A stretch of 64,000 nucleotides of DNA from Halanaerobiales bacterium (GTDB taxonomy: Bacteria > Bacillota > Halanaerobiia > Halanaerobiales > DTU029): the NCBI GenBank assembly GCA_022360715.1, contig JAKSCG010000137.1, positions 1 through 64,000 on the forward strand, in the 5' to 3' direction. The translations under genes were made by a program, and so were the position numbers. The number at the start of each line of letters is the position of its first letter. Position 1 is the stretch's first letter. Shown one piece after another: positions 1 to 64,000 of this stretch. A model generated the notes under the pieces. The model saw nothing but the letters and a program-made list of their open reading frames with translations. It was not told the DNA's origin and made no database searches.

Positions 1-360
1 ATTGATAAAGCAATCAATTCAAGCATCGAACTTCGTAGCAAGAAAGAACTTATTGAAGGGTTTATTAATCAAGTTAATACTTCCACGAACGTGGATGATG
101 ATTGGCGTAAGTTCGTTATAGATCAAAAGGAAAATGATTTAACAGAGATTATAAATGACGAGAAACTAAAGCCTGATGAAACAAAGAAGTTTATAGAAGG
201 TTCTTTCCGAGATGGTTCATTAAAAACTACCGGTACCGATATTGATAAGATTCTACCTCCGGTTTCACGCTTCGTTAGAGTTGGAGCCCGCTCAGCTAAG
301 AAACAAAGCGTCATTGAAAAATTAACAGCCTTTTTCGAAAAATATCTTGGGCTGATCTAG
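1..360 (+). CDS. hsdR: Type I restriction enzyme R subunit, C-terminal part
   Basis: This is the end of a reading frame that enters from the left edge; about 119 residues are visible and no start is present. The sequence (residues reading KKELIEGFINQVN, then WRKFVIDQKENDL and, at the end, KQSVIEKLTAFFEKYLGL) has the helical, lysine/glutamate-rich character of the C-terminal domain of HsdR, which ties the translocase/nuclease subunit to the HsdM-HsdS core. The motor and nuclease domains lie outside the window. The neighbour is a GIY-YIG/DUF4357 protein, a common companion of type I systems. Identification rests on family resemblance of the tail only. Confidence 0.75.
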   Translation: MDKAINSSIELRSKKELIEGFINQVNTSTNVDDDWRKFVIDQKENDLTEIINDEKLKPDETKKFIEGSFRDGSLKTTGTDIDKILPPVSRFVRVGARSAKKQSVIEKLTAFFEKYLGLI

Positions 361-386
361 CTGAAATTAAATAAGGTGGTAAAAAA

Positions 387-1277
387 ATGGCAACAAGAGG
401 AAAAAGTATACATTTATTCTTGATGGACGGTACACCAAAAGGGAGGATAAAATGTACTCTGGCTAATTGGACCGGCATCGCTTATAAAATACCACGCACA
501 GAGCTTGATAAGTGTAAGGGGCGCAACGATCTATCCCAAAGCGGTGTTTACTTTCTATTTGGCACAGCGGATCAGAGTGATGACAATATGGTTTATGTTG
601 GACAAGCTGGAGTTCGGAAAAATGGTGAGGGTCTTCTCTGTCGTTTAATTGAGCATAAAAGAAATCCCGATAAAGATTATTGGACAGAGGCTGTTGTCTT
701 TATTACATCTAATAACTCTTTTGGACCTACAGAGATTAGTTATCTTGAGAATCGTTTCTATGGGCTTGCTACGGATGCTGGACGGTATACTGTCGAAAAT
801 GATAATGACCCCACCCCTGGCAATATAACAGAGGAAAAAGAAAGTGAGCTGGAAGAATTCATTGATTATGCGAAAATTGTTATGGGCACACTTGGACATA
901 AACTATTTGAACCACTAATAGAAAAATCTAAACCTTTGGTTACAGTAAACAGTCCTGAATATGAACTACTTCTCTTCCTAAAAAGAAAAAGCCGCAAAAG
1001 CGGTCGTGTCATAGAAGCTAGCTGTAAACAAACTAATGAGGGTTTTGTCGTGTTAAAAGGCAGCCACATAGAAACGATAGACTCTGAAAGTATACCATCT
1101 GGAATTAAAGAACGCAGAAAAAAAGCGAAAATTGATGAAAACGGAATATTACAAGAAGACATTCTAGTTCGGAGTCCTTCATATGCAGGCGCATTTGTAA
1201 TAGGGGGGCATGTGAATGGTATGGTAGAATGGAAAACCAAGGACGGAGTATCTTTAAAAGAGGTTGAAAACAGCTAA
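387..1277 (+). CDS. GIY-YIG nuclease family protein with C-terminal DUF4357-like domain
   Basis: A 296-residue protein starting 26 bases after hsdR with a good ribosome site (AAGGTGGT). The N-terminal half holds a GIY-YIG-like core: GVYFLFG, then MVYVGQAG and a following Arg/Glu-containing helix. The last 80 residues (GFVVLKGS..., ...LVRSPSYAGAFVIGG) match the DUF4357 fold found in proteins next to restriction systems. The family is thought to act in or beside host defence; its exact job in type I loci is not established. It is probably co-transcribed with hsdR. Nuclease activity is inferred from the fold, not shown. Confidence 0.72.
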   Translation: MATRGKSIHLFLMDGTPKGRIKCTLANWTGIAYKIPRTELDKCKGRNDLSQSGVYFLFGTADQSDDNMVYVGQAGVRKNGEGLLCRLIEHKRNPDKDYWTEAVVFITSNNSFGPTEISYLENRFYGLATDAGRYTVENDNDPTPGNITEEKESELEEFIDYAKIVMGTLGHKLFEPLIEKSKPLVTVNSPEYELLLFLKRKSRKSGRVIEASCKQTNEGFVVLKGSHIETIDSESIPSGIKERRKKAKIDENGILQEDILVRSPSYAGAFVIGGHVNGMVEWKTKDGVSLKEVENS

Positions 1278-1321
1278 GGTAATAGGGGCTGCTTACGATC
1301 TATCCCGTCTCCTCAACTACT

Positions 1322-1460
1322 ATGAAAAGTAACAGAGAAACCTGGATGAAATTGATTGAAAATTACAAATTAAGCGGTTTAACAGCCACAAAGTGGTGAG
1401 CAGAAAAAGGCATTTTCATTTGCTTTTTGCCGAATTATTTATTATACAATGGAATTCCCG
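1322..1460 (+). pseudogene. IS66-type OrfA (TnpA accessory) remnant
   Basis: ATG at 1322 opens a 25-codon frame, MKSNRETWMKLIENYKLSG and on to KW, which has the consensus of the small IS66 accessory protein. In that family the next residue is usually Cys followed by xEK/N; here the codon is TGA (1397-1399), after which AEKG can still be read before similarity is lost. No inverted repeats or transposase follow. I read this as a decayed IS end rather than a working gene. Confidence 0.5.
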
Positions 1461-1531
1461 GGAATTGTAAAGTTGCAACCCTAAAAGTTTGAGTTATTAT
1501 AAAAAAATACAATAAAATGCTAGAAAGGGGT

Positions 1532-1561
1532 TTGACAAAATCAATTGATTGATAGTATAAT
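1532..1561 (+). promoter_or_regulatory. Sigma-A-type promoter of the grd operon
   Basis: TTGACA at 1532-1537 and TATAAT at 1556-1561, both perfect consensus hexamers, separated by 18 bases. The start of transcription would fall near 1568, about 50 bases before the glycine riboswitch, and no other promoter of this quality is seen before grdX. Confidence 0.8.
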
Positions 1562-1616
1562 TATTTTATAGAGAGTTTGTGAAAAAAATAGCTAAACAGA
1601 AGATAAAGTGGATGAT

Positions 1617-1795
1617 GATAACGGGAGAGAGCTGATTAGCCACCGAAGGGGTAAATCTACTCGTCACCATAACGAGCAGATGAAACTTTCAGGTCAAAGG
1701 ACCGTTATCGGACAGTACTCTGGAAAGTCAAGTCTTAACTGACACCGAAGGAGCAGTCCTGAAGATTTCTGGATAATCTCTCAGGTAATAAGACA
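1617..1795 (+). ncRNA. Tandem glycine riboswitch (gcvT class)
   Basis: Two consecutive copies of the glycine aptamer pattern can be read. The first has CGGGAGAGAGCTG, then CACCGAAGGGG and CAGGTCAAAGGACCG. The second has CTCTGGAAAG, then CACCGAAGGAG and CTCTCAGGTAATAAGACAG. These are the conserved GGAGAG / GCCGAAGG / CAGGCAAAGGACAG-type blocks. The element sits between the promoter and a terminator hairpin directly before grdX. Glycine binding would be expected to favour read-through, as in gcvT operons, so that glycine switches on its own reduction; the direction of control is inferred. Confidence 0.93.
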
Positions 1796-1834
1796 GGGTA
1801 GTAATGGAAGTTTATTTCTATTACTACCCTTTTT
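1796..1834 (+). terminator. Intrinsic terminator: riboswitch expression platform
   Basis: Stem 1796-1806 (GGGTAGTAATG) pairs with 1819-1829 (TATTACTACCC, one G-T pair) and is followed by a run of T. It begins directly after the last conserved block of the second aptamer, so it is well placed to be the switch. Confidence 0.85.
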
Positions 1835-1883
1835 AATTACTTAAGATCTTTTGCTCAATAATTTTATCCCCAAGGTGATTAAG

Positions 1884-2270
1884 GTGTTAACTTTTTACCG
1901 GATTATAACCAATAACCCCCTGGTGCTTGAAGAAGTTAAGGGAGTAAAAATAGAATTGTGTTCTGACCTTACTGAGATCATGACCAGAGTAAGGGACTAT
2001 ATCCACCAGGGATATAGATTAACCAGTCATCCTTTAGCCGGCAGTGTTAAACCGGTTCAGAATCCCTACCGGAGTATTGTGATCAATAGCGGACCGGGGG
2101 GGCTGGATTTATTTTCCTTGCAGGTGCTCGAATCAGCCCGGAGCAAAGTGGAACAATTTAAGGAAAGCTATCAAAAACAGGATTACCATGCAGCCGTGCT
2201 GGCGGATTATCAAACGATTGATTTATCTTTACTAAAGAGCTGTCTTAAGAGAATAACAATTAAGAATTAA
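1884..2270 (+). CDS. grdX: GrdX family protein
   Basis: First gene of the glycine reductase operon. The GTG start at 1884 is chosen because AAGGTG at 1872-1877 gives normal spacing; a longer frame from TTG 1851 would begin beside the terminator. The 128-residue product opens with YRIITNNPLV and contains a RVRDYIHQGYRLTSHPLAGSVKP-like block typical of GrdX (shown here in part: LTSHPLAGSVKP). GrdX is conserved at the head of clostridial grd operons but its biochemical role is unknown. No signal peptide or membrane segment. Confidence 0.88.
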   Translation: MLTFYRIITNNPLVLEEVKGVKIELCSDLTEIMTRVRDYIHQGYRLTSHPLAGSVKPVQNPYRSIVINSGPGGLDLFSLQVLESARSKVEQFKESYQKQDYHAAVLADYQTIDLSLLKSCLKRITIKN

Positions 2271-2299
2271 GGAAGTACTATAAAGAGGAGGGTAATGAG

Positions 2300-3523
2300 A
2301 TGGAGCAGGTATATGATGTGATTATCATCGGCGGCGGACCCGGTGGCATGTCGGCAGCTATTTATGCCGCCCGCGGCCGACTGAAGACACTGATTTTGGA
2401 AGAGAAAAGAAAGGCGGGGGGACAGGCCAGGACTACCTGGGAGATGGAAAATTATCCCGGTTTTAAAGAGACTACCGGACCGGAGTTGATGGAAAATTTC
2501 CGGGAACATGCTGTGAAATTTGGTGCAGAATTTAAGAAAGAAACGGTAATCTCGATTAAACCAAGTGGGTTTTGGAAAATAATTAAGACTAAATCCGGTC
2601 AAGAATATAAAACCAAGGCAGTTATTGTGAGCACTGGGGCGGAACCGAGGATACTGGGTGTTAAAGGAGAAAAGGAGTTTCGGGGTCGGGGTGTTTCTTA
2701 CTGTGCAACCTGTGATGCCGATTTCTATCAAGACCTGGATGTCGTAGTAATCGGTAATGGCAATACGGCGATCGAAGAATCAATTTACTTGACTAAATTC
2801 GTTAATAAGGTAACAATTATTGTCATTCATGATCAGGGCATCCTCGATGCTGATAAAATTTTACAGGAGCAGGCTTTTAGCAATGAAAAGATTGAGTTTG
2901 TCTGGTCTTCGGTCCTGGAAGAGATTAGAGGAGATGAATTGGTCGACCGGGTGCTGATAAAAAACATTAAAAACGGGGAAATGACCGAGCTTTCGGCCAA
3001 TGGGGTATTTGTCTTTGTGGGGACAGTACCGCGGACGGAATTCCTGAAAGGACTGGTCAGATTAAGTAAGTTTAATTATGTTGAAACCAATGAAATGATG
3101 GAGACTAATGTCCCCGGAATTTATGCTGTCGGTGATGTCCGGGTAAAATTTCTGCGCCAGGTGATAACAGCGGCAAGTGACGGGGCGACGGCAGCAGTTG
3201 CCGTTGAAAAGTACCTCGAACAGGAAGAATATTGGCGGAAAAATGTGATGGAGGTAGCCGAACCAGTCTTAGTAGTATTCTGGAGTCCGGTTAATCAAGA
3301 TAGTCTAAAGCTGCTGGGTCAACTGGAAGCACTGAAGCTGGCCGATAAGGGAGTAAAAATGGTTAAAATTGATACCTATAGAAATAAGCTGATTGCCGAT
3401 CGTTATCAGATTAAAGAGATTCCGGCAGTAATTATCTTTGAGCATGAAGAAGAGGTTAAGCGAATCGTTCAACCAAGTGAGCCAGAAATTGAGGATTTTA
3501 TCGCCGGGGTTGTAACTGTTTAG
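2300..3523 (+). CDS. trxB: Thioredoxin reductase-like flavoprotein with C-terminal thioredoxin-fold extension
   Basis: Delivers electrons to TrxA for glycine reductase. Residues 1-310 form a TrxB-type flavoprotein: FAD motif GGGPGGMSAAIYA near residue 11, redox pair CATC (C135, C138), a second dinucleotide motif GNGNTA near 152 and the FAD-binding GIYAVGDV near 275. At 407 residues it is about 90 longer than usual; the extra part (about 318-405) looks like a thioredoxin fold but has SPVNQD where CxxC should be. The HRR motif that binds NADPH phosphate is absent (VIHDQG instead), so the electron donor may not be NADPH. Ribosome site GAGGAGGG at 2285-2292. Confidence 0.9.
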   Translation: MEQVYDVIIIGGGPGGMSAAIYAARGRLKTLILEEKRKAGGQARTTWEMENYPGFKETTGPELMENFREHAVKFGAEFKKETVISIKPSGFWKIIKTKSGQEYKTKAVIVSTGAEPRILGVKGEKEFRGRGVSYCATCDADFYQDLDVVVIGNGNTAIEESIYLTKFVNKVTIIVIHDQGILDADKILQEQAFSNEKIEFVWSSVLEEIRGDELVDRVLIKNIKNGEMTELSANGVFVFVGTVPRTEFLKGLVRLSKFNYVETNEMMETNVPGIYAVGDVRVKFLRQVITAASDGATAAVAVEKYLEQEEYWRKNVMEVAEPVLVVFWSPVNQDSLKLLGQLEALKLADKGVKMVKIDTYRNKLIADRYQIKEIPAVIIFEHEEEVKRIVQPSEPEIEDFIAGVVTV

Positions 3524-3562
3524 ATATTACACCAGATCAATGGAGGGGGAGGTGAACAAAGG

Positions 3563-3889
3563 ATGTTGGAACTGAATAAGGATAATTTTGAAAATGAGGT
3601 AATCAAGGCGGCCGGAACGATAGTTGTTGATTTTTGGAGTGAAAGCTGTGAGCTCTGCCTGGAGTTAATGCCTGATTATCAAAGAATAGCAGAAGAATAT
3701 GGTGATAAGCTTAAATTTGCTAAACTGGATATTAAAGGTAGTCGACGACTGGCAATGAGTCAGCAGGTAATGGGGCTTCCCTCGTTCGTCTTTTATGTTG
3801 ATGGAAAGAAAAGTGAACATTTAAGTGGGGAAGACCTTGATGCTGAAGAACTGGAGAAGACCGTCAAGGAGTTTTATGAGCAAGCCTGA
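3563..3889 (+). CDS. trxA: Glycine reductase-associated thioredoxin
   Basis: A 108-residue thioredoxin with the active site WSESCELC (C29, C32) in place of WCGPC, a variation typical of thioredoxins in grd operons. The cis-proline region is MGLPSFVFY. It is expected to carry electrons from TrxB to the selenoprotein GrdA, re-reducing its Se-S bridge after each turnover. Strong ribosome site (GGGGGAGGTG, then AAAGG) before ATG 3563; grdE follows after 17 bases. Confidence 0.92.
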   Translation: MLELNKDNFENEVIKAAGTIVVDFWSESCELCLELMPDYQRIAEEYGDKLKFAKLDIKGSRRLAMSQQVMGLPSFVFYVDGKKSEHLSGEDLDAEELEKTVKEFYEQA

Positions 3890-3906
3890 GCAAGGGGGGT
3901 GAAACT

Positions 3907-5190
3907 ATGAAATTAGAACTGGGTAAGATCAAGATTAAGGATATTATCTTCGCTAATAATACCGAAATAAAAGATGGGGTTTTAGCGATTAATCGTCAGG
4001 AATTGATCTCCCTCCTGGCTGAGCCCAGGATTAAGGAGTTAACGATTGAGTTGGCTAAACCCGGTGACCGGATTCGGATTATACCGGTTAAGGATGTCAT
4101 TGAACCCAGGGTTAAAGTTGAAGGGCCAGGTGGTATTTTCCCCGGGTTTATTGCCGGGGAGGAGATCGTTGGCTCGGGTAAAACCCATGCCCTGAAAGGA
4201 ATGGCGGTAGTAACTACCGGTAATATTGTCGGATTCCAGGAAGGCATTATTGATATGGCGGGAGTAGGTGCTGATTATACCCCATTTTCGAAATTATTAA
4301 ATGTGGTTATAAGCTGTGAGGTAAGCGCCGGACTTCCTCAACATGAACATGAAGCCGTTCTCCGTATGGTCGGTTTGAAGGCAGCGGCTTATCTGGGTGA
4401 GGCCGGCCGGGAGATTAAGCCCGATCAAGTGGTCTGCTATCAACACAAACCGTTTTATGAAGCGATCAATGATTATCCCGACCTGCCCCGGGTTGGCTAT
4501 ATTTATATGTTGCAGAGCCAGGGACTGCTCCATGATACCTATGTTTACGGGGTTGATGCCAAGGAGATTTTACCGACCTTAATCTCACCGACCGAGGTGA
4601 TGGATGGAGCGATCATTAGCGGGAATTGTGTCTCAGCCTGTGATAAAAATGCGACCTATTTTCATCAAAATAATCCGGTGATTGAAGACCTTTACCGATA
4701 TCACGGCCGGGAATACAATTTTATCGGTACGATTGTTACCAACGAAAATGTCACATTAGCCGATAAAGAGCGGTCTTCCAGTTTTACGGCCCGATTAGCT
4801 GAGCAGTTAAAACTGGAGGCGGCAATAGTATCGGAGGAGGGTTTTGGCAATCCTGATGCCGACCTGATCATGAATTGTAACAAGTTGGAGGAAAAAGGGA
4901 TTAAAACCGTGCTAATTACTGATGAATATGCCGGAAGGGACGGTGCTTCACAATCCCTGGCCGATGCCAGCAAAAAGGCTAATGCGGTAGTAACGGCCGG
5001 GAATGCCAATCAGTTGATTACCCTGCCCCCGATGGAACAGACGATTGGAGAGCAGAGTCTGGCTGACGTAATTGCCGGTGGTTTCGCCGGGAGCTTAAAA
5101 GAAGACGGAAGTATTGAGGTAGAGATTCAGGCAATAACCGGTTCAACCAATGAACTCGGTTTTACCAAAATGACTGCCCGGTCATATTAA
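3907..5190 (+). CDS. grdE: Glycine reductase complex component B, alpha/beta proprotein
   Basis: 427 residues, the full family length. GrdE is made as a proprotein that is cleaved before a conserved Cys to give two subunits of protein B, the larger number ending with a pyruvoyl (carbonyl) group that forms a Schiff base with glycine. The cleavage motif [11 protein letters not shown] is present with the Cys at residue 241. With the selenoprotein GrdB it makes the substrate-specific component. No UGA codon. Ribosome site AAGGGGGGTG just before ATG 3907; it is followed closely by grdA. Confidence 0.95.
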
Positions 5191-5209
5191 TAATCTGGAG
5201 GTGGATAAG

Positions 5210-5677
5210 ATGTTAAAGGGTAAAAAACTTGTTATTCTCGGTGACCGTGACGGTATCCCCGGTCCGGCCATTGAGGAATGCTTAAAAACTACGGAAGCGG
5301 AAATTGTTTTTGCTACAACCGAATGTTTTGTCTGAACAAGCGCTGGTGCGATGGATCTGGAAAACCAGGCTCGAATTAAGGAATTGGCGGAAAAACATGG
5401 CCCCGAAAACCTGGTAGTAATTCTGGGAGGGGCAGAAGCTGAATCCTCAGGCCTGGCCTGTGAGACGGTTACTAATGGTGATCCCACTTATGCCGGTCCA
5501 TTAGCTGGAGTCCAGTTAGGACTCGCGTGTTATCATGTCCTGGAAAGTGAAATCAAGGATGAAATAGAACCGGAAGTATATGATGAACAGATTAGTATGA
5601 TGGAAATGGTGTTGGAGGTAGAGGAGATTATCGCCGAGACCAAGAAATATCGTGAGATGTATGCAAAATATCAATAA
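5210..5677 (+). CDS. grdA: Glycine reductase complex selenoprotein A
   Basis: 155 residues when the in-frame TGA at 5333-5335 is read as selenocysteine (Sec42). The motif is CFVU followed by [11 protein letters not shown], the hallmark of GrdA. Protein A takes the carboxymethyl group from protein B as a selenoether and passes it, as a ketene-level intermediate, to protein C, being oxidised to a Se-S bridge in the process. Start ATG 5210 follows TGGAGGTGG. An automatic caller would truncate this gene to begin at the internal ATG 5351. Confidence 0.97.
5333..5368 (+). promoter_or_regulatory. bSECIS-like hairpin of grdA
   Basis: The UGA codon (5333-5335) is followed by CTGGT (5343-5347) which can pair with ACCAG (5364-5368) around a 16-base loop. 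This is the position where bacterial SECIS elements bind SelB in the reading frame. The fold is by eye only. Confidence 0.6.
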
Positions 5678-5701
5678 ATCCCGGTGAAGGAGGGGGTGGA
5701 G

Positions 5702-7015
5702 ATGAGTCAAGGAAAGCTAAAGATCATCCATTATCTGAATCAGTTTTTCGGACAGATCGGCGGGGAAGAAAAGGCTAATATAGCGCCGCTAATTAAAGAA
5801 GGTCCGGTGGGACCCGGAGGAGCGCTCAATAATGGCCTGGCCGGTCTGGCTGAAATTAGTAAAACGATGATCTGTGGGGATAGCTATTTTAGTGAAAACC
5901 TGGCTGCCAGTAGGGCGGAAATAAAACAGATGCTAACCGAGGAAAAACCAGACCTGGTTCTGGCCGGACCGGCATTTAACGCCGGACGATATGGGATCGC
6001 CTGTGGAAATGTGGCCGAAATTGCCACTGAACTGGGGATTACTGTTATATCCGGTATTTACCCTGAAAACCCTGGTTACGACCTCTTTAAACAATATGCC
6101 TATTTTGTAGAGACAGGTGATAGTGCGGCTAGTATGCGCCAAGCTATTCCCAATATGATTAAACTGGTCAAAAGCTATTTTGAACAGGGAGGTAAATTGG
6201 GTTCACCGGAAGAAGCAGGGTATCTTCCGCGGGGAGTCCGTAAAAACCTTTTTGTTGAAAAAAGGGGTTCCCTCCGAGCAGTTGAGATGTTGATTAAAAA
6301 ACTTAAAGGAGAACAGTTTGAGACTGAATACCCGATGCCCGTCTTTGACCGGGTTGAGCCAAGGCCACCGGTCAAGGATATTACTAAAGCTACGGTTGCA
6401 CTGGTTACTTCCGGTGGGATTGTGCCGAAAGGCAACCCGGATCGGATTGAGTCTTCCAGTGCATCGAAATATGGTAAATATAGTATTGCCGGGCTTGATG
6501 ATCTAAGCACTGCGGAATATCAGACCGCTCACGGGGGATATGATCCGGTTTATGCCAATGAAGATCCCGATCGCGTCCTTCCAGTGGATACCTTGCGCGA
6601 GCTGGAAAAAGAGGGAAAGATAGGCAAAATGCATGACCATTACTATTCAACCGTCGGTAACGGGACAGCAGTTGCTGCCGCCCGGGCTTATGCCCGTGAG
6701 ATTGCTGACGAGTTGGTTAATGATGGTGTGCAGGCCGTTATTTTGACTTCAACCTGAGGTACCTGCACTCGTTGCGGTGCAACGATGGTAAAAGAGATCG
6801 AGAGGGCTGGTTTACCGGTTGTTCATGTTGCAACAGTAGTACCGATCTCCCAAACGGTAGGAGCCAATCGAATCGTCCCGGCAGTAGCTATTCCTTATCC
6901 ACTCGGTGATCCCAAGTTAGTCCGGGAAGAGGAAAAGTTGTTAAGGAGAGAACTGGTCGAAAAAACCTTAAAGGCGCTGGAGACGAATATTAGCGAGCAG
7001 ACGGTTTTTGCTTAA
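5702..7015 (+). CDS. grdB: Glycine reductase component B, selenoprotein gamma subunit
   Basis: 437 residues with selenocysteine at residue 352 (TGA 6755-6757) in the motif TSTUGTCTRCGA. ATG 5702 is chosen because AAGGAGGGGGTG lies just before it; the upstream in-frame GTG 5684 would place the ribosome site inside the gene. GrdB is the substrate-activating subunit that forms the Se-carboxymethyl bond to be handed to GrdA. The N-terminal part KIIHYLNQFFGQIGGEEKA is characteristic and separates glycine- and betaine-type GrdB only weakly; the grdE context argues for glycine. A naive call would give two fragments split at 6757. Confidence 0.96.
6755..6781 (+). promoter_or_regulatory. bSECIS-like hairpin of grdB
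   Basis: Directly after the UGA, TGCAC (6764-6768) pairs with GTGCA (6777-6781) around an 8-base loop TCGTTGCG. Size and distance from UGA fit a bacterial SECIS element. Confidence 0.65.
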
Positions 7016-7025
7016 TATAAAGATG

Positions 7026-7060
7026 ATAGGCAATGGTCTCAGGTACCATTGCCTATTTTC
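7026..7060 (+). terminator. Strong hairpin between grdB and grdC
   Basis: A perfect 12-bp stem, ATAGGCAATGGT (7026-7037) with ACCATTGCCTAT (7045-7056), a 7-base loop, then TTTC. It could be a partial terminator or an mRNA processing/stability element that sets the ratio of grdA/grdB to grdC/grdD. The short T run makes full termination unlikely, and no new promoter is visible before grdC. Confidence 0.55.
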
Positions 7061-7087
7061 AAATTCGGAAAATGAGGTGAACTATTG

Positions 7088-8632
7088 ATGATATTTCCAG
7101 TTTTAAAGGCCAGCAGTTATATCTTGATTCATACTCCGGATACCTTAAAACACTATGGGTCAACCCAGGTCACTACCAGGGCCAAAGATAGTCATGACGA
7201 TTACCTGAAGCAACTGAATCGGCATTTAAGGGATTTTAAGCAGGTGGTTAATTATGCCCCCAATCAATGCTATATTGGCAATCTGTTACCCGATCAGTTG
7301 ACTGAAATCAACCAGCCCTGGTATGCCGAGGCCAATCTGCTGGAAGGTAAGCGCTTCGGGGAGCTGGGTGAGTTAATGCCGGAAGACGAATTTTATGGCC
7401 TGGTTAAACACGTTGACTCTTTTGATCTGGTTAAACTGACGGCTGCTTTTACTAAACAGGTTCAGGAAAAGTTAGCCGAACACCCGATTTTTAGTCAACA
7501 AAACCTGGCCTTAGGGGCAGGTAATGAACTGTCTGAGATCAAGCAGTTACTGGCCGAACAGGATGCTGCCCCTCTTTATTTTAAAGATCAACTGGTCGGT
7601 TGTATTAAAAGGGCTCATGAAAGCGATGAGAATTTGAATTCTCATGTTATGCTGGAAAACTTAATGGCTAAGGCTTCGGCTTATCTGGCGATCATCAATC
7701 TCCAGGCGAAGAGCGGGGTTGATTTGTCGACAGTGGAATATGTTGTTGAATGTTCTGAAGAAGCATGTGGTGATATCAACCAGCGGGGTGGCGGAAATTT
7801 TGCCAAAGCAATTGCCGAATCCGCCGGTTGTATCAATGCTACCGGTGTCGATATGCGAAGTTTCTGTGCCGGTCCGACCCATGCCCTGGTCAATTCGGCA
7901 GCGCTGGTTAAGGCCGGGGTTTACAAAAATGTGCTGGTAGTAGCCGGTGGTTCTGTTGCTAAACTGGGGATGAATGGGAAGGATCATGTCAAAAAAGAGA
8001 TGCCGGTGTTGGAGGATGTGCTGGGTGGATTTGCCGCTTTGATTACCGCCAATGACGGACTTAGCCCGGTGATTAGAACAGATGTGATCGGCCGGCATAA
8101 GGTCGGAACCGGGTCTTCACCCCAGGCGGTTATTTCCTCGCTGGTTACTGAACCCCTTGATCAGAATAAGCTTAAATTAGTTGATATTGATCGCTATTCG
8201 GTTGAAATGCAGAACCCGGAAATTACTAAACCGGCCGGAGCCGGCAATGTTCCCGAAGCAAATTACAAGATGATTGCCGCCTTGGGAGTAAAAAGGGGTG
8301 ATCTGGAGAAAAAAGATTTACTGGATTTTGTGAAAAAACACGGTATGCCCGGTTTTGCTCCCACTCAGGGTCATATTCCGTCCGGAATCCCTTTCCTCGG
8401 TCATGCCATTAAAATGATGGCGGATAATACGATTGAAAAGGCGATGATCATCGGCAAGGGAAGCCTGTTTCTGGGCAGGATGACCAACCAGTTTGATGGG
8501 GTTTCCTTTTTATTAGAAAAAAATAGCGGAACAGTTGCCCCAGAAGAGGGTTACAATAGTGAGGAAGTAAAAAGGCTGTTTGCTGCGGCGATGCGTAAAG
8601 TAGCTGATTCACTCCTGGGCGAAGGGGAATGA
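7088..8632 (+). CDS. grdC: Glycine reductase complex component C, beta subunit
   Basis: 514 residues, as expected for GrdC. Protein C (GrdC and GrdD) takes the two-carbon unit from GrdA, forms an acetyl-enzyme and releases acetyl phosphate with inorganic phosphate. GrdC is related to beta-ketoacyl-ACP synthase III (FabH); the VVECSEEACGD stretch near residue 220 and the MRSFCAGPTHAL stretch near 258 show the thiolase-type cysteines. ATG 7088 is preferred to TTG 7085 because GAGGTGA lies seven bases before it. Confidence 0.93.
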   Translation: MIFPVLKASSYILIHTPDTLKHYGSTQVTTRAKDSHDDYLKQLNRHLRDFKQVVNYAPNQCYIGNLLPDQLTEINQPWYAEANLLEGKRFGELGELMPEDEFYGLVKHVDSFDLVKLTAAFTKQVQEKLAEHPIFSQQNLALGAGNELSEIKQLLAEQDAAPLYFKDQLVGCIKRAHESDENLNSHVMLENLMAKASAYLAIINLQAKSGVDLSTVEYVVECSEEACGDINQRGGGNFAKAIAESAGCINATGVDMRSFCAGPTHALVNSAALVKAGVYKNVLVVAGGSVAKLGMNGKDHVKKEMPVLEDVLGGFAALITANDGLSPVIRTDVIGRHKVGTGSSPQAVISSLVTEPLDQNKLKLVDIDRYSVEMQNPEITKPAGAGNVPEANYKMIAALGVKRGDLEKKDLLDFVKKHGMPGFAPTQGHIPSGIPFLGHAIKMMADNTIEKAMIIGKGSLFLGRMTNQFDGVSFLLEKNSGTVAPEEGYNSEEVKRLFAAAMRKVADSLLGEGE

Positions 8633-8642
8633 GGTGAACCTG

Positions 8643-9782
8643 ATGAAAAAAGAACTGGCTAAGACCCTCTATCAAATTGCGGACGGGATTGAACAAGGGC
8701 ATTATGGAAAAAGGATTAGAATTGCTTTAACTACTATTGGCAGTGAACTGGGAGCGGAAGAACTGGTCAGGGGGGCTGAGCTTGCCGGAAAACGACTGCC
8801 CCAACTGGAGATTGTCCTGCTCGGTCCCCGGGTCGAAACAGAACTGGAATTGATCGAGACTGATTGCCTGGCCACAGCCCACCAAATCATGGAAGAAAAA
8901 CTGGATACAAATGAGATTGATGGTGCGGTTACCCTACATTATACTTTTCCGTTGGGAATAGCTACGGTTGGCCGGATCGTAAGTCCTGCCACCGGTAAGG
9001 AGATGCTGCTGGCAACTACGACCGGGACATCAGATACCGACCGGGTCAGCGCTTTATTAAAAAATACGATCTATGGAATTGCTACCGCCCGGGCGCTGCA
9101 AATTGAGGAACCAAGTGTTGGGATCTTGAATATTGAAGGGGCCAACCTGGCCGAGCGGAATTTAAAAAAATTATATGAACAAGGCTATCGGATCAATTTT
9201 GCTGAGTCAGCCCGCGAAGATGGAGGAGTGACCATGCGCGGGAATGACCTGTTGCAGGGAACGCCAGATATCATGGTCGTTGATTCCCTGACCGGTAATT
9301 TGTTAATGAAGGTATTTTCGGCCTTCGCAACCGGCGGCGGTTATGAGGCCACCGGCTATGGTTATGGACCCGGACTGGGTCCAGGCTATCAGCGCAATAT
9401 TGCGATTATCTCCCGGGCTTCCGGTGCCCCGGTGGTCGCCAATGCGATTGAGTATATTGCTCAGCTCAGCCGCCATCAGGTCAATAAGTTGCTGCAGGAT
9501 GAGCTGGAGCGGGCCGAAAAAGCCGGACTGAACGAAATAGTCGCAGATCTTAAGCAAAGCCGGCCGGCTCAGGAAAGCGTAGTCAAAGCTCCACCGACTA
9601 AATCAGTCGGGGAGGAAATACCGGGAATTGATATCCTGGAAATTGAAGAGGCCAAAGAGAGTCTCTGGCAGGTTGGGATCTATGCTGAAACCGGAATGGG
9701 TTGCACCGGGCCGGTTATACTGGTAGCAGAAGAGGACCTCACCTTGGCCAGGGAGAGCCTGGCGAACAATGGTTATAAATAA
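8643..9782 (+). CDS. grdD: Glycine reductase complex component C, alpha subunit
   Basis: 379 residues, similar to the PlsX-type phosphate acyltransferase family. The C-terminal motif GMGCTGPVI holds a conserved Cys (residue 354) known in GrdD as the acetyl acceptor. Start ATG 8643 lies ten bases after the grdC stop, with GAGGTGA overlapping that stop, so the two are translationally coupled. GrdC and GrdD work as one complex, making acetyl phosphate, which acetate kinase turns into ATP. Confidence 0.94.
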   Translation: MKKELAKTLYQIADGIEQGHYGKRIRIALTTIGSELGAEELVRGAELAGKRLPQLEIVLLGPRVETELELIETDCLATAHQIMEEKLDTNEIDGAVTLHYTFPLGIATVGRIVSPATGKEMLLATTTGTSDTDRVSALLKNTIYGIATARALQIEEPSVGILNIEGANLAERNLKKLYEQGYRINFAESAREDGGVTMRGNDLLQGTPDIMVVDSLTGNLLMKVFSAFATGGGYEATGYGYGPGLGPGYQRNIAIISRASGAPVVANAIEYIAQLSRHQVNKLLQDELERAEKAGLNEIVADLKQSRPAQESVVKAPPTKSVGEEIPGIDILEIEEAKESLWQVGIYAETGMGCTGPVILVAEEDLTLARESLANNGYK

Positions 9783-9863
9783 TAACCTGTGATATTTTAC
9801 TATTACCTGTTAATATATTATACTAACGATAGGAAGAATCAAAGCGGGGAAGGGGGTGGAGAG

Positions 9864-10904
9864 ATGAAAGAGGAGATCAAATTGACCAGTTATAGTACAA
9901 CTGCCGGTTGAGCTGCTAAAATGGGTCCGGCGGACCTGTCACAAGTTTTGCGACAAGTAAAATTTAGTAGTGCTGCTCAAGAATTATTGGTCGGGTTAGA
10001 TAAATCCGATGATGCAATTGCTTATTTACTAAATAAAGAGACGGTGATTATTCAATCGGTCGACTTTTTTACTCCGATTGTTGATGACCCCTATACCTTT
10101 GGCCAGATTGCCGCAGCCAATGCCCTCAGTGATATCTATGCGATGGGCGGGAAGCCGCTGCTGGCAATGAATGTAGTCTGCTTTCCCTCCTGCCTGGAAA
10201 AAGAAATATTGGTTGAGATTTTGCAAGGAGGGGCCGATAAAGTAGCAGAAGCCGGGGCGATTATTGCCGGCGGTCATACGATCAAAGATGATGAACCCAA
10301 ATACGGACTTTCCGTGACCGGACTGGTTAAGCCGAAACATCTCTTAACTAATTCCGGGGCAAAGATCGGAGATCAATTAATCCTGACCAAGCCACTGGGT
10401 ATGGGAATTATTTCAACTGCGCTCAAAGCCGGGTTGGCTGAGCAGGCGATTACTTTACCGGCTACAGAAGCGATGGCTACCTTAAATGACAAAGCGGTCG
10501 AACCGATGAACCGGATTGGCGCTAATGCCTGTACCGATATAACCGGTTTTGGATTCCTCGGTCACCTCTGGGAGATGGCCCGGGGAAGTGATGTGGCGAT
10601 TACGATTAAAGCGACAGAAGTTCCAATCTTTAATGGGGTGACGGAATTTGCTGCCATGGGCTTAGTTCCCGGGGGGGCTTATTCTAACCGGGACTATCTG
10701 GCTGATCAAATTAAAATCGCCGCACATGTTCCGACTGGTTTAACTGATATTTTCTTTGATCCTCAGACCTCGGGTGGTTTATTGATCGCAGTGCCGGGCG
10801 GGAGGGTAGCTGATTTTATCACTGCCTTAGCTTCCGCCGGAGTAGAACAGGCCAGGGTAATTGGTGAGGTTACTGCCAATGGGGCCGGTATTAACGTTGA
10901 ATAA
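9864..10904 (+). CDS. selD: Selenide, water dikinase, selenocysteine-containing
   Basis: Makes selenophosphate from selenide and ATP, the selenium donor for Sec-tRNA. 346 residues when TGA at 9909-9911 is read as selenocysteine (Sec16) in TTAGUAAKMGP; the family has Cys or Sec here as the catalytic residue. ATG 9864 follows GGGAAGGGGGTGGAG. Later motifs include AANALSDIYAMGG and CTDITGFGFLGH. It is placed 81 bases after grdD and before a terminator, so it is probably the last gene of the operon, tying selenium supply to demand. A caller blind to Sec starts at the later ATG 9921. Confidence 0.96.
9909..9937 (+). promoter_or_regulatory. bSECIS-like hairpin of selD
   Basis: Twelve bases after the UGA, GGTCC (9924-9928) pairs perfectly with GGACC (9932-9936) over a GGC triloop, with a flanking G-T pair. 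It is compact and well placed for SelB binding. Confidence 0.68.
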
Positions 10905-10927
10905 TTTGAAGGATTAAGTTATGAACG

Positions 10928-10958
10928 GAGTTCATCTGTCAAGATGGACTCTTTTTTT
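10928..10958 (+). terminator. Terminator of the grd-selD operon
   Basis: GAGTTCATCT (10928-10937) pairs with AGATGGACTC (10942-10951, one G-T pair), loop GTCA, followed by seven T. It ends the operon 24 bases after selD. Confidence 0.88.
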
Positions 10959-11031
10959 GCTGTGCCCGATAAGGATGACAGCTTTGTGGTAAAAGATTGT
11001 TCTAAGCTAACTCTGGTAGGGTGACTTGTTC

Positions 11032-11075
11032 TTGACAAAAAAATATACCAATAGTATAATTATATCACTGGTATA
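11032..11075 (+). promoter_or_regulatory. Promoter with overlapping palindromic operator (TetR type)
   Basis: TTGACA 11032-11037 and TATAAT 11055-11060, spacer 17. The inverted repeat TATACCA (11044-11050) and TGGTATA (11069-11075) brackets the -10 box. The gene pair downstream encodes a TetR-family protein, so autoregulation through this palindrome is likely; the match is by eye. Confidence 0.7.
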
Positions 11076-11099
11076 ATAAGACAAAAGGAAGTGAAGAAC

Positions 11100-12233
11100 A
11101 TGAAGTTTCAATTTCCGGTGGGTTTTCAACCCTTTCATGAAAACAACCTATTAAATTTTCAACTAAACCGTTGGTACTCTCTGGGGATTTTTCCCTATGC
11201 TGAAGTAGAGGAAGCGGCCAAGAAAATCAGGGGGTTTGAGGATGCGAAAAACGTATTTAAAGAGTTAGCAGAAAAAGCTATTCAAACCGATGCCTGGCTT
11301 AAGGGGGCTACTTATCTTCGCGCTGCTGAATTTTTCTCCTTAGGTGAAGATCCTGAAAAGGGAAAACTTTATGACGCTTGTATGAAAGCATATAAAAAAG
11401 CTTATTCCGAAGAACCGATTATTAATGAACAAATTTCTTATGAACAAGGATATTTACCTGTAATGCGCGTTATGTCGGACAAAGAAAGTAAAGGATGGAT
11501 CGTCTTACATGGAGGATATGATTCCTTTATCCAAGAACTTTATCCTTTTTGTCGAATTTTAGTTGACGTTGGTTATGATGTCATCATGTTTGAAGGCCCG
11601 GGACAAGGGGAAGCCCTTAACAAATATGGAATGAAATTAACTGAGCAATGGGAAAAGCCGGTGACTAAAGTTCTCGATCATTACGGAATTGATAATGTAA
11701 CATTATTAGGAATCTCTTTGGGAGGCTATTTAGCAGCCCGAGCAGCTGCTTATGAAAAAAGGGTCCAGCGGGTCATTCTTTATGATATTATTTACGATTT
11801 CTATCAAGCTTTCTTAAGTAAAGTACCCCAAAAAGCTCAGGAGATGGTTGAACAGTTTTTACCTTTGGCAGATAGCCCATTTTGGAAAAAAGCAGAGCAG
11901 CAGATCTCGGAAAATCTCTTTTCGCAATGGTTACTTTTACACGGGTATCATGTCTTTGGCGTCAACACGGTTCCCCAATATTTAAAAACTTTGCAGAAAT
12001 ACAATACAAAAGAGATTTCCAAATATATAACTCAGGATGTTCTGCTGCTGGCCGGTGAAGAGGATATTTATACCCAGTTTTTTGAAGAACAAAAAAATGC
12101 TCTGATTAACGCCAATTCTGTCTCCGGTAGAATCTTTAACAAAAGTGAATCAGCTTCTCATCATTGTCAAATAGGAAATATTAAACTGGCCTTTGATTAT
12201 ATGTTAGAATGGCTTGAGGGGAAGAGAAAATGA
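11100..12233 (+). CDS. Alpha/beta hydrolase family protein
   Basis: 377 residues starting at ATG 11100; the in-frame GTG 11091 is rejected because the ribosome site AAAAGGAAG would overlap it. The N-terminal 120 residues form a helical lid-like extension; the core follows with VLHGGYDSF (oxyanion region near 140), FEGPGQGEAL and the nucleophile elbow GISLGGYLA (Ser about 206). A late Asp (GEEDIYTQ) and His (ASHHCQ) complete a plausible triad. The FEGPGQGE block is seen in large DUF1100/FrsA-like and dipeptidyl-peptidase-like esterases. Substrate unknown. It overlaps the TetR gene (ATGA), so the two form one operon. Confidence 0.85.
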   Translation: MKFQFPVGFQPFHENNLLNFQLNRWYSLGIFPYAEVEEAAKKIRGFEDAKNVFKELAEKAIQTDAWLKGATYLRAAEFFSLGEDPEKGKLYDACMKAYKKAYSEEPIINEQISYEQGYLPVMRVMSDKESKGWIVLHGGYDSFIQELYPFCRILVDVGYDVIMFEGPGQGEALNKYGMKLTEQWEKPVTKVLDHYGIDNVTLLGISLGGYLAARAAAYEKRVQRVILYDIIYDFYQAFLSKVPQKAQEMVEQFLPLADSPFWKKAEQQISENLFSQWLLLHGYHVFGVNTVPQYLKTLQKYNTKEISKYITQDVLLLAGEEDIYTQFFEEQKNALINANSVSGRIFNKSESASHHCQIGNIKLAFDYMLEWLEGKRK

Positions 12234-12946
12234 TCGATTCCTGGGTAGCCAAAAAAGGTGATCTCCGCAAAAAAGAATTTATCACCACTGCGATTAAAAT
12301 ATTTACAGTCAAAGGTTATGAAAAGACGTCGATCAATGATATCTTAAAAGAGATGAAGATTACAAAAGGGGCTTTCTATTACTATTTTGCATCAAAAGAA
12401 GCACTCCTCAACGAAATAGTCAATAATCTAGTGGATGACATTGAAATAACTGTTCAAAAAAATGCGGCACGAGATGATTTATCTACAGTTGACAAACTGG
12501 AACGAATTTTTTATGCAACAAATCAGTATCGAAAAAATAATCAATCAGCATACCTGCAGTTATATGAGTTGCAGAAAAAAGATGAAAATGCGTTCATTGC
12601 AAGAAAATTTCTCCAAAAAGCATTAGCGGTAACTCTAGAGCAGATGCAAGCGATCATCAACCAAGGAGTTGCCGAAGGAATCTTTAACACGGCTAATCCG
12701 AGAGAAGCAGCTGAACTATACATCCGGTTAAGCTCTCTGGGCAAGGAAAAAGTGATCGATACTCTGACCAATAGCTCTAACAGTAACGACAGTAAGCGGC
12801 AGTCTGAGCAGATTAAAGATATTATCATTTTTTATCAAGAAACCATGGAAAGAATACTGGGAGCAAAAAAGGGAACCCTGGATTTTTTTCAGACTGAAAA
12901 TGGAATAATTGACCTCGTCCAGTTTTTTGATAAAGATAAACAGTAA
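12230..12946 (+). CDS. TetR/AcrR family transcriptional regulator
   Basis: 238 residues. The N-terminal helix-turn-helix is clear: KEFITTAIKIFTVKGYEKT, then INDILKEMKITKGAFYYYF and SKEALLNEIV. The C-terminal domain is a helical ligand pocket without recognisable relatives. The ATG overlaps the hydrolase stop. The palindrome at 11044-11075 is its probable operator. The inducer is unknown, perhaps a substrate of the hydrolase. Confidence 0.9.
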   Translation: MIDSWVAKKGDLRKKEFITTAIKIFTVKGYEKTSINDILKEMKITKGAFYYYFASKEALLNEIVNNLVDDIEITVQKNAARDDLSTVDKLERIFYATNQYRKNNQSAYLQLYELQKKDENAFIARKFLQKALAVTLEQMQAIINQGVAEGIFNTANPREAAELYIRLSSLGKEKVIDTLTNSSNSNDSKRQSEQIKDIIIFYQETMERILGAKKGTLDFFQTENGIIDLVQFFDKDKQ

Positions 12947-13026
12947 TAAATCGTCAAATCATGTTTACATAAACACTAAATATATATTATACTATACTTG
13001 GTTATGGGTGGCCTATGCCCATGATG
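12946..13026 (+). repeat. Relic copy of the tRNA-Sec promoter and 5' part
   Basis: This 81-base stretch aligns along its length with 14200-14280, which contains the promoter and first 22 bases of tRNA-Sec. Shared blocks include GTCAAATCATGTTTACA, AATATATATTATA and TGCCCATG. After 13026 the copies part: no anticodon, variable or T arm follows here. TTTACA (12964-12969) and TATACT (12988-12993) remain, so the relic may now serve as the promoter of the serine hydrolase downstream. Confidence 0.8.
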
Positions 13027-13079
13027 CTTTTCACAACTGAAAGGCGGCTCATAAATTAAAGAGGGAGGAATCATAAAAG

Positions 13080-14141
13080 GTGAGTTCATTAAATGAATCG
13101 TTTTTTAATCATATTGTAGAAAAAATGACCACAAAAAGAAATGTTTTTGGAAGTGTGCTATGTGTTGAAAAAGGTGATAATACTATTTCTTGGGTTGGTG
13201 GAGCGGGAAATATAAAAGAAGATGATCAATATTTTATTGCAAGTGTAACTAAACTTTACATAACAGCAGTCATTTTTAAATTAAAGGCAGAAAACCAACT
13301 AAAATTAGAGGATAAAATATCTAAATATCTTTGTGATGATCTTATTCGAGGGATACATGTTATGAACGAGAAGGAGTATTCTAATGACATTACAATTTTA
13401 CAGCTTATATCTAATACATCAGGAATCCCAGACTATTTTTCTCAAAAACAATCTAATGGAAAAAAACCTGCTTTAGAGCTATTAAACGGAAAAGATGAGC
13501 CCTGGCCATTAGAAAAAACACTGACCATAGTAAAGACAATAAAACCCAAGTTTAGGCCTGGCCAAAAAGGAAAAGTTAATTATTCGGATACAAACTATCA
13601 GCTTTTAGGTAAAATCATTGAAATTATTACCGGAAAGAGCATTCAGGATGTATTTAAAAAGTTTATTTTTGATGAATTAAATCTCTCCAAAACTTATGTA
13701 TATGAAGATGTAAAAGATTCAATACCTGTACCGATGTACTATAAATCTAAAGCTATTCATCTCCCCAATTATATGGCTTCGATTACTCCTGAGGGAGGTA
13801 TTGTATCAACCGCCAAAGAAACAATGATATTTTTAAAAGCCTTTTTCAGTGGATATTTTTTCCCTAAAGCAGAGATAAATGAAATGAAAAAATGGAATTT
13901 AAACTTTCCTCCCCCGGGACTATTCTTTTATGGGATTGGATTAGAAAGATTATGGGTACCGAGATTTATAACACCTTTTAAGCCGATTAAAGAAATATTA
14001 GGGTTTTGGGGTCAATCTGGGGCTTTTGCGTTTTTTAATCCTGAAACTGACTTATACTTTACTGGAACAGTTAATCAACTAAGTGGATTTGGACATAGTG
14101 CCGCTTTTAAAGCAATGATAAAAATAATAAAATCCATATAA
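13080..14141 (+). CDS. Serine hydrolase of the beta-lactamase / penicillin-binding protein family
   Basis: 353 residues. The SxxK motif is SVTK (S55, K58) in IASVTKLYIT, and YSD (Y168) in VNYSDTNYQLLG stands for the YxN motif; a glycine-rich ITPEGGIVST follows. This is the class C / AmpH / esterase fold. No signal peptide is apparent, so a cytoplasmic esterase or peptidase is as likely as a cell-wall enzyme. The GTG start follows GAGGGAGGA at a long spacing. The gene lies between the tRNA-Sec relic and the intact tRNA-Sec gene and is AT-richer than the grd genes, which suggests arrival by transfer. Confidence 0.85.
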   Translation: MSSLNESFFNHIVEKMTTKRNVFGSVLCVEKGDNTISWVGGAGNIKEDDQYFIASVTKLYITAVIFKLKAENQLKLEDKISKYLCDDLIRGIHVMNEKEYSNDITILQLISNTSGIPDYFSQKQSNGKKPALELLNGKDEPWPLEKTLTIVKTIKPKFRPGQKGKVNYSDTNYQLLGKIIEIITGKSIQDVFKKFIFDELNLSKTYVYEDVKDSIPVPMYYKSKAIHLPNYMASITPEGGIVSTAKETMIFLKAFFSGYFFPKAEINEMKKWNLNFPPPGLFFYGIGLERLWVPRFITPFKPIKEILGFWGQSGAFAFFNPETDLYFTGTVNQLSGFGHSAAFKAMIKIIKSI

Positions 14142-14217
14142 AAAGTTATATTCTGCACGACATCGTTGTAAACATAAATAAAGATTATCAAATAACAAAA
14201 TAAATTGTCAAATCATG

Positions 14218-14246
14218 TTTACAAACCGCTTAATATATATTATAAT
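14218..14246 (+). promoter_or_regulatory. Promoter of tRNA-Sec
   Basis: TTTACA (14218-14223), 17-base spacer, TATAAT (14241-14246). The mature tRNA 5' end lies 13 bases downstream, so the transcript would have almost no leader. Confidence 0.8.
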
Positions 14247-14258
14247 ATACTCGGTTGT

Positions 14259-14357
14259 GGGGGTGGCTGTGCCCATGGTGGGCACCTCGGACTTCAAATC
14301 CGGTGGCAGGACGGTAGACCGCTCTGTGGTGGGTTCGATTCCCACACATTCCCGCCA
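14259..14357 (+). tRNA. selC: tRNA-Sec (anticodon TCA)
   Basis: A 99-base long-form tRNA. Acceptor strand GGGGGTGG (14259-14266) faces ACATTCCC (14346-14353), then G and an encoded CCA. The D arm has a 6-bp stem, GTGCCC with GGGCAC, and a 5-base loop; the anticodon loop is CTTCAAA with TCA at 14294-14296; there is a long variable arm (CAGGACGG with CCGCTCTG); the T arm is GTGGG-TTCGATT-CCCAC. All are hallmarks of bacterial tRNA-Sec. The acceptor has two adjacent G-T pairs and a G-A mismatch at the eighth position. The prophage integrase gene begins about 110 bases downstream, so the 3' part is probably the attL site. Confidence 0.95.
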
Positions 14358-14374
14358 TTGTTATATCAAAGAAT

Positions 14375-14411
14375 AAAGCCCGCTAACACATGTTATGTAA
14401 GGCGGGCTTTT
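14375..14411 (+). terminator. Terminator after tRNA-Sec
   Basis: AAAGCCCGC (14375-14383) pairs with GCGGGCTTT (14402-14410), with a T run to 14411. On the other strand the A run also ends in T, so it may terminate the integrase transcript as well. Confidence 0.8.
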
Positions 14412-14429
14412 GATTAAAAAATATATTGG

Positions 14430-14451
14430 CGGTGCCCAAACGGTGCCCAAA
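14430..14451 (+). repeat. Tandem 11-bp repeat beside the integrase gene
   Basis: CGGTGCCCAAA occurs twice head to tail (14430-14440, 14441-14451), between the tRNA terminator and the integrase stop. Tandem short repeats in this place are typical arm-type sites for tyrosine integrases or excisionases. Function inferred from position. Confidence 0.5.
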
Positions 14452-14466
14452 AATAATAAAAAAAAT

Positions 14467-15615
14467 TTATGACAGTACTGAATCGAGTTTTTCAGCTGCT
14501 TCTTTTTGCATGTTTGGGGTAACATGAGAATATGTATCTAAAGTGGTAGATATAACAGAATGGCCTAACATTTCTTGAACTATTTTGGGATTGACATCTG
14601 CTTTTAGCATCATTGTTGCAAATGTATGTCTTAATACATGAATAGTATACATATCTGATAATCCGGCTTTTTTTCTTGCTTTCCTATATCGTTTATTAAC
14701 GGTGCTTGGATTGTATATAGTGCCGTTTTCCTTACAAAAAACAAGATCTAATGAGTTGTATTCAGATTGTAGGAATAACCGAATTTCTGTCTGCCTCTTT
14801 TTATGTTTTTTTAAAACATTAATAACAGCATCAGTAATGCTTATTGATCTGGTACTAGACAAGTTTTTAGTTCCTTTTATCATCGTCCCTGTACCCATTT
14901 TTGTTACTAATACCTGCCTTACTCTAATGGTTTTATTTTCAAGATCAACATCTTCCCATCTAAGCCCCAATAGTTCGCTTCTTCTCATACCCGTCCGTAA
15001 AGCAACAAAAATAAAAGAATACATCCAGGGATCATTTTCTACAGTGTTTAATAATTTTTTAACCTGGACTTTTGTCATGGCTACTATTTTGTTTTTCTTC
15101 TCAGGTTTTGGAGCATCCACAGCCCTTATAGGGTTGTATTTTATTCTTTGCCACTTTACGGCCTGATTTAAAGATTTTGATAATATCCTATAATGTTGTA
15201 ATAGTGTTTTTTCCGAAAGGCCTCCAGGCTGTCCATCTTTCCTTCCTTTAACACGTTTTTTGTTTAAGTATGTTTGTATATGCATTGGATGAAGCTGATC
15301 CAACTTAATAGCACCTAGAGCTGGTATTATATGAGTATTTACGATCATAGTATATCCATCATAAGTAGTCCCGGCTAATTGGGATTCCGCATAGTTTTCA
15401 AGCCAATACAAGAGGTATTCCTTAACAGTATAACCCCCAGGATCAACTACAATTCCCTGGTCCCTTTCAGCAATCTTTTGGGCTATCCAAACCTGGGCAT
15501 CCCTTTTCCGGTTAAATGTTTTCGCCTTTCTTTTTCGCCGACCAGTAGATGGATCTTTACCCATTTCAACAAAGGCTTTATATTTGCCATTTTCTTTTTC
15601 GGTAATTCGCGGCAT
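14467..15615 (-). CDS. int: Phage tyrosine integrase
   Basis: 382 residues with three domains: an N-terminal arm-binding domain (about 1-60, AP2-like, RITEKENGKYKAFVEMGKDP), a SAM-like core-binding domain (about 60-165) and a catalytic domain. Catalytic residues read R211 (TGMRRSELLG), H326 and R329 (HVLRHTFATM), H352 (GHSVISTT) and the nucleophile Y362 (DTYSHV). It integrates and excises the prophage at tRNA-Sec. The gene ends close to the tRNA, as usual for phages that use tRNA genes. Confidence 0.96.
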   Translation of the reverse strand: MPRITEKENGKYKAFVEMGKDPSTGRRKRKAKTFNRKRDAQVWIAQKIAERDQGIVVDPGGYTVKEYLLYWLENYAESQLAGTTYDGYTMIVNTHIIPALGAIKLDQLHPMHIQTYLNKKRVKGRKDGQPGGLSEKTLLQHYRILSKSLNQAVKWQRIKYNPIRAVDAPKPEKKNKIVAMTKVQVKKLLNTVENDPWMYSFIFVALRTGMRRSELLGLRWEDVDLENKTIRVRQVLVTKMGTGTMIKGTKNLSSTRSISITDAVINVLKKHKKRQTEIRLFLQSEYNSLDLVFCKENGTIYNPSTVNKRYRKARKKAGLSDMYTIHVLRHTFATMMLKADVNPKIVQEMLGHSVISTTLDTYSHVTPNMQKEAAEKLDSVLS

Positions 15616-15627
15616 TATTATCCTCCT

Positions 15628-16452
15628 TTAATCTGATAATACAGAATATATTTTGACTGCATAATCGCTATCTTGATACTTAGGCAACACAAAATTAAGA
15701 ATTGTTTTTTTGTCTTCAGATTTCAAATATTCTTTCCAAGTATCAGAAAAATGATATAAAACTTCTAAAATACTGTTTTCGTTGTTTCCTAAGCCTATAG
15801 TAATAAAGGGCTTGTTTTTGTTATAAGTATAAAGAAAAATTAAAGGAATATTTATGCTTTCTTTAGTAAGATAATATTTAGAAATAATAATATATTGATT
15901 CAATATATTTGCTACTATGTCATAATTGGTTTCATTAATTTTCTCTATATAAAATTTATGATTAATAAGATGTTTATAATAAGATAAAAAAGACATAAAT
16001 TGTTTTAACCAGGCCAATTGCTCTTCTTTTTTGTTTATATTTTTTCGATAATAATCATATGAAGTTTTTAATAATTTTTCAGGTTTAACTTTGATTTTAC
16101 TAAAGTCTGCTTGAGACAAAAAATAGTCAGGATATTTAAACAATTGATAATATCTAATTGTTTTTTGATTAAAGATTTTATTCTCATAAATAAATTCTTT
16201 TTGATTTATTTCACCAAGTAATTCATAGTATGTTAAAAATAATCCCAATCCTTGATTTTTTTCAATCATGACTTTCCATCTGAAAATTTCATCTTCAGTT
16301 GCCTTTTGATATTGATTTTCTGGTATACTATCCAGCCAATTGTCAATAGAAGCAATTGCTATTTCATATAATTCATTTGAAGCATACATTCCAGCTGGCA
16401 TAATTATTAATATCAAAATCAAAAGGACAACAATTTTTTTGGTTTTCTTCAC
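15628..16452 (-). CDS. Exported protein of unknown function, lysogeny region
   Basis: 274 residues from GTG 16452, chosen because AAGGAGAGG lies just upstream on the minus strand; a longer frame exists from 16494. KKTKKIVVLLILILIIMPA is a clear signal peptide or anchor, and MYAS may be the cleavage region. The rest is helical, rich in Lys, Asn, Ile and Tyr, with no known motif. It sits between integrase and ImmA, is expressed against the lytic genes, and so may be made in the lysogen, perhaps as a conversion or exclusion gene. Confidence 0.65.
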   Translation of the reverse strand: MKKTKKIVVLLILILIIMPAGMYASNELYEIAIASIDNWLDSIPENQYQKATEDEIFRWKVMIEKNQGLGLFLTYYELLGEINQKEFIYENKIFNQKTIRYYQLFKYPDYFLSQADFSKIKVKPEKLLKTSYDYYRKNINKKEEQLAWLKQFMSFLSYYKHLINHKFYIEKINETNYDIVANILNQYIIISKYYLTKESINIPLIFLYTYNKNKPFITIGLGNNENSILEVLYHFSDTWKEYLKSEDKKTILNFVLPKYQDSDYAVKIYSVLSD

Positions 16453-16529
16453 AATAATCCTCTCCTTATTTTTAATTGTTTGTCGAAAAAACACGAACTG
16501 ATGTTTGTTTTCTTTAGTTTAAAAAAACT

Positions 16530-16991
16530 CTACCATAGAGTATGTCCTATTATTTCTCCTATTTTTATTTTAACTAATTGAACCGGCACTTCTAATTCCG
16601 AAGCTATTGAACTTAAATCCCCTCCTAATAAATCTTTTAAATTTTTTTCATTGATCAATAAATTTGCCGCAAATTTGTTGGCTTCTAACTCAAATTTTCC
16701 TGGTGCAAAGCAAGTATACTCATCAATAAAAAATTTACTTCCATTATCATTATGTAATACGGCGTGCCCTAATTCATGGGCTAATACAAAACGATTCATG
16801 GTATATGACATGCCAGATTTAATTCCGATTATTCTTTCATTTTGCCGTGTATCAAATGTATATATACCCTTAATATGTTCGCTAAATGCATGAAAATAGA
16901 CATTTATCCCTATATGGTTAGCAATGTCAAATGGGTCTCTGGAAGAGGTTGCCGATACAAGTTCGCTAACTTTTTTGCTTATGTAAGATAT
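16530..16991 (-). CDS. ImmA/IrrE family metallopeptidase, probable ATA start
   Basis: The Zn motif HELGHAVLH and the downstream Glu (FELEANKFAANLL) identify the ImmA/IrrE family, which cleaves phage or ICE repressors after DNA damage. The first ATG (16811) would leave out the N-terminal third, yet the frame is open and family-like to 16991 (YISKKVSELV, DPFDIANHIG). The ribosome site AAGGAGGTG lies at the repressor's last codons; the only start-like codons at proper distance are ATA (16991) or ATA (16982). I propose ATA 16991, 153 residues. It is coupled to the repressor gene, its likely target. Confidence 0.8.
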   Translation of the reverse strand: MSYISKKVSELVSATSSRDPFDIANHIGINVYFHAFSEHIKGIYTFDTRQNERIIGIKSGMSYTMNRFVLAHELGHAVLHNDNGSKFFIDEYTCFAPGKFELEANKFAANLLINEKNLKDLLGGDLSSIASELEVPVQLVKIKIGEIIGHTLW

Positions 16992-16994
16992 ATT

Positions 16995-17348
16995 TTACAC
17001 CTCCTTGTTGGTTTTTTTGTCCCGGTCTCTTAACATCCTGAGAAAATTAATAACACTTTCTTTATCCTCCTCGGTAATTATCTCACCATCCAGGAATACA
17101 TTATAGCGGTTTAAAAGTTCCTTTACCTCGGTGTTATACTCTATTTTATTTTTAATTTCAGATAACAATGCGTCAGGCGGTAAGTTAAGTGCTTCTGCTA
17201 ATTTATTAAGATTGTCTAACCTGGGTTTTCTCCGGCCATTTTCTATATCAGATATAAAAGAAATTGATAAACCCGTTTTTTTTGATAAATCTTTTAAAGT
17301 AAAATTGTTCTTTTTTCTTAATTTCCTTATTTTGGCACCTATGTTCAT
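16995..17348 (-). CDS. Phage repressor, XRE family (CI-like)
   Basis: 117 residues. N-terminal helix-turn-helix: GAKIRKLRKKNNFTLKDLSK, then TGLSISFISDIENGRRKP. The rest is a short helical tail, not a LexA-type self-cleaving domain, so removal probably needs the ImmA-like peptidase next to it. It is transcribed from a promoter that overlaps a 17-bp operator (17384-17400), suggesting autoregulation. ATG 17348 has GAGGAGGAAT upstream. Confidence 0.9.
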   Translation of the reverse strand: MNIGAKIRKLRKKNNFTLKDLSKKTGLSISFISDIENGRRKPRLDNLNKLAEALNLPPDALLSEIKNKIEYNTEVKELLNRYNVFLDGEIITEEDKESVINFLRMLRDRDKKTNKEV

Positions 17349-17372
17349 TGTCTATTCCTCCTCAACAAATTA

Positions 17373-17401
17373 ATTATATGTTATTACGCTCTGAGTGTAA
17401 A
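17373..17401 (-). promoter_or_regulatory. Repressor promoter with operator O1
   Basis: On the minus strand, TTTACA (17401-17396), spacer of 17, TATAAT (17378-17373). The palindrome TTACGCTCTGAGTGTAA (17384-17400) covers most of the -35 box and spacer. Confidence 0.75.
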
Positions 17402-17479
17402 GATTCGTTTTTAACGTAAACTAAAGAAAAACTCCAAGAAACGAAGAATTTATACGATTAGTTCACTTATTCTTAAAAT

Positions 17480-17496
17480 ATAGGCTTATAGCGTAA
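17480..17496 (+). promoter_or_regulatory. Degenerate operator copy
   Basis: ATAGGCTTATAGCGTAA keeps the right half-site GCGTAA and most of the left half of the 17-bp operator consensus (WTACKC-N5-GMGTAA). It lies between the two divergent promoters. Confidence 0.4.
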
Positions 17497-17516
17497 AATT
17501 ATAGCAATATTGAATG

Positions 17517-17562
17517 TTGATTTTACTCATGAAGAGTAATATACTATACTCATCACGCGTAA
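17517..17562 (+). promoter_or_regulatory. Early rightward promoter with operators O2 and O3
   Basis: TTGATT (17517-17522) and TATACT (17540-17545) are separated by exactly 17 bases, and those 17 bases are the palindrome TTACTCATGAAGAGTAA (17523-17539). A second palindrome, ATACTCATCACGCGTAA (17546-17562), abuts the -10 box. Repressor bound at either would block RNA polymerase. The centres are 23 bases apart. Confidence 0.8.
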
Positions 17563-17582
17563 ACGAAAGGGAATGATTTACT

Positions 17583-17786
17583 ATGAAAAGCGATTTTAGT
17601 TCAATCATGCGAGAAAAAAGAACAGAAAAAGAATTATCACAAACCGCTTTAGCCGCAATAATAGGTAAAAGTCCTCAATTAATTTGTGATATAGAAGCAG
17701 GCCGGAGATCTCCGAGTATAAATACTCTAGTTGATATAGCAAAAGTTCTCAATATTTCTCTCGATAAAATTTTTTTAAAACAATAA
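17583..17786 (+). CDS. Cro-like XRE family regulator
   Basis: 67 residues that are almost all helix-turn-helix: MREKRTEKELSQTALAAIIG, SPQLICDIEAGRRSPS. It is the first rightward gene, divergent from the repressor, in the Cro position. It probably binds the same 17-bp operators and favours the lytic pathway. Ribosome site AAAGGGAATG. Confidence 0.88.
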   Translation: MKSDFSSIMREKRTEKELSQTALAAIIGKSPQLICDIEAGRRSPSINTLVDIAKVLNISLDKIFLKQ

Positions 17787-17802
17787 TACGCGTGAAGAGT
17801 AA
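17786..17802 (+). promoter_or_regulatory. Operator O4, after the Cro-like gene
   Basis: ATACGCGTGAAGAGTAA matches the 17-bp consensus and starts at the last base of the Cro-like stop codon, just before the next gene's ribosome site. It may act as a roadblock or have a separate promoter; none is obvious. Confidence 0.65.
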
Positions 17803-17822
17803 ATTTAAGAAAGGAGTTTTTT

Positions 17823-18596
17823 ATGAAAAATTTAGCGTTAGTCGAAAGTAAATCTCTACGTGAAGAACACATTAACCAGATAGAAGTATTAGAAAAAGTC
17901 AAGGCTATAAAATATTTGACTAATGACATGATAGTAAGTACAAAACAAGCAGCAGATTATTATGAGGTAGGAAAAGAAGCAATTAAAGCGGTTATTAATC
18001 GTAATTTTAAAGAAATAAAACGAGATGGATTAAAAGTTTTAAAAGGAATTGAATTAAGCATATTCAAAGGTCAGTTGCAGGATGCAACTCACCTCAAATA
18101 TGTTTCAGCATTCACCATCATCCCCCGTCGGGCATTACTTAGAATCGGCATGCTTTTAACCGAATCCAGAGTGGCGGAAGAAATCAGGACACATCTACTA
18201 AATAGCGAAGAAAATAAGCCAGAATTCACACCTGAAACGGCAATAAAAACATTCCGGTTAATCAATAAGATCCTGGATGAAGTTGCCGCTCCCCCTGAAA
18301 ACAAACTCGAAACAGCCAAAAATATTTTCGGTAAAGCCGGTATAGATATCCCGGTGACGATCGATGAAATCAATACCGTAACATGTAACCAAAAACTATA
18401 TCTAAATGCTAATTTTTTTGAAAATCTAATGAAAAAAAATAACTGGAGTAAAGTTGATTTAGCTAAGCGCGTAGGTACAACCAGGAACCATATCTGGCGG
18501 CTTATAAGCGGGACTTCAGCTGTAGGCCCTACATTAGAAAGAAAGTTTATTAAAGCTTTTCCGCAATTCCAAAACAGTTTATTTAAAATTAAGTAG
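17823..18596 (+). CDS. Phage antirepressor/regulator-like protein with C-terminal HTH
   Basis: 257 residues. The N-terminal part (about 35-125: DMIVSTKQAADYYEVGKEAI, FTIIPRRALLRIGMLL) resembles the N-terminal DNA-binding modules of phage antirepressor-like proteins; the C-terminal 60 residues hold a second helix-turn-helix (KVDLAKRVGTTRNHIWRLIS). It lies second in the early operon, a usual place for an antirepressor. Assignment is by architecture, so it could be a plain transcription regulator. Confidence 0.6.
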   Translation: MKNLALVESKSLREEHINQIEVLEKVKAIKYLTNDMIVSTKQAADYYEVGKEAIKAVINRNFKEIKRDGLKVLKGIELSIFKGQLQDATHLKYVSAFTIIPRRALLRIGMLLTESRVAEEIRTHLLNSEENKPEFTPETAIKTFRLINKILDEVAAPPENKLETAKNIFGKAGIDIPVTIDEINTVTCNQKLYLNANFFENLMKKNNWSKVDLAKRVGTTRNHIWRLISGTSAVGPTLERKFIKAFPQFQNSLFKIK

Positions 18597-18611
18597 GAGG
18601 GATAGGGGCAA

Positions 18612-18872
18612 ATGGAGATACTACCAACAGTTAAAGAAGTGTTGCTTGAACTAATTAAAGATAACCGCAATAATTTGCCCTTTGCTTTAGGAGTTAAAGA
18701 CTTAATGAGGTTAATTCCATTTTCACAAAACCAAATATATCTTATGCTAGACACCAAACAAATCCCCGGCAAAAAAATAGGCGGAAAGTGGGTTATACAA
18801 AGAGATGCTTTTTTAGCCTGGTATTACGGTGTGTATCAAGATGACGAATTTGCAAGGGAGGTGAAAATCTAA
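18612..18872 (+). CDS. Excisionase-type helix-turn-helix protein
   Basis: 86 residues. GVKDLMRLIPFSQNQIYLML followed by QIPGKKIGGKWVIQRDAFL is the winged-helix HTH_17/excisionase pattern, with a K-hG-x-W turn before the last helix. It may be the excisionase or an early regulator. Start ATG 18612 after AGGAGGGATAGG. Confidence 0.8.
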   Translation: MEILPTVKEVLLELIKDNRNNLPFALGVKDLMRLIPFSQNQIYLMLDTKQIPGKKIGGKWVIQRDAFLAWYYGVYQDDEFAREVKI

Positions 18873-19000
18873 TAAAGGCAATCTTCTACATATATAAGCG
18901 AATCAACGGAGAGGAAGAAATATTAGGGATAGGCAACCATATGGTTCGAAAAATTATGGCCGCGAAAAAAGAAAAAGACCCAGCTGTCCAAAACAGCTGA
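18872..19000 (+). CDS. Small early protein, probable ATA start
   Basis: A 42-codon frame that begins AIFYIYKRINGEEEILG after the first two codons. AAGGGAGGTG stands eight bases before an ATA that overlaps the preceding stop (TAATA); no ATG, GTG or TTG fits. The first ATG (18941) would leave 19 residues. Coding is supported by the overlap architecture and codon pattern only. The 3' end contains a CAGCTGT/ACAGCTG hairpin. Confidence 0.45.
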   Translation: MKAIFYIYKRINGEEEILGIGNHMVRKIMAAKKEKDPAVQNS

Positions 19001-19072
19001 ATCAATGCCCAACTTCATTGTACCAGAAAAATTTATATGGTGCAATGAAAAAATAAAACAGGAGGAATCAAA

Positions 19073-19609
19073 TTGGATAACATAATTTTAGGCGACTTCA
19101 ATATGGACGAACTAGAAAGTAGGATTAATCAAACCCAATCTGTTATAAATAGAATTCTGCAAAAAATAACAGAAACAAATATATTAAAAGCCCAGGAAAA
19201 ACATCGGAATTTTTCCGAGATGAGTGAAGAATACTTAAAAATTAAAGACAAACTTTTAGGCTTCCCCCATGTAATCCAAAAACAAAAAGAAAACATTGCC
19301 GGACTAGAAGAGATTGCCGATCAAGCCGACCAAGAACTGAGATTATTGGAAGATACACAAAAATTACAAATTATTAATGAAGTTGATAGCGCCGGGAAGA
19401 AATTTTATTCCAACGATACAGCCCGGAATGCCGCCCTGGGTCAATGGAAACAGCACGATCTAGATTACCAGGAAGCCTGGGATGAATTGAAGGAAGCAAA
19501 AAGAAACCTGGAACAGGCTAAGTTTGAACTGGACAGGGCATATAACGAATACAAGTCATATCAAGCCATCGCCGGGATGTTAAGTGCCAGAATAAAAATG
19601 TTGGCATAG
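19073..19609 (+). CDS. Coiled-coil protein of unknown function
   Basis: 178 residues from TTG 19073 with AGGAGGAAT upstream. Nearly the whole chain is predicted coiled coil by its heptads (LESRINQTQSVINRILQKI, KEAKRNLEQAKFELDRAYNE). No catalytic motif. It sits before the structured RNA at 19622 and a few genes before the Rad50-like ATPase; it could be a structural or recombination accessory protein. Confidence 0.7.
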   Translation: MDNIILGDFNMDELESRINQTQSVINRILQKITETNILKAQEKHRNFSEMSEEYLKIKDKLLGFPHVIQKQKENIAGLEEIADQADQELRLLEDTQKLQIINEVDSAGKKFYSNDTARNAALGQWKQHDLDYQEAWDELKEAKRNLEQAKFELDRAYNEYKSYQAIAGMLSARIKMLA

Positions 19610-19621
19610 CTAATTCTTGAT

Positions 19622-19833
19622 CCCATAAAGGGCATAAATGAACTAAAAAAATGATGTGGCGACGATAGTTACTGGACACAGTAACCGAGCCTCAGGCGCA
19701 TTCCTTGGTGCAGAGACGGGATACAGCAAGGGGAACCCGTAAGACCTGATTTATGACCAGGTTTTTAAGGCGATAGATAAGACCTACGGGCCAGCGAGAA
19801 TCATTTTATTATTTAATGTATGCCCTTTATGGG
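19622..19833 (+). ncRNA. Candidate structured RNA closed by a 15-bp stem
   Basis: CCCATAAAGGGCATA (19622-19636) is exactly complementary to TATGCCCTTTATGGG (19819-19833). Inside, AAAATGAT near 19648 pairs with ATCATTTT (19799-19806), GTTACTG pairs with CAGTAAC around GACA (19668-19685), ACGGG pairs with CCCGT (19716-19740 region) and ACCTG pairs with CAGGT (19744-19762 region). The inside has no long open frame, is less A-rich than the flanks, and lies between two genes of one operon. I do not recognise the family. It ends 19 bases before the next gene's ATG, so it could also control that gene. Confidence 0.65.
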
Positions 19834-19852
19834 AGGGAAGGGAGCAACAACC

Positions 19853-20059
19853 ATGATATGTGTTGGTGATATCTTTACTGAAAAACAAATTGAAAATAAG
19901 TTAAAAAAAGAGGGGTTTCCTGTTAATAAATCAGAGTCGGATGATGGAAATATCATTTATCTAGATAAAGATGATATTATACTTGTTGTTCTGGGAAAAT
20001 ACAGAGGTGGTGTTCATAAAAGAGTTATCGCTGGTTATATGGCTCATTTTTATCGTTAA
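19853..20059 (+). CDS. Small phage protein, unknown
   Basis: 68 residues. ATG 19853 is chosen because GGGAGGGAAGGGAG lies before it; an in-frame GTA/ATG upstream falls inside the structured RNA. The sequence (FTEKQIENKLKKEGFPVN, IIYLDKDDIILVVLGKYR) looks like a small alpha/beta fold. No motif recognised. Its position directly behind the RNA element suggests linkage. Confidence 0.6.
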   Translation: MICVGDIFTEKQIENKLKKEGFPVNKSESDDGNIIYLDKDDIILVVLGKYRGGVHKRVIAGYMAHFYR

Positions 20060-20101
20060 TTATTACAATTTATAGGCATAACATGGAGGAAGGAGAATTG
20101 A

Positions 20102-20263
20102 ATGACTTTCAAAATAAAGGAAGTTTGCATGAACACCAAATGTAATTGTGGTCAGTCTTTTAACTTTACTTGGACAGAAGGAAGTCAGTTTGATTGGAGT
20201 TGCCCAGAATGTGGTAGAAGGTTGGGTATAGATAAAATGAAGGTTCAGCAGGAAGAATTATAA
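20102..20263 (+). CDS. Small zinc-ribbon protein
   Basis: 53 residues: MTFKIKEVCMNTKCNCGQSF and then WSCPECGRRLG. Two C-x-C/CxxC pairs form a likely zinc ribbon. GGAGGAAGGAG precedes the start. Its 3' end and following bases repeat at 20552. Function unknown; such proteins are common among phage early genes. Confidence 0.6.
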   Translation: MTFKIKEVCMNTKCNCGQSFNFTWTEGSQFDWSCPECGRRLGIDKMKVQQEEL

Positions 20264-20286
20264 TTACATAATTTAAGCCGGGGTAG
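20251..20286 (+). repeat. 36-base repeat, copy 1 (tRNA-like 5' end)
   Basis: Matches 20552-20587 at about 31 of 36 positions. Both copies cover the last codons of a zinc-binding protein (QEEL and stop), an AT-rich spacer and GCCGGGGTAG. Only the second copy continues into the tRNA-like element. Confidence 0.7.
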
Positions 20287-20303
20287 CAGAAAGGAGAGAA
20301 CAT

Positions 20304-20564
20304 ATGAAAGCTACAGGTATTGTTAGAAAAGTTGACCAATTGGGCAGGTATGTTATACCAAAAGAGCTTAGAAAAACAATGAAGATAGAAGAAAACCAGA
20401 CTAAATTAGAGGTTTTTATAGTAGACAAGGACACAATTGCCCTTAAGAGATTTGAATCTCAGCTTGCTTGTTCTATTTGTGGAGATCCTTTTGTAGGCTC
20501 AATAATGTACAAGGGTAAGCGTTTTTGTGTAGATTGTATTAAGGGATTGCAGGAAGAGTTATAA
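20304..20564 (+). CDS. AbrB/SpoVT-type regulator with C-terminal zinc finger
   Basis: 86 residues. MKATGIVRKVDQLGRYVIPK and ELRKTMKI form the swapped-hairpin AbrB DNA-binding domain. The tail adds CSICGDPF and CVDCIKG, two CxxC pairs that should bind zinc; many phage and clostridial AbrB-like proteins share this. It is probably a transition-state-like regulator of phage or host genes. Confidence 0.85.
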   Translation: MKATGIVRKVDQLGRYVIPKELRKTMKIEENQTKLEVFIVDKDTIALKRFESQLACSICGDPFVGSIMYKGKRFCVDCIKGLQEEL

Positions 20565-20587
20565 TTATATAATTCTGGCCGGGGTAG
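20552..20587 (+). repeat. 36-base repeat, copy 2
   Basis: See the copy at 20251-20286. Here GCCGGGG is the 5' acceptor strand of the tRNA-like element. Confidence 0.7.
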
Positions 20588-20657
20588 GGCTATGGAGCCC
20601 GAGCAGCGCGCAGTCAAAACGGAAAGCTAGGAGCAGGTTCAAATCCTGCCCCCGGCC
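20578..20657 (+). tRNA. tRNA-like element with abnormal anticodon region
   Basis: Acceptor GCCGGGG (20578-20584) pairs perfectly with CCCCGGC (20650-20656). U8-A9 follow; the D stem is GGGC/GCCC; the T arm GCAGG-TTCAAAT-CCTGC is canonical. The 32 bases between D and T arms (20601-20632) have no normal 5-bp anticodon stem; a loop GTCAAAA with CAA as anticodon is conceivable but its stem does not pair. No CCA is encoded. It may be a decayed phage tRNA or a tRNA mimic. Reported as tRNA-like, not as a working tRNA. Confidence 0.5.
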
Positions 20658-20684
20658 TACTATAAAATTAAGGAGGTGGAAAAA

Positions 20685-20903
20685 ATGTCATATATTCTAT
20701 ACATAGCATTGTATTTGTTAATAGGAGCAATATTCTGCATAGTGACAGAAGGAGTCTTGGGTAAGAACGACATAATGCTAGGTGGATTAATAGCTGTTTC
20801 TGTTTTGTGGCCTATATTGGTAGCAATATATATTTTCGTGCTTGTTGAAGAAAAGTTGAAAAATGTTGTAGTGTTTAAGGGCGAGTGGTTCAGGAAAAGT
20901 TAG
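20685..20903 (+). CDS. Small membrane protein
   Basis: 72 residues with two hydrophobic segments (YILYIALYLLIGAIFCIV; GLIAVSVLWPILVAIYIFVL) and a basic tail. ATG 20685 follows AAGGAGGTGG. Function unknown; early phage membrane proteins often serve exclusion or takeover, but nothing here shows it. Confidence 0.65.
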   Translation: MSYILYIALYLLIGAIFCIVTEGVLGKNDIMLGGLIAVSVLWPILVAIYIFVLVEEKLKNVVVFKGEWFRKS

Positions 20904-20929
20904 GAGGGAAGCGAGGAGGTGAATAATTA

Positions 20930-21091
20930 ATGGGAAGAACATTAGAACAGCGCATAATTGATTTGGAAAAAAACGTAAAAGAAATAGCTAAAATTACAGA
21001 TGGACATTTAAAAAGTTTAGATAATAATGTAAGGGATTTAAAAAGTAAAATTTTCAATAATAATGATAATGAAGGTTTTGACCCCGCTTAA
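20930..21091 (+). CDS. Small coiled-coil protein
   Basis: 53 residues, MGRTLEQRIIDLEKNVKEIA and so on, a single amphipathic helix with leucine/isoleucine heptads ending in an Asn-rich tail. GCGAGGAGGTG gives the start. Function unknown. Confidence 0.55.
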   Translation: MGRTLEQRIIDLEKNVKEIAKITDGHLKSLDNNVRDLKSKIFNNNDNEGFDPA

Positions 21092-21123
21092 TCGCTTTAA
21101 AAATTATTTAAAGGAGAGATAAT

Positions 21124-21918
21124 ATGTCAAATGATTTAGTTGTTATTGATAATAAGTTAATGGAATTCGGCTATTCGGAAGAAACCCTGGCTGAATTGAG
21201 TCAGGAAGAAAAGCAAGACTTAATTGAAGCCCTTAACATTGATATGCAAGAAGCCCTGGAAGGAGTAAATCTTAAGCCTGCTAAATTGAAAATCAATAAA
21301 GACATTCAGCAATTTGCTGATCCGTTTGGCGAAGTCTTAAAAGAAATTAACGGCGTCCTGGTCCATAATCATAAAACCAGAGGTCACTGGCCAAAGGGAA
21401 GTGGTAAAGTCCCTGAATGCAGTTCAAAAGACGCCATTACCGGTACAGTGTCTGAGACCGGAGAAAAAAGGAAATGTGCTGGTTGTCCATATGATCAATG
21501 GCGCAGTACAGAAACGGACGCCGGAGAAAAAAGAAAAAGTAAGGCTTGTAAAGAAATGCGGAGATTATTTATAGATCTAAAAGACTATGCTCTGCCATTA
21601 ATGCTGTCATTACCGCCGACCTCCATTGGCGAATTTGATGATTACATTAACGCTCGTGTAACAAAAGGCATCCCGCTACTTCTAAAAGAAATGGTAATTA
21701 AACTTAATAAAGAAGAAAGTCATGGTTATACTTATGCCGTGGCGGAATTCAATATCGGTGATTTAATTGATCCTAAACGAGCAGCCAATGTGGCCAAACA
21801 GCGCAAAAGCATCAAAGCCTTTGCGGCTCAGGAAGAAATTACCCAGGATGACTATATTAATGACGATGATGACGGTAATATTAATCTTGATAGTATTTCA
21901 ACTGAAGACTTAGCATAG
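21124..21918 (+). CDS. Conserved-looking early protein with a Cys cluster, unknown
   Basis: 264 residues. The middle has HNHKTRGHWP, VPECSSKDAITG, KRKCAGCPYDQW and SKACKEMRRL, giving four spaced cysteines that could bind a metal. The C-terminus is very acidic (DDYINDDDDGN), a trait of phage single-strand-binding or recombination mediator proteins. It is placed directly before the Rad50-like gene (8 bases), so a role in the same DNA processing pathway is the best guess. No family recognised with confidence. Confidence 0.65.
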   Translation: MSNDLVVIDNKLMEFGYSEETLAELSQEEKQDLIEALNIDMQEALEGVNLKPAKLKINKDIQQFADPFGEVLKEINGVLVHNHKTRGHWPKGSGKVPECSSKDAITGTVSETGEKRKCAGCPYDQWRSTETDAGEKRKSKACKEMRRLFIDLKDYALPLMLSLPPTSIGEFDDYINARVTKGIPLLLKEMVIKLNKEESHGYTYAVAEFNIGDLIDPKRAANVAKQRKSIKAFAAQEEITQDDYINDDDDGNINLDSISTEDLA

Positions 21919-21926
21919 GTGGTTAT

Positions 21927-23366
21927 ATGAGAATACTAAAAAAGATTACAATTGAAAACTTCCAATGCCATCCTAAAACAGTTATTAAGCCCTCTCCGGA
22001 GGGCTTAACTGTTATCACTGGACCAACAGATCACGGAAAATCAGCAATTGTCCGCGCAATCAAATGGTTACTATACAACCGACCACTGGGTAATGATTTT
22101 ATCAGGCATGGCCAAAACGAATGTAAGGTTGTGTTTGAATATGAGGACGGGACTACAGTAACCAGAAGACGCACAGCTTCATTAAATCAATATTACATAA
22201 ACAATCAACTATATGAGGGATTCGGTAATGATATTCCTTTGGAAGTTCAACAGGCAACAGGTGTATATCATTATAATGTTGCTGATGAAATTTTGAAGCT
22301 AAACATTGCCGAACAGTTGGCCGGGCCTTTTTTAGGTAGCTCAATATCCGCACCGCTTAGGGCAAAGATATTAGGGAAATTGGCCGGGACTGAGGATATT
22401 GACCGGGCCAATAAGAAGCTGGGGAGCGATATTTTTCGTGGTAAGCAAAATAAAAATGCATTTGAACAGGCGTTATCTGAATTAGATAACAAAATAGATA
22501 TTTATAATTGGGTTAATCCATTAGGAGAAACCCTGATTAAACTGGAGGCGATATATGTTCAGATTCAGGATGATAATAACAGGTTGGAATTACTACAAAA
22601 AAAGAAAGAACAGCTAAATCAACTAGATGATAACATACAACAGCAAAATAAGTTGCTTAAACAATATAGAGGATTGCCTGAAACATTTAATATTATCAGA
22701 AAAATTGAGCCAGATATTAAATCATACATTGACTTAACTCAAAAAAACAATAAATGGAATTTATTAACCGGACAAATAAGCAACCAGGAACAAATAATTA
22801 AAAAATCCGGCAGTCCGGATAAGGCGATCAAATATATTGACAAAGCAGGCGAACAATTAACAATATTAAAATCAATTCATCGAAATAAAAAACAACTTAA
22901 AGATGTCAAAATTTCTTCGATCCTTAATAGAACAATAATTAAAGAGACCGGCAACCCATCTGAAGCATTAAAAATATTACATAACTGCAACAATGATATT
23001 AATCAACTTATTTATGTCAACAAAAAAAATGTTGAACTTAAAGATGCAAAAAAACAAATTGATTTAAAGTCCAAGATATTAAAACAGCATCAGGGGATAA
23101 AGGAAGCCAAAAACATTATTAATTCTACAGAAAATAAGATATCCAATTTATTAGAACTAAAAGCTAAAAAAATTAAACATATTGATAAATCAAAAGAAAT
23201 GGCAATATTTGAACGTAGAATTAAAGATATGAATAAAGTTATCAGACATTACAATAGCGAATTAGAATCGTCCAAAAAACAATATAAGAAACTGCTCAAA
23301 GAAGCCGGTGTCTGTCCAACGTGCGGAGGCAAGGTTAAAGATGAATGTCTTAAAACTGTAATATAA
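21927..23366 (+). CDS. Rad50/SbcC-like ATPase, N-terminal half ending in a zinc hook
   Basis: 479 residues. Walker A is GPTDHGKSAI (about 32-39) after TIENFQCH, typical of Rad50/SbcC/RecF. A long coiled coil (about 190-455) follows, ending in C463-P-T-C466-GG, the zinc-hook motif, after which the chain stops. It has no ABC signature or Walker B; these are in the separate gene at 24049. Thus the two halves must associate to make a working ATPase. With the Mre11-like nuclease it should process DNA ends for replication or recombination. Ribosome site AGGTGG. Confidence 0.85.
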   Translation: MRILKKITIENFQCHPKTVIKPSPEGLTVITGPTDHGKSAIVRAIKWLLYNRPLGNDFIRHGQNECKVVFEYEDGTTVTRRRTASLNQYYINNQLYEGFGNDIPLEVQQATGVYHYNVADEILKLNIAEQLAGPFLGSSISAPLRAKILGKLAGTEDIDRANKKLGSDIFRGKQNKNAFEQALSELDNKIDIYNWVNPLGETLIKLEAIYVQIQDDNNRLELLQKKKEQLNQLDDNIQQQNKLLKQYRGLPETFNIIRKIEPDIKSYIDLTQKNNKWNLLTGQISNQEQIIKKSGSPDKAIKYIDKAGEQLTILKSIHRNKKQLKDVKISSILNRTIIKETGNPSEALKILHNCNNDINQLIYVNKKNVELKDAKKQIDLKSKILKQHQGIKEAKNIINSTENKISNLLELKAKKIKHIDKSKEMAIFERRIKDMNKVIRHYNSELESSKKQYKKLLKEAGVCPTCGGKVKDECLKTVI

Positions 23367-23379
23367 GGAGGTATTACTT

Positions 23380-23556
23380 ATGTTGGAAGATGTTATTCGT
23401 ATTTTAAGCAATAAGATTGACCAGCTTCAAAGGAAACGTGATTTTGAGAAAAGATGCAATAATCAACCCAATGCTGAAACTTTTAATTATTTTCTTAAGG
23501 AACTTAGGGAAATAAGATTACTGATTGCCCGAGAAATCAAACAAAGGGAGGCGTAG
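23380..23556 (+). CDS. Small helical protein
   Basis: 58 residues, MLEDVIRILSNKIDQLQRKR and so on, basic and helical, start after AAGGAGGTATT. Lies between the halves of the Rad50-like ATPase. Unknown function. Confidence 0.6.
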   Translation: MLEDVIRILSNKIDQLQRKRDFEKRCNNQPNAETFNYFLKELREIRLLIAREIKQREA

Positions 23557-23561
23557 CAGGT

Positions 23562-23822
23562 ATGGAAGATAAAAATTATATTGACAGGCTAAACACTTTA
23601 AAGGCATTGGCGGAACAAAAGCAAGAAGAAAAGACCAGGGCTGAAGCTACCCTGGAGAGCTTGGAAAAAAGAAAGGATGAAATAGAGGCTGAACTTAATG
23701 AAATGGGCGTTAAACCAGAGGACTTAGAAGAACAGATCCAGGAATTGCGGGTTAGTATTGAGGACGGGCTGAATAAGGCGGAGGAATTGTTAAAGCCTGT
23801 CGAAAATGAACAGGCGGTGTAA
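23562..23822 (+). CDS. Coiled-coil protein between the split Rad50 halves
   Basis: 86 residues, almost wholly a charged coiled coil (EQKQEEKTRAEATLESLEKR; EDLEEQIQELRVSIEDGLNK). It starts five bases after the previous stop. It could be a detached part of the Rad50 coil or a partner of it; length and heptads agree with either. Confidence 0.65.
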   Translation: MEDKNYIDRLNTLKALAEQKQEEKTRAEATLESLEKRKDEIEAELNEMGVKPEDLEEQIQELRVSIEDGLNKAEELLKPVENEQAV

Positions 23823-23824
23823 AA

Positions 23825-24052
23825 ATGGCAAAAATGACATTAATGCCACCAAAACCCGGAGTGTGTCAAGAATGTGCAGTGGACCATCATCCCGCTTTGC
23901 CGCACAACAAAGACAGCCTATATTACCAATATTATTTTCACGGCAAACATGGACGTTGGCCAACATGGAAAGACGCTTTAGCTCATTGCAACGAAGAAGT
24001 TCAAAAGAAATGGGAAAATGTGTTGAAAGAAAAAGGGGTCGATATTGAATGA
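23825..24052 (+). CDS. Small protein with Cys/His motif
   Basis: 75 residues. GVCQECAVDHHPALPHN gives CxxC plus HH, a possible metal site; WPTWKDALAHCNEEVQKKW follows. It overlaps the next gene by four bases (ATGA). Unknown function. Confidence 0.65.
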   Translation: MAKMTLMPPKPGVCQECAVDHHPALPHNKDSLYYQYYFHGKHGRWPTWKDALAHCNEEVQKKWENVLKEKGVDIE

Positions 24053-24696
24053 ACATAACCAACCTCCAACTTCACATTAAACAATACCGGAGCAAATACG
24101 AGCAGGGCAAGGGCCAACTTGCCCTGCTCAAGTCTCAACGAAAAGAAAAGAAAGCACAGCTTGACCAGCTTATAAGTGATTTGCAGGATTGGGAACTGGT
24201 CAAGGTCCTCTTTGCCGAAACCTCTGAATTTGCCCGGGAGCAACTGAAAAAGAAAATCGAGAACACAGTAACAGCCGCTCTACAATCAATTATAGATGAT
24301 TCTGACCTTAAATTCAAAGTTGAAATTGATAGAAAAGCAAACCAGCCGGTAGCTGAATGGAAGATTATTAGCCGGTATGGGGATGAATATGTAGCTGAAT
24401 CCCCGGAAAATGCCCGGGGAGGAGGAATATCTGACATAGTAAGTATCGCTTTGAGGCTTGCATCTCTGGAACTGGCCAGGCCTCAAAATGAAGGCATTTT
24501 GACCGCGGATGAACCGGGAAAACATGTCTCGGCTGAATATGCTCCTAATTTGGCGGCGTTCCTTAAGGAGTATTCAGAAAAAACCAGGCGACAGAGTATT
24601 ATGATCACTCATAATCGCGACCTGGCTGAAAGCGCCAATAAAAGGTATGAGGTTGGTCGTGATAGTGAAGGTAATAGCGGGGTGAAAGAATTATGA
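24049..24696 (+). CDS. Rad50/SbcC-like ATPase, C-terminal half
   Basis: 215 residues: a short coiled coil (1-60), then a head lobe with the ABC signature-like ARGGGISDIVSIALRL (about 122-137), Walker B ILTADEPGKHVS (about 149-160) and the switch His in MITHNRDLAE (about 185). There is no Walker A. It complements the gene at 21927. In usual Rad50/SbcC both parts are one chain, so this is a split version. It overlaps genes on both sides by four bases. Confidence 0.85.
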   Translation: MNITNLQLHIKQYRSKYEQGKGQLALLKSQRKEKKAQLDQLISDLQDWELVKVLFAETSEFAREQLKKKIENTVTAALQSIIDDSDLKFKVEIDRKANQPVAEWKIISRYGDEYVAESPENARGGGISDIVSIALRLASLELARPQNEGILTADEPGKHVSAEYAPNLAAFLKEYSEKTRRQSIMITHNRDLAESANKRYEVGRDSEGNSGVKEL

Positions 24697-24896
24697 TGCA
24701 TATACCAGAAGCATATAATTGTCCATGTTGTGACGGTAAAGCAATGTTAAGTGTACAACACCTAATGATTATCGAATGTGAAAGTTGCACCAGATTCTCA
24801 GTATCATCTGAAACTATTTCAGGGGCGGTTAAGAAATGGAACAAAAACGTTGACTCAATATTAGAATCTGATTTAGGTTGTGATATCAATGAATGA
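24693..24896 (+). CDS. Lar-like zinc-ribbon protein
   Basis: 67 residues: NCPCCDGKAMLSVQHL, ECESCTRFSVSS, GAVKKWNKN. The spacing CxxC-x20-CxxC followed by A-x-x-x-WN matches the Lar/restriction-alleviation family of small phage proteins. A role against host type I restriction is suggested by the family name only; many members are untested. A type I R subunit remnant lies at the left of this window. Confidence 0.6.
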   Translation: MMHIPEAYNCPCCDGKAMLSVQHLMIIECESCTRFSVSSETISGAVKKWNKNVDSILESDLGCDINE

Positions 24897-25950
24897 TATC
24901 AAATTCATTGTAACTGGCGATCTACACTGGACCGGTAAAAATCCTAAGGCCAGGCTGGATAATTACAAGGAGGCTTTGTCCCTGAAGCTTAAAGAAATAT
25001 TTGAACTGGCGCTTCATCATAAATGCAAAGGGGTAATTATTCCGGGGGATATTTTTGATAGCCCAGGCGCTTCATTATCAGTAATAAGCGAGCTGGGCAA
25101 CCTTCTATATCAAGCATCTAAAATGGATGTAAAAACAAATCCAAGTGTTATACCGGACCCATTGTGTCCTATGGATATATTCACAATTGCCGGCAACCAT
25201 GATGTGTATTCTGGCAATAAAAATACTTTAAATAGAACACCTTATGGGCTGTTGAAACAATTCCGTATACTCACCCATATAGAAGAGTTCGTATTTCCGG
25301 GATTTGGACTGGTATTACAAGGGCATAGTTATAATGCGGAAATTACCGATAAAGCTCTAAGTTATTACTTGCCGCATGATAGCGATTTTTATATTGATGA
25401 ACCCAGAATTAAAATGTTGGTCACGCATGGAATGTTGCTGGATAAAGCCCCAGGTTATGAGCTTAGACATACATTAATGTCAGACGTAGCAGAACACCCC
25501 AATGCCCCTGATATACTTATTAACGGCCATGAACACAATGGATTCGGTATTAAAAAAATTAACAACACCCTTTTCATCAACCCTGGGTCCATTGGTCGGA
25601 TTAAAGCCACCGAAGAGAATATCAACCGTATTCCCCAGGTTGCACTGCTGACAATACCGACAGAAGGAAAAGGTGATCCATTCGCTGAGTTAATACCTCT
25701 AAAAAGTGCTAAACCTGGTCATGAAGTATTATCCAGGGAGCACATTATAGAAGAAAAGAAGCGGAAAGAAATGACCCAGAAATTTTTAGAATTGTTGGCT
25801 GAGGAAGGCGAGAGTAAATACCAGGACCTGGAGCAGGTTGTCAAGGGGATTGGTAAACGTAAGCACCTACCTAAGCCCATTGTTAATGAAGCATTGAAGA
25901 GATTGGCTGAAGCACGAGAGGAGGGGGACCATGAACAAAGGTCGAGGTAA
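24889..25950 (+). CDS. Mre11/SbcD-like metallophosphoesterase
   Basis: 353 residues. Phosphoesterase motifs in order: VTGDLHWTG, IIPGDIFDSPG, IAGNHDVYSG, VTHGML and INGHEHNGFG, followed by FINPGSIGR. These bind the two metal ions of the nuclease. It is the expected partner of the split Rad50. ATG 24889 overlaps the previous stop; the upstream in-frame GTG 24880 is also possible. A C-terminal helical tail (about 280-353) may bind Rad50 coils. Confidence 0.9.
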   Translation: MNDIKFIVTGDLHWTGKNPKARLDNYKEALSLKLKEIFELALHHKCKGVIIPGDIFDSPGASLSVISELGNLLYQASKMDVKTNPSVIPDPLCPMDIFTIAGNHDVYSGNKNTLNRTPYGLLKQFRILTHIEEFVFPGFGLVLQGHSYNAEITDKALSYYLPHDSDFYIDEPRIKMLVTHGMLLDKAPGYELRHTLMSDVAEHPNAPDILINGHEHNGFGIKKINNTLFINPGSIGRIKATEENINRIPQVALLTIPTEGKGDPFAELIPLKSAKPGHEVLSREHIIEEKKRKEMTQKFLELLAEEGESKYQDLEQVVKGIGKRKHLPKPIVNEALKRLAEAREEGDHEQRSR

Positions 25951-26167
25951 TTGGTTTGTTGTCGGCGAGATATATCTAAGATATAAAATAGATGAAAATT
26001 GCCGGATGATATTAATAAAAAAAGCCGGGGGACTACATCCCACTTGTAGGCAAGGCAAACATTTAGGTTTAATTATTGAAACTGAAAATAAACATTACTA
26101 TCATTTTATCCATTTAACAGGAACACCAACAGAGGGAAGATGGAAATGCGTTTCAGAACATTGTTAA
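25931..26167 (+). CDS. Small phage protein, unknown
   Basis: 78 residues overlapping the end of the Mre11-like gene by 20 bases, with GAGGAGGGGGACC before the ATG. NWFVVGEIYLRYKIDENCRM and CVSEHC at the end suggest a small beta-rich fold with a possible metal site. No family recognised. Confidence 0.55.
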   Translation: MNKGRGNWFVVGEIYLRYKIDENCRMILIKKAGGLHPTCRQGKHLGLIIETENKHYYHFIHLTGTPTEGRWKCVSEHC

Positions 26168-26191
26168 AGCAATATCAAAAGGAGGTATTTA

Positions 26192-28423
26192 ATGAATTTT
26201 GCTAATGAAGTGGAAGAATGGGAAAGAGAGACTACTGAAAAAAAAATTAAACTAACTGAACTCAAAAGCCGGAAAGAAATAATCGGCGTACTTGACAGAA
26301 TAGTTTTCTCTAGTCCCAAAAGCGGATATTGCGTCCTGAAAATTGACCACAAAAACCCGGCGATGTTAATTACTGCCGTAGGATATATGAGCAGTCCGCA
26401 GGAGGGATCAGAGTATAAATTCAAAGGAAGTTGGAAAGAACACCCGAAGTATGGAGAACAGTTCCAGATAGAGGAATTCGAACTGCTTCTTCCTACCAAC
26501 AAAACGGGAATAACAAAATATCTAGAAAACACCATTTTCGGTGTAGGACCGGTAAAAGCCAGACTGATAGTTGATGAACTGGGGGTAAACGCCCTGGACC
26601 AAATCAAAGCCGATCCGGGGATATTGGAGCAATTTAATTTTATATCGGAATACCAGATCAACCAGGTCCGGGATGACTTAACCCATAATTCTGCCCAGGC
26701 TGATTTTATAGCCAGTATTTGTCGCCGAGGGGTAACCCCTCGTCTAGCTTCCCGGATTTGGGTAACATATCTGACCAGAAAGATAGCACCGGACGAGATC
26801 CAGAAAAAAATTGAAGAGAACCCTTACATATTAATTGACGACATTGACCGGATAGGGTTCTTAACCGCCGATAAAATTGCCCGAACTGTAAGAATAGATA
26901 AGAATTCTTCATTCCGGATTCAAGCAGCAATCAAACACATACTGAAAGAAGCTACCAATGAAGGTCATGTTTATTTGCCTTTTGCTGCAATAGCCAAAAG
27001 AACCAAAAAGCTGCTTGATATCATAATCGAAGATATGACTATTGCCGTGATGGTTAAGAAAATGGCTGATGATATGGAACTGCTAAACCGGGAAGAAAAC
27101 GATGTTTATTTAAAAGAGCTGCATAAAGCTGAAAACCAGCTGGCCGATCAGCTTAAAATGCTCCTGGAAGCAGAAGATGATTTAAAAGCAAGTGATAACA
27201 TAATCAATTATGAGCAGAAGGTCCAGGAAATTGAATATGCACCAGAGCAGATTGAAGCCCTTAAAAAAGCTATTGAAAATAAAGTTTCAATTATTACCGG
27301 CGGACCCGGTACCGGGAAAACCACCGTGATTAGAAGCATATGCAATATCTATCATCGTAATTTGCCGGAGAATGAAATATACCTGGCCAGCCCAACCGGG
27401 AAAGCGGCTAAAAGAATGGAGGAATCGACCGGGAGAGAAGCGATGACAATCCATAGATTGCTTCGCTATAACCCCAACATTGAGGCCTTTACGTTTGGGT
27501 ATGATGATCCATTGCCCGGCCCGGGACTGCTCATAGTAGATGAATTTTCTATGTGTGATCTTCTGCTGGCCCGGGATTTATTCGCGGCGGTTGAACAGGA
27601 TCTGAAAGTTGTTCTGGTCGGGGATGTTGACCAGTTACCCAGTGTAGGTCCCGGGAGCGTACTAAGAGATATGATTAACTCTGATACAATCCCGGTAACC
27701 AGGCTCAAATATAATTATCGCCAAGCCAACGGTTCTGTGGTAGCCCGGATGGCTAACGAGATGACAGAAGGAATTGTCCCTGAACTTAAGGATGACGGAG
27801 ATTTTAAATATACAAAGGTTCTTGCCGATGATATAGCAGAACAGGAAACACTTAGCTTAATAAAACAATTAGTAGCCAATGGTAAAACAGTAATGGACTT
27901 TCAAATATTATCTCCAATGCGTAAAGGCAAGTCCGGAGTTAATAACCTAAATGAAAAAATTAGGGATATTGTTAATCCCAAAAACGACAAAAAGCCAGAA
28001 TTAGGTTCTTATAGGCTAAGTGACAAGGTAATGGTTATCCAGAACGATTACCAGAAAGGGGTTTTTAACGGAAACATCGGAAAAGTAGTAGCAATTGAAA
28101 AAAACAATCTTTTCGTCGATATTCTTGATAACGATGACCCTGAACCGGTTATTTTTAAGGCAGAAGAACTGGACTTGCTACAACTTGCTTATGCTACTAC
28201 CATACACAAAAGCCAGGGCAGCGAATTTCCGATTGTAATAATGGCACTAACCAAGAGCCATTTCATTATGTTAAAAAGAAATTTGCTTTATACCGGTATG
28301 ACCAGGGCAAAGGATAAACTTATCCTGGTCACAGACCCTTGGGCGGTCAGGAAAGCTGTTAAAGATAACAAAGTGGAAAAAAGATATAGTAAGCTCGCTG
28401 AAAAATTAAAGAGAGGAGTTTAA
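26192..28423 (+). CDS. RecD2-type DNA helicase
   Basis: 743 residues. An N-terminal OB-like part and helix-hairpin-helix region (NTIFGVGPVKARLIVDELG near 115) precede the superfamily 1B helicase core: Walker A ITGGPGTGKTT (about 369-378), Walker B LLIVDEFSM, motif III VLVGDVDQLPSVGPG, YRQ, and LAYATTIHKSQGSEF and LLYTGMTRAK near the end. This 5'-3' helicase family is common in Bacillota, alone without RecBC. With Mre11/Rad50 it forms the phage's end-processing set. Strong ribosome site AAAGGAGGTATT. Confidence 0.93.
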   Translation: MNFANEVEEWERETTEKKIKLTELKSRKEIIGVLDRIVFSSPKSGYCVLKIDHKNPAMLITAVGYMSSPQEGSEYKFKGSWKEHPKYGEQFQIEEFELLLPTNKTGITKYLENTIFGVGPVKARLIVDELGVNALDQIKADPGILEQFNFISEYQINQVRDDLTHNSAQADFIASICRRGVTPRLASRIWVTYLTRKIAPDEIQKKIEENPYILIDDIDRIGFLTADKIARTVRIDKNSSFRIQAAIKHILKEATNEGHVYLPFAAIAKRTKKLLDIIIEDMTIAVMVKKMADDMELLNREENDVYLKELHKAENQLADQLKMLLEAEDDLKASDNIINYEQKVQEIEYAPEQIEALKKAIENKVSIITGGPGTGKTTVIRSICNIYHRNLPENEIYLASPTGKAAKRMEESTGREAMTIHRLLRYNPNIEAFTFGYDDPLPGPGLLIVDEFSMCDLLLARDLFAAVEQDLKVVLVGDVDQLPSVGPGSVLRDMINSDTIPVTRLKYNYRQANGSVVARMANEMTEGIVPELKDDGDFKYTKVLADDIAEQETLSLIKQLVANGKTVMDFQILSPMRKGKSGVNNLNEKIRDIVNPKNDKKPELGSYRLSDKVMVIQNDYQKGVFNGNIGKVVAIEKNNLFVDILDNDDPEPVIFKAEELDLLQLAYATTIHKSQGSEFPIVIMALTKSHFIMLKRNLLYTGMTRAKDKLILVTDPWAVRKAVKDNKVEKRYSKLAEKLKRGV

Positions 28424-28425
28424 TT

Positions 28426-28596
28426 ATGAATTTTGATTATGTCCCCTGGTGGTGGCTGATAGTGTTTTTTATCCTGGGTGGATGTTTTGGAATCTCGATT
28501 ATGGCCTTGATGTTCGCATCGAAAGATGCTGATAAGAGATCCGGCGTGATAGATGGCGTTAAATTAGGACAGAGGTTTAGAGGACGGGATCGATGA
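28426..28596 (+). CDS. Small single-pass membrane protein
   Basis: 56 residues: VPWWWLIVFFILGGCFGISI is a membrane segment, followed by a charged tail. The ribosome site GAGAGGAG overlaps the recD2 end; the stop overlaps the next ATG. Unknown function. Confidence 0.6.
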   Translation: MNFDYVPWWWLIVFFILGGCFGISIMALMFASKDADKRSGVIDGVKLGQRFRGRDR

Positions 28597-29165
28597 TGTT
28601 GGTGATACAAAAAAAGGATTTTGACAACTGGCTCGACATTGATGAATGCGAAAATGTGATTCAAGCCAAAAAATATATTAAAAATATAGTAGAAACCGAG
28701 GGAGAAAAAGCGGAAAACTATAGAGTAATCATGCCGATCCTTCGTTGTGTTACCACTATAGAATTCATAAGCGATATGCCAAAAGAAGAGAAGGAAGCTG
28801 AAGAAACAGAAAAAAAAGAATCTAAGCCGGAAAAAACGGATGAAAGTCCAAAACCCAGAAAACCCGGATTTACTCAAGTTTATACTGACGAACAGTTAAA
28901 ATTATTGTATTTTGAACGGTCCTGCCAATTGAATCGTTGGGCTAGAACCAGAGATTTTTCAGCTTCAGCTGGGGATAAATTTCCTACATGGGCCACTTTC
29001 CGCAGCCGCTTGGGAAGCATAAGTAACGTGAAGGATATGGTTGCTCATGAACTTAGAAAAGACCCGATTTCACTTAAATATCGGGAAATTATTGACCAGT
29101 ATTATACTAATGGTAAGGAACGTCATACCGGGGTATATGTCATTAAGAGATTGAACGAAATATGA
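28593..29165 (+). CDS. Phage protein with a homing-endonuclease-associated-repeat-like tail
   Basis: 190 residues. A short N-terminal domain is linked by a Lys/Glu/Pro-rich stretch (about 70-97) to a C-terminal part with NRWARTRDFSASAGDKFPTW and FRSRLGSISNV, the R-x-P-x-x-x-D-F ... W/F-x-x-R-x-G pattern of small DNA-binding repeats in homing endonucleases. No nuclease motif is seen, so DNA binding is the most that can be said. Confidence 0.55.
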   Translation: MMLVIQKKDFDNWLDIDECENVIQAKKYIKNIVETEGEKAENYRVIMPILRCVTTIEFISDMPKEEKEAEETEKKESKPEKTDESPKPRKPGFTQVYTDEQLKLLYFERSCQLNRWARTRDFSASAGDKFPTWATFRSRLGSISNVKDMVAHELRKDPISLKYREIIDQYYTNGKERHTGVYVIKRLNEI

Positions 29166-29207
29166 AACCATTAAAAATTAACCTCACTAGCAAAAGGGAG
29201 TTGGATA

Positions 29208-29564
29208 ATGAAAATTAAAAAACTCATGAAAGAAGCCAATAACATTTCAAGAGAAAAAGGTTTTTTAGAATACGAAAATATAATCGGAAAAATGATACAG
29301 GGCAAAATTCTTTCGAGTAAAGAAATATTAGAGGTGGAAAGAGCTTTTGAAGCTCAAAAAATTATGCTAATCGTTACTGAATTAAGTGAGTTCATAGAAG
29401 CCCATAGGATTGACGATTATGAAAACATGAAAGAAGAAATAGCTGATACTTTTATAAGGCTTGCTGATTTTAGTGCAATCCACGTTCCGGATATCGAAAC
29501 TGTTATTCGCAAGAAAATAAATAAAAATAGGCAACGCTCTAGAAAGCATGGAAAACAATATTAG
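29208..29564 (+). CDS. MazG-like nucleotide pyrophosphohydrolase
   Basis: 118 residues. IMLIVTELSEFIEAHR and NMKEEIADTFIRLADFS hold the ExxE and ExxD metal-binding pairs of the MazG/all-alpha NTP-PPase family. Phage members cut (d)NTPs or lower alarmone levels to keep the host metabolically active. Which substrate is used cannot be told. ATG after AAGGGAGTTGG. Confidence 0.82.
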   Translation: MKIKKLMKEANNISREKGFLEYENIIGKMIQGKILSSKEILEVERAFEAQKIMLIVTELSEFIEAHRIDDYENMKEEIADTFIRLADFSAIHVPDIETVIRKKINKNRQRSRKHGKQY

Positions 29565-29582
29565 TGTCATGGAAAGGGGTTA

Positions 29583-29966
29583 ATGTGTTTAATGGACTTT
29601 AAAAAGCTAGAACGAGAATTAAGAAACAATCAACTGTACAAAGATATGAAGGTTGTGGCTACTGTAATCGGCAGTTTTTATTCCGGGTGTAAAGATCATG
29701 CTAATATCGGAACTAAAAATGCTCATAATTTTACTTCGCACTTAATACAAGCGATTTTTGCCAGAAATAAATCAAATAAAAATCAGCAACCAGATTTAAA
29801 AGAAGAAAAACAACCGGATCTGAACGAAATAGAGCAGGAACAAAGAGAGCTGGCCAACATAATTTGTAGTTATTATTTAGAATGCAAACAACAAAAAAAT
29901 ATCACAAAAAATGAAGCCCAAAAACTTACCAAGACTTTTATATTTAGTATGATTAATTGTAATTAA
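29583..29966 (+). CDS. Hypothetical phage protein with internal repeat
   Basis: 127 residues. The two halves resemble each other: VATVIGSFYSGCKDHANIGT with NAHNFTSHLIQAIF, and ANIICSYYLECKQQKNIT with EAQKLTKTFIFSMI, joined by a Gln/Lys/Asp-rich linker. So it is a tandem duplication of a small helical unit. Function unknown. Confidence 0.65.
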   Translation: MCLMDFKKLERELRNNQLYKDMKVVATVIGSFYSGCKDHANIGTKNAHNFTSHLIQAIFARNKSNKNQQPDLKEEKQPDLNEIEQEQRELANIICSYYLECKQQKNITKNEAQKLTKTFIFSMINCN

Positions 29967-30000
29967 CACCTATATACCACAAAAGGTGGTGAATTGAATT

Positions 30001-32511
30001 GTGGCAGACAATATATCAATAGAGATCTATACAAAGTTCCTTGAAAAAGCAAAATTAACTAAAGTTGACCGAGAAACCTTGAAAGTTACACGAGGTTTCT
30101 CGGACGCAATTATTGATAAATTCAAGTTCATATCCGGAAGGAAGCAAAACCGCCAAATTATTAATGACCTCCGGAAAGAATATGACGATCCGGTATTGCT
30201 TAAAGCCGGAATCCTGGAAGAGGTTAATAATAATCTTCGGCCATGCAGCCAGTTGCTGGATAGTCGAATAATCATCCCCTATCTTGATAATAATGAAAAG
30301 GTTACTCTTATCAGACCGCATAAGTTAGGGCTGGGTAATGTGCCAATACAAATTTATTGTCAATTATTACTTAAATCAAAGCCAGAACACATTATCATAA
30401 CAGAAGGAGAGTTTAAAGCGGTTGCTCTTAATCAATGGGATATTCCTGGAATAGCAGTTCCGGGAATTAGTTCTTTTGGAGGGAAATACTTTTCTAATTT
30501 GGTTGACCTGTTAAAAGAATTTGAGGTCCAGAAAATTACCGTAATATTTGATAATGAAACAAAGGATAATCCACGGTATAAAAGCTATAAAGAAAAACCC
30601 GAAGACCGGTGGGATACTCCATACTGGGCTTACATTATTGCCCAAAGATTATTAAAAGAGAATTTCAAGGTGAAGATCGGCCAACTACCCAAGGATTGGA
30701 TAGAAAACGGGAAAATAGACCTGGACGGAGCTCTGGCCCAAGGCAAAAGTAAAGAAGATATTATTTCAATAAGGGATAACGCTCTTTCCAGAACTGAATT
30801 TTTGAATTCTCTATCCGAAGAAGCTCAAAAGGTTGTTAGAAGAAAAATTGCAATGTATTTTTCGTCTAGTCCAATCTGGCGAAATTTTAATAAATACATG
30901 ATTAAAAGAAAGAAAGGTGATGCCGCATGGGATGAACAAATAAGTAATTTTATAATTGATATCAAGTCATCTTTTTTCACTCCTGATGGATGTAAAAGGC
31001 ATGTCCAATTTGCAAATGAATTTGGAGAAAAAAGCCGGACATTTGTTTTAGAACCGGCTGAAATGGCCGGAGTAGGAAAGTTTAAAGAATATTGTTTCAG
31101 TCGGGGTAATTATGTTTGGGAAGGTTCCGGAACCGATTTACAGGAGGTGTGGAAATACGAACTGATGAGAGATACAGGCGATATGATTTATATGCCGGAA
31201 GCAATTGGAGAAATAGAACCTGGATTCTGGTTGTTTGCTAACGTCGCAATTAAAGAAGGAAAAGTTTATCAACCTGATTCGGACGGCATTTTCTGGATTG
31301 ACGGAAAAGGGTATAAACCCCAATCACTTAATATCGGTCCGCGCGGCGAAGAGATGGAAGATGCTATACCGTCTTTATACACGGACCCGATTAATATCAA
31401 AGAAATAGCTAAAACAATTAAATTGTCGGTAGGCGGGTATCAGGCATACATAGGGCTAGGTTGGGTTGTAGCGACAATTTTTAGCAGAGTAATATTTGAT
31501 GAGTTTAAAAGTTTTCCTTTTATTTTCCCGCATGGTAAACGAGAAGCGGGAAAATCTACTTTCATGCGATGGATTATGAATTTTTTTGGTATTGAAACAG
31601 AGGGAACCAGTATAGCCGAATCATCTCAAAATTACATTATGAGAGCTCTTAGCTACTATTCATCAATGGGCGTGTGGTTTGATGAGTATAGAAATGAAAG
31701 GAGAATTACAGATAAGGACGGATATTTACGCTCTGCCTATAACCGACAACTTTCCGGGAAAGGTGTTAAGTCGGCATTTGGTACCCGGGCTTATAAAGTG
31801 AAAGGAACACTGGCTATCTCTGGAGAAGAATTGCCGCGGGATTCGGGTTTATATACCCGGTGTATTCCTTTGTATATGTCCGCCAATCGGAGAGAACGAC
31901 AAAACTATGATTGGCTTAACAGAATGAATGAAAAATTCTCGGGCTTTGTTTTTAAGTTGATCAAAGAATATGACCAGCTTAAAAACGACTTGCTATATAA
32001 TATCAAAAATTTAAAGTCTAAATTAATAGAACAGGACATCACGGATCGGACCGCAGAAAATTGGGCTATATTAGCCGGCGCTTATGTTACAACAGTTGAA
32101 TTTGATCAGGGTTTTATCGACTGGGTACTTGAAGCCTGCCAGGAGGTCCGGGAAGTTGCTGAAAACGAACATATTCTTAATCAATTTTGGTCCGATATTG
32201 CTATTATGCAAAGCAATAATGAAATTGGACTTAAAGAACTTAGAGTGCTTTACGAAGGTGGTAAAAGACTTTTGGCAATATGGTTTCCATCGGTTTATGA
32301 TAAATGGGCTGTTAAATTCCGACAAAAAACAGGGAAGGAACCTTTCGATAGTGCTTCCATTCATCAATACATTAAAGATGAAGCTTATTTCAAGGATTAT
32401 AAGTCTATTAGGTTAGATGGAAAAATAAGAAAATGTTTCGTTCTCGATCCTGAAAAAGGCCCAGGATATCTTAAAGAAATTAGAAGATTTATTCGGGATG
32501 ATAATGTCTAA
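30001..32511 (+). CDS. Phage primase/helicase: TOPRIM plus P-loop ATPase
   Basis: 836 residues from a GTG. An N-terminal region carries TOPRIM features: IIITEGEFKAVALNQ (Glu motif, near 137) and KITVIFDNETKDN (DxD-like, near 180). A C-terminal ATPase follows: FIFPHGKREAGKSTFMRW (Walker A, near 515) and VWFDEYRNE (Walker B, near 561). A zinc-binding primase domain is not obvious. It is the probable replication initiator/helicase, and the origin-like repeats begin at its stop codon. Confidence 0.8.
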   Translation: MADNISIEIYTKFLEKAKLTKVDRETLKVTRGFSDAIIDKFKFISGRKQNRQIINDLRKEYDDPVLLKAGILEEVNNNLRPCSQLLDSRIIIPYLDNNEKVTLIRPHKLGLGNVPIQIYCQLLLKSKPEHIIITEGEFKAVALNQWDIPGIAVPGISSFGGKYFSNLVDLLKEFEVQKITVIFDNETKDNPRYKSYKEKPEDRWDTPYWAYIIAQRLLKENFKVKIGQLPKDWIENGKIDLDGALAQGKSKEDIISIRDNALSRTEFLNSLSEEAQKVVRRKIAMYFSSSPIWRNFNKYMIKRKKGDAAWDEQISNFIIDIKSSFFTPDGCKRHVQFANEFGEKSRTFVLEPAEMAGVGKFKEYCFSRGNYVWEGSGTDLQEVWKYELMRDTGDMIYMPEAIGEIEPGFWLFANVAIKEGKVYQPDSDGIFWIDGKGYKPQSLNIGPRGEEMEDAIPSLYTDPINIKEIAKTIKLSVGGYQAYIGLGWVVATIFSRVIFDEFKSFPFIFPHGKREAGKSTFMRWIMNFFGIETEGTSIAESSQNYIMRALSYYSSMGVWFDEYRNERRITDKDGYLRSAYNRQLSGKGVKSAFGTRAYKVKGTLAISGEELPRDSGLYTRCIPLYMSANRRERQNYDWLNRMNEKFSGFVFKLIKEYDQLKNDLLYNIKNLKSKLIEQDITDRTAENWAILAGAYVTTVEFDQGFIDWVLEACQEVREVAENEHILNQFWSDIAIMQSNNEIGLKELRVLYEGGKRLLAIWFPSVYDKWAVKFRQKTGKEPFDSASIHQYIKDEAYFKDYKSIRLDGKIRKCFVLDPEKGPGYLKEIRRFIRDDNV

Positions 32512-32783
32512 GTTACAAAGTTACAAAAAGTTACACTTCAGGTTACACTCGTGGGCGTTGTTATAACAGGTCTCGTAAGGCCCTGTAACTTTGTAACCTG
32601 AAAACCGGCTCTATATAGAAATTTTAAGTTCCTTTAATTTCTTGCAGATTTACATCTTAAATATAATTTTATACGTTTTTAATCCCCAGCCAGGTTACAA
32701 AGTTATACACCATTTAAAAATCCTGATATAGCAGTAATTATGGGCGTAACTTAAACGTAACTTTTTGTAACTTTGTAACCTGG
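32512..32783 (+). repeat. Candidate replication origin with iterons and a large inverted repeat
   Basis: The stretch holds GTTAC-containing repeats in both orientations. The 23 bases at 32512-32534 are exactly inverted at 32757-32779; each arm has three GTTAC units. Two more blocks, CTGTAACTTTGTAACCTG (32583-32600) and CAGGTTACAAAGTTATAC (32691-32708), lie between. The core is AT-rich. There is no gene here. The position directly after the primase/helicase fits a phage origin. Confidence 0.65.
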
Positions 32784-32815
32784 AAATCGGCCTTTAAATG
32801 AAGGAGTTGGAAATA

Positions 32816-33412
32816 ATGAAAAAATATGACTTTTATTTTTCTGCACATAAAGAAAATAAAACTAAAAAAGATAAAACTTACAAACAAGATCTTGATGATT
32901 ACCTACAAAAAGAACGTGAAAAAAACAAACATGACCCACGGCCGGATATTGAGCCAGATCACTATATCTGGCTTTTTTTATTACGGACCGCTGAAAAGGT
33001 TGACCGGATGACTTACGGTCTTCTTCATGGATTGAGATGTGCGGGGTGTCGTATCCAAATTAACAGAAATAAAAACACGATTAAACTGGACCTGGATAAT
33101 AGCCCTGAACTTTTGAAAATGTATTTGCCTGGAGAGAAACAAAAACATGAACAAATGAAAATATTTCAGGGGGACTTTGAACGTCAAAAAAATATCGCAG
33201 AAGCAAAAAGGGAACAAGAGCTTCTAGATTCAGCTAAAGATAAAATACTTAATGAAGTGCTTCTACCCATGAAAGCTGAACTGGGATTAGTGTTCAAAAA
33301 AATTGCACCGCTGATCAAGGTTGCCGAAAATGAAATCGGTATACATTTTTTTAATCTTAATCAATTAAACAATTATTTGAAAAGAATGGAGGAGTTAAAA
33401 AAAGATGGTTAA
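32816..33412 (+). CDS. Phage protein of unknown function
   Basis: 198 residues. ATG 32816 fits the AAGGAG site; an upstream in-frame ATG (32798) lies before it. Basic N-terminus, then DHYIWLFLLRTAEKVDRMTY and GLRCAGCRIQ, followed by a long helical region. A nucleic-acid role is suggested by charge and by its place between the origin and a resolvase-like gene, but no family is recognised. Confidence 0.65.
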   Translation: MKKYDFYFSAHKENKTKKDKTYKQDLDDYLQKEREKNKHDPRPDIEPDHYIWLFLLRTAEKVDRMTYGLLHGLRCAGCRIQINRNKNTIKLDLDNSPELLKMYLPGEKQKHEQMKIFQGDFERQKNIAEAKREQELLDSAKDKILNEVLLPMKAELGLVFKKIAPLIKVAENEIGIHFFNLNQLNNYLKRMEELKKDG

Positions 33413-33818
33413 TGCTCGTGATAAAGGAAATCGGTTCGAAAGAGATCAGGGGAAATGGTTGCTTGAAAATGATAATTCATGTCCGGTTTTAGGTAGCCTG
33501 GCCAGTTCCTGTGCCCGGGTAGGACACATAACAGAACTTGGTATTGATTTGCTTTCATTACACTATGTCGGGGAAGCAAAGAACCGGGAATCGGTGCCAA
33601 AATGGCTTATTGGAGCCTGGGAACAAATTATTCAAAGATCTAAAGAATTAAACGAATATAATAAGCTGGACAAATTAGGAGCTCCTAAATCAGCTTTCCT
33701 GGCCATAACCAAAAATAGAATGCCGGTTATGCATGTAATCCAACCAGAAAGACATGCAGAGCTTTTGGCCAAGGAAAAAAGGCTTGATATATTAACCGCT
33801 GGAGAAGATGCAAAATGA
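33405..33818 (+). CDS. Holliday junction resolvase-like nuclease
   Basis: 137 residues. RDKGNRFERDQGKWL, ELGIDLLSLHYVGEAKNRES gives the order E / D / ExK of the PDDEXK fold as found in Hjc/RecU-type resolvases and related phage nucleases. It overlaps its neighbours at both ends. Substrate not provable from sequence. Confidence 0.65.
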   Translation: MVNARDKGNRFERDQGKWLLENDNSCPVLGSLASSCARVGHITELGIDLLSLHYVGEAKNRESVPKWLIGAWEQIIQRSKELNEYNKLDKLGAPKSAFLAITKNRMPVMHVIQPERHAELLAKEKRLDILTAGEDAK

Positions 33819-33940
33819 CTGACCGGGAAGTAAAACTGCGGTTTATGGATATCTTTTTGTCTTGGATGTTAGGACTGTCCTGGCGGGAAAAAGCTATCGA
33901 GTTACGAGAAGAGATCAAAAACAAATTAAGCGAAAGGTGA
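33815..33940 (+). CDS. Small phage protein
   Basis: 41 residues, MTDREVKLRFMDIFLSWMLG, ATG overlapping the previous stop and TGATG overlapping the next start. A single amphipathic helix. Kept because of the tight coupling on both sides. Confidence 0.5.
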   Translation: MTDREVKLRFMDIFLSWMLGLSWREKAIELREEIKNKLSER

Positions 33941-34146
33941 TGACTAAATTGAAAAAAACACCATTATGGGACATAAAAAGGAAGATGAATCAATTACAGC
34001 TGGAAATAACTTTATTAGCCAAAGATCCTTCGACTAATCATGATGAAATTGCTACCCGCGATGCTGAATTAAGCGTTCTGAAATTGGAATATGCAAAACG
34101 AATTTCGAGATTGTTGGATTTCAGAAAAGCAAAGGCGGTGGACTAA
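33940..34146 (+). CDS. Small helical phage protein
   Basis: 68 residues from ATG 33940 (MTKLKKTPLWDIKRKMNQLQ), with GAAAGGTGATG across the preceding stop. Two charged helices, perhaps a coiled-coil hairpin. Unknown function. Confidence 0.6.
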   Translation: MTKLKKTPLWDIKRKMNQLQLEITLLAKDPSTNHDEIATRDAELSVLKLEYAKRISRLLDFRKAKAVD

Positions 34147-34553
34147 TGCCGCTAGTTAGGGATTATAGGGAGGTTGGTGTTTGTGCTTTGATTGTCGCGG
34201 CTTTGGCCGGCTATTCAACAGAAGTGGCACTGGAATATATAGAAACTGGGGAAAAACCAAAACAAAAAACCAATTCTTTTAATTATATTGGTGATGATGT
34301 TATAGATATGGTCGTAATGAAGGTAAGAGAGGGAAAAACATATAAGGAAATTGCCGAATTCTATAACATTAAAACACTTAATGTTTATTCTAAAATAAGA
34401 AGGTTGAAAAACAAAAGAAAGTCAGAAGACATGTATAAATTGCGTCAGGCCGGTCTTTATTATTATGAAATTTCCGGATTTTATGGTTCTATAACCAGAC
34501 AAGCCGTCCACCAGAGAATCCAAAAGATAAAAAACAAGGAGGGCTTGGATTGA
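34146..34553 (+). CDS. HTH-containing phage protein
   Basis: 135 residues. Two helix-turn-helix-like units: GKTYKEIAEFYNIKTLNVYS and RQAGLYYYEISGFYGSITRQ, the second followed by AVHQRIQKIK. Resembles small sigma-like or resolvase-tail regulators. Overlaps genes on both sides. Confidence 0.6.
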   Translation: MPLVRDYREVGVCALIVAALAGYSTEVALEYIETGEKPKQKTNSFNYIGDDVIDMVVMKVREGKTYKEIAEFYNIKTLNVYSKIRRLKNKRKSEDMYKLRQAGLYYYEISGFYGSITRQAVHQRIQKIKNKEGLD

Positions 34554-34909
34554 TAGAGTTGGTTATAAAAGATGGTTTTATCTTTTTTCCGAAAACAAGT
34601 TTCCATAAAACAAGCCAACAGGATATTTTAGGATGGATCATAGAAGAACATATCTGTTGTTGGCTTAATCATCTTAATAGGGCTTGCAAATCAAATATTA
34701 TGGAAGTCGAGGAAAGGTCAGGAGTAAATCCTGACCATATTACTTTATATGATGTTAAGAATAATATTTTACTTGGTTGGATTGAAGAGGAGTTTCGGGA
34801 CGAAATAGAGGCTGCTCTTTGGGAATATATGAAGGTTAGAAAAATCGGGGAAGAGGTCAGCGGAGAAGAAACAGGAGAGAAGAAGAGGGGGCAATTAAGT
34901 TTATTTTGA
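34550..34909 (+). CDS. VRR/other nuclease-like or regulatory protein, unknown
   Basis: 119 residues from TTG 34550 with AAGGAGGG ahead. DILGWIIEEHICCWLNHLNR and a highly charged tail ending GQLSLF; the QLSLF ending resembles a beta-clamp-binding motif (QLxLF), which would tether the protein to the replisome. That is an inference; no enzymatic motif is certain. Confidence 0.5.
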   Translation: MIELVIKDGFIFFPKTSFHKTSQQDILGWIIEEHICCWLNHLNRACKSNIMEVEERSGVNPDHITLYDVKNNILLGWIEEEFRDEIEAALWEYMKVRKIGEEVSGEETGEKKRGQLSLF

Positions 34910-34920
34910 GGGGGGAAGAT

Positions 34921-35343
34921 GTGGCTGTATTAGATGAAATAAATGGCAGAAGATATTTTTACTGGACCGATGATAAAGGTTTGGAAAAGGATTTGATCGA
35001 ATTACAGCTTCCAGACCGCATCTATAAACCCGGAGATGTTATAGTGGGTTGGGAATATAGTAAACCGGTAATATTTGCAGGATATGACGGAGAACGGGTT
35101 TATTTTGAACTGACCAAATATACTCCACGCCAAAGAAATCTGTTCTCTCAACAAAGACAGAGATTATTTGAACCTGCCGGAATAGTGGGAGATAAATTAA
35201 TAATTGGAAGACATTCTTTACCGGAGTTAGTATTTTCCGTAAATTATGCAGCTTTCTACTATGTTTATGATGCCACGGTTGGTGGGTGGAGGTTCCGCGG
35301 ACGTCCGTCATCGCCGGCGATAAAAGTTAAGGTAAGGGAGTAA
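34921..35343 (+). CDS. Phage protein of unknown function
   Basis: 140 residues. GTG 34921 is used since GAGGGGGG is five bases before it. The chain is beta-rich with many aromatic residues (GRRYFYWTDDKGLEK, VNYAAFYYVYDATVGGW). It contains QRNLFSQQ. No family recognised. Confidence 0.6.
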   Translation: MAVLDEINGRRYFYWTDDKGLEKDLIELQLPDRIYKPGDVIVGWEYSKPVIFAGYDGERVYFELTKYTPRQRNLFSQQRQRLFEPAGIVGDKLIIGRHSLPELVFSVNYAAFYYVYDATVGGWRFRGRPSSPAIKVKVRE

Positions 35344-35344
35344 T

Positions 35345-36190
35345 ATGAGTATCTATATGACTGCTCCAGACGATTATTTGAGCTGGGTATTAGGCGAAAC
35401 TTACTATTCACCCAACGAAGAACAAATAGATAAATATTTTATAGTCAGCTTGAGCGGAGGAAAAGACTCAACCGCCCTCTTATTAAAATTATTGGAGCAT
35501 GACATATTAATCCACGAAGTGGTTTATGTTGATGTCGGCAAAGAATTTCCGGAAATGATACAACATATCAAAAAACTAAAGAAAATAGTGGAAGCAGCCG
35601 AAATCAAATTTACTATTTTGAAACCAGAGAAAAATTTTCGTTATTGGTTGGGAGAACATATTAAAACCAAGGGCAAAAACATTGGCAAAAAGGGTTATGG
35701 ATGGCCTGATTTTAGAAACAGATGGTGCACTTCTCAGATGAAGATTGAAACTTTAAAAAAATATTACCTAAATTTGATTAACAACAAAAACACCGTTGAA
35801 TTCGTTGGTTATGCCGCTGATGAAATTGAAAGAATTAACAATAACAAAGACAAGAGGATTAAAGAATATTCACTTGTTAATTTTGATATGACGGAAAAAG
35901 CGGCATTGGAGTATTGTTATTCAAAAGGCTTCGACTGGAACGGTCTCTATGAAAAATTTAATAGGGCGAGCTGTTACTTATGTCCGCTTTCAAGGCTGTC
36001 AGAGCTAAAATATGTTTTTGAAAATTATCCGCATTTGTGGCTAGAAATGAGAATGCTCGATGATATGAGCTTTAGAGATTTTCGTTCTGATTACACCTTA
36101 AAAGAATTAGAAAAAAAGTTCATTAACGAGTTTTATGAAGACATGTGGGGTAGAAAACAATTAAAACTTAATTTTTTAGAGGAGGGATAA
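35345..36190 (+). CDS. Phosphoadenosine phosphosulfate reductase-like PP-loop protein
   Basis: 281 residues. SLSGGKDSTALLLKLL (about 36-51) is the PP-loop of the ATP pyrophosphatase fold; VVYVDVGKEFPEM, RWCTSQMKIETLKKY and CYLCPLSRL (CxxC) follow as in phage and DndC-like PAPS-reductase homologues. Enzymes of this fold adenylate a substrate, some in DNA phosphorothioation or RNA thiolation. The true reaction of the phage members is unknown. It is followed by small genes of the same operon. Confidence 0.85.
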   Translation: MSIYMTAPDDYLSWVLGETYYSPNEEQIDKYFIVSLSGGKDSTALLLKLLEHDILIHEVVYVDVGKEFPEMIQHIKKLKKIVEAAEIKFTILKPEKNFRYWLGEHIKTKGKNIGKKGYGWPDFRNRWCTSQMKIETLKKYYLNLINNKNTVEFVGYAADEIERINNNKDKRIKEYSLVNFDMTEKAALEYCYSKGFDWNGLYEKFNRASCYLCPLSRLSELKYVFENYPHLWLEMRMLDDMSFRDFRSDYTLKELEKKFINEFYEDMWGRKQLKLNFLEEG

Positions 36191-36193
36191 CCA

Positions 36194-36379
36194 TTGGGTG
36201 ATGAATACAAAATCAAATTTACTGTTGTACTTGAAGTAGAAACAAGTTTTTCCGATGAAATTACTGCCGACGGGGTTTTACTATGCTTGGAACAGGATTT
36301 TAACGAAATGCAATGTTGGGATCTTTGGGATTCGAAAATAACTAAATTTAAATGCGAAAAATCGGAGGAGGAGGAATAA
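36194..36379 (+). CDS. Small acidic protein
   Basis: 61 residues from TTG 36194, GAGGAGGG before it. Beta-strand pattern KIKFTVVLEVETSF and acidic tail. Unknown. Confidence 0.5.
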   Translation: MGDEYKIKFTVVLEVETSFSDEITADGVLLCLEQDFNEMQCWDLWDSKITKFKCEKSEEEE

Positions 36380-36381
36380 GA

Positions 36382-36666
36382 ATGAAAAATGAGCTTGAAA
36401 AATTAAAAGCTAGGTTGGTTTTTGAGGAAGTGGAAAATAATAGGTTAGACTTTATGTTGGATATTAAAATGGAAGAATGTAAAAAGTTAGAAAATATATT
36501 AAGAAAGATTAACATGATACTTGATGTGTCATTGATTAAAGCAAAAGAAAGGTATAACAGTACTGATTGTGACAGTTACAGGGAATTAAACTATTATCAG
36601 GGGCAGATAGATGCCTTAGATGAGTTTAGGGATATTATTGATCGTATTATGAAGGATGAGAAATAA
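36382..36666 (+). CDS. Small coiled-coil protein
   Basis: 94 residues from ATG 36382, after GGAGGAGGAGGAAT. Helical: MKNELEKLKARLVFEEVENN and YYQGQIDALDEFRDIIDRIM. Unknown. Confidence 0.6.
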   Translation: MKNELEKLKARLVFEEVENNRLDFMLDIKMEECKKLENILRKINMILDVSLIKAKERYNSTDCDSYRELNYYQGQIDALDEFRDIIDRIMKDEK

Positions 36667-36702
36667 GGATTACTTATCTTAGTATTTTTAGGAGGTGCGA
36701 CA

Positions 36703-37221
36703 ATGCCCAATAAAAATATATACTACATAGAAAAAGTTATTAAAATGTATTTTAACGGCAAGCTTAGGGCTAAGTACAATATAGAAAAAAAACGCAGCGA
36801 ACAAGATTATAATCCCCAAGGAGTGCGTTTTAGCGAAAGCAGTAAAACTAATTATATTTCTCACGAAATTGAAAATTTTATGAGTGTTAAAACCGAGAGC
36901 GAACAACGGACGAGTTTCCTAAAACTTCTTATTGATGAAATTGAAGTTGCTCTGAATACACTTATTGTTAAAAATGTATTGGAAGACGGTACGGTTGAGT
37001 TTTGCAAAGATGACTACAATCTGTTGAAATGGAGCTATCAGCGGATACCAAATTATTCTGATGCAGAGGTGGCGGCCAAGTTTAATATTGCTAGAAGTAC
37101 GGTGTCTTACCGCCGCAACAAACTATTTGTGTATTTATATGATTTGATTAATATAGATTTTTACATTAATAACCCGATTAAAGATATCGCCAGTTTTTTT
37201 GATGACCTTATTGACGGTTGA
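36703..37221 (+). CDS. Late transcription regulator, sigma-like (ArpU type)
   Basis: 172 residues. The C-terminal half has a sigma region 4-like helix-turn-helix (YSDAEVAAKFNIARSTVSYR, then RRNKLFVYLYDL) and the N-terminal half is a long helical domain. This matches ArpU/RinA-type proteins that switch on late genes in phages of Bacillota. Its position as the last early gene, just before the terminase region, agrees. AGGAGGTGCG precedes the ATG. Confidence 0.78.
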   Translation: MPNKNIYYIEKVIKMYFNGKLRAKYNIEKKRSEQDYNPQGVRFSESSKTNYISHEIENFMSVKTESEQRTSFLKLLIDEIEVALNTLIVKNVLEDGTVEFCKDDYNLLKWSYQRIPNYSDAEVAAKFNIARSTVSYRRNKLFVYLYDLINIDFYINNPIKDIASFFDDLIDG

Positions 37222-37345
37222 CAAATTTTAGACAAAGTCTGGCTAAAGACTGACAATCATTATACCAAATTTGCTTTTTGGCGTGTTATACTATTATCAT
37301 AAGGAAGTTGTAGAAAGAGTTCATTATTTATCTCCTTTTTTTGAT

Positions 37346-37385
37346 AGCGGGGTGAGGACCTCAATCCAATGAACCCCGCTTTTTG
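37346..37385 (+). terminator. Terminator in the early/late junction
   Basis: AGCGGGGT (37346-37353) with ACCCCGCT (37373-37380) and a following TTTT. It would stop early transcription or attenuate the late transcript. Confidence 0.7.
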
Positions 37386-37411
37386 TTCGGGCGTTTGCCT
37401 CCTTAAATATA

Positions 37412-37445
37412 CCCGCTCCCTTTGGTCAGGGGGAGCGGGCTTAAA
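37412..37445 (+). terminator. Second GC-rich hairpin
   Basis: CCCGCTCCC (37412-37420) pairs with GGGAGCGGG (37431-37439), then CTTAAATTT. A strong stem but a weak T run, so a terminator or a structural element. Confidence 0.5.
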
Positions 37446-37615
37446 TTTATTATGGATTATGTGAGTTGAGCTATTAATATATATATATATTTATATATAA
37501 TAATAATAATATATAATATAAAGGAAAAATTTTACAGATTAATTTAGGATGATAGATATGGAAATTAGAAGTAGTGTCGGTGAATGTCATAATTATATAA
37601 TGGAGGTGTTGATTC

Positions 37616-38068
37616 ATGAAAAGAACACGCCCAGGGCAACCAACAGCATATAAAGAAGAGTATGCAAAAACTGCTTATAAACTGTGTTTGTTAGGTGCTA
37701 TTGATAGGGATTTGGCTGATTTTTTTGAAGTATGCGAGTCCACAATAAATAATTGGAAAAAAGAACATCCAGCATTCTTGGAGTCCATAAAAAATGGGAA
37801 GCAATTGGCAGATTCTAATGTGGCGCAAAAATTATATCATAGGGCAATCGGGTACAAGCACAAGGATACTAAATTTGCCACTCATGAGGGAAAAATCACC
37901 GATTCTAAAGAATACATGAAACATTATCCCCCGGATTCGGTAGCGGCTATTTTTTGGCTCAAGAACAGACAACCCAAAAAATGGCGCGACAAACAGGAAG
38001 TTGAAGTCAGCGCGAAATCTAAGCTCGAAGATTTTTTTGTTAACCAGGAGAAAGAGGAATCTGAATAA
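37616..38068 (+). CDS. terS: Terminase small subunit
   Basis: 150 residues. The N-terminal helix-turn-helix (YKLCLLGAIDRDLADFFEV, STINNWKKEHPAF) and central GYKHKDTKFATHEGK with DSVAAIFWLKNRQPKKWRDK are typical of small terminases that bind the packaging site. It is the first late gene. GGAGGTG before ATG 37616. Confidence 0.88.
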   Translation: MKRTRPGQPTAYKEEYAKTAYKLCLLGAIDRDLADFFEVCESTINNWKKEHPAFLESIKNGKQLADSNVAQKLYHRAIGYKHKDTKFATHEGKITDSKEYMKHYPPDSVAAIFWLKNRQPKKWRDKQEVEVSAKSKLEDFFVNQEKEESE

Positions 38069-38187
38069 TATACATAAAAATATCGGCAAAATATAGCAGA
38101 CGCATAGTATAATTATACATAAAAATACTATAAATTAGCATAATTATACTATATAATAATAAAGTTTAAATAAAATATACAAAAAGC

Positions 38188-38218
38188 TTCGTAAAGCAGA
38201 GATTTTGCGAAGTTTTTT
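38188..38218 (+). terminator. Hairpin between terS and terL
   Basis: CTTCGTAAA (38188-38196) with TTTTGCGAAG (38203-38212, one mismatch-tolerant pair) and six T. A possible terminator or attenuator; the A+T-rich stretch 38069-38187 before it holds two TATACATAAAAATA-like repeats. Confidence 0.55.
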
Positions 38219-38231
38219 AGTTGGTGAGATA

Positions 38232-39968
38232 ATGGTTGCCAAATTGCTTTCCTGCCAGGATATTATAGATAAGCGCTGTGATTTATGGTATCAAAACAAA
38301 AACATAAAACTGGACCGCAAGTATCGGGAGGCAGTAGCTGAAAAAATAATTGATGAAAGCCCTCAAGGGGAGAAATTAAGATCTGAAATTAACGCGGAAC
38401 CATCTCTGCTTATTGAGATGGTTTTTACTATTGTGGATAAAGAAAAACAAACTGTGCCTTTTTTCTTAAATGAAGTCCAGCAAACATTTCTTAATCGGCT
38501 GAAAAAAGCAATTGCAGATTATGAAGCAGGTAAAATAAACTTTATTCGCTTCCTGATTCTTAAAGGTAGACAGCAGGGGTTTACGTCTGTCATTACAGCA
38601 TATCAACTGGCTTGCACAATAACAAAACAAAACTTTGTGGGAATGACCGTAAGTCACGAAGACGATTCAACAAATTCAATATTTGAAGATAAAGCTAGGT
38701 ATATGTATGATCATTTGCCGGAGGAGATTAAGCCGGTTGAAAAATATAATAACCGCAGAGAGCTGTTATTTGAAAAACTTAATTCAAAATGGAGAATAGC
38801 TACCGCCGGTAACAAGGATATTGGCCGGTCAAAAACAATGAATTTCTTTCATGCCTCGGAGGCAGCTTTTTGGAAGAGTATACAGGACATACTATCCGGG
38901 CTTGGTCAGGCAATAACCAAAGACAGTATCATTATTCTTGAAACCACTGCCAATGGCTATAACGAATTTAAAGAATACTGGGATGATGCTATAACTGGCC
39001 AAAACAATTTTATTCCTTTATTTTTCGAATGGTGGCATACTCCTGAATATAGACTAGAATTTGAGAATGAATTAATAGAAAGTGCATTCAAAAAAGCTGT
39101 TATTGATGGATATGGATATAAGGGCGTTAGTGCGGATTTTTTTGAAAAATTAAATACCCTTCGCAAAAGCAAAAACTTAGATTGGCAGCAGTTATATTGG
39201 GCTTTCAATAAAAAACTAGAACTTAAAGATAAATTTGAGCAGGAATATCCCTGCACCCCGAAAGAGGCGTTTTTACATACCGGAAGACCATACTTTGATT
39301 TATCCAAGATCGATAATTTAATCATAAGCTTGGATAAAATTAAGCCTGCCAGAATCGAAAAAGGCGGCTCCGTTAGCATTTGGGAAACCCCAATTAAAGA
39401 CGAATTATATTGTATTGGTGGAGACCCAGCCGAAGGGACTGAAGACGGCGACAGTTCATCGGCGATTATCTATAAACTATCTGACTGGTCTCAGGTTGCA
39501 AAAATACACGGTCTTTTTGCTCCGGATCGGTTTGGGAATATTCTTGTCGATTTCGCTCTGAAGTACAATAATGCCTATATCATCATAGAAAACAATAATC
39601 ATGGGTGGTCCGTTCTAAATACTGCCTATATTCAGCGCAAATACAAAAACATCCACTTCAGTACCATCCAAAAAAGCAAGAATGATAAAGAAACAAAAAA
39701 GATGGGGTGGACTACAACCGAGGCCAGCAAATATTTGATGCTGGACGAACTTGACGCAGCAATCAGAAACGACGAATTAATTATCAGGGACAAAGATTTC
39801 CTGGAGCAGTTGCGCGAGGTCGTATATGACGAAACAGGTAAGGTCAGTATTACTGGAAAAGACATGGTAGTGGCGAACGCTTTGGCCTGGCAGGGGCGAA
39901 AATACATAAAACGTAATATTGCTACTGTCGGCAATTATAGCAACTTTGGTCGTAAGGGGCGAAGGTAA
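38232..39968 (+). CDS. terL: Terminase large subunit
   Basis: 578 residues; ATG 38232 has GGTGAG upstream, the frame from 38205 does not. The ATPase part has LKGRQQGFTSVITAYQ (deviant Walker A near 115) and SIIILETTANGY (Walker B, near 235). The nuclease part has CIGGDPAEGTEDGDSSSA (Asp, near 400) and later acidic residues. It drives DNA packaging with the portal. Confidence 0.92.
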   Translation: MVAKLLSCQDIIDKRCDLWYQNKNIKLDRKYREAVAEKIIDESPQGEKLRSEINAEPSLLIEMVFTIVDKEKQTVPFFLNEVQQTFLNRLKKAIADYEAGKINFIRFLILKGRQQGFTSVITAYQLACTITKQNFVGMTVSHEDDSTNSIFEDKARYMYDHLPEEIKPVEKYNNRRELLFEKLNSKWRIATAGNKDIGRSKTMNFFHASEAAFWKSIQDILSGLGQAITKDSIIILETTANGYNEFKEYWDDAITGQNNFIPLFFEWWHTPEYRLEFENELIESAFKKAVIDGYGYKGVSADFFEKLNTLRKSKNLDWQQLYWAFNKKLELKDKFEQEYPCTPKEAFLHTGRPYFDLSKIDNLIISLDKIKPARIEKGGSVSIWETPIKDELYCIGGDPAEGTEDGDSSSAIIYKLSDWSQVAKIHGLFAPDRFGNILVDFALKYNNAYIIIENNNHGWSVLNTAYIQRKYKNIHFSTIQKSKNDKETKKMGWTTTEASKYLMLDELDAAIRNDELIIRDKDFLEQLREVVYDETGKVSITGKDMVVANALAWQGRKYIKRNIATVGNYSNFGRKGRR

Positions 39969-39969
39969 T

Positions 39970-40152
39970 ATGATCAAAATATTATTCTTTATAATTGGGT
40001 TATTTTGCTTCCTTGCCGCTCTGGCGGGAGCTTTTGATATCAAGCACAACTATGACAAGATGTCTAACATCGAGAAAAAAAGTAGTTTTATTGCATTAAT
40101 TATGTTTTTAATCTCGTTTTACAATCTATCAAGATGGGTTATCCGGGGGTAA
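39970..40152 (+). CDS. Small membrane protein in the packaging region
   Basis: 60 residues with two hydrophobic stretches (MIKILFFIIGLFCFLAALAG; FIALIMFLISFYNL). ATG 39970 lies one base after the terL stop region, within the same operon. An unusual place for a membrane protein; function unknown. Confidence 0.6.
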   Translation: MIKILFFIIGLFCFLAALAGAFDIKHNYDKMSNIEKKSSFIALIMFLISFYNLSRWVIRG

Positions 40153-40156
40153 TATT

Positions 40157-41512
40157 ATGACTGAAAACGAAACCTTAAAAGCACTATTAAAGACAGTTTC
40201 TAAACCTGCCCGGGCTTGGGCGTTCTATGAAAATGAGATCTATAAAAGTGAATATGTGTACCAGTATGGGCTTTTTGACGAGATAAAGGAAATATTCAAC
40301 CCGGTACCAAAAATTGTATTCATTATGAATGCTTTAACGATGCAGAAACAGCTTGATATAGAGATTATAGACAAAAAAGATAATGATTCCGACAATGATT
40401 CCGAAGATGCCCAAAAACAATTGATTGAGAAAATTTGGGAAGACAACAGCTTTCAGAATATGAAATATTTGCTTGCAGTCTGGCTGATTTTGAATAAAAA
40501 AGCAATTATCGAACTAAATAAGAAAACCCTTTCCAAGGGAACTGAACCCAGCATAATAATCACCCTACATGATCCGGATGATGTAAAGATTGAAAAACAG
40601 GGTAATAAAATTATCTATGCCAAAATTAAAGGTAAGGCTAAGATCTTCAAAAAAGATAAAGATGGCATGGGAGGCCATTTTGAAGATGTAAGTGTGACCA
40701 AAGAATTTTATAATATAGAAGGATTCAAGCGCCGTAAAGAAACTTATGACGGGGAACCAAATAAGGACACTTCGGGACCGCTAGGGTTTGACTACATTCC
40801 AATAATAGAATTTGAGACAGATTACAACCTGGAACCCCTTTTCAATAAAATTGATCAATATAATCAGATCGAAGCTTATCTGGACAATATTTTTTACCTC
40901 CATGGCGATCCGCTTATTTGGGATACCAAAGAAGGGGTCCAAATGGACGAAACAACAAAAGAAAACATTCAAAAATCGAGGTTTAAACATCAAGTGATGC
41001 TGCATATGGGGTCCGATGCCAAAATGCAATATCTTGAAATGCAGGGAAATATAGCCCAGTTGATGTTGCAAAAACAGGAAGGACTACTGGAACTAATTGA
41101 AAATGATTATCCAGAATATGTTTTTGCAAAGATGCTATCGAAAGGCGATCCCTCCGGTGATGCAGCAGAGATCAAAGCGACTGAAATAGTAACCAAGGTC
41201 GAAAGCTTAAGGGGCGATATCAACGATGGTATTACTAAAATGAATAACATGGCCCTTAAAATGCTGGGCAAGTCAGAAATTGATCATAAACTTAAGTTTG
41301 GAGACATCTTACCTAAAAGTGTAAAAGAACTGGTCAGTATGATAATGGAGCTAAGAAGCACAAAGTTGATCACCCGGGAGACAGCTCTTAAAAAATTCCC
41401 GGAAATAATACCGGATCCGGAACAGGAATTAAAAAATCTTGAAGAGGAAGAAAAAAAAGCCCTGGAGGATATTCACCGGGGGTTGAGCGACCATGATCAT
41501 ACGGAAGATTGA
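40157..41512 (+). CDS. Portal protein
   Basis: 451 residues. Placed between terL and the MuF gene. SPP1/HK97-type portal features: an N-terminal wing, a long central helix region, IPIIEFETDYNLEPLFNKID, and IEAYLDNIFYLHGDPLIWDT, and an acidic C-terminus. The last 20 bases overlap the next gene. Forms the 12-mer DNA channel at one capsid vertex. Confidence 0.88.
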   Translation: MTENETLKALLKTVSKPARAWAFYENEIYKSEYVYQYGLFDEIKEIFNPVPKIVFIMNALTMQKQLDIEIIDKKDNDSDNDSEDAQKQLIEKIWEDNSFQNMKYLLAVWLILNKKAIIELNKKTLSKGTEPSIIITLHDPDDVKIEKQGNKIIYAKIKGKAKIFKKDKDGMGGHFEDVSVTKEFYNIEGFKRRKETYDGEPNKDTSGPLGFDYIPIIEFETDYNLEPLFNKIDQYNQIEAYLDNIFYLHGDPLIWDTKEGVQMDETTKENIQKSRFKHQVMLHMGSDAKMQYLEMQGNIAQLMLQKQEGLLELIENDYPEYVFAKMLSKGDPSGDAAEIKATEIVTKVESLRGDINDGITKMNNMALKMLGKSEIDHKLKFGDILPKSVKELVSMIMELRSTKLITRETALKKFPEIIPDPEQELKNLEEEEKKALEDIHRGLSDHDHTED

Positions 41513-43025
41513 GAACCGGCTTAATGAAGAAGTTTATGTTCAAAAATACTTAAAAATGCTCCATGGAACCATAGATCGAATAGACAAAGGAGTAATGCAG
41601 ATTTTTGCCCGGGTCAACAAAGCTGGGAAATGGTCTAATAAAGAGATGGCCAAGTATAACCGGAATCTGATACTTAGAGAACAGATCAGAGATGAAATAA
41701 AAAAATATAAAACATCGTTCGTTTCCGGAATGAGGAATGACCTAGAAAAGCTATATAAAGGAGAATCTCTTTTTACTCAAAAATTACTTAAAACAGAGTT
41801 AAACATAAAAAAATCATTTACCCACTTGCCGGTACAGGCTGTCAAGACCCAGGTTGTTGATGCAATCAAAATTAAAGGCAAAACAATGGCCGATTACATA
41901 TCCAAGTATTCTACCGACCTTGTTTTCCGGATAGAGCAGGAAATTTTTGATTCAATTGCCCTGGGCGAAAATCCCCGAAAAACAACCAGGCGATTAAAGG
42001 ATATATATAGTACCATGGCCAAACACCGGGTTGATATGACTACCCGCAGCTGGACCAACGCTATCTATAATCAATCCAATCTTGATGTATATGAGCAGGC
42101 CGAGTTAAAAAAAGTAAGATACCTTGCAACCCTGGATGCTGTTACCTGTCCGATTTGCGCAGCAGATCATAACAAAATTTACATATTGGGTAAACAGCCG
42201 TTTTTACCTCGTCATCCTAATTGCCGGTGTGCATATTCACCATACATTGATGAAGAATTAACCGGCCCGGCAAATAGTTATGAGAATTGGCTGATCGAAA
42301 GCTCAATAAGCGATGAAGAATTAGAAAGAATCCTAAAAAGAATAAATAATTATACCGAGAGAGGACTTATTTTAAGTGGCGAAGGACGTCATTTAGAAAA
42401 AATAATAGAAAATATAATTTTAATGCGAATGGGGATTATTGATCCTGTTCGTAATGAAAAAATTAAAAAGATATTCGGTCAGCTGTTGCCTGATGTTGAT
42501 GATCAAACTTTATACGGTCTGGCCGATGCCCATAAAGCAGTAGGAGAACGCGGCCGTGTAACAGGCAACGAATTTGCTGTGACAATAGAAAAGGGAACCG
42601 GCAAAAAGACTTATTCACTAACAAGCAACAAAGCTGATCAAGTTGAATTTACGGAAGACTTTCAAAATTATTTGCAAAACCAAAAAAGAGATAGTATAAT
42701 AGCAGTACATAATCACCCTTGCAGCAGTAGTTTTTCATCTACCGATTTAGGGGTTATGTGTAGTTATAACAGCATTTATGCTATTACTGTCGAGGGGCAC
42801 AACGGCGTTAAATATATGTGTAGAATTGGAAGTGGGCACAGGCCGACACCGGGAATAATTGAATATAATTATAATTTATTTGAAAAATTAATATTAGGAA
42901 AATATTTGAACAAAGTGCATCAGGGCAAATTAACAATAGATGAGGCAGGCTTTAAACTGTTTCACGAGGTAATGACTGAGGTTGCTAAAATGTTCAATTG
43001 GGAATATAGGCGTGTTTTACCATAA
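41493..43025 (+). CDS. MuF-type minor head protein fused to a JAB metallopeptidase-like domain
   Basis: 510 residues. The N-terminal 260 form a Mu gpF-like head morphogenesis domain with ATLDAVTCPICAADHNKI (near 213-230) and FLPRHPNCRCAYSPY. After a linker, about 350-480 has VHNHPCSSSFSSTDLG (near 405-420), which fits HxHPx(5)SxxD of JAB/MPN peptidases. MuF proteins with C-terminal enzyme or toxin domains are known in temperate phages of Bacillota; another reading is that the JAB part is the head maturation protease, since no other is found. A small gene follows at once, as an immunity gene would. Confidence 0.85.
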   Translation: MIIRKIENRLNEEVYVQKYLKMLHGTIDRIDKGVMQIFARVNKAGKWSNKEMAKYNRNLILREQIRDEIKKYKTSFVSGMRNDLEKLYKGESLFTQKLLKTELNIKKSFTHLPVQAVKTQVVDAIKIKGKTMADYISKYSTDLVFRIEQEIFDSIALGENPRKTTRRLKDIYSTMAKHRVDMTTRSWTNAIYNQSNLDVYEQAELKKVRYLATLDAVTCPICAADHNKIYILGKQPFLPRHPNCRCAYSPYIDEELTGPANSYENWLIESSISDEELERILKRINNYTERGLILSGEGRHLEKIIENIILMRMGIIDPVRNEKIKKIFGQLLPDVDDQTLYGLADAHKAVGERGRVTGNEFAVTIEKGTGKKTYSLTSNKADQVEFTEDFQNYLQNQKRDSIIAVHNHPCSSSFSSTDLGVMCSYNSIYAITVEGHNGVKYMCRIGSGHRPTPGIIEYNYNLFEKLILGKYLNKVHQGKLTIDEAGFKLFHEVMTEVAKMFNWEYRRVLP

Positions 43026-43028
43026 TGT

Positions 43029-43259
43029 GTGGAGGTGATCGAAATTGTAAAAATTGGTTTTGATATTGTGGATGAGAGTATTGACTTCAATAAATCGAAG
43101 GAAGAAAACAATAAATTGTATAGAGAACGTTATAAAAAAGTACATGGGGAATATCCACCAACCCTTGAAGAATTGAGGGAGAAATATAAAGATAGTCCCG
43201 AAAAGCTAAAACTGTTAAATGATAGTCTTAAAAAAATTGATAAATTACAACACCCTTAA
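43029..43259 (+). CDS. Small acidic/basic helical protein, candidate immunity partner
   Basis: 76 residues if started at GTG 43029; but the near-perfect ribosome site GGAGGTGATC (43031-43040) lies inside this frame, so an ATT at 43044 may be the true start (71 residues). The chain is hydrophilic (IVDESIDFNKSKEENN, YPPTLEELREKYKDSPEKL). It follows the MuF-JAB gene by three bases and is closed by its own terminator. Function unknown; immunity to a MuF toxin is only an inference from position. Confidence 0.6.
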   Translation: MEVIEIVKIGFDIVDESIDFNKSKEENNKLYRERYKKVHGEYPPTLEELREKYKDSPEKLKLLNDSLKKIDKLQHP

Positions 43260-43272
43260 AGGGTGTTTTTTT
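43250..43272 (+). terminator. Terminator after the MuF-linked small gene
   Basis: ACACCCTT (43250-43257) with AAGGGTGT (43259-43266) and a T run; it overlaps the stop codon of the small gene. Confidence 0.8.
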
Positions 43273-43293
43273 ATTAATGTAGAGGTGATAAAA

Positions 43294-43554
43294 ATGCCAA
43301 AATACAGGAAGAAGCCTGTTATTGTTGAGGCTATGCAATTTAATGAAAAAAATAAGGATCGAGTGTTTAATTGGATTACTTGTACTACTAAAGAGGCGAT
43401 TTTTGTTGAAGGCAAACCAGCATTAAAAATACAAACATTAGAAGGTGTTATGACAGCTCAATTAGGCGATTATATTATCAAAGGTGTAAATGGAGAATTC
43501 TATCCATGTAAATCGGAAATTTTTGATAAGACATATAAACTTGTGACACCTTAA
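43294..43554 (+). CDS. Phage protein of the KPVVIEA family
   Basis: 86 residues from ATG 43294 after AGAGGTGAT. MPKYRKKPVIVEAMQFN and GDYIIKGVNGEFYPCKSEIF are the fixed start and end of a very common small phage family of unknown function. The 180 bases that follow (43555-43735) hold small hairpins (CTATAGA repeats near 43612 and 43633) but no gene I can support. Confidence 0.8.
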   Translation: MPKYRKKPVIVEAMQFNEKNKDRVFNWITCTTKEAIFVEGKPALKIQTLEGVMTAQLGDYIIKGVNGEFYPCKSEIFDKTYKLVTP

Positions 43555-43735
43555 TGGGTATTATTTATTTGGAAGGCAAGAAAACAGTTTTACTTTTCCG
43601 GCGATCTATAGAATACGGTCCAAGGACGGATCTATAGTGAAGACGGTTTTTTTATGTCACCAAAAATAACCGGCGAAGTTGGAGGAAAGAAACAATTCTG
43701 TCCAAAAACCGAAGACGGAACAGGAGGAAATATAT

Positions 43736-44392
43736 ATGTTGATTAATGGCAAATGGGTACCAATGGGAATTTACTTTGATGCTGATGGTGGCGGTTCTGG
43801 CGGCGGGGGTGGTGGAGATGATGACTTACCAGATCCTCCGACTACTGATGATGATATTGATGATGATAATAACGATTTAACTTTAGAAGAACTCAAAAAA
43901 GAGCATAAAAAAGAGCTTGATCGCTATCGTAATGAAGTGGGCAAGTTAAAAAAACAACTAAAAACGGCTGAGGAAAAAGGGATGTCTGAAGAAGAAAAAC
44001 TGGAAGCGCAAAGGAAAGACTTGGAAAAAAAAGAAAAACAACTCAAGGTTAAAGAATTGATAGCATATAAAGCCCAGAAAGTAGCCGAGATGGAACTCGA
44101 CAAAAGGCTTGCCGAAGGAATAAAAGTAGAACAATTACATTTGTCCAATCCGGAATTATCCGAAGCAGATATTGACACAGCCATCCAGGAATTAAAGACG
44201 GTCCAGGACGCCATGAAGGAAGAGGTAATAAATGAACTTCAGGAAAACGGGACCGTCTTAAATGGTTTTGGTGGAGAAAAAGATAAAAACTCGGGTAAAG
44301 ATTTGCTTGGCAAGAAATTAGCTGAGTTTGATAACAAAAACAACAAGGGCGCTATTGATGCGCAGGATCATTACTTTGGAAAGGGTGAATAA
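43736..44392 (+). CDS. Capsid scaffolding protein
   Basis: 218 residues; ATG 43736 follows AGGAGGAAAT. A Gly/Asp-rich N-terminal stretch (about 15-60) precedes a long coiled coil (LEELKKEHKKELDRYRNEVG; EEEKLEAQRKDLEKKEKQLK) and a short C-terminal domain. This is the DUF4355-type scaffold found next to major capsid genes. It shapes the procapsid and is then removed. Confidence 0.85.
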   Translation: MLINGKWVPMGIYFDADGGGSGGGGGGDDDLPDPPTTDDDIDDDNNDLTLEELKKEHKKELDRYRNEVGKLKKQLKTAEEKGMSEEEKLEAQRKDLEKKEKQLKVKELIAYKAQKVAEMELDKRLAEGIKVEQLHLSNPELSEADIDTAIQELKTVQDAMKEEVINELQENGTVLNGFGGEKDKNSGKDLLGKKLAEFDNKNNKGAIDAQDHYFGKGE

Positions 44393-44395
44393 TTT

Positions 44396-44797
44396 ATGAA
44401 ATTTGTAGAAACGACATACAACAATACTGAAACTATTTTCAAATACGCCAACGCTCCATACGTTGGCGTGTCGGTCATGGTAAGCGATGCCGGTATAACT
44501 GCCAACGCAGACGGCAAAAAGATTGTTCCGGCCGGAACAATAGTTGGCGGGGACACTAAATCGGTGTTGGATAATCCCGGTGAACCGGTTGTTAAGAAAA
44601 ACACTCAAGGACTTGCCACCGGAGCCGCGGGGGCTGCTGTGGATGCGGAAGGTGTTTTGGCAAACGCTGTAGATGTAACTCACGGCACCGCCCCGGGCAC
44701 TATGTTAATTCATGCTTTTATTGATAAAAGTAAATTGCCGGAAGTTCCTGCTGCTGAAGCTGTTGCCGCTTTAAACATGATTAAGTTTATTGTTTAA
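44396..44797 (+). CDS. Putative head decoration protein
   Basis: 133 residues, located between scaffold and capsid, where decoration or head-fibre proteins lie. Sequence with GVSVMVSDAGITANADGKKI, VPAGTIVGGD and Ala/Gly-rich VDAEGVLANAVDVTHGTAPG; beta-rich. Assignment by place and composition. Confidence 0.7.
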   Translation: MKFVETTYNNTETIFKYANAPYVGVSVMVSDAGITANADGKKIVPAGTIVGGDTKSVLDNPGEPVVKKNTQGLATGAAGAAVDAEGVLANAVDVTHGTAPGTMLIHAFIDKSKLPEVPAAEAVAALNMIKFIV

Positions 44798-44832
44798 AGC
44801 CTTACAATTTTAAAAGAAAGGGTGAAATATAA

Positions 44833-45897
44833 ATGCCTACGATTTTTGATTATGTAAATGCCCGAGAAATCGGAGCATATTATACTGAAAAAGCTGAAAA
44901 TAAAATGCCATATTTAGGCCGAACTTTATTTCCGCGGAAAAAGAAAATAGGCCTTGATTTAAGTTGGTTTAAAGGAGCCGGTGGATTGCCGGTCACGTTA
45001 ACCAATGCCACCTTTGATGCGGATGCGCCACTAAGGGACAGAATTGGTTTTGGTAAGATTGAAACCGAAATGCCATTTTTTAGAGAAGCTATGCGCATTG
45101 GAGAAAAAGAGCGGCAGGAAATTCTAAAATTAATGAGCGGAAACAATGTACAACTGATTATGCCGTATCTGAACAAAATCTTTGATGATATTACCGGGCT
45201 TGTTGAGGGAGCTGAAGTTAATGCTGAAAGAATGAGAATGCAGTTGGTATCAACAGGGCTTATATCAATTGTTTCTAATGGTATTGCTTATGATTATGAT
45301 TATAATTTTGACCCCAACCATAAAGAAACATTGGCGGTTGATGCCCGCTGGTCTCAATTCGCGACCGCTGATCCCGTTGAAGACATTAGAAAGGCGCAGC
45401 AGAAAATTGAAGATGATACCGGCCGTCGTCCTACCAGAGCTATCTGTACCAGAAAGACATGGAATTACTTAGTTAGGAACACAAAGATTCTTGCCGACAT
45501 GGACGCTAAAGCATATGTGAAAAATACAAACGCTGTTGTTAATGATAAGTTGCTTAAAAAATATTTATTGGAAGAACTAGACTTAACTGTAGCTGTATAC
45601 AATAAAAAGTTTGCAACCAGTGTTAAAAATCAATTAGCACAATTGTTTTTTCCGGATGATGTTTTTACATTAATTCCGGAAGGGACGTTAGGGAATACCT
45701 GGTATGGGACTACACCTGAGGAAGCTGATTTATTGTCCGGCCAAGTTGCTGCTGAAGTTAAAATTGTTGATACAGGGATTGCTATTACGACTATCAAAGA
45801 CCCGCATCCGGTTAATGTTCAGACAATTGTTTCCGGAATTGACATGCCTTCATTTGAAAGAATTGCCGAAGTATACATTTTAACAGTCCATTCATAA
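44833..45897 (+). CDS. Major capsid protein (type E family)
   Basis: 354 residues. MPTIFDYVNAREIGAYYTEK, then LGRTLFPRKKKIGLDLSWFK and RIGEKERQEILKLM belong to the phage major capsid protein E family (HK97 fold). It forms the capsid shell. No N-terminal delta domain is seen, in line with a separate scaffold. AAAGGGTGAAAT precedes the ATG; a terminator follows. Confidence 0.93.
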   Translation: MPTIFDYVNAREIGAYYTEKAENKMPYLGRTLFPRKKKIGLDLSWFKGAGGLPVTLTNATFDADAPLRDRIGFGKIETEMPFFREAMRIGEKERQEILKLMSGNNVQLIMPYLNKIFDDITGLVEGAEVNAERMRMQLVSTGLISIVSNGIAYDYDYNFDPNHKETLAVDARWSQFATADPVEDIRKAQQKIEDDTGRRPTRAICTRKTWNYLVRNTKILADMDAKAYVKNTNAVVNDKLLKKYLLEELDLTVAVYNKKFATSVKNQLAQLFFPDDVFTLIPEGTLGNTWYGTTPEEADLLSGQVAAEVKIVDTGIAITTIKDPHPVNVQTIVSGIDMPSFERIAEVYILTVHS

Positions 45898-45927
45898 GAG
45901 AGGCTATAGATTAGTCTCTCTTTGTTT
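45896..45927 (+). terminator. Terminator after the capsid gene
   Basis: AAGAGAG (45896-45902) with CTCTCTT (45916-45922), CTA/TAG inside, followed by TTGTTT. It may limit transcription after the most needed product. Confidence 0.65.
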
Positions 45928-45948
45928 AATCTTAAAGGAGGTGTTTTG

Positions 45949-46428
45949 ATGCTTCGCGTAATATTGAATACAAAAGTAAAGTATAAAGACAAAACTTATC
46001 CTGTTAACTCTAAAGGGGTAACTGAGCCGATACCCGCAACTAAGAAAGATGTTAAGTTTTTTCAGGATAGAAATATGATAGTTGACGTAATGGATGAAAA
46101 AGGTCAAAAAATGTATTTGGACAAAAAAGATGAAACTATTAATGAATTAAAAAAAGAATTAATTCAAAAAGACGAAACTATTGCTGCTATGCGAGAAAAA
46201 ATTAATCGGTTGGGCGAAGTTTATGAACAAGAAAAAAATAATTCTTCTACTTCTGGAGAGGAACAATCAGTTGATAATTCTTCTGGGAAAATAGATCCCC
46301 TAGAAGAAAAATCGCTTGAAGAATTATTTGTTATGGCTGGCGAACTTAAAATTCAAGGTAGAAGTAAAATCCGTACCGATAAAGAAAAGCTTATCAAAGC
46401 AATTAAAGTTGCTCAGGCTGGCCAATAA
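45949..46428 (+). CDS. Head-region protein, unknown
   Basis: 159 residues from ATG 45949 after AAAGGAGGTG. A short beta-rich start (LRVILNTKVKYKDKTYPVNS), a coiled coil (ETINELKKELIQKDETIAAM), a Ser/Glu linker and a C-terminal SAP/Rho-like helix pair (SLEELFVMAGELKIQGRS). The tail could bind nucleic acid or the capsid. Unknown. Confidence 0.65.
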   Translation: MLRVILNTKVKYKDKTYPVNSKGVTEPIPATKKDVKFFQDRNMIVDVMDEKGQKMYLDKKDETINELKKELIQKDETIAAMREKINRLGEVYEQEKNNSSTSGEEQSVDNSSGKIDPLEEKSLEELFVMAGELKIQGRSKIRTDKEKLIKAIKVAQAGQ

Positions 46429-46430
46429 CA

Positions 46431-46796
46431 ATGGCTACCGCTGAATTTGCCACCCTTGCTGATGTTAAGAACTATTTAGAAATAGCTCCAGATGTAACTA
46501 TACATGATAACAAACTCAACATTATTCTTGCTGCCGGCAATCAGAAATGTGCTAAATATACCGGGGAAGCTGATACTGACGCCCTTCTCAAATACAGTAT
46601 TTGCCGGTATGTAGAGTACAATTATATTAAAAAAGCCGGTGTCGGAGCGGAAAAAGATGAAGATTATAATATTACATTTGCCCGTGGTAATGATGGCCAA
46701 TTTTCGGACGTGCCGGCAGAAGTATTAGAAATTTGGAAAGAATATATTGACGAGGGCGATGAGTTGCCAGATAAAATAATGGTTGATTTTATTTAG
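46431..46796 (+). CDS. Head-tail connector (gp6-like)
   Basis: 121 residues. FATLADVKNYLEIAPD and ILAAGNQKCAKYTGE with YSICRYVEYNYIKKAG fit the gp6/gp15-type adaptor that extends the portal. Position after the capsid gene agrees. Confidence 0.8.
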   Translation: MATAEFATLADVKNYLEIAPDVTIHDNKLNIILAAGNQKCAKYTGEADTDALLKYSICRYVEYNYIKKAGVGAEKDEDYNITFARGNDGQFSDVPAEVLEIWKEYIDEGDELPDKIMVDFI

Positions 46797-46813
46797 GATG
46801 GATGTGATAACTA

Positions 46814-47149
46814 ATGCGCTGGGATCATTATGCTAAAATTACAAGAAACGAAGAAACTCAAAATACTAATCCTGGTTCCAATTGGAATTTTGATGATGGA
46901 AGCGGGACGAATCCCGATCCCGGGCCAGCAACAATATATGAAAAATATTCATGTACTATAATTGAAAAAGTCGCATCTTATGATACTTCTGAAAAAGGTC
47001 AATCATATACCGGCAAGGCTAAAATGAAGGGAATGTTAACCGACAAACTTAAAAAAGGCGACATTATTGACGGGGAATATAAAATAGCAGGTCGGATAAC
47101 ACATCCCCATAACAAATATACCCAATGTAATTTAGTCCGGATCAAATAA
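46814..47149 (+). CDS. Head closure protein
   Basis: 111 residues, beta-rich: MRWDHYAKITRNEETQN, YSCTIIEKVASYDTSEKG, KGDIIDGEYKIAGRITHPHN. It stands in the stopper (gp16/head-closure) slot between adaptor and gp10-like gene; assignment mainly by synteny. Confidence 0.68.
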   Translation: MRWDHYAKITRNEETQNTNPGSNWNFDDGSGTNPDPGPATIYEKYSCTIIEKVASYDTSEKGQSYTGKAKMKGMLTDKLKKGDIIDGEYKIAGRITHPHNKYTQCNLVRIK

Positions 47150-47163
47150 GGTTGTGATTTAAA

Positions 47164-47640
47164 ATGCCACAGAATAATTGGATAGAAGTCGAGTTTACTG
47201 GTCTTGATAAGACGGTACGCACTCTAGAAAAAATCAAATCCGATATACTAAACGAGACGGACAGAATAATGTTAAGAGCCGCCTTGATTCTTGAGGCAGA
47301 AGTTAAAAGACTGATAACGAATATGAAACTAGTGGACACCGGCACGCTTCGGGCTGGTGTCCATTCGTTTGTTCGCAGTCAATTTGGTTATGTTGACGGA
47401 GTTGTAGGGACCAACATTGAGTATGCTATATTCCCGGAATACGGTACCGGGCAACGGGGCGCGGCTAATCCTCATCCTGAATTACCTAGTTGGTACCAGT
47501 ATGGAGATAGTCCCGGCATTCAGGCTTACAAATACATGTGGACAGCCTGGGAAAATGTCAAGGGTGTCATTATGGCATATATCAGTGCGCAGTTTAGAAA
47601 GTTGGTGAATGTTAATGCTCGACTTATTCCAACGACTTGA
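47164..47640 (+). CDS. HK97 gp10-like tail completion protein
   Basis: 158 residues. VEFTGLDKTVRTLEKIKSD, LVDTGTLRAGVHSF and EYGTGQRGAANPHPEL match the gp10 family, that helps the tail join the head. It overlaps the next gene by about 30 bases. Confidence 0.88.
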   Translation: MPQNNWIEVEFTGLDKTVRTLEKIKSDILNETDRIMLRAALILEAEVKRLITNMKLVDTGTLRAGVHSFVRSQFGYVDGVVGTNIEYAIFPEYGTGQRGAANPHPELPSWYQYGDSPGIQAYKYMWTAWENVKGVIMAYISAQFRKLVNVNARLIPTT

Positions 47641-48034
47641 GTCAAAATTGCTTGCAGACATACCCGTTTTGGACAAAATCAGGCCAATATCTAAAATAGA
47701 TGAATTAGAACCAACGGAAGATGGGGCTTTGGGCTTTGATAAATATGCAATTTGTTATGAAATTATCAAAGACAAAAAGTATAAAAACAGGAAAGGTAAA
47801 AACGAGACTTCTTTATTTCTTAACGGTTATTGTAATGTCCAGAACGGCGATATCGCCGTTCTTTGGTTTATGTCTGAAGTGGCAAATGTTTTGGATGAAA
47901 CTGATTTGTCTAACGTTTCCATAAAAACATATAAAATCGTGTATGCGGATTCCAATCCAACTCCTCAGTATAATAAAAGGTTGCAGGCCTGGCAAGCAGT
48001 TATCAAAGTAGATATAAGGTGGGAAAGCGTATGA
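47609..48034 (+). CDS. Tail completion/terminator-like protein
   Basis: 141 residues (ATG 47609 or 47615). LFQRLESKLLADIPVLDKI, LNGYCNVQNGDIAVLWFMSE. It lies in the tail-terminator slot with a second similar-sized gene after it; which one is the terminator cannot be decided. Confidence 0.65.
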   Translation: MLMLDLFQRLESKLLADIPVLDKIRPISKIDELEPTEDGALGFDKYAICYEIIKDKKYKNRKGKNETSLFLNGYCNVQNGDIAVLWFMSEVANVLDETDLSNVSIKTYKIVYADSNPTPQYNKRLQAWQAVIKVDIRWESV

Positions 48035-48429
48035 TGGAAGTTGTTCAAGCGGCTAAAAATATTTTAACTGCTAATCTATCAATAAATCACCTATTTGTTG
48101 GTGATTATGATGATTTCATCCCTGAAAATTATCCGGCCGTTTGTATTCAGCCGGAAGCGGATACAGCAGTTCTGGAAGATAATCTAAGTTTTGATTTTGA
48201 CGATATCCCGCGCTTAAGTATTTATTATGTTGAAAAAGCGCCCGAAAACAGAGATAAAATTAATTTTATTCAAAAGATGGACGAATTAAAAGCAATCTTG
48301 AAAAATAATCCGACACTGGATAATAGCATTAGTTTCGGGGCTCAGTTTACCTTTGTTTATTCTAGAAGAAACACGGAAGACAACATTGAATTTATCACCA
48401 AAATTGAAGTTGAAGGGAGGAGGGTTTAA
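48031..48429 (+). CDS. Tail terminator-like protein
   Basis: 132 residues from ATG 48031, overlapping the preceding stop (ATGA), with AAGGTGGGAAAG before it. AAKNILTANLSINHLFVGDY and a final KIEVEGRRV strand. Small alpha/beta fold in the usual place before the tail tube gene. Confidence 0.68.
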   Translation: MMEVVQAAKNILTANLSINHLFVGDYDDFIPENYPAVCIQPEADTAVLEDNLSFDFDDIPRLSIYYVEKAPENRDKINFIQKMDELKAILKNNPTLDNSISFGAQFTFVYSRRNTEDNIEFITKIEVEGRRV

Positions 48430-49401
48430 ATGGCAATAGGTCGAAATTCAATAACAGCATTTGGTGAACAGGATGCTAAAGGCACTCCGGCAGCATCAAT
48501 GACTAAATTATTGGCCACTTCCAATAGTTTGGAAAATAATGTTGAGACTTCTCAAAGTAATGCCTTAATTAGCAATCGTTTTACCGAGGACAATTATGTC
48601 ACTAGTTTCGGGCCTGGTGGAGATATTGGGGTTGAAGTTTCAAAAGAAACTATACCAGCAATTATCAAGCACACCATTGGTTCGGAGCCTCTAGATCCAG
48701 TTGATTTGGGGGTTGGAAGTGGGCCGTATAAACATAAATTTCAACCGGCCCAAACCATCGAAGGTTGGTTGACGTTCTTAAAATATTTAAAAGACGCCGG
48801 TTATCATGAGTTATATAAAGACTGTAAGGTTAACCAAATGACATTTAATCTTACAAGCAAGGCTGTAATCACTTATGCTTTAAGCATTTTAAGTATATTA
48901 GCCGAAAGTAAATTGGGGGTTCCGACAGTGACGCCGGCAGATAATGTTGGCGGAAAACTGTTTGCTTGGGATACTAAAGCAGTTAACTGGAACGGAGCAG
49001 ATATTTTCAGTTTAATAAACGAACTCAATTTTACGCATAACAATAATATCGACGGAGATGATTACGGTTTAAGTCGAGAGCGGCGATCGCTTGAAGTTCA
49101 GGGTAGCGAGCATACTGTTAATTTTACTACCAAGTTTGATGCTGCTCAATATTTCAGCCTAAAAGATGATTTGGTTAAAAATAATATAATTCCTGTAAAG
49201 ATCAATATTGGCGAAGTTAGCGGAGAAACCGATCCATATCTGGCAATTGATTATCCTAAATTAAAATTAACCCAGGTCCAGGCTAATATAGGTGGACCTG
49301 ATCGGGTTACCGTTAATATCCAGGGGATAGCCCTATGGGATAATGTCCAGGGATATAATGTTGCGGTCGAAATTGTTGACAACCAAGCTACCAAATACTA
49401 A
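48430..49401 (+). CDS. Major tail tube protein
   Basis: 323 residues, starting directly after the previous stop, with GGGAGGAGGG as ribosome site. MAIGRNSITAFGEQDAKGTP, ISNRFTEDNYVTSFGPGGDI and late IGGPDRVTVNIQGIALWDN are typical of tube proteins that bind metadata-like beta sandwiches in stacked hexamers; longer than the minimal tube, so an extra Ig-like domain may be present. Confidence 0.85.
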   Translation: MAIGRNSITAFGEQDAKGTPAASMTKLLATSNSLENNVETSQSNALISNRFTEDNYVTSFGPGGDIGVEVSKETIPAIIKHTIGSEPLDPVDLGVGSGPYKHKFQPAQTIEGWLTFLKYLKDAGYHELYKDCKVNQMTFNLTSKAVITYALSILSILAESKLGVPTVTPADNVGGKLFAWDTKAVNWNGADIFSLINELNFTHNNNIDGDDYGLSRERRSLEVQGSEHTVNFTTKFDAAQYFSLKDDLVKNNIIPVKINIGEVSGETDPYLAIDYPKLKLTQVQANIGGPDRVTVNIQGIALWDNVQGYNVAVEIVDNQATKY

Positions 49402-49451
49402 TTCCAGGGGCCTGTAACGGGTCCCTAAATTTATTTTGAAAGGGGAAAACC

Positions 49452-49928
49452 ATGAATAAAGATAAAGATTTTTTAATTGATGATGAATTGTTGGATGAAG
49501 CAGAACTGGAAGAAGATGACGAATTGTTACCAGTGGAAAAAGATGAGGAAGAACAAGGGCCAATTAAGGTCATATTTTTGGAAGCTGATGAAAAAATTAG
49601 GGTTGAGCATAAAGATGGTCGTTTTATTGAGGGCCATGCTTATCCGGATTTTTTCACTGATCGGCATATAAGAACAATGATCACCCCGCCAAAGGTTAGG
49701 GTAAAAGGAAAACAGGATACTATTGCTTATTTAAACAATAAATATAATCCGAAAACTGATCAAACTTTATATATCCTTAAACAGATGTTAACATCCTGGT
49801 CTGAGGATAAAAACATTAGTGAAGTTAATATTTTGTCTTCCAGAAAATTAAATCAATTATTTTATGAATTTGTTGATAAATTCAAAGAAATAAATGACAT
49901 GAATCCGGAAGATGAAGAAAAAAAGTAA
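49452..49928 (+). CDS. Tail assembly chaperone, short form (G)
   Basis: 158 residues. Very acidic N-terminus (LIDDELLDEAELEEDDELLP) and a helical core (YLNNKYNPKTDQTLYILKQM). Ends GAA AAA AAG TAA, where A AAA AAG (49919-49925) is a -1 slippery heptamer directly before the stop. Sits between tail tube and tape measure, as all siphophage chaperones do. Confidence 0.85.
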   Translation: MNKDKDFLIDDELLDEAELEEDDELLPVEKDEEEQGPIKVIFLEADEKIRVEHKDGRFIEGHAYPDFFTDRHIRTMITPPKVRVKGKQDTIAYLNNKYNPKTDQTLYILKQMLTSWSEDKNISEVNILSSRKLNQLFYEFVDKFKEINDMNPEDEEKK

Positions 49929-50179
49929 ACGAAGATGAAGAATTAGAATTAGCGTGTAATGCTTACGTTAAACAACAAGAATTTTTTAATTCCCAATTAA
50001 CCGGAGAAATAGATGATGCAAGTAAAATGTGTCATAGCAATTTTAATGGACATTGGGAATTGTTCTTTTTGCCTCGGGCTGGTGGATTTGATGATCAACC
50101 GGCGTATCGAATAAGGCGCATATTTAAAATCATAAGATATGTGAATTTAGCTATTGATAAAAACAAACCCGGGGGGTGA
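49925..50179 (+). CDS. Tail assembly chaperone, -1 frameshift extension (T)
   Basis: Read only after a -1 slip at 49919-49925: the extension is open from GTA 49925 to TGA 50177 (84 residues, VNEDEELELACNAYVKQQEF and on). It has no start codon of its own near the beginning. The long product (49452-50179, about 242 residues) would be the GT form that binds the tape measure. The same arrangement is known in many tailed phages. Confidence 0.88.
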   Translation, partial: VNEDEELELACNAYVKQQEFFNSQLTGEIDDASKMCHSNFNGHWELFFLPRAGGFDDQPAYRIRRIFKIIRYVNLAIDKNKPGG

Positions 50180-50184
50180 AAGGC

Positions 50185-53100
50185 GTGGATCGTGCAACAT
50201 TAGAAATGGTAATCAGAGCACGACAAGAACTAGCCGGCCTGGATGAGACCATTAGAAAGACCAGACAGTTTGGTCTTGCTTTCGGAGAAACAGCTCGTAA
50301 AGTTAACGCATATGCTCGGAAAATTGTTGCTGCTGTAGCTAAAATGCAAGCTGCTATAAAAAAACTACATAATACATTCCGTACATTGCGCAATGTTGCC
50401 CTTAAAGCCTTTACGGCCATCGTTGCCTTTAATGCTATTCCTATAGTCTTTTTTGCAAAGTTTGAACAGAAGATGGCGAATGTCAACACGCTTCTTGATG
50501 TTTCGGAGAAGAAATTTCATCAATTGGGCCAGGGTGTAATTGACATATCCAATCGAATCGGGGAAAGTGCCGAAACCTTATCTGTGGCTTTATACGACAT
50601 TGTTTCGGCCGGTGTTGCTGCTGACAATTCACTTGGAGTACTGGATATCTCTGCCCGGGCGGCTAAAGCGGGGATGACTAATGCCCAGACAGCGGTTAAG
50701 GCTGGACTTGCAACTATTAATTCATACAATCTTTCTATTTCGGAATTATCCCGTGTTTATGATTTGCAATTCCAGACAGTACGCAAGGGTGTTATCACTT
50801 ATGAGCAATTAGCCGGCGCTCAAGGGCAACTGCTTCCCAGTGCTCGAAAACTCAATGAATCGCTCGAAAACATGTACGGGTCCTTGGCCTTTATTACAAA
50901 ACAGGGGCTTAGTGCTGAATTAGCCAGTATTTCTTTAGCCCGGGCCTATGACGCGTTAATTGAAAAGACAGATAAGTTAGCCGCGGCCGGGGTTGAAGTT
51001 TATGATGAATTTGGTAACTTTCGGGGGATTGTTGATATTGTTGAAGAGTTGTCCCAAAAACTTGAAGGACTTAGCGACGAACAGATGCAAGACGTTCTTG
51101 AAGGGATTGGTTTTGAAATAAGGGCTGCCCGGGCTATAATTCCGATGATCAAAAATATTGATGGGCTTCGGGAAAGTATAGAGGCAATGGACGATTCTGC
51201 CGGCTCGATGGAAACCGCTTTTGTAAAAGCCACTGATACGATTGCATTCCACTGGGATCGTGCTAAAGAAAATGTTATTAATGCAATTCGAGACATGGGT
51301 TCTGGCTGGCGGGAAGAAATCAATGAACTATTAGATAGGGTTTCCGCATGGGGCAGGGCACTTCAAGATTTTGTAACTGATAACAGAGAAGCCATAAAAT
51401 CAATATTGACCTTTGCAATAAGATTAACGGCAACTGTGGCAGCTTTTGCTATAGTTGCTACCGCGATCATATCTCTAATGACACCGATCGGTATGGTCAC
51501 AGCCGGCATTGCGCTGTTAGGCTCTGTTTGGTATTTGAATTTATGGGATATACGGAGTGTTACTGAGCGGGTTATTAGTTATGTTCTGGGAAAATGGGAC
51601 GAATTAAAAACATGGTGGACTGAAACTACCTGGTTAGAAAAAGCGCAAAATATAGGAGCCCTCGCATTAAATATTGCCGACTTCGCATGGAATTCTGTCA
51701 AAGATATTGGTAAATCATTATGGAATTGGATTAAGGCTAAATTAGACGCCAATGACGATGGAGAAGTTTCTATTAATGAAATAATTGAGGTAGCTTTAAA
51801 TGTTTCTTTAGTTCTTGGAAGTATAACAGTCGCTTTTACTTTAGCATTATTAATGAAAACAATTATAAAAAAATTAATTGCAGCTGGTATTTTGGTAGCG
51901 AAAGGTTTAGCCCTCGGCGGGTTAGCACTAGCGGCAGGTCTCGCGATCGGGGCTGCTCTTTTAGTAGCACTTGATCCGGAAATAAATAATATTCAAGAAT
52001 GGAAAGAAAAATTTATCGAAGGATTGCAGTATTTGTTTTCTAAAGAATTCTGGCGTGATATCTGGACAATCGCCAAAATTGAATGGCAATTAATGTGGAA
52101 TGATGCAAAAGATTGGTTAAAAACATTTTTTGGAAGATATTTCACTAAAGATTTTTGGTCCGGCATTTTCGACAACATGAAACAAGCCTGGCGAGATGCC
52201 TGGAAAGATATGTCGACTTGGCAGACAACTCCCACAGGTGGTATATGGGATTGGTTTAAAGATAACAGCGAATGGATACCGCCATTTACCCGCAAAGCTT
52301 CTGGAGGATACATATCCGGGCCAGGTACATCAACCTCAGATTCCATTCCTGCTATGCTCAGTAATGGCGAATTTGTTGTTAATGCTGCGGCCACAGAAAA
52401 ATGGCTGCCAATATTAGAAGCTATTAATTCGGGAAATGTCTCTGGCTTCTCAAGCGGCGGGGGAGCTAAAACCGACAAACAATGGTTTGCCTGGGATTAT
52501 AATAAATTTAGCAACACTAACTTAAGGGCGTTACAAGATGTAAATCTCCAAGATAATCCAATACTATATTATCTTTCCCAAATTGCTCATGATACCCAGA
52601 ATTTCAGGCATGTAGTCGATTTGGTTTCCGGAGTGCAACAGATGGTCCAGGATGTCAAGGATAATTATGCCGAGCTTCAAACTCAGGCCGAGGAACTCCA
52701 GAAAAAGCTGGAAGAAGAACGTGACAAACTAAAACAATCAGCCGATACCAAAGTGGATTGGAATAATTTTGTTCCAATTTTAGCCAATATAATGGATAAT
52801 GCGCTCTTTGACCTGGAAGGAATAATTGATAATTCTACTGCCGCGCTTCTTTCTGGTATTGTTTCCGCTCTTAGATCGTTCTCTGAAGTTGAAGGTGGTT
52901 TCTTGGGTGCCTGGGGCGAGCTTAAAGTTGCCTGGGATTTAATTAAAACAGGTGATTTTAAAGATGCGATCGGTGTACTATCCCAGGGCACAGTTGAAGG
53001 AATTGCTTCTATTTTTGAGGGCATTAAAAATGCTATTATAGCCGGAGTAGAGGAATCGGCGAGAAAAGCAGCAGAAGCATTCCAGGAAGCAATTAAAGAA

Positions 53101-54363
53101 TTCAATGAAGCGGTAGATAAATTTAAAGAATCAATTGTCCAGGGGGGAAGTTTACAGGCTGCTAATTTTGATTATCATTCTGCCATTAAAGAAGCCGAAG
53201 ATGCTGCCGAAAAGTATGCTATTAAATTAGCTGAAGAGCGCCGGGCAAGTGCCACTAAACGCGGTGGATTATTTGGTGGTCTTTTGGGAGGGATAGTAGG
53301 ATTCCTTTTTGGCGGGCCGGCCGGTGCGGCAATTGGAGCCGGAATAGGTGGTGCCGGCGGTGCTGCCGCCGGATCTCTGAGAAACTATTACAGGGACAGC
53401 GATTATCAGAAGAAATTAGCAGAATTGATGAAAGAAATAAGAGAGAAAATAGATGAACTGTTAGAAACGGCTTTCGGCCTGGACACTGTACAAATCACAG
53501 CTAATCTTAACCAGGCCATTATCGGAGCGGTCGAATCAGGTAAAAATTTCGCGCTTGAAATAGGCAAATCGTTGTATGGCCAGGTTAAAAACTCTTTACA
53601 GTCGGTTTTTCTCTGGGCGCAAAATAACATAATTCAGCAGTATTTAGACCCGGTAATCGAAAACATGAAAGAAAAAATTACAAATGCCATTATTACCGGG
53701 GAACAGATAGACTTTACTAATCTTCTTGATATCCAAGATCTCATTAAAGCTGCTGAAGCTGCGGAGAAACTGGGTAAGGACTTAGAAGAGTTTACCGGGC
53801 AACTTAAACAGCAGTTGATTGATGCCGGTATTGGTGAAGAAATAATATACGCTATTTTCCCACCTGATATTTTGACCCAACAGGTCATGGAAGCATTGAG
53901 AAATGCCATGAGCACAGCTATGGACTCCGGGAATATACTTGACTTTACCAAAGCGCTTGGTCAATCTATTTATGAAAACGCGAAACAGAGCCTGATTAAT
54001 GCTTTTATGGAATCAGCGGTATATCAGGAGATGTTCAAAAGGTGGTTTGATGTATCCGGGATAAATTTTACCGGAAACCTGGAACAAGATTTTGCATCGA
54101 TGCAAAATATGTTATCACAACTTCAGGATGAACTTCGCAAAGCTGGACTAGATTTCAACTTTACGGAAGTGCCGGGTGAAGATCCCCCTCCACCATCGGG
54201 TGATTATTATTCCGGGGCCAGAACGGATGGAGAAAAAGCGACAATTATAAACAACCATTACTATTATCAACCCAAAATTGAATATTTATTTGGAGATGAA
54301 AAAGAAGTAGTATATCGTGGCTTTTTAGACTGGGAAAAACAACTTAAAAAGGATGAGGCTTAA
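50185..54363 (+). CDS. Tape measure protein
   Basis: 1392 residues from GTG 50185, preceded by GGGGGGTG; GTG 50176 is also in frame. Long coiled coils alternate with hydrophobic segments (AFAIVATAIISLMTPIGMVT near 425; LALGGLALAAGLAIGAALLV near 575). At about 521-533 DANDDGEVSINEI is an EF-hand-like calcium loop. GGYISGPGTSTSDSIPAML (near 708) is a signature of this family. The length sets the tail length and at roughly 0.15 nm per residue suggests a tail of about 200 nm, a siphovirus. Confidence 0.93.
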   Translation: MDRATLEMVIRARQELAGLDETIRKTRQFGLAFGETARKVNAYARKIVAAVAKMQAAIKKLHNTFRTLRNVALKAFTAIVAFNAIPIVFFAKFEQKMANVNTLLDVSEKKFHQLGQGVIDISNRIGESAETLSVALYDIVSAGVAADNSLGVLDISARAAKAGMTNAQTAVKAGLATINSYNLSISELSRVYDLQFQTVRKGVITYEQLAGAQGQLLPSARKLNESLENMYGSLAFITKQGLSAELASISLARAYDALIEKTDKLAAAGVEVYDEFGNFRGIVDIVEELSQKLEGLSDEQMQDVLEGIGFEIRAARAIIPMIKNIDGLRESIEAMDDSAGSMETAFVKATDTIAFHWDRAKENVINAIRDMGSGWREEINELLDRVSAWGRALQDFVTDNREAIKSILTFAIRLTATVAAFAIVATAIISLMTPIGMVTAGIALLGSVWYLNLWDIRSVTERVISYVLGKWDELKTWWTETTWLEKAQNIGALALNIADFAWNSVKDIGKSLWNWIKAKLDANDDGEVSINEIIEVALNVSLVLGSITVAFTLALLMKTIIKKLIAAGILVAKGLALGGLALAAGLAIGAALLVALDPEINNIQEWKEKFIEGLQYLFSKEFWRDIWTIAKIEWQLMWNDAKDWLKTFFGRYFTKDFWSGIFDNMKQAWRDAWKDMSTWQTTPTGGIWDWFKDNSEWIPPFTRKASGGYISGPGTSTSDSIPAMLSNGEFVVNAAATEKWLPILEAINSGNVSGFSSGGGAKTDKQWFAWDYNKFSNTNLRALQDVNLQDNPILYYLSQIAHDTQNFRHVVDLVSGVQQMVQDVKDNYAELQTQAEELQKKLEEERDKLKQSADTKVDWNNFVPILANIMDNALFDLEGIIDNSTAALLSGIVSALRSFSEVEGGFLGAWGELKVAWDLIKTGDFKDAIGVLSQGTVEGIASIFEGIKNAIIAGVEESARKAAEAFQEAIKEFNEAVDKFKESIVQGGSLQAANFDYHSAIKEAEDAAEKYAIKLAEERRASATKRGGLFGGLLGGIVGFLFGGPAGAAIGAGIGGAGGAAAGSLRNYYRDSDYQKKLAELMKEIREKIDELLETAFGLDTVQITANLNQAIIGAVESGKNFALEIGKSLYGQVKNSLQSVFLWAQNNIIQQYLDPVIENMKEKITNAIITGEQIDFTNLLDIQDLIKAAEAAEKLGKDLEEFTGQLKQQLIDAGIGEEIIYAIFPPDILTQQVMEALRNAMSTAMDSGNILDFTKALGQSIYENAKQSLINAFMESAVYQEMFKRWFDVSGINFTGNLEQDFASMQNMLSQLQDELRKAGLDFNFTEVPGEDPPPPSGDYYSGARTDGEKATIINNHYYYQPKIEYLFGDEKEVVYRGFLDWEKQLKKDEA

Positions 54364-54377
54364 TGCCTCATCCTTTT
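54351..54377 (+). terminator. Terminator after tape measure gene
   Basis: Perfect 9-bp stem GGATGAGGC (54351-54359) with GCCTCATCC (54365-54373) and TTTT; it contains the stop codon of the tape measure gene. Confidence 0.8.
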
Positions 54378-54396
54378 ATGAAGGGGAGTGATTTTT

Positions 54397-54807
54397 ATGG
54401 CAACAGAATATCCAGATGCAATACCACCTAACTATTTACAAAAATTGCCGACAACCGATGGGGGAAACGGCGTTAAGGTTCCGTCGTTGGCCCAGACCCG
54501 CAGCGGAAGAGATGAATTTATCACTCCCATAACAATATGGGAGAGGCAACTTAGTACCGGCTTATATCTTCCTCCTGGTGTGGTTGCTGATGATAATGAT
54601 GTAGGTAAGCCAAGAGTTAAAACCTCATCTAAGAATATAGTAGCAATCAATAGTTCGGGTGAAATAATAGCTGAAGATGTCCGGGAATACAGAGGGGAAT
54701 CAACTGATACGAAACCTACAACTAACGTACCGCTGTATTCGACATTTGTGGAGATGGATAAACGTAATATATTTTATTGGAACGGCACGGGATGGGTGGG
54801 ATTCTAA
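54397..54807 (+). CDS. Tail tip/fibre-linked protein
   Basis: 136 residues from ATG 54397 (GGGAGTG upstream). Prolines and a Trp-rich end (MDKRNIFYWNGTGWVGF) recall small fibre-attachment domains that end in YxYxGxxW. No closer assignment. Confidence 0.6.
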   Translation: MATEYPDAIPPNYLQKLPTTDGGNGVKVPSLAQTRSGRDEFITPITIWERQLSTGLYLPPGVVADDNDVGKPRVKTSSKNIVAINSSGEIIAEDVREYRGESTDTKPTTNVPLYSTFVEMDKRNIFYWNGTGWVGF

Positions 54808-54808
54808 G

Positions 54809-56797
54809 ATGGATTTGGTAACCTTGTTATTAGCTGAAAAATATACAAACGAAAAAATCAAAAACAGACCCGGATATCTTGAATCTGTCAGAGACCAGCT
54901 CAAAGCCATCCAGGACATCATGACCTTAGAACGCTCCGCTCCTATCACCCAAATCGGACAAATCGACAGCCTGGGCGGCAGTGTTGCGCCTGGCGTTGTC
55001 GGCGGTGTGTTGGACATGAGTGTGAAGGGGAGGACTGGGAGGAATCTTATCGAGAACGGGAATTTTGCGGATGGTACTGCTGGTTGGACTGTAGTAGCAG
55101 GAACTTTAAGCATTAATAACAATACAGCAATCGTAACAGGCAATGGTAGCAATTCCTATGCATGGCTTATGCAGTCTCCATTACCTCTTCCCGGTGGAGT
55201 AGGAAAGGAAATATTTTGTAGAATCAAAATAAAACTAGATAATCCGGACTGCAATCTGATAAGAGTGTACGGATTTGATGGTACGAACTCAATAATTTTT
55301 GATGAGAGAACGAACCCTGAACAGAATCGAGAGTACACATTGTACGGGATCGCCCCATTGGTGTCTGACAGCAAGTTTGGAATCTATACATTTCACCGAT
55401 ACGCTGACGCAGCAACGGCTAATGGCAAAAGCATGAAGGTTCTGGAAGTCTTCACGAAGGATCTTGATGCTGAGAACCTGACTGGAAAAACCGCAGATGA
55501 AATTAACGAGATGTTCCCGGATTGGTTTGATGGTACTCAATCTGTTGGGCCGAAACGGATGAAAAGTGTTGGGAAGAATCTTTTTGATGGAAGATTTAGG
55601 GATACATCGGATGTTGTGTTCAGTTCTAACGAAAATTATTACATCATGGAAAGAATTGACCACGGAGGACACGCTGCTGATAATGTTATGCCAAGCATTA
55701 AATTCAAGCCTAACACTCAGTACTCCTTTAGCGCGACTGTATACGAGGATTACGATACGAACAACCTTAGAGTAATATGGTTATATGCAGACGGAACCTT
55801 TTCAAATATGTTTGTACCCACGACGACGCCTACATTGGCGGAGAATTTATCGGTAGGCGGTAAAACCGTAGTGGGAATAGGTTGGACATATTCAGAAGGC
55901 TCAGGAAGAACGTATATCAGTAAGGACGCTAAAATTCAAGATGCTGCATTACCTCCAATTAATGAACCCTACAAACAAAGCCTTGCATATACGCCAGAAG
56001 TGGGGCGGAGCCTGCCAAACGGTGTGGCGGATGTGGTTAGTATCAATACCGGTATTAAGACTAAAAATATCACCGATCCAATAATTCTGGATGGAAGCGT
56101 AGATGAGACCTGGCAACTTTTAATCGGAAGCGATGCATTTTATGTCAATTTTCTATTCCGTTCTGACGATTTGCTTGGGGTATATCCAAATCCAAAAATC
56201 AAAGCCAATCCTCGTGTAATAAATGAAGTTTTGAATAAAAAGATAGATCCTTATGTAGACTCTGAAGGACATGTGGATGGTTGGGCCGCTGATCCCGTTT
56301 ATTTCGGTGTTCGTATTTTGAGAAGCCGGCTTGCAACAGAAGACATAACAGGCCTAAGAGCATGGCTCGCTAGTAATCCGATTACGTTATTTTACGAATT
56401 AACTGATCCAGAATCAAGCCAGCTCGATATCCCGCCTCAGAGTTTGTTAAGTTTCGAAAACGGAACGTTAATACAGGAACACATAATCGGAGAAGTAACT
56501 TTCTATGGCTCTAACTGCCCGGTAAGCGATACAAAATATCCGATCGAGGAATTAGATTTCATCCGCAAAGTTGATCAGGTTACGGGAGTGATGACAGATC
56601 TTGATATTAGTGCCGCTGTCATCGCACCGGACGGGCTAAGTTTCACACACCCGGATCTGGTGGTCGGCGACTTAGTTGACTGGGACTATTACTATAGTTC
56701 TGAGTTATCTACGCTTAGCGAGCTGGAATACACTGCCCCGCTCGCAAACGTGAAGGATATAGCCCGAGCATTAGGAGACGAAGGAGAGGTGTTTTGA
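54809..56797 (+). CDS. Tail fibre/minor structural protein with carbohydrate-binding-like domain
   Basis: 662 residues; ATG 54809 is used since earlier ATGs lie inside the preceding gene in another frame. A helical start (about 1-50) leads to a Gly-rich joint (GGSVAPGVVGGVLDM), then a CBM-like beta-sandwich (NLIENGNFADGTAGWTVVAG, near 80-100) and GKNLFDGRF, typical of fibre proteins with repeated Ig-like units. It is likely to bind cell surface sugars. Confidence 0.75.
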   Translation: MDLVTLLLAEKYTNEKIKNRPGYLESVRDQLKAIQDIMTLERSAPITQIGQIDSLGGSVAPGVVGGVLDMSVKGRTGRNLIENGNFADGTAGWTVVAGTLSINNNTAIVTGNGSNSYAWLMQSPLPLPGGVGKEIFCRIKIKLDNPDCNLIRVYGFDGTNSIIFDERTNPEQNREYTLYGIAPLVSDSKFGIYTFHRYADAATANGKSMKVLEVFTKDLDAENLTGKTADEINEMFPDWFDGTQSVGPKRMKSVGKNLFDGRFRDTSDVVFSSNENYYIMERIDHGGHAADNVMPSIKFKPNTQYSFSATVYEDYDTNNLRVIWLYADGTFSNMFVPTTTPTLAENLSVGGKTVVGIGWTYSEGSGRTYISKDAKIQDAALPPINEPYKQSLAYTPEVGRSLPNGVADVVSINTGIKTKNITDPIILDGSVDETWQLLIGSDAFYVNFLFRSDDLLGVYPNPKIKANPRVINEVLNKKIDPYVDSEGHVDGWAADPVYFGVRILRSRLATEDITGLRAWLASNPITLFYELTDPESSQLDIPPQSLLSFENGTLIQEHIIGEVTFYGSNCPVSDTKYPIEELDFIRKVDQVTGVMTDLDISAAVIAPDGLSFTHPDLVVGDLVDWDYYYSSELSTLSELEYTAPLANVKDIARALGDEGEVF

Positions 56798-56798
56798 T

Positions 56799-57269
56799 AT
56801 GAGTAAGATTTTAAGAATTGGCGGGAAAGATCCTTCGGAAAATCTGAAGGGTATCGCCGTGGACGAGAATGGTAACGTCATTACCGGAGGAAATTCTCAA
56901 GGATTTCTTCTTGCCAGCGCTGCCAGAACAACAGGGGCATCGAGTGCTTTACAGACCAATTTCGCCTGCAAAGGTGTGTTAATTTGGCTGAATGTTACCG
57001 CTGCAAGTGGGACAGGAGGTTTGAAGGTTGTTGTTCATGGAGTAGATCCCATCAGTGGATTAGGTGGATACCTCAATCCTGAGCCAGTTCCTATAAACAG
57101 CGTAAGACTTACTGGATATGTAATATATCCAGGAATCGCTGATGCCATTGGTGGAACCACTATAAAGCAAACTAGCTCTGTTGTTTTGCCTAGAATATGG
57201 TACATTCATGTCTTTCATGTTGACAGCTCCAGCTATACTTATTCTGTTAGTTATAGCTATTTACTTTAG
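56799..57269 (+). CDS. Tail-associated protein, unknown
   Basis: 156 residues overlapping by position with the previous operon gene (one base gap). Beta-rich: RTTGASSALQTNFACKGVLI, TAASGTGGLKVVVHGVDPIS. Resembles small tail-tip beta-sandwich proteins, function unknown. Confidence 0.6.
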   Translation: MSKILRIGGKDPSENLKGIAVDENGNVITGGNSQGFLLASAARTTGASSALQTNFACKGVLIWLNVTAASGTGGLKVVVHGVDPISGLGGYLNPEPVPINSVRLTGYVIYPGIADAIGGTTIKQTSSVVLPRIWYIHVFHVDSSSYTYSVSYSYLL

Positions 57270-57281
57270 GAGGTTATAATA

Positions 57282-57509
57282 ATGCAAATAAAAATACTTA
57301 AAGCAGAAGATAGAGGCGCTGATTACCATTTTCAAGTTTGCAAAGAGGATAAGGTTGGAACCGACAGCCAAAAAAAGTACACACGAGAGTATATCTGGCC
57401 GAAAGATCAAGATATAGAAATTTCAAAGCAGGAAATGAAACTGCTATATGAGCAGGATATTGCTCAAATGAGTAGCACCACCCTGCCTGATCAGGGCAGT
57501 AATTTGTAG
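57282..57509 (+). CDS. Small tail-region protein
   Basis: 75 residues after TAGGAGG. MQIKILKAEDRGADYHFQVC and EISKQEMKLLYEQDIAQMSS. Unknown; could be an assembly factor for the tip. Confidence 0.55.
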   Translation: MQIKILKAEDRGADYHFQVCKEDKVGTDSQKKYTREYIWPKDQDIEISKQEMKLLYEQDIAQMSSTTLPDQGSNL

Positions 57510-57543
57510 AGGTATGAAGATGTAATGCTAAGGAAGTGAGTAT

Positions 57544-60414
57544 ATGGCAGTGCAAAAAATAGTCCAAACTGCATTTTTGGGCCGGGCTGAATTTTCACAA
57601 ACAATTCAAATCAAAACTATAATCCCGGTATCTGAATCATTTAAGGAAAAATGTAAAAATCCCAAGTATGCTTTTGATCATATATTACAAGTTAATAATA
57701 TCACCCTGGGGATTGATATTACTGAATATGTAGATTTACAATCTCTAAAAGTAACCGGGGAAGAAACTGGATATCATGGACTTGTATCCACTAATCCAAT
57801 GACTTTTAATGTCAAAACTGATATTAATAAAGACATATCAACTATTATTAGAAAAGGCGACACCATAAAACTGATTGAAAGTTTTGATGAAGATAAATTT
57901 TGTATACGGACCGGGTTTGTCCAAACTGTACCCAAGCAATATAAGAACCTGGAACATGTATACGAAGTAAAAGTGTACGATCGAATCAAAAATGGATTGT
58001 TAGCTATATTTGAAGAACATGAAGTTAAAATTGATTGGTATCTTTGCAACAATAGCAATCCGGCTCAGTCATTGGTCCATTACCTTGCCGAAAAAGCCGG
58101 ATTTCTTATTAATGAAATGTTTTTTGAAGATGTGATTAACCCGACAACTGGTCTTCATATAAAAGTCAAGTATGCTCACTTTGAAAAAGGGAAGCGGGTT
58201 ATGGCAGAGTTTTCTGAGCTAATAAGCAGTGCCCGGGGTAAACTTGCCATGGACCCGGAGGACCGGTTATTTTTAACTTGTCCTTTTAATGGTGCTGATT
58301 ACGATGATATTGATTATGTTTTTAGCGACAAAGAATCCATTTTCCGGCCATTGGATACTAAATTAATTGAGGCGGAATATGATCGCGTTCAAGTAACATA
58401 CGACAGTTTTAACATTCTCGAACGCCAGGTATGCTGGATGTATTATTCTAAGGATAGCTATAGTGAGGTTGATGATGAAGCTAACATGCTCTTAACTCCA
58501 GCTACAACTTCCGCCTGGATAAAAATCCAGTGGATAACTCCTATCGCTATAAATTTAGAATCAGCAACCCCGGAAATAGTTGTCGAAGATGCCGTTGGCA
58601 ACGATATGTCGGCGTTTTTCAACTATGAAATTGATGCTGATATGACCGGTGGGAAAGTACGGTTCCACAATCTCAGTCCGGATACCGATATTTATATACA
58701 AAAGTTTAAGATTTATGGTCAGCCCCTGGAGAAGATGCCGGGCAACGAAACCAGTTATACTGAAGTCGCCGATCCGCAGAAAACTTTGAATATAGAAAAT
58801 AAATATATCCAATCAAGTGAGCTGGCAGAACTTAACGCCAAATATTCTTTCCATATGGAATGTAAAGACCGGACTACTTATTCATTTACCGGAGCATTTA
58901 CTCCCTTTATACTAACTTCTAATGTTGCGACAATTAATTTGCGCGATATAGGTAATAAAAAAGTAATTATAAATAGATACATTCATCAAACTAAAAAAAA
59001 TAGACCGGTAACAAAATTTGATATGATCGAATACCTTCCTTTTCCCGCCTTGTTTGACGGGAGTCTGGAAACTATCCGGGCCAGTGAAAATATAGCTAGT
59101 GATATTTCTGATTTTGAACGGAAAAAGCTTGAAGGAACCGGGGTATATTCCGAGGGGTTACCGGTACCCCAGCCCCAAAATATTGTGACGATAGGTTCGT
59201 TTAGACGGATCTGGATAGAATGGGACGAGGTTAACAGAGCCGATTTACAGGGATACAATTTGTATATAACTGATATTACAGTTCCAGTTAATCCAGTGAC
59301 CAGGAAGTATTTTGCGCAGAGCAACGGGTATTCGTTCGAGGCTCCCAACGGCCATAATTTTGAAATTCAGGTTAGCACTAAATGTATTGCTGGGGAGAGT
59401 GAAAAGGCCGGGATAGTACAGGCTAGTACTCAATTGCTGGAAACAGCAGATTATAAGGACTTAAGCATCGTTAATGGGAAAATTGCTGATCTAGCGGCCG
59501 ATAAAATTACAGCCGGGACTCTTAATGCTATGCTTGTTGCGATAGCAAATGATCAAGTTACTATCGACGCAAATGGAATAACAATATTAGGTAAAAAAAA
59601 ACTAACCCTTAAAGCTACAGATGAAGAGGGCTACATCAAAATAGAAGATGACAACGGCAATTATACAATTTTAGATGCAGAACATTTGAAGTTTTATCAT
59701 GCCGGCGAAGTTGATCCGCACTGGTATTCCAGACGGGTTATATATGGCGTTGCCGAAAGCGGGGATTATATTAACCTGGAAACCCAAACCGGGGTTCCTT
59801 GGGACCATCCGCCGAAAGTACAAACTGCTATCAGTTCCTTGCAAACATTTTATCCGTCTCAAGCTGGCTCGAACATATATCACGAATGCTATGCCAGCGA
59901 TATTACCGCTCAGGGTTTTAGAGTTCACGGCTCGTCTTTTGCCCCCGTCGGCAGTCCACAAACTATCCTACATTCAGATTACAATGTCAATGATGACAGT
60001 CATTTTTTCGATGGAGAAGAATCTGTTGTGGCTACTCTTACCCAGGCCAACACGACAAAAATTAATATTAACTTAAAAATACGTGGGGTTTACACTTTTG
60101 TAGGGGGCGGACAATTTACATATAATTATCGTCTTAGGTTAGACGTGATGTATAGAGTTTCAGGCGGGAGCTGGATAAACCACGGTTATATTAATTTGGC
60201 CGGCTATGTATTTTCTCCTATATATGAAACATTAGTTTCAATTACGGGGCTGAATCCGGCGCAGTACCAAATTAAGTTTATTGCCCGTAAAAATACCAGC
60301 GGCGATAATATAGTTACACATGGGATCGAAGCAAATATAACCGCCTGGCATAATTCTTATATTGAACAAGGAAATGTATTGTACATTGCGATAGAAGGGG
60401 GAAAAGATGGATAA
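57544..60414 (+). CDS. Tail tip protein with fibronectin-like part and receptor-binding module
   Basis: 956 residues. The first 400 look like a tail-tip (Dit/Tal-like) protein with YVDLQSLKVTGEETGYHGLV and VYEVKVYDRIKNGLLAIFEE; about 545-640 has a fibronectin III-like strand set (RIWIEWDEVNRADLQGYNLY). The C-terminal 290 residues begin LTLKATDEEGYIKIEDDNGN and share a pattern with the next gene, so they are a movable binding module. It overlaps that gene by eight bases. Confidence 0.75.
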   Translation: MAVQKIVQTAFLGRAEFSQTIQIKTIIPVSESFKEKCKNPKYAFDHILQVNNITLGIDITEYVDLQSLKVTGEETGYHGLVSTNPMTFNVKTDINKDISTIIRKGDTIKLIESFDEDKFCIRTGFVQTVPKQYKNLEHVYEVKVYDRIKNGLLAIFEEHEVKIDWYLCNNSNPAQSLVHYLAEKAGFLINEMFFEDVINPTTGLHIKVKYAHFEKGKRVMAEFSELISSARGKLAMDPEDRLFLTCPFNGADYDDIDYVFSDKESIFRPLDTKLIEAEYDRVQVTYDSFNILERQVCWMYYSKDSYSEVDDEANMLLTPATTSAWIKIQWITPIAINLESATPEIVVEDAVGNDMSAFFNYEIDADMTGGKVRFHNLSPDTDIYIQKFKIYGQPLEKMPGNETSYTEVADPQKTLNIENKYIQSSELAELNAKYSFHMECKDRTTYSFTGAFTPFILTSNVATINLRDIGNKKVIINRYIHQTKKNRPVTKFDMIEYLPFPALFDGSLETIRASENIASDISDFERKKLEGTGVYSEGLPVPQPQNIVTIGSFRRIWIEWDEVNRADLQGYNLYITDITVPVNPVTRKYFAQSNGYSFEAPNGHNFEIQVSTKCIAGESEKAGIVQASTQLLETADYKDLSIVNGKIADLAADKITAGTLNAMLVAIANDQVTIDANGITILGKKKLTLKATDEEGYIKIEDDNGNYTILDAEHLKFYHAGEVDPHWYSRRVIYGVAESGDYINLETQTGVPWDHPPKVQTAISSLQTFYPSQAGSNIYHECYASDITAQGFRVHGSSFAPVGSPQTILHSDYNVNDDSHFFDGEESVVATLTQANTTKININLKIRGVYTFVGGGQFTYNYRLRLDVMYRVSGGSWINHGYINLAGYVFSPIYETLVSITGLNPAQYQIKFIARKNTSGDNIVTHGIEANITAWHNSYIEQGNVLYIAIEGGKDG

Positions 60415-61246
60415 TCACAGATTAATTCTTAAGTCCAATATTAACGAGGGGTATATTAAGGCGGAAGACGAACAGGGGAATTATTCTCTTTGGGATGGAG
60501 ATGGCTTAAGATTTTTCAAGGCTGGGTTTCCATCAATCCCTTTTTGGTATAACAAAAAAATTGCCTTTGGCATAGCGGAACATAATGAATATGTTGATCT
60601 GAGCGCGGGCAAATGGGATAGACCACCAAGCGTACACCTTGCCGCTTCTAACTTTCCCGTATATTTATCATCAAAAAGCGGCCAGGGCCAGGTTTTAGAT
60701 ATTGGCATTGACGGCCCTGTAACAACTAACGGGTTTAGAGTTAGAGCGAGACTAAACGCCTTGGGTTCACAATTTAACTTTAACCAAGAAAGGCGCGTTG
60801 TTGCTGAAAGTGGAACAAAAACTTTTCTCCTTTTTTATTCTAACAATGACTATAATTGTAATCGTATAATAATTAATTATACGATGGTACATTATGAGAA
60901 GTCTTCTTATTATAGTGGCGGAAAACTCATAACACCTAATAGTAATGCCGTTACCAGATTGGAACTCCGCAAAAGAAATCCAGACGGTTCCTGGAGTCAT
61001 ATTAGTAATTTAGAAGGTGCTCTAAGTGGTTCTCATGAATGGAATATTACCGATACTGCCGACACTGGGATATTAACACCCGGGTCATATGGCGTCAGAT
61101 TATTAGCCGCAAACAATCAAACCGCAGGAAGAAGCGGCGATACCTGGGCCAAAACACAAAGTAACAATATAACTTTTTTCTTCGCCGGTGAAACCGAAGC
61201 TGCTACTGGCGAAGTAGTATGGATAGCCGTTGAAAATTCTCAATAG
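60407..61246 (+). CDS. Tail fibre paralog of the preceding C-terminal module
   Basis: 279 residues. LILKSNINEGYIKAEDEQGN, FWYNKKIAFGIAEHNEYVDL and KWDRPPSVHLAASNFPVYLS follow, step by step, the C-terminal module of the 57544 gene. It may form a second binding surface or compete for the same site. AGAAGGGGGAAAAG precedes the ATG. Confidence 0.7.
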   Translation: MDNHRLILKSNINEGYIKAEDEQGNYSLWDGDGLRFFKAGFPSIPFWYNKKIAFGIAEHNEYVDLSAGKWDRPPSVHLAASNFPVYLSSKSGQGQVLDIGIDGPVTTNGFRVRARLNALGSQFNFNQERRVVAESGTKTFLLFYSNNDYNCNRIIINYTMVHYEKSSYYSGGKLITPNSNAVTRLELRKRNPDGSWSHISNLEGALSGSHEWNITDTADTGILTPGSYGVRLLAANNQTAGRSGDTWAKTQSNNITFFFAGETEAATGEVVWIAVENSQ

Positions 61247-61255
61247 GGGGTAATT

Positions 61256-61732
61256 ATGGGCAGCACGATATTATATAATAAAAACACATTAGAAATTTTG
61301 AAATGCCAAAGAAAACCTTATGGGAGTTCAGGAATGCCTTCATTTAAAGCAATCTGTATGTCGGCGAGAATTCCTGAAGATATGATTTCAGAATTAGATA
61401 TTTGCACAATTAACGAAAGTTTATCTACTAAAGATGCAAAAGAAAAATTAAGACTCATAAACGGCGAACCATTGCCAAAACCTTTTTTACAAATCAAGTC
61501 AAATAAAGTTGATGTTTTAAAGTTTAAAATTATAGTTGAAGTTAAGAATAAACTTGAATCAGATTTATTTGATTTTGTAAAAATGTCTATAAATGGTGTG
61601 GAGTTTTCTATTGATCTGAATAACGGCATCGGTAACAAGATTATAGAGGCAGAAGAGCCTGATAAGTATATTATCAAGTGTAGAGATGACAGATTTTTTT
61701 CTTATCCTTTGGAGGTGGTAGTCGTTGGCTGA
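61256..61732 (+). CDS. Phage protein of unknown function, fibre region
   Basis: 158 residues after AGGGGGT. ILYNKNTLEILKCQRKPYGS, FKAICMSARIPEDMISELDI. Beta strands rich in Lys/Asp later. Possibly a fibre chaperone or accessory. Not recognised. Confidence 0.6.
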   Translation: MGSTILYNKNTLEILKCQRKPYGSSGMPSFKAICMSARIPEDMISELDICTINESLSTKDAKEKLRLINGEPLPKPFLQIKSNKVDVLKFKIIVEVKNKLESDLFDFVKMSINGVEFSIDLNNGIGNKIIEAEEPDKYIIKCRDDRFFSYPLEVVVVG

Positions 61733-61928
61733 TTATCAGGCAAAAGAAAATAACGATATATTAAAAATAAAAAAAAGTTATAAGAAGTTAACTGAAGAGA
61801 ATGTTGAATTAGCGGATAGATTAGATTATATAACTAAAGAAGAAATGATAGCTAATCTAAAAAAACTTGCTAAAGCAGCAGGAATAGAAGTAAATTTTAC
61901 TTACGATAACTTAAAAAATAAAATATAA
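61725..61928 (+). CDS. Small coiled-coil protein
   Basis: 67 residues from TTG 61725, GGAGGTGG upstream. Heptads EENVELADRLDYITKEEMIA, then a helical tail. Probable trimerisation or XkdX-like accessory of the fibre region; unsure. Confidence 0.55.
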   Translation: MADYQAKENNDILKIKKSYKKLTEENVELADRLDYITKEEMIANLKKLAKAAGIEVNFTYDNLKNKI

Positions 61929-61932
61929 AATA

Positions 61933-61960
61933 TTGACAATTAAACCTATTAGTATAAAAT
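61933..61960 (+). promoter_or_regulatory. Promoter of the lipoprotein moron
   Basis: TTGACA (61933-61938) and TAAAAT (61955-61960), spacer 16. It is the only good sigma-A-like promoter seen inside the late region and lies directly before the lipoprotein gene, after the end of the fibre genes. Confidence 0.65.
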
Positions 61961-61983
61961 GTAAATAGAATAGAAAGAAGGTG

Positions 61984-62805
61984 ATGAAAATTAAGAAAAT
62001 AATTATTTTATTTTTGTTTTTGGTGGGGGTATTTTTGTTGGTTGGTTGTGAGAGAAATGATGTAGATCAGGGATATATAAAAATATCTTGGCAAAATGAA
62101 TCTAACACCAAAACAGCATCAATAAGAACGATATCCCAATCAGAGAATGTATCAACTAATAACCTTCCAATAAAAGAACATTATTACTCTACTCAGTCAA
62201 CCGAACTAGGTTATGATAGAACTAAGGTATTTGCATTTTATTATAATGAAAATAATGAATTAGTGCCAGATGCGCAATTCGATTTTGTATTTAATGCTCC
62301 GGCACACACCATTGAAGAGCTTAACAATAACAATATTACGATGATATTTTCTGAAGCAGGGGAAGGCAATTTAATAGCAAAGTACAATGATTTAACGGCG
62401 ACTATTAATTTTACTGTTTTTCCAACTCTATCTATTGGGTGGAATAAGTCGATGCCAAACGTAAAAACGACTTTTAATTTCAAAGAAGGCGCAGCAAACG
62501 AACACAATAATGATATTTTTTATGATGAACTTGAAAATAGAGTATACTCTGTTCATGGTTTTGCATTAGTCACTATTCAAGACATGTCGCAATTTTTAGA
62601 CGAATTTGGTGCCTTTAATAATTTTGAAGGTTTAAATTATAATATTGGTTATTTGTGGGAAAAACCCTTTGATCATTGGGATTATTTCGACAAGATATTT
62701 GTTATAAAAACCCAAAACGGGTATGCAAAAGCATATATGACATTAAGTATGAAACCTCATAAAGATGGCGATATTTGGGAATTTGCGCATGATTACGTTG
62801 AATGA
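61984..62805 (+). CDS. Phage-encoded lipoprotein (moron)
   Basis: 273 residues. KKIIILFLFLVGVFLLVGC is a lipoprotein signal peptide with lipobox LVGC (Cys about 22), so the protein should be anchored outside the membrane. The mature part is hydrophilic and has an Ig-like beta pattern (FVFNAPAHTIEELNNNNITM; GNLIAKYNDLTATINFTVFP). It has its own promoter and terminator, so it can be made in the lysogen. Superinfection exclusion or a host surface change are the likely roles; none proved. The GTG at 61981 is an alternative start. Confidence 0.75.
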   Translation: MKIKKIIILFLFLVGVFLLVGCERNDVDQGYIKISWQNESNTKTASIRTISQSENVSTNNLPIKEHYYSTQSTELGYDRTKVFAFYYNENNELVPDAQFDFVFNAPAHTIEELNNNNITMIFSEAGEGNLIAKYNDLTATINFTVFPTLSIGWNKSMPNVKTTFNFKEGAANEHNNDIFYDELENRVYSVHGFALVTIQDMSQFLDEFGAFNNFEGLNYNIGYLWEKPFDHWDYFDKIFVIKTQNGYAKAYMTLSMKPHKDGDIWEFAHDYVE

Positions 62806-62835
62806 ATTTAATTAAACAGATATAATAAGCAAATC

Positions 62836-62859
62836 AGACCCTTAAAGGGTCTTTTTTTA
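62836..62859 (+). terminator. Terminator after the lipoprotein gene
   Basis: AGACCCTT (62836-62843) pairs with AAGGGTCT (62845-62852), followed by a T run. Confidence 0.85.
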
Positions 62860-62882
62860 TGCCTAGGGAAAGGAGTGATGCA

Positions 62883-63077
62883 ATGAATCCAATAGATATT
62901 GGACAGTGGATTTCTAGTTACGGTTTTCCGTCGGCTATAGCCATATATCTTCTTATTAGAATAGAGCCGGCCATAAAGGAATTAACAAAAACAGTTACGC
63001 TGCTATCTGTAGTTGTAGCAAAGACAAATGGAATTGATTATGAGAAGGTGAAAAGAGATTATCAAAAAGGGAATTGA
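62883..63077 (+). CDS. YvrJ/BhlA-type small membrane protein, holin-like
   Basis: 64 residues from ATG 62883 with AAAGGAG before it. WISSYGFPSAIAIYLLIRIE is one membrane segment followed by a charged helix (KELTKTVTLLSVVVAK), the YvrJ pattern. In phages this family stands in lysis modules and is thought to be holin- or antiholin-like. Confidence 0.75.
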   Translation: MNPIDIGQWISSYGFPSAIAIYLLIRIEPAIKELTKTVTLLSVVVAKTNGIDYEKVKRDYQKGN

Positions 63078-63087
63078 GGTCGATACC

Positions 63088-63459
63088 ATGATCAACGATA
63101 TCAAAATCAGCAAAGACTTCTTGCTCAGTGAATTTCACTCGCCGGATACACATACTGTTAAGCTCGACCCTAGATTGATCAAATTAAATCAGGTTTTCCG
63201 GGACAGGGTGGGAGTACCATATACCCCCAATAGCGCCTACCGGACACCCGAGCATAACAAACGGGTTGGCGGGAGTCCAAAGAGCCAGCATTTAGCGGGG
63301 AAAGCGATCGACATACCGCTTTTAAAAGGGTATACGATTGATGAGATGGCAAATATAGCAGAGGAAATAGGCTTTGATGGCATTGGTAAGTACGAAACTT
63401 TTATCCACCTGGATGTTAGGGGAAAACGGGCCAGATGGGATTATCGTGGACAAAAATAA
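63088..63459 (+). CDS. Endolysin: M15 family peptidase (D-Ala carboxypeptidase-like)
   Basis: 123 residues. The zinc site is SQHLAGKAIDI (His, Asp) and FIHLDVRGKRARW (His), with SAYRTPEHNKRVGGSP before, as in the M15A/YcbK-like peptidases. It would cut cell-wall peptide cross-links at lysis. It is shorter than lysins with cell-wall binding domains. It starts ten bases after the YvrJ-like gene. Confidence 0.85.
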   Translation: MINDIKISKDFLLSEFHSPDTHTVKLDPRLIKLNQVFRDRVGVPYTPNSAYRTPEHNKRVGGSPKSQHLAGKAIDIPLLKGYTIDEMANIAEEIGFDGIGKYETFIHLDVRGKRARWDYRGQK

Positions 63460-63475
63460 TAATAAGGTATCAGGT

Positions 63476-63495
63476 CGGGGAAACCCGGTTTTTTT
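63476..63495 (+). terminator. Hairpin after the endolysin gene
   Basis: CGGG (63476-63479) with CCCG (63484-63487), loop GAAA, then seven T. A short stem but with a good T run. Confidence 0.6.
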
Positions 63496-63528
63496 ATTAA
63501 AACAACAAACAAAGGAGCGGATTAATTA

Positions 63529-63849
63529 ATGGAAATTTTGAAAATGATTGCTGAATGGGCCATAAGTTTAGGTATTGGGGTATTGATTCTGGAGATATTT
63601 ATTCTAATTGGTAGAAAGGTTTGGGACTTAATTAATAAAAAAGTCGAGGAGACAGAAACCCCTTGGGATGATTTAGCTCGTGATATAGTCGTAGATGCTA
63701 TTGTAAACCTAGAGGATTATCTAAAGCCTGGTAATGTCAAAGAAGTGTTAAGACAGTTCATAACAGAGGTAATTAAGCACCAAAATCCCACAGATACTAA
63801 ATTAATCGAAAAGGCTCAGGCAAAGTTAGATGAACTAGAAAAAAAGTAA
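63529..63849 (+). CDS. Holin-like protein (LLH-like), with a slippery site at its end
   Basis: 106 residues: one membrane segment (WAISLGIGVLILEIFILIGR) and a charged cytoplasmic part (DDLARDIVVDAIVNLEDYLK, then PTDTKLIEKAQAKLDELEKK). Length and layout agree with LLH-type holins. The final codons are GAA AAA AAG TAA, with A AAA AAG at 63840-63846, the same heptamer and stop as in the tail chaperone. AAAGGAGCGG precedes the ATG. Confidence 0.7.
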   Translation: MEILKMIAEWAISLGIGVLILEIFILIGRKVWDLINKKVEETETPWDDLARDIVVDAIVNLEDYLKPGNVKEVLRQFITEVIKHQNPTDTKLIEKAQAKLDELEKK

Positions 63850-64000
63850 TATTAGCGGCCGGGTATAAAAAAGTATTTGGAGAAGATCCGGAGAGTATCC
63901 CAATTCCGATTATCCAAAAAGAAATTGGAGATATTTTTTTCCAAGCTGGGTATGAACCAAAGAAAAAACGGCCGTTTATTAATTTTAACAAGAAGTTTTG
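63846..64000 (+). CDS. Open -1 frame after the holin-like gene, partial
   Basis: From GTA 63846 the -1 frame stays open to the window edge (51 codons: VILAAGYKKVFGEDPESIPI, then EIGDIFFQAGYEPKKKRPF and on). It contains no ATG, GTG or TTG early on, so a slip at 63840-63846 could make a longer holin-like product. The other possibility is an ordinary mutation that broke a longer gene. Confidence 0.45.

Follow-up and report, generated by a model that had tools for sequence, protein, structure and literature searches.

A 214-nt element at positions 19621-19834 of the window (the 64,000-nucleotide stretch of DNA analysed here) lies between two early prophage genes and is bounded by a 35-nt inverted repeat whose arms are 89% complementary and 144 nt apart. 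The element is confirmed as a bounded structure, and its closing stem is certain; the same certainty does not extend to its inner architecture. We tentatively favour, with somewhat less than even confidence, the explanation that it is a lineage-specific RNA of about 0.2 kb, which RNase III would release from the early transcript by cutting the closing stem.

The last 68 bp of the tRNA-Sec gene (14290-14357) are repeated unchanged at contig positions 74069-74136. This duplication corresponds to attL and attR and therefore places a prophage of about 60 kb in tRNA-Sec; its integrase is encoded at 14467-15615, and the 64-kb window covers most of it. A rightward early operon begins with Cro-like/repressor-type, antirepressor-like, and excisionase-like genes and continues with the gene at 19073, the element, five small genes, a tRNA-like stretch, a phrog_23155-type gene (21124), and SbcC-like genes. 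Together with the 68-bp attachment sites, these genes bear out the earlier note made on this DNA, which had placed the element in an early phage operon. The host part of the window also contains a tandem glycine riboswitch (1612-1800) and a SECIS_4 element (6758-6795).

The upstream gene (19073-19609, + strand) encodes a coiled-coil-like protein of 178 aa with no assigned function, and its homologues occupy the same place in three related loci (L098, L115, and L139) and in other phages. A Gam-like identity, considered from the position of a gene annotated as Mu Gam-like in phage FP_Epona, was rejected as there was neither sequence similarity nor a profile match. The downstream gene (19853-20059, + strand) is an orphan of 68 aa with a Shine-Dalgarno sequence at about 19839-19844. 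The element starts 11 nt past the stop codon of the former and ends 4 nt before the Shine-Dalgarno sequence of the latter. No reverse transcriptase of the kind found in retrons was apparent by eye among the neighbouring ORFs.

Pairing probabilities and the energy of the arm duplex (-33.4 kcal/mol) define the 5' arm of the closing stem at 19621-19655 and the 3' arm at 19800-19834, both on the + strand. Pairs form at 31 of the 35 positions, and 16 are uninterrupted at the base. The 5' arm contributes these 16 perfect pairs (19621-19636), followed by AU-rich pairs with four mismatches (A-G, G-A, C-U, and A-A, as read from the sequence) and by AAAAUGAU at its end. The 15-bp perfect stem described previously (19622-19636 with 19819-19833) is thus present and in fact comprises 16 bp, as 19621 and 19834 pair too, with a pairing probability of about 1 for most pairs at the base. 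The inner stem AAAATGAT/ATCATTTT (19648-19655/19800-19807), also described previously, was found at the inner end of the arms with probabilities of 0.76-1.0. When the window was scanned for inverted repeats whose arms are no more than 400 nt apart, the element scored 23. This is far beyond chance, as the highest score among 40 Markov-randomised windows was 16.

Folding of the whole element gave a z-score of -5.4 for the + strand and of -6.7 for the - strand, with no shuffled sequence performing equally well. The 144-nt core without its arms gave z -1.3 on the + strand, hardly better than shuffled sequence, and did slightly better on the - strand, with a modest z -2.2. Because the core alone reaches only z -1.3 (+), nearly all of the folding signal must come from the closing stem. 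This distribution, and a position exactly between two genes, would be expected if the helix alone matters, acting in cis on processing or stability so that the message of the 19073 gene is kept apart from that of the small genes, with the core as its loop. The ribozymes of related phages described below would cut the same operon. However, a 144-nt, GC-richer core bearing a hairpin with a pairing probability of about 1 exceeds the needs of a loop, and simple processing hairpins are local. A role for the helix alone is in our view unlikely, yet a serious rival to the favoured explanation.

The folding signal is strong on both strands and does not by itself assign the element to one of them. Equal strength on both strands, and the symmetry of the inverted repeat, make a DNA-level structure a serious rival to the RNA reading. 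Without any RNA role, the element could be a MITE-like remnant or other non-autonomous mobile element, an invertible segment, or a protein-binding inverted repeat; it sits in a lineage-specific insert, and a further long inverted repeat of this prophage, at 32504-32787, looks DNA-level. A MITE would not be expected to occur as one genomic copy with none elsewhere among the collections searched, nor to lack a flanking direct repeat, and none was seen by eye between 19610-19620 and 19835-19845. Similarly, the region between the repeats has no promoter-like site, which argues against an invertible promoter. We consider a DNA element rather improbable overall. The second repeat (38 nt, 84%) contains several GTTACAAAGTTAC-type units as well as an additional pair of inner arms, close to 32590 and 32700, and sits between the gene at 30001-32511 and the gene at 32798. 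It looks like a set of DNA-level iterons, perhaps of an origin.

Within the core, two of the at least three local hairpins proposed in the earlier note are well supported on the + strand: GUUACUG-GACA-CAGUAAC (19668-19685) is firm, with a pairing probability of about 1, and AAGACCUG...CAGGUUUU (19741-19765, pairing 19741-19748 with 19758-19765) is likely, with probabilities of 0.5-0.8. The third is ambiguous, as CCCGU (19736-19740) has two about equal partners, ACGGG at 19716-19720 or UACGGG at 19785-19790. The latter pairs with CCCGUA (19736-19741) with a probability of about 0.45. Helix energies are also compatible with a possible H-type pseudoknot on the + strand at 19701-19740, in which UUCCUUG (19701-19707) would pair with CAAGGGG (19727-19733), and ACGGG (19716-19720) with CCCGU (19736-19740).

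The two near-equal competing helices of CCCGU could be taken for a switch in a 5' leader regulating the 19853 gene, a role that had been suggested earlier and that the adjacent, co-directional position of this gene would suit. Leader function is, however, poorly supported because the Shine-Dalgarno sequence lies outside the element, in neither alternative fold, and because there is no intrinsic terminator on the + strand. No Rfam riboswitch was found either, and we regard control of the 19853 gene as quite improbable.

The element contains no ORF of at least 40 aa, in agreement with the earlier description of a region free of open frames. Searches of all six frames against Pfam gave no meaningful match, and searches of three frames against PHROGs gave no match; a coding remnant in the frame reading VATIVTGHSNRASGAF... 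was rejected on this basis. The GC content is 0.51 in the core, compared to 0.29-0.33 downstream and 0.39-0.45 where the upstream gene ends. The reported difference in composition from AT-rich flanks is therefore one-sided, being marked on the downstream side. No sigma-70-like promoter was found between 19622 and 19833 on the + strand, and no + strand terminator was found at the element.

The previous description of the RNA as unrecognised agrees with our family searches. No Rfam 15 family reached its gathering score, and the best match in the element in a search at E 10 was cow-rumen-2, at 13.2 bits versus a gathering score of 66 (E 8). A likeness to group I introns noted by eye (CAGAGAC, AAGACC) was dropped, as there was no Rfam match at E 10. 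The hammerhead and twister-sister covariance models had no match in the element, while the same models match two related loci, L141 and L139, respectively. The GOLLD and ROOL models had no match in the element, which is only 214 nt long.

Searches of its own genome, 100 relatives, the class, and public phages and plasmids with blastn returned chance pieces only and no homologue. The element is single copy in its own genome, an assembly of 256 contigs that is about 92% complete. A covariance model, R1, was built from the one sequence, which limits its reach, and was run with stricter filters in searches above 40 genomes, so that distant homologues could be missed. R1 found no homologue in the genomes searched from the phylum (398), from the class (59), and from another class (13); these sets overlap and comprise about 440 genomes in total. 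The best stray match had an E value of 0.003 per genome over 398 genomes, where about one such match is expected by chance. R1 likewise found no homologue in 40 exonuclease regions and 160 loci with a phrog_23155-type gene, and exact core patterns gave chance matches in IMG/VR, as judged by context or model. With no homologue among the sets searched, there was therefore no covariation or paired change to examine.

Related modules were gathered by the exonuclease gene (loci L098-L137) and by alignment of the phrog_23155-type gene (L139-L298). The closest relative is L139, whose phrog_23155-type protein is 60% identical; there, just 35 nt separate the 19073-type and phrog_23155-type genes. The element is therefore part of an insert of about 1.5 kb in the present lineage (19610-21123, + strand), which this comparison delimits and which also contains five small ORFs and the tRNA-like stretch. 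The latter (20577-20657, about 0.75 kb downstream of the element) has an 8-bp acceptor-like stem with D-like and T-like arms (TTCAAAT loop). It matches tRNA-Sec weakly (25.2 bits against a gathering score of 47), is not called by ARAGORN, and its start (GCCGGGGTAG) has a short copy at about 20277-20286.

Two of the related loci carry known ribozymes in the same operon. L139 has a twister-sister ribozyme (38.5 bits, gathering score 34) at 4596-4671, some 0.7 kb upstream of its 19073-type gene, and L141 has a type II hammerhead (40.7 bits, gathering score 37) at 4282-4361, directly behind its phrog_23155-type gene; the 22 other loci of the group that were scanned had no ribozyme at the gathering score. 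Transcript-cutting RNAs are therefore at home in this operon. Hammerheads have been reported to flank genes or gene blocks in prophages, where processing of long phage transcripts has been suggested (Perreault et al. 2011, PMC3088659). By analogy, and not by membership in that family, the element may process transcripts too, by a different route.

The ribozymes of these two relatives and the possible pseudoknot would also fit an undescribed class of self-cleaving ribozyme. That idea rests on position only: even at E 10 the element matches none of the known ribozyme families, and neither a homologue nor a conserved core was found. We rate it as very improbable. The broader proposal of a new class of RNA that evolves fast in phage early operons, either an effector RNA or an unknown ribozyme, and that replaces the known ribozymes of related phages is improbable, if somewhat less so.

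Positions 4596-5098 of L139 contain, in order, the twister-sister ribozyme, an inverted repeat with arms at 4773-4786 and 4915-4928, and a tRNA-like stretch in which a single acceptor-like stem (GGCAGGG/CCCTGCC) encloses two T-arm-like units; the 19073-type gene lies downstream of all three. The stretch bounded by these arms (4773-4928) could be a far relative of the element, with a similarity that is not significant (19 of 100 shuffles were equally good). It has no clear homologue itself; its many weak genome matches consist of short pieces that are either AT-rich or T-arm-like. Structured-looking stretches of L139, L101, and L148 were compared with the core, and none was significantly similar. 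In L101, the stretch at 1444-1690 is non-coding and GC-rich, follows an AbrB-like gene whose homologue in the window is at 20304-20561, and has a closing stem AAGGUUGC/GCAACCUC with z -1.5.

Returning to release by RNase III, the RNA would be a cargo of the prophage, situated in its early operon. It is presumably transcribed within the early polycistronic message, because no promoter or terminator of its own is seen. The ends of the element's transcript would then zip into the long, near-perfect helix, where the RNase III encoded by the host (256.8 bits) could cut, freeing the hairpin-rich core as a separate RNA. The same cut would also divide the message, with the 19073 gene on one side and the small genes that follow on the other, and the released core might bind a host or phage protein or RNA. 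This proposal draws support from the beyond-chance helix, the intergenic position, the lack of coding content, the GC-richer core, the variable insert, and the ribozymes in relatives. Counting against it, the core folds near the shuffled level on the + strand, and, without covariation, selection on RNA structure is not separated from selection on DNA structure. RNase III prefers roughly two helical turns. The 16 uninterrupted base pairs fall short of this length, and a longer helix would need the mismatched AU-rich part.

Bacillota phages carry intergenic structured RNAs of unknown role, and the element, if it is a discrete RNA, adds an orphan to them. Like the twister-sister (RF02681, L139) and type II hammerhead (RF02276, L141) ribozymes, it is a non-coding RNA candidate near 19073-type and phrog_23155-type genes in an early operon. 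The effect expected of those ribozymes is a cut in the polycistronic message, as proposed for the element. Unlike them, it falls in neither family, has two to three times their length, and is closed by a long helix. The comparison suggests that related phages exchange transcript-cutting or structured RNAs at this early operon, a possibility open to a survey. GOLLD and ROOL are non-coding RNAs of phages and prophages whose role is unknown and which often lie near tRNA islands (PMC12286853). The element resembles them in lying near a tRNA-like stretch, but differs in its size of about 0.2 kb (GOLLD often exceeds 0.8 kb), its lack of an Rfam match, and its lack of relatives. A claim to a new class would need relatives or biochemistry. 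Among stable RNAs, pre-rRNA and the Bacillus scRNA precursor are bounded by RNase III processing stems. The element differs from these in its unrelated sequence, in a core that is not conserved, and in being a candidate from sequence alone. As in those precursors, however, a long helix closes a hairpin-bearing core within a longer transcript, and RNAs processed by RNase III share this architecture of such a helix set in a polycistronic message. The element is thus an orphan whose kind is known: a candidate structured RNA that lies between phage genes and has one significant helix.

Follow-up and report, generated by a model that had tools for sequence, protein, structure and literature searches.

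A Rad50-like ATPase encoded in separate halves with a conserved third piece, next to an Mre11-like gene

The analysis of a 64,000-nucleotide stretch of Halanaerobiales DNA (the window), whose setting in the host is a prophage inserted in tRNA-Sec, points to an Mre11-Rad50 machine in which Rad50 is made of three gene products, a reading to which we assign a probability of about 0.9. The N-half would give the N-lobe of the ATPase, a long arm, and the zinc hook; the C-half would give the complementary C-lobe and a short descending coil; and the two lobes would co-fold, as modelled, into one ATPase head. The third product, X, is encoded where the absent descending coil would be expected, and it most likely lies against the arm. 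Two such heads together with an Mre11 dimer may bind and cut DNA ends as SbcCD does, and two N-halves may be held together by one zinc ion bound between their terminal CPxC motifs, by analogy with canonical Rad50.

The genes are compiled in Table 1. A preliminary description of this DNA, based on its sequence, had proposed a Rad50-like ATPase distributed over two genes, and the coordinates of the open reading frames and their motifs confirm this; the split is genuine and occurs widely. The three small genes that it placed between the halves, one of them a coiled coil, correspond to reading frames of 58, 86, and 75 aa, and the Mre11-like gene that it placed downstream matches Metallophos (E 7e-10) and retains, by eye, the motifs GDLHW, GDIFD, GNHD, THG, and GHEHNG. 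The 58-aa and 75-aa genes have no PHROG match and no Pfam match above the cut-off. The 86-aa coiled coil belongs to the split set as a conserved component, a point that the description had missed, as it had the 47-residue repeat of the arm, the chromosomal form linked to recA, and the near-exclusion of SbcC by that form.

Table 1. Genes of the split Rad50 set and its surroundings in the window.
Feature	Coordinates	Strand	Description
Rad50 N-half	21927..23366	+	479 aa; Walker A N-lobe, arm of 47-residue helical repeats, CPTC at 463-466
58-aa gene, interval between N-half and X	23380..23556	+	no known family; bystander or lineage-specific
X, helical hairpin/coiled coil, conserved third piece	23562..23822	+	86 aa; helices seen in the model of a relative
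75-aa gene, interval between X and C-half	23825..24052	+	no known family; 4-base overlap with the start of the C-half
Rad50 C-half	24049..24696	+	215 aa; short coil and C-lobe: signature RGGGISD, Walker B TADEPG, switch His ITHN
Lar-like zinc-ribbon gene, interval between C-half and Mre11	24693..24896	+	67 aa; PHROG 599 E 2.8e-6
Mre11/SbcD-like phosphoesterase, partner gene	24880..25950	+	356 aa
RecD2-like helicase	26192..28423	+	neighbour, outside the set

The Walker A of the window N-half reads GPTDHGKS, and the two glycines and the lysine of the P-loop are the same in all 81 N-halves aligned. The protein matches Pfam AAA_23 (E 1.5e-13) and, over its full length, PHROG 16465 (E 3e-58). Its arm comprises about 290 residues, and the CPTC hook motif lies 14 residues short of the C-terminal end, so the Walker A and the coiled coil running to CPTC were correctly described. 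A CxxC is present within the final 60 residues of 174 of the 176 complete N-halves, that is, at the end of the chain, unlike the mid-chain position of canonical hooks; the two N-halves lacking it are Magritte gp155 and one broken draft gene. Judged by this motif, the predicted CxxC zinc hook of Rad50/SbcC is a feature of the set. The arm has a period of 47 residues and its length differs between lineages in steps of about 47 residues, which indicates that it is modular; at the level of sequence, the arm is shown to be a string of putative helical units of 47 residues, the number of which depends on the lineage. Fold searches with a second model matched the N-lobe (1f2u_C, Z 12.4) and gave no firm result for the arm.

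The C-half contains RGGGISD, the Walker B ILTADEPG, and ITHN, and its residues R123, G124, G125, G126, D154, E155, and H188 are invariant in an alignment of 10 C-halves, in agreement with the signature, Walker B, and switch histidine noted before; no Walker A was seen by eye in the window C-half. It matches PHROG 15167 over its full length (E 1.1e-55), and its profile aligns with the C-terminal portion of Rad50 in archaeal structures (3aux, E 2.9e-11). The initial coil of the C-half has about 55-60 residues against the roughly 290 of the N-half arm, so that the coils of the two halves are unequal, as had been suspected. Under the curated cut-offs of the NCBIfam Rad50, SbcC, and SbcD families, the N, C, and Mre11 proteins of both the window and the locus L107 all score far below, and the TIGR00618 cut-off is passed by none of the 398 genomes of the phylum, canonical SbcC included.

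Three kinds of evidence support the assembly of the head from two polypeptides, as the preliminary description had proposed: the co-occurrence of the halves, a model in which both lobes form one head, and natural fusions of Mre11 with both lobes. Of the 398 genomes, 65 have the N-half and 65 the C-half, with 64 having both. All 10 of the solo-C genomes searched, in which the C-half lies by itself, have an intact Mre11-N-X operon elsewhere, on another contig or, in one genome, more than 1 Mb away, and in the phage Magritte the halves are genes 155 and 2. The head was modelled with AlphaFold2 as the N-X-C chain of the relative L109, with stops read as glycine, a single tethered chain that makes co-folding of the pieces easy; its head has a pLDDT of mostly 82-97, with a pTM of 0.56 for the chain. 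In this model the N-lobe and C-lobe superpose together on a single Rad50 head, that of P. furiosus (4ncj_A; Z 28.1, 3.2 A, 293 of 311 residues), and the comparison with E. coli SbcC (6s6v) gives Z 23.6. The modelling thus supports the complementary lobes of the N-half and C-half forming one Rad50 head fold.

N, X, C, and an Mre11-like gene occur together in 60 of the 80 loci from genome contigs, 44 of the 54 viral loci, and 61 of the 67 G loci. Mre11 and Rad50 are separate in the window, joined in a single chain in L040-L042, and joined in part in L224 and L225. The complete fusions, of the order Mre11-N-lobe-C-lobe, occur in three genomes (3/67 G loci) and have neither arm nor hook. Relatives in which the halves adjoin as one gene were considered in the preliminary description as grounds against the split, and these armless fusions are the only N-C fusions that we found. 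Two viral contigs contain an Mre11-N fusion with a separate C. One of them, L225, which we take to be Bacillus phage 0305phi8-36, has Mre11 and N fused in one protein of 769 aa, and X and C as separate genes.

The genes are ordered N-X-C on one strand in all 172 loci having the three matches, with X located between N and C or encoded with N. X is missing from the three coil-less Mre11-N-C fusions, and no X-like gene was found at L149. In the read-through model, X is placed with low confidence (pLDDT 35-68). The comparison of X with the C-half coil gave an hhalign probability of 54.5%, a weak value, against 0.4%, 0.6%, and 2.8% for controls, and we regard this possible resemblance as a hint. 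A relationship of X with the arm repeats, proposed from a G-x-P-E turn shared by eye, was dropped because its hhalign probability was just 3.5%.

Chromosomal copies lie mostly between recA and RNase Y: recA is immediately upstream of Mre11 in 52 of the 80 loci from genome contigs, and RNase Y is downstream of C in 64 of them. Canonical SbcC, searched for by scoring two candidates per genome, is present in 2 of the 65 split genomes vs 165 of the 333 others, as raw counts that ignore kinship. PF13558 as an SbcC marker agrees with this exclusion, and it is confounded by strong matches in frames of mostly 1100-1470 residues, presumably Wadjet JetC-like proteins. In many Clostridia and relatives, the split set beside recA seems to serve in place of the usual Rad50. 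The host of the window has another Mre11-like/Rad50-like pair, and among the 38 genomes of the window's taxonomic order that were searched for the C-half, two gave a match: the window itself and one other, which matched weakly. From this distribution, the chromosomal set most likely performs the work of SbcCD; the prophage set most likely serves phage recombination and replication, as a counterpart of T4 gp46/47.

An alternative explanation is a frameshift, a sequencing error, or a broken gene, or a joining of the pieces through programmed frameshifting or readthrough of stops. Readthrough would be possible at L109 and L185, where a single frame, interrupted by one stop between neighbouring genes, runs through N, X, and C. 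However, among the 108 loci whose three genes are all on the + strand, only 4 have them in one frame, and the N-half ending in a hook is conserved; because the frames differ and the halves are unlinked in the solo-C genomes and in Magritte, we reject this explanation as having practically no chance of being correct.

The same unlinked arrangement could favor halves that work apart, the N-half as a coil protein bearing a single ATPase lobe, the C-half as a partner of another ABC ATPase (for example host SbcC, RecN, or SMC), and the phage Tunturi_5 has a C-half with no N-half within the 12 kb examined. This is quite improbable given that nearly all genomes with one half have the other, that the P-loop residues of the N-half and the signature and Walker B of the C-half are invariant, that natural fusions join both lobes, and that SbcC is absent from most genomes with the split set. 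A defence system of the Lamassu, Gabija, or PARIS type, instead of a repair machine, is suggested by weak PADLOC matches, in which the N-half hits LmuB (E 3e-11) and the C-half hits AriA (E 6e-7), but these reflect the common ATPase fold, while the Mre11 partner, the zinc hook, the recA linkage, and the near-exclusion of SbcC suit repair, which makes defence very unlikely.

Beyond the Mre11-Rad50 machine with Rad50 in three pieces, we tentatively consider a broader reading, which is possible but less likely than not: that the set is a distinct and widespread class of the SMC family, common to chromosomes and phages, with a heteromeric head of half-ATPases, a descending coil turned subunit (X, of about 83 residues), and exchangeable 47-residue modules whose count sets the length of the arm, and that in many Clostridia and relatives it has taken the place of SbcCD within the recA operon. 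Since head and arm would not be covalently closed, the DNA ring could open and re-form by subunit exchange. Discussions of Rad50 and other SMC proteins treat them as long single chains folded back on themselves, and the three-piece Rad50, together with the natural coil-less fusions, allows the function of the covalent coil to be asked. The three-piece Rad50 would provide a repair complex, linked to recA, for many Clostridia without detectable SbcC, unite two separate PHROG families as one machine, and account for the half-missing ATPase of phage 0305phi8-36.

Our literature search, with preprints and most subscription journals outside its scope, found no published split Rad50. In the part of the text consulted, Yoshida et al. 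2011 (PMC3175470) describe Mre11/Rad50 fusion proteins, the same partners as in the split set, including one from Bacillus phage 0305phi8-36 without one P-loop segment, which looks like the L225 fusion; the words "split" and "two genes" are absent from that part, and the missing segment is treated as not observed. In PHROG, the halves are filed as two families, 16465 ("exonuclease") for the N-half and 15167 ("ATPase") for the C-half, neither named as half of Rad50. Like the split set, E. coli SbcCD and archaeal Mre11-Rad50 have both ATPase lobes with their motifs, a CxxC hook, and a nearby Mre11/SbcD gene. In Rad50/SbcC, however, one polypeptide carries both lobes, connected through an antiparallel coiled coil, whereas the split set has three genes, in places unlinked, a hook at the end of a chain, an arm of 47-residue units, and a C-half without the long return coil. 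T4 gp46/gp47 is a Rad50/Mre11 pair that is also phage-borne, and the SbcC-like PHROG 77 matches both halves of the split set, as the SbcD-like PHROG 100 does its Mre11 gene; gp46 is a single chain, in contrast to the separate halves.

On sequence evidence, the Rad50-like ATPase of the window is divided between two genes, and the motifs and open reading frames on which the preliminary description based this proposal were confirmed. The N-half (N-lobe, arm and hook) carries Walker A as GPTDHGKS near its start and CPTC at residues 463-466 of 479, near its end, and the C-half (C-lobe) carries RGGGISD, TADEPG and ITHN, with no Walker A seen by eye. PHROG 16465 ('exonuclease') matches the N-half and PHROG 15167 ('ATPase') the C-half, each over its full length, so that PHROGs places them in two separate families; both halves also match PHROG 77, an SbcC-like family, and no NCBIfam model reached its cut-off with any piece tested. 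The window takes up the opening 64 kb of contig C25, part of a 4.03-Mb genome, and from 14.3 kb onward it is prophage, whose integrase adjoins a tRNA-Sec gene (site at 14259-14357). Since 68 bases of the tRNA 3' part recur exactly at C25:74069-74136, the other prophage end, the element spans about 60 kb. Upstream of it lie what we take to be glycine-reductase-like genes of the host, and the split Rad50 genes belong to the prophage early region.

Genes of the split Rad50 region in the window, and coil-less fusions of one clade
Feature	Source	Position	Length
N-half	window	21927-23366	479 aa
Three small genes, X among them	window	between N-half and C-half	
X, coiled coil	window	23562-23822 (+)	86 aa
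C-half	window	24049-24696	215 aa
Zinc-ribbon gene, Lar-like (restriction alleviation)	window	24693-24896, between C-half and Mre11-like gene	67 aa
Mre11-like gene	window	24880-25950	356 aa
RecD2-like helicase	window	downstream of Mre11-like gene, 78-aa ORF in between	
Coil-less fusion	L040	3652-5754	
Coil-less fusion	L041	3764-5818	
Coil-less fusion	L042	4583-6670	

The two halves are common to 64 of the 398 genomes of the phylum set. PHROG 15167 matched 123 genomes at E 1e-5, of which 65 were kept (E below 1e-20); among the remaining 58 are many 550-600-residue frames resembling RecN, and also G294, perhaps a genuine but weak relative. With PHROG 16465 the number of matching genomes at E 1e-15 was likewise 65, G369 (a fusion) having a C match only and G294 an N match only. 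In the loci read around C-halves, the N-half shares the locus with the C-half except at contig ends, in the phages Magritte and Tunturi_5, in locus L167 and in a set of loci where the C-half stands alone.

The preliminary description had named a sequencing or frameshift explanation as one that would refute the split. A frameshift is ruled out, because the halves lie far apart in some genomes and phages: the rest of the genome was searched for 10 of the 16 listed solitary C-halves, and in 10/10 an N-half was found elsewhere, always preceded by Mre11 and followed by X; in Pseudobacteroides both halves are on one 6.9-Mb contig, more than 1 Mb apart, and Microbacterium phage Magritte has them as its genes 2 and 155. 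The split of Rad50, as judged from these gene positions, is real. The solitary C-half adjoins folD in all three loci inspected for this and precedes RNase Y in the one locus inspected.

Two further observations concern individual loci. The 309-kb phage Tunturi_5 (L005, 5779-6468) has a C-half, and no N-half was found within the 12 kb read; in a few genomes (L172 4299-5752, L059, L156) the N-half is in two frames or shortened, which may reflect draft error or decay.

A profile seeded from the 86-aa coiled coil of the window picks out X as a hairpin protein whose length runs from 77 to 106 aa (5th to 95th percentile). The order N-X-C on a single strand was found in 172 of the 172 loci with matches to all three, some of which are near-copies or one genome reached by two routes. 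Among nine loci with N and C and no X match whose ORFs were inspected, in eight (L007, L106, L224, L232, L233, L235, L237 and L239) C is directly preceded by an ORF of 78-106 aa that resembles a coiled coil, and none was seen there in L149. This conservation indicates that X is not a bystander. It most likely works with the arm, since it stays beside N where C has moved (10/10 genomes searched) and went undetected in the three armless fusions. Its place in the gene order is that of the descending coil of Rad50, and hhalign scored X against the coil at the C-half start at 54.5%, weak and above controls.

The arm itself is modular, given its stepwise lengths, its internal repeat and its helix breaks in the models. 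Walker A-to-hook lengths in 173 N-halves fall into classes of about 331, 383, 429 and 475 residues, with a best common step of 47.5-48, and at a lag of 47 the autocorrelation is 0.76 for hydrophobic and 0.64 for helix-breaking columns (72 sequences of the main class). In each unit, roughly, one long helix leads into a short turn carrying G-[IL]-[DE]-E-A; modelled arm helices mostly span 41-63 residues and break at about matching places, and in the second model described below the last two units merge. To our knowledge, such an arm has not been described for Rad50. CxxC lies within the last 60 residues in 174 of 176 complete N-halves (at least 290 aa and unfused to C, two shorter ones being left out).

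In two loci N, X and C share a reading frame, separated only by single stops, and for one of these, L109, the read-through chain was modelled with the stops as Gly and 125 aligned rows. The model (mean pLDDT 81, pTM 0.56) reaches mostly 82-97 in the head, 48-83 in the arm beyond its base and 35-68 in X; its main limit is that tethering the pieces in one chain biases them toward co-folding. Its two lobes together align with P. furiosus Rad50 (4ncj_A) over 293 of 311 residues (3.2 A, Z 28.1) and with E. coli SbcC (6s6v) over 326 of 364 (Z 23.6), and SMC heads match equally well (4i99_B, Z 28.5), as the superfamily predicts. One Rad50 head is thus modelled as formed from two chains. A second model, of N-X from phage contig L195 without C, gave pLDDT 58-66 for the P-loop region and 76-90 for X (last block 70), a contrast with L109 that is only suggestive because the two are different proteins.

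Fused forms also occur. Three genomes of the phylum set encode a single chain of 684-700 aa made of Mre11, N-lobe, short link and C-lobe, which lacks arm and hook and in which no X was detected, and two viral contigs have an Mre11-N fusion with a separate C. One of these, L225 (3600-7636; 218,948 bases), we take to be Bacillus phage 0305phi8-36. The Mre11/Rad50 fusion of this phage was reported in 2011 to lack one P-loop segment (PMC3175470). The missing lobe is apparently the separate C gene of L225.

By gene context the set takes two forms, chromosomal and viral. From genome contigs 80 loci were examined, a biased sample in that only the best of 283 relatives were taken. Of these, 60 contain Mre11, N, X and C, and Mre11 precedes N in 61 of the 61 with readable order; in 52 loci recA is found upstream of Mre11, at no more than 2.6 kb, and 64 have RNase Y downstream of C. 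The source genomes include Thermosediminibacter, Tepidanaerobacter, Tissierella, Caloramator, Halanaerobacter, Halalkalibacter and Peptoniphilus. All four genes are present in 44 of 54 viral contigs, with Mre11 after C in 40 and the recA-RNase Y context in none of the 54. A quick tree of N-lobe and C-lobe (74 loci, midpoint root), several branches of which are long or weakly supported, places the window in a viral group, apart from most chromosomal loci. A contig labelled as a Deltaproteobacteria MAG (L157) carries a chromosomal-type set, which may reflect misbinning or transfer.

SbcC, scored with TIGR00618 (E up to 2e-20, two candidates per genome), was found in 2 of the 65 genomes with the split set versus 165 of the 333 others (Fisher p 1.2e-14, uncorrected for descent), with weaker matches down to 3.5e-16 in further split genomes uncounted. 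The gene order is of the phage type in both SbcC-positive split genomes. PF13558, scored on as many as twelve candidates per genome and with a strong non-SbcC class set aside, returned the same two. This exclusion tells nothing about the prophage, since its host has another pair of Mre11-like (457 aa) and Rad50-like (972-aa frame) genes outside the prophage (contig C41, locus L258) and no TIGR00618 match, the Rad50-like gene of that pair going undetected by it.

The split, its motifs, the conserved X, the modular arm and the gene linkage, all read from the genes themselves, support the overall reading of the preliminary description and widen it beyond two halves, to a third piece, a modular arm and a chromosomal form. 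The Mre11-like protein would partner the split Rad50 in nuclease action, zinc pairing would take place through the ends of the N-half chains, and X would be a partner of the arm. No description of a split Rad50 was found in the published literature searched, and the proposal is directly testable. We consider it a new form of Mre11-Rad50, of which the chromosomal set most likely serves as the cell's SbcCD and the phage set as a recombination factor resembling gp46/47.
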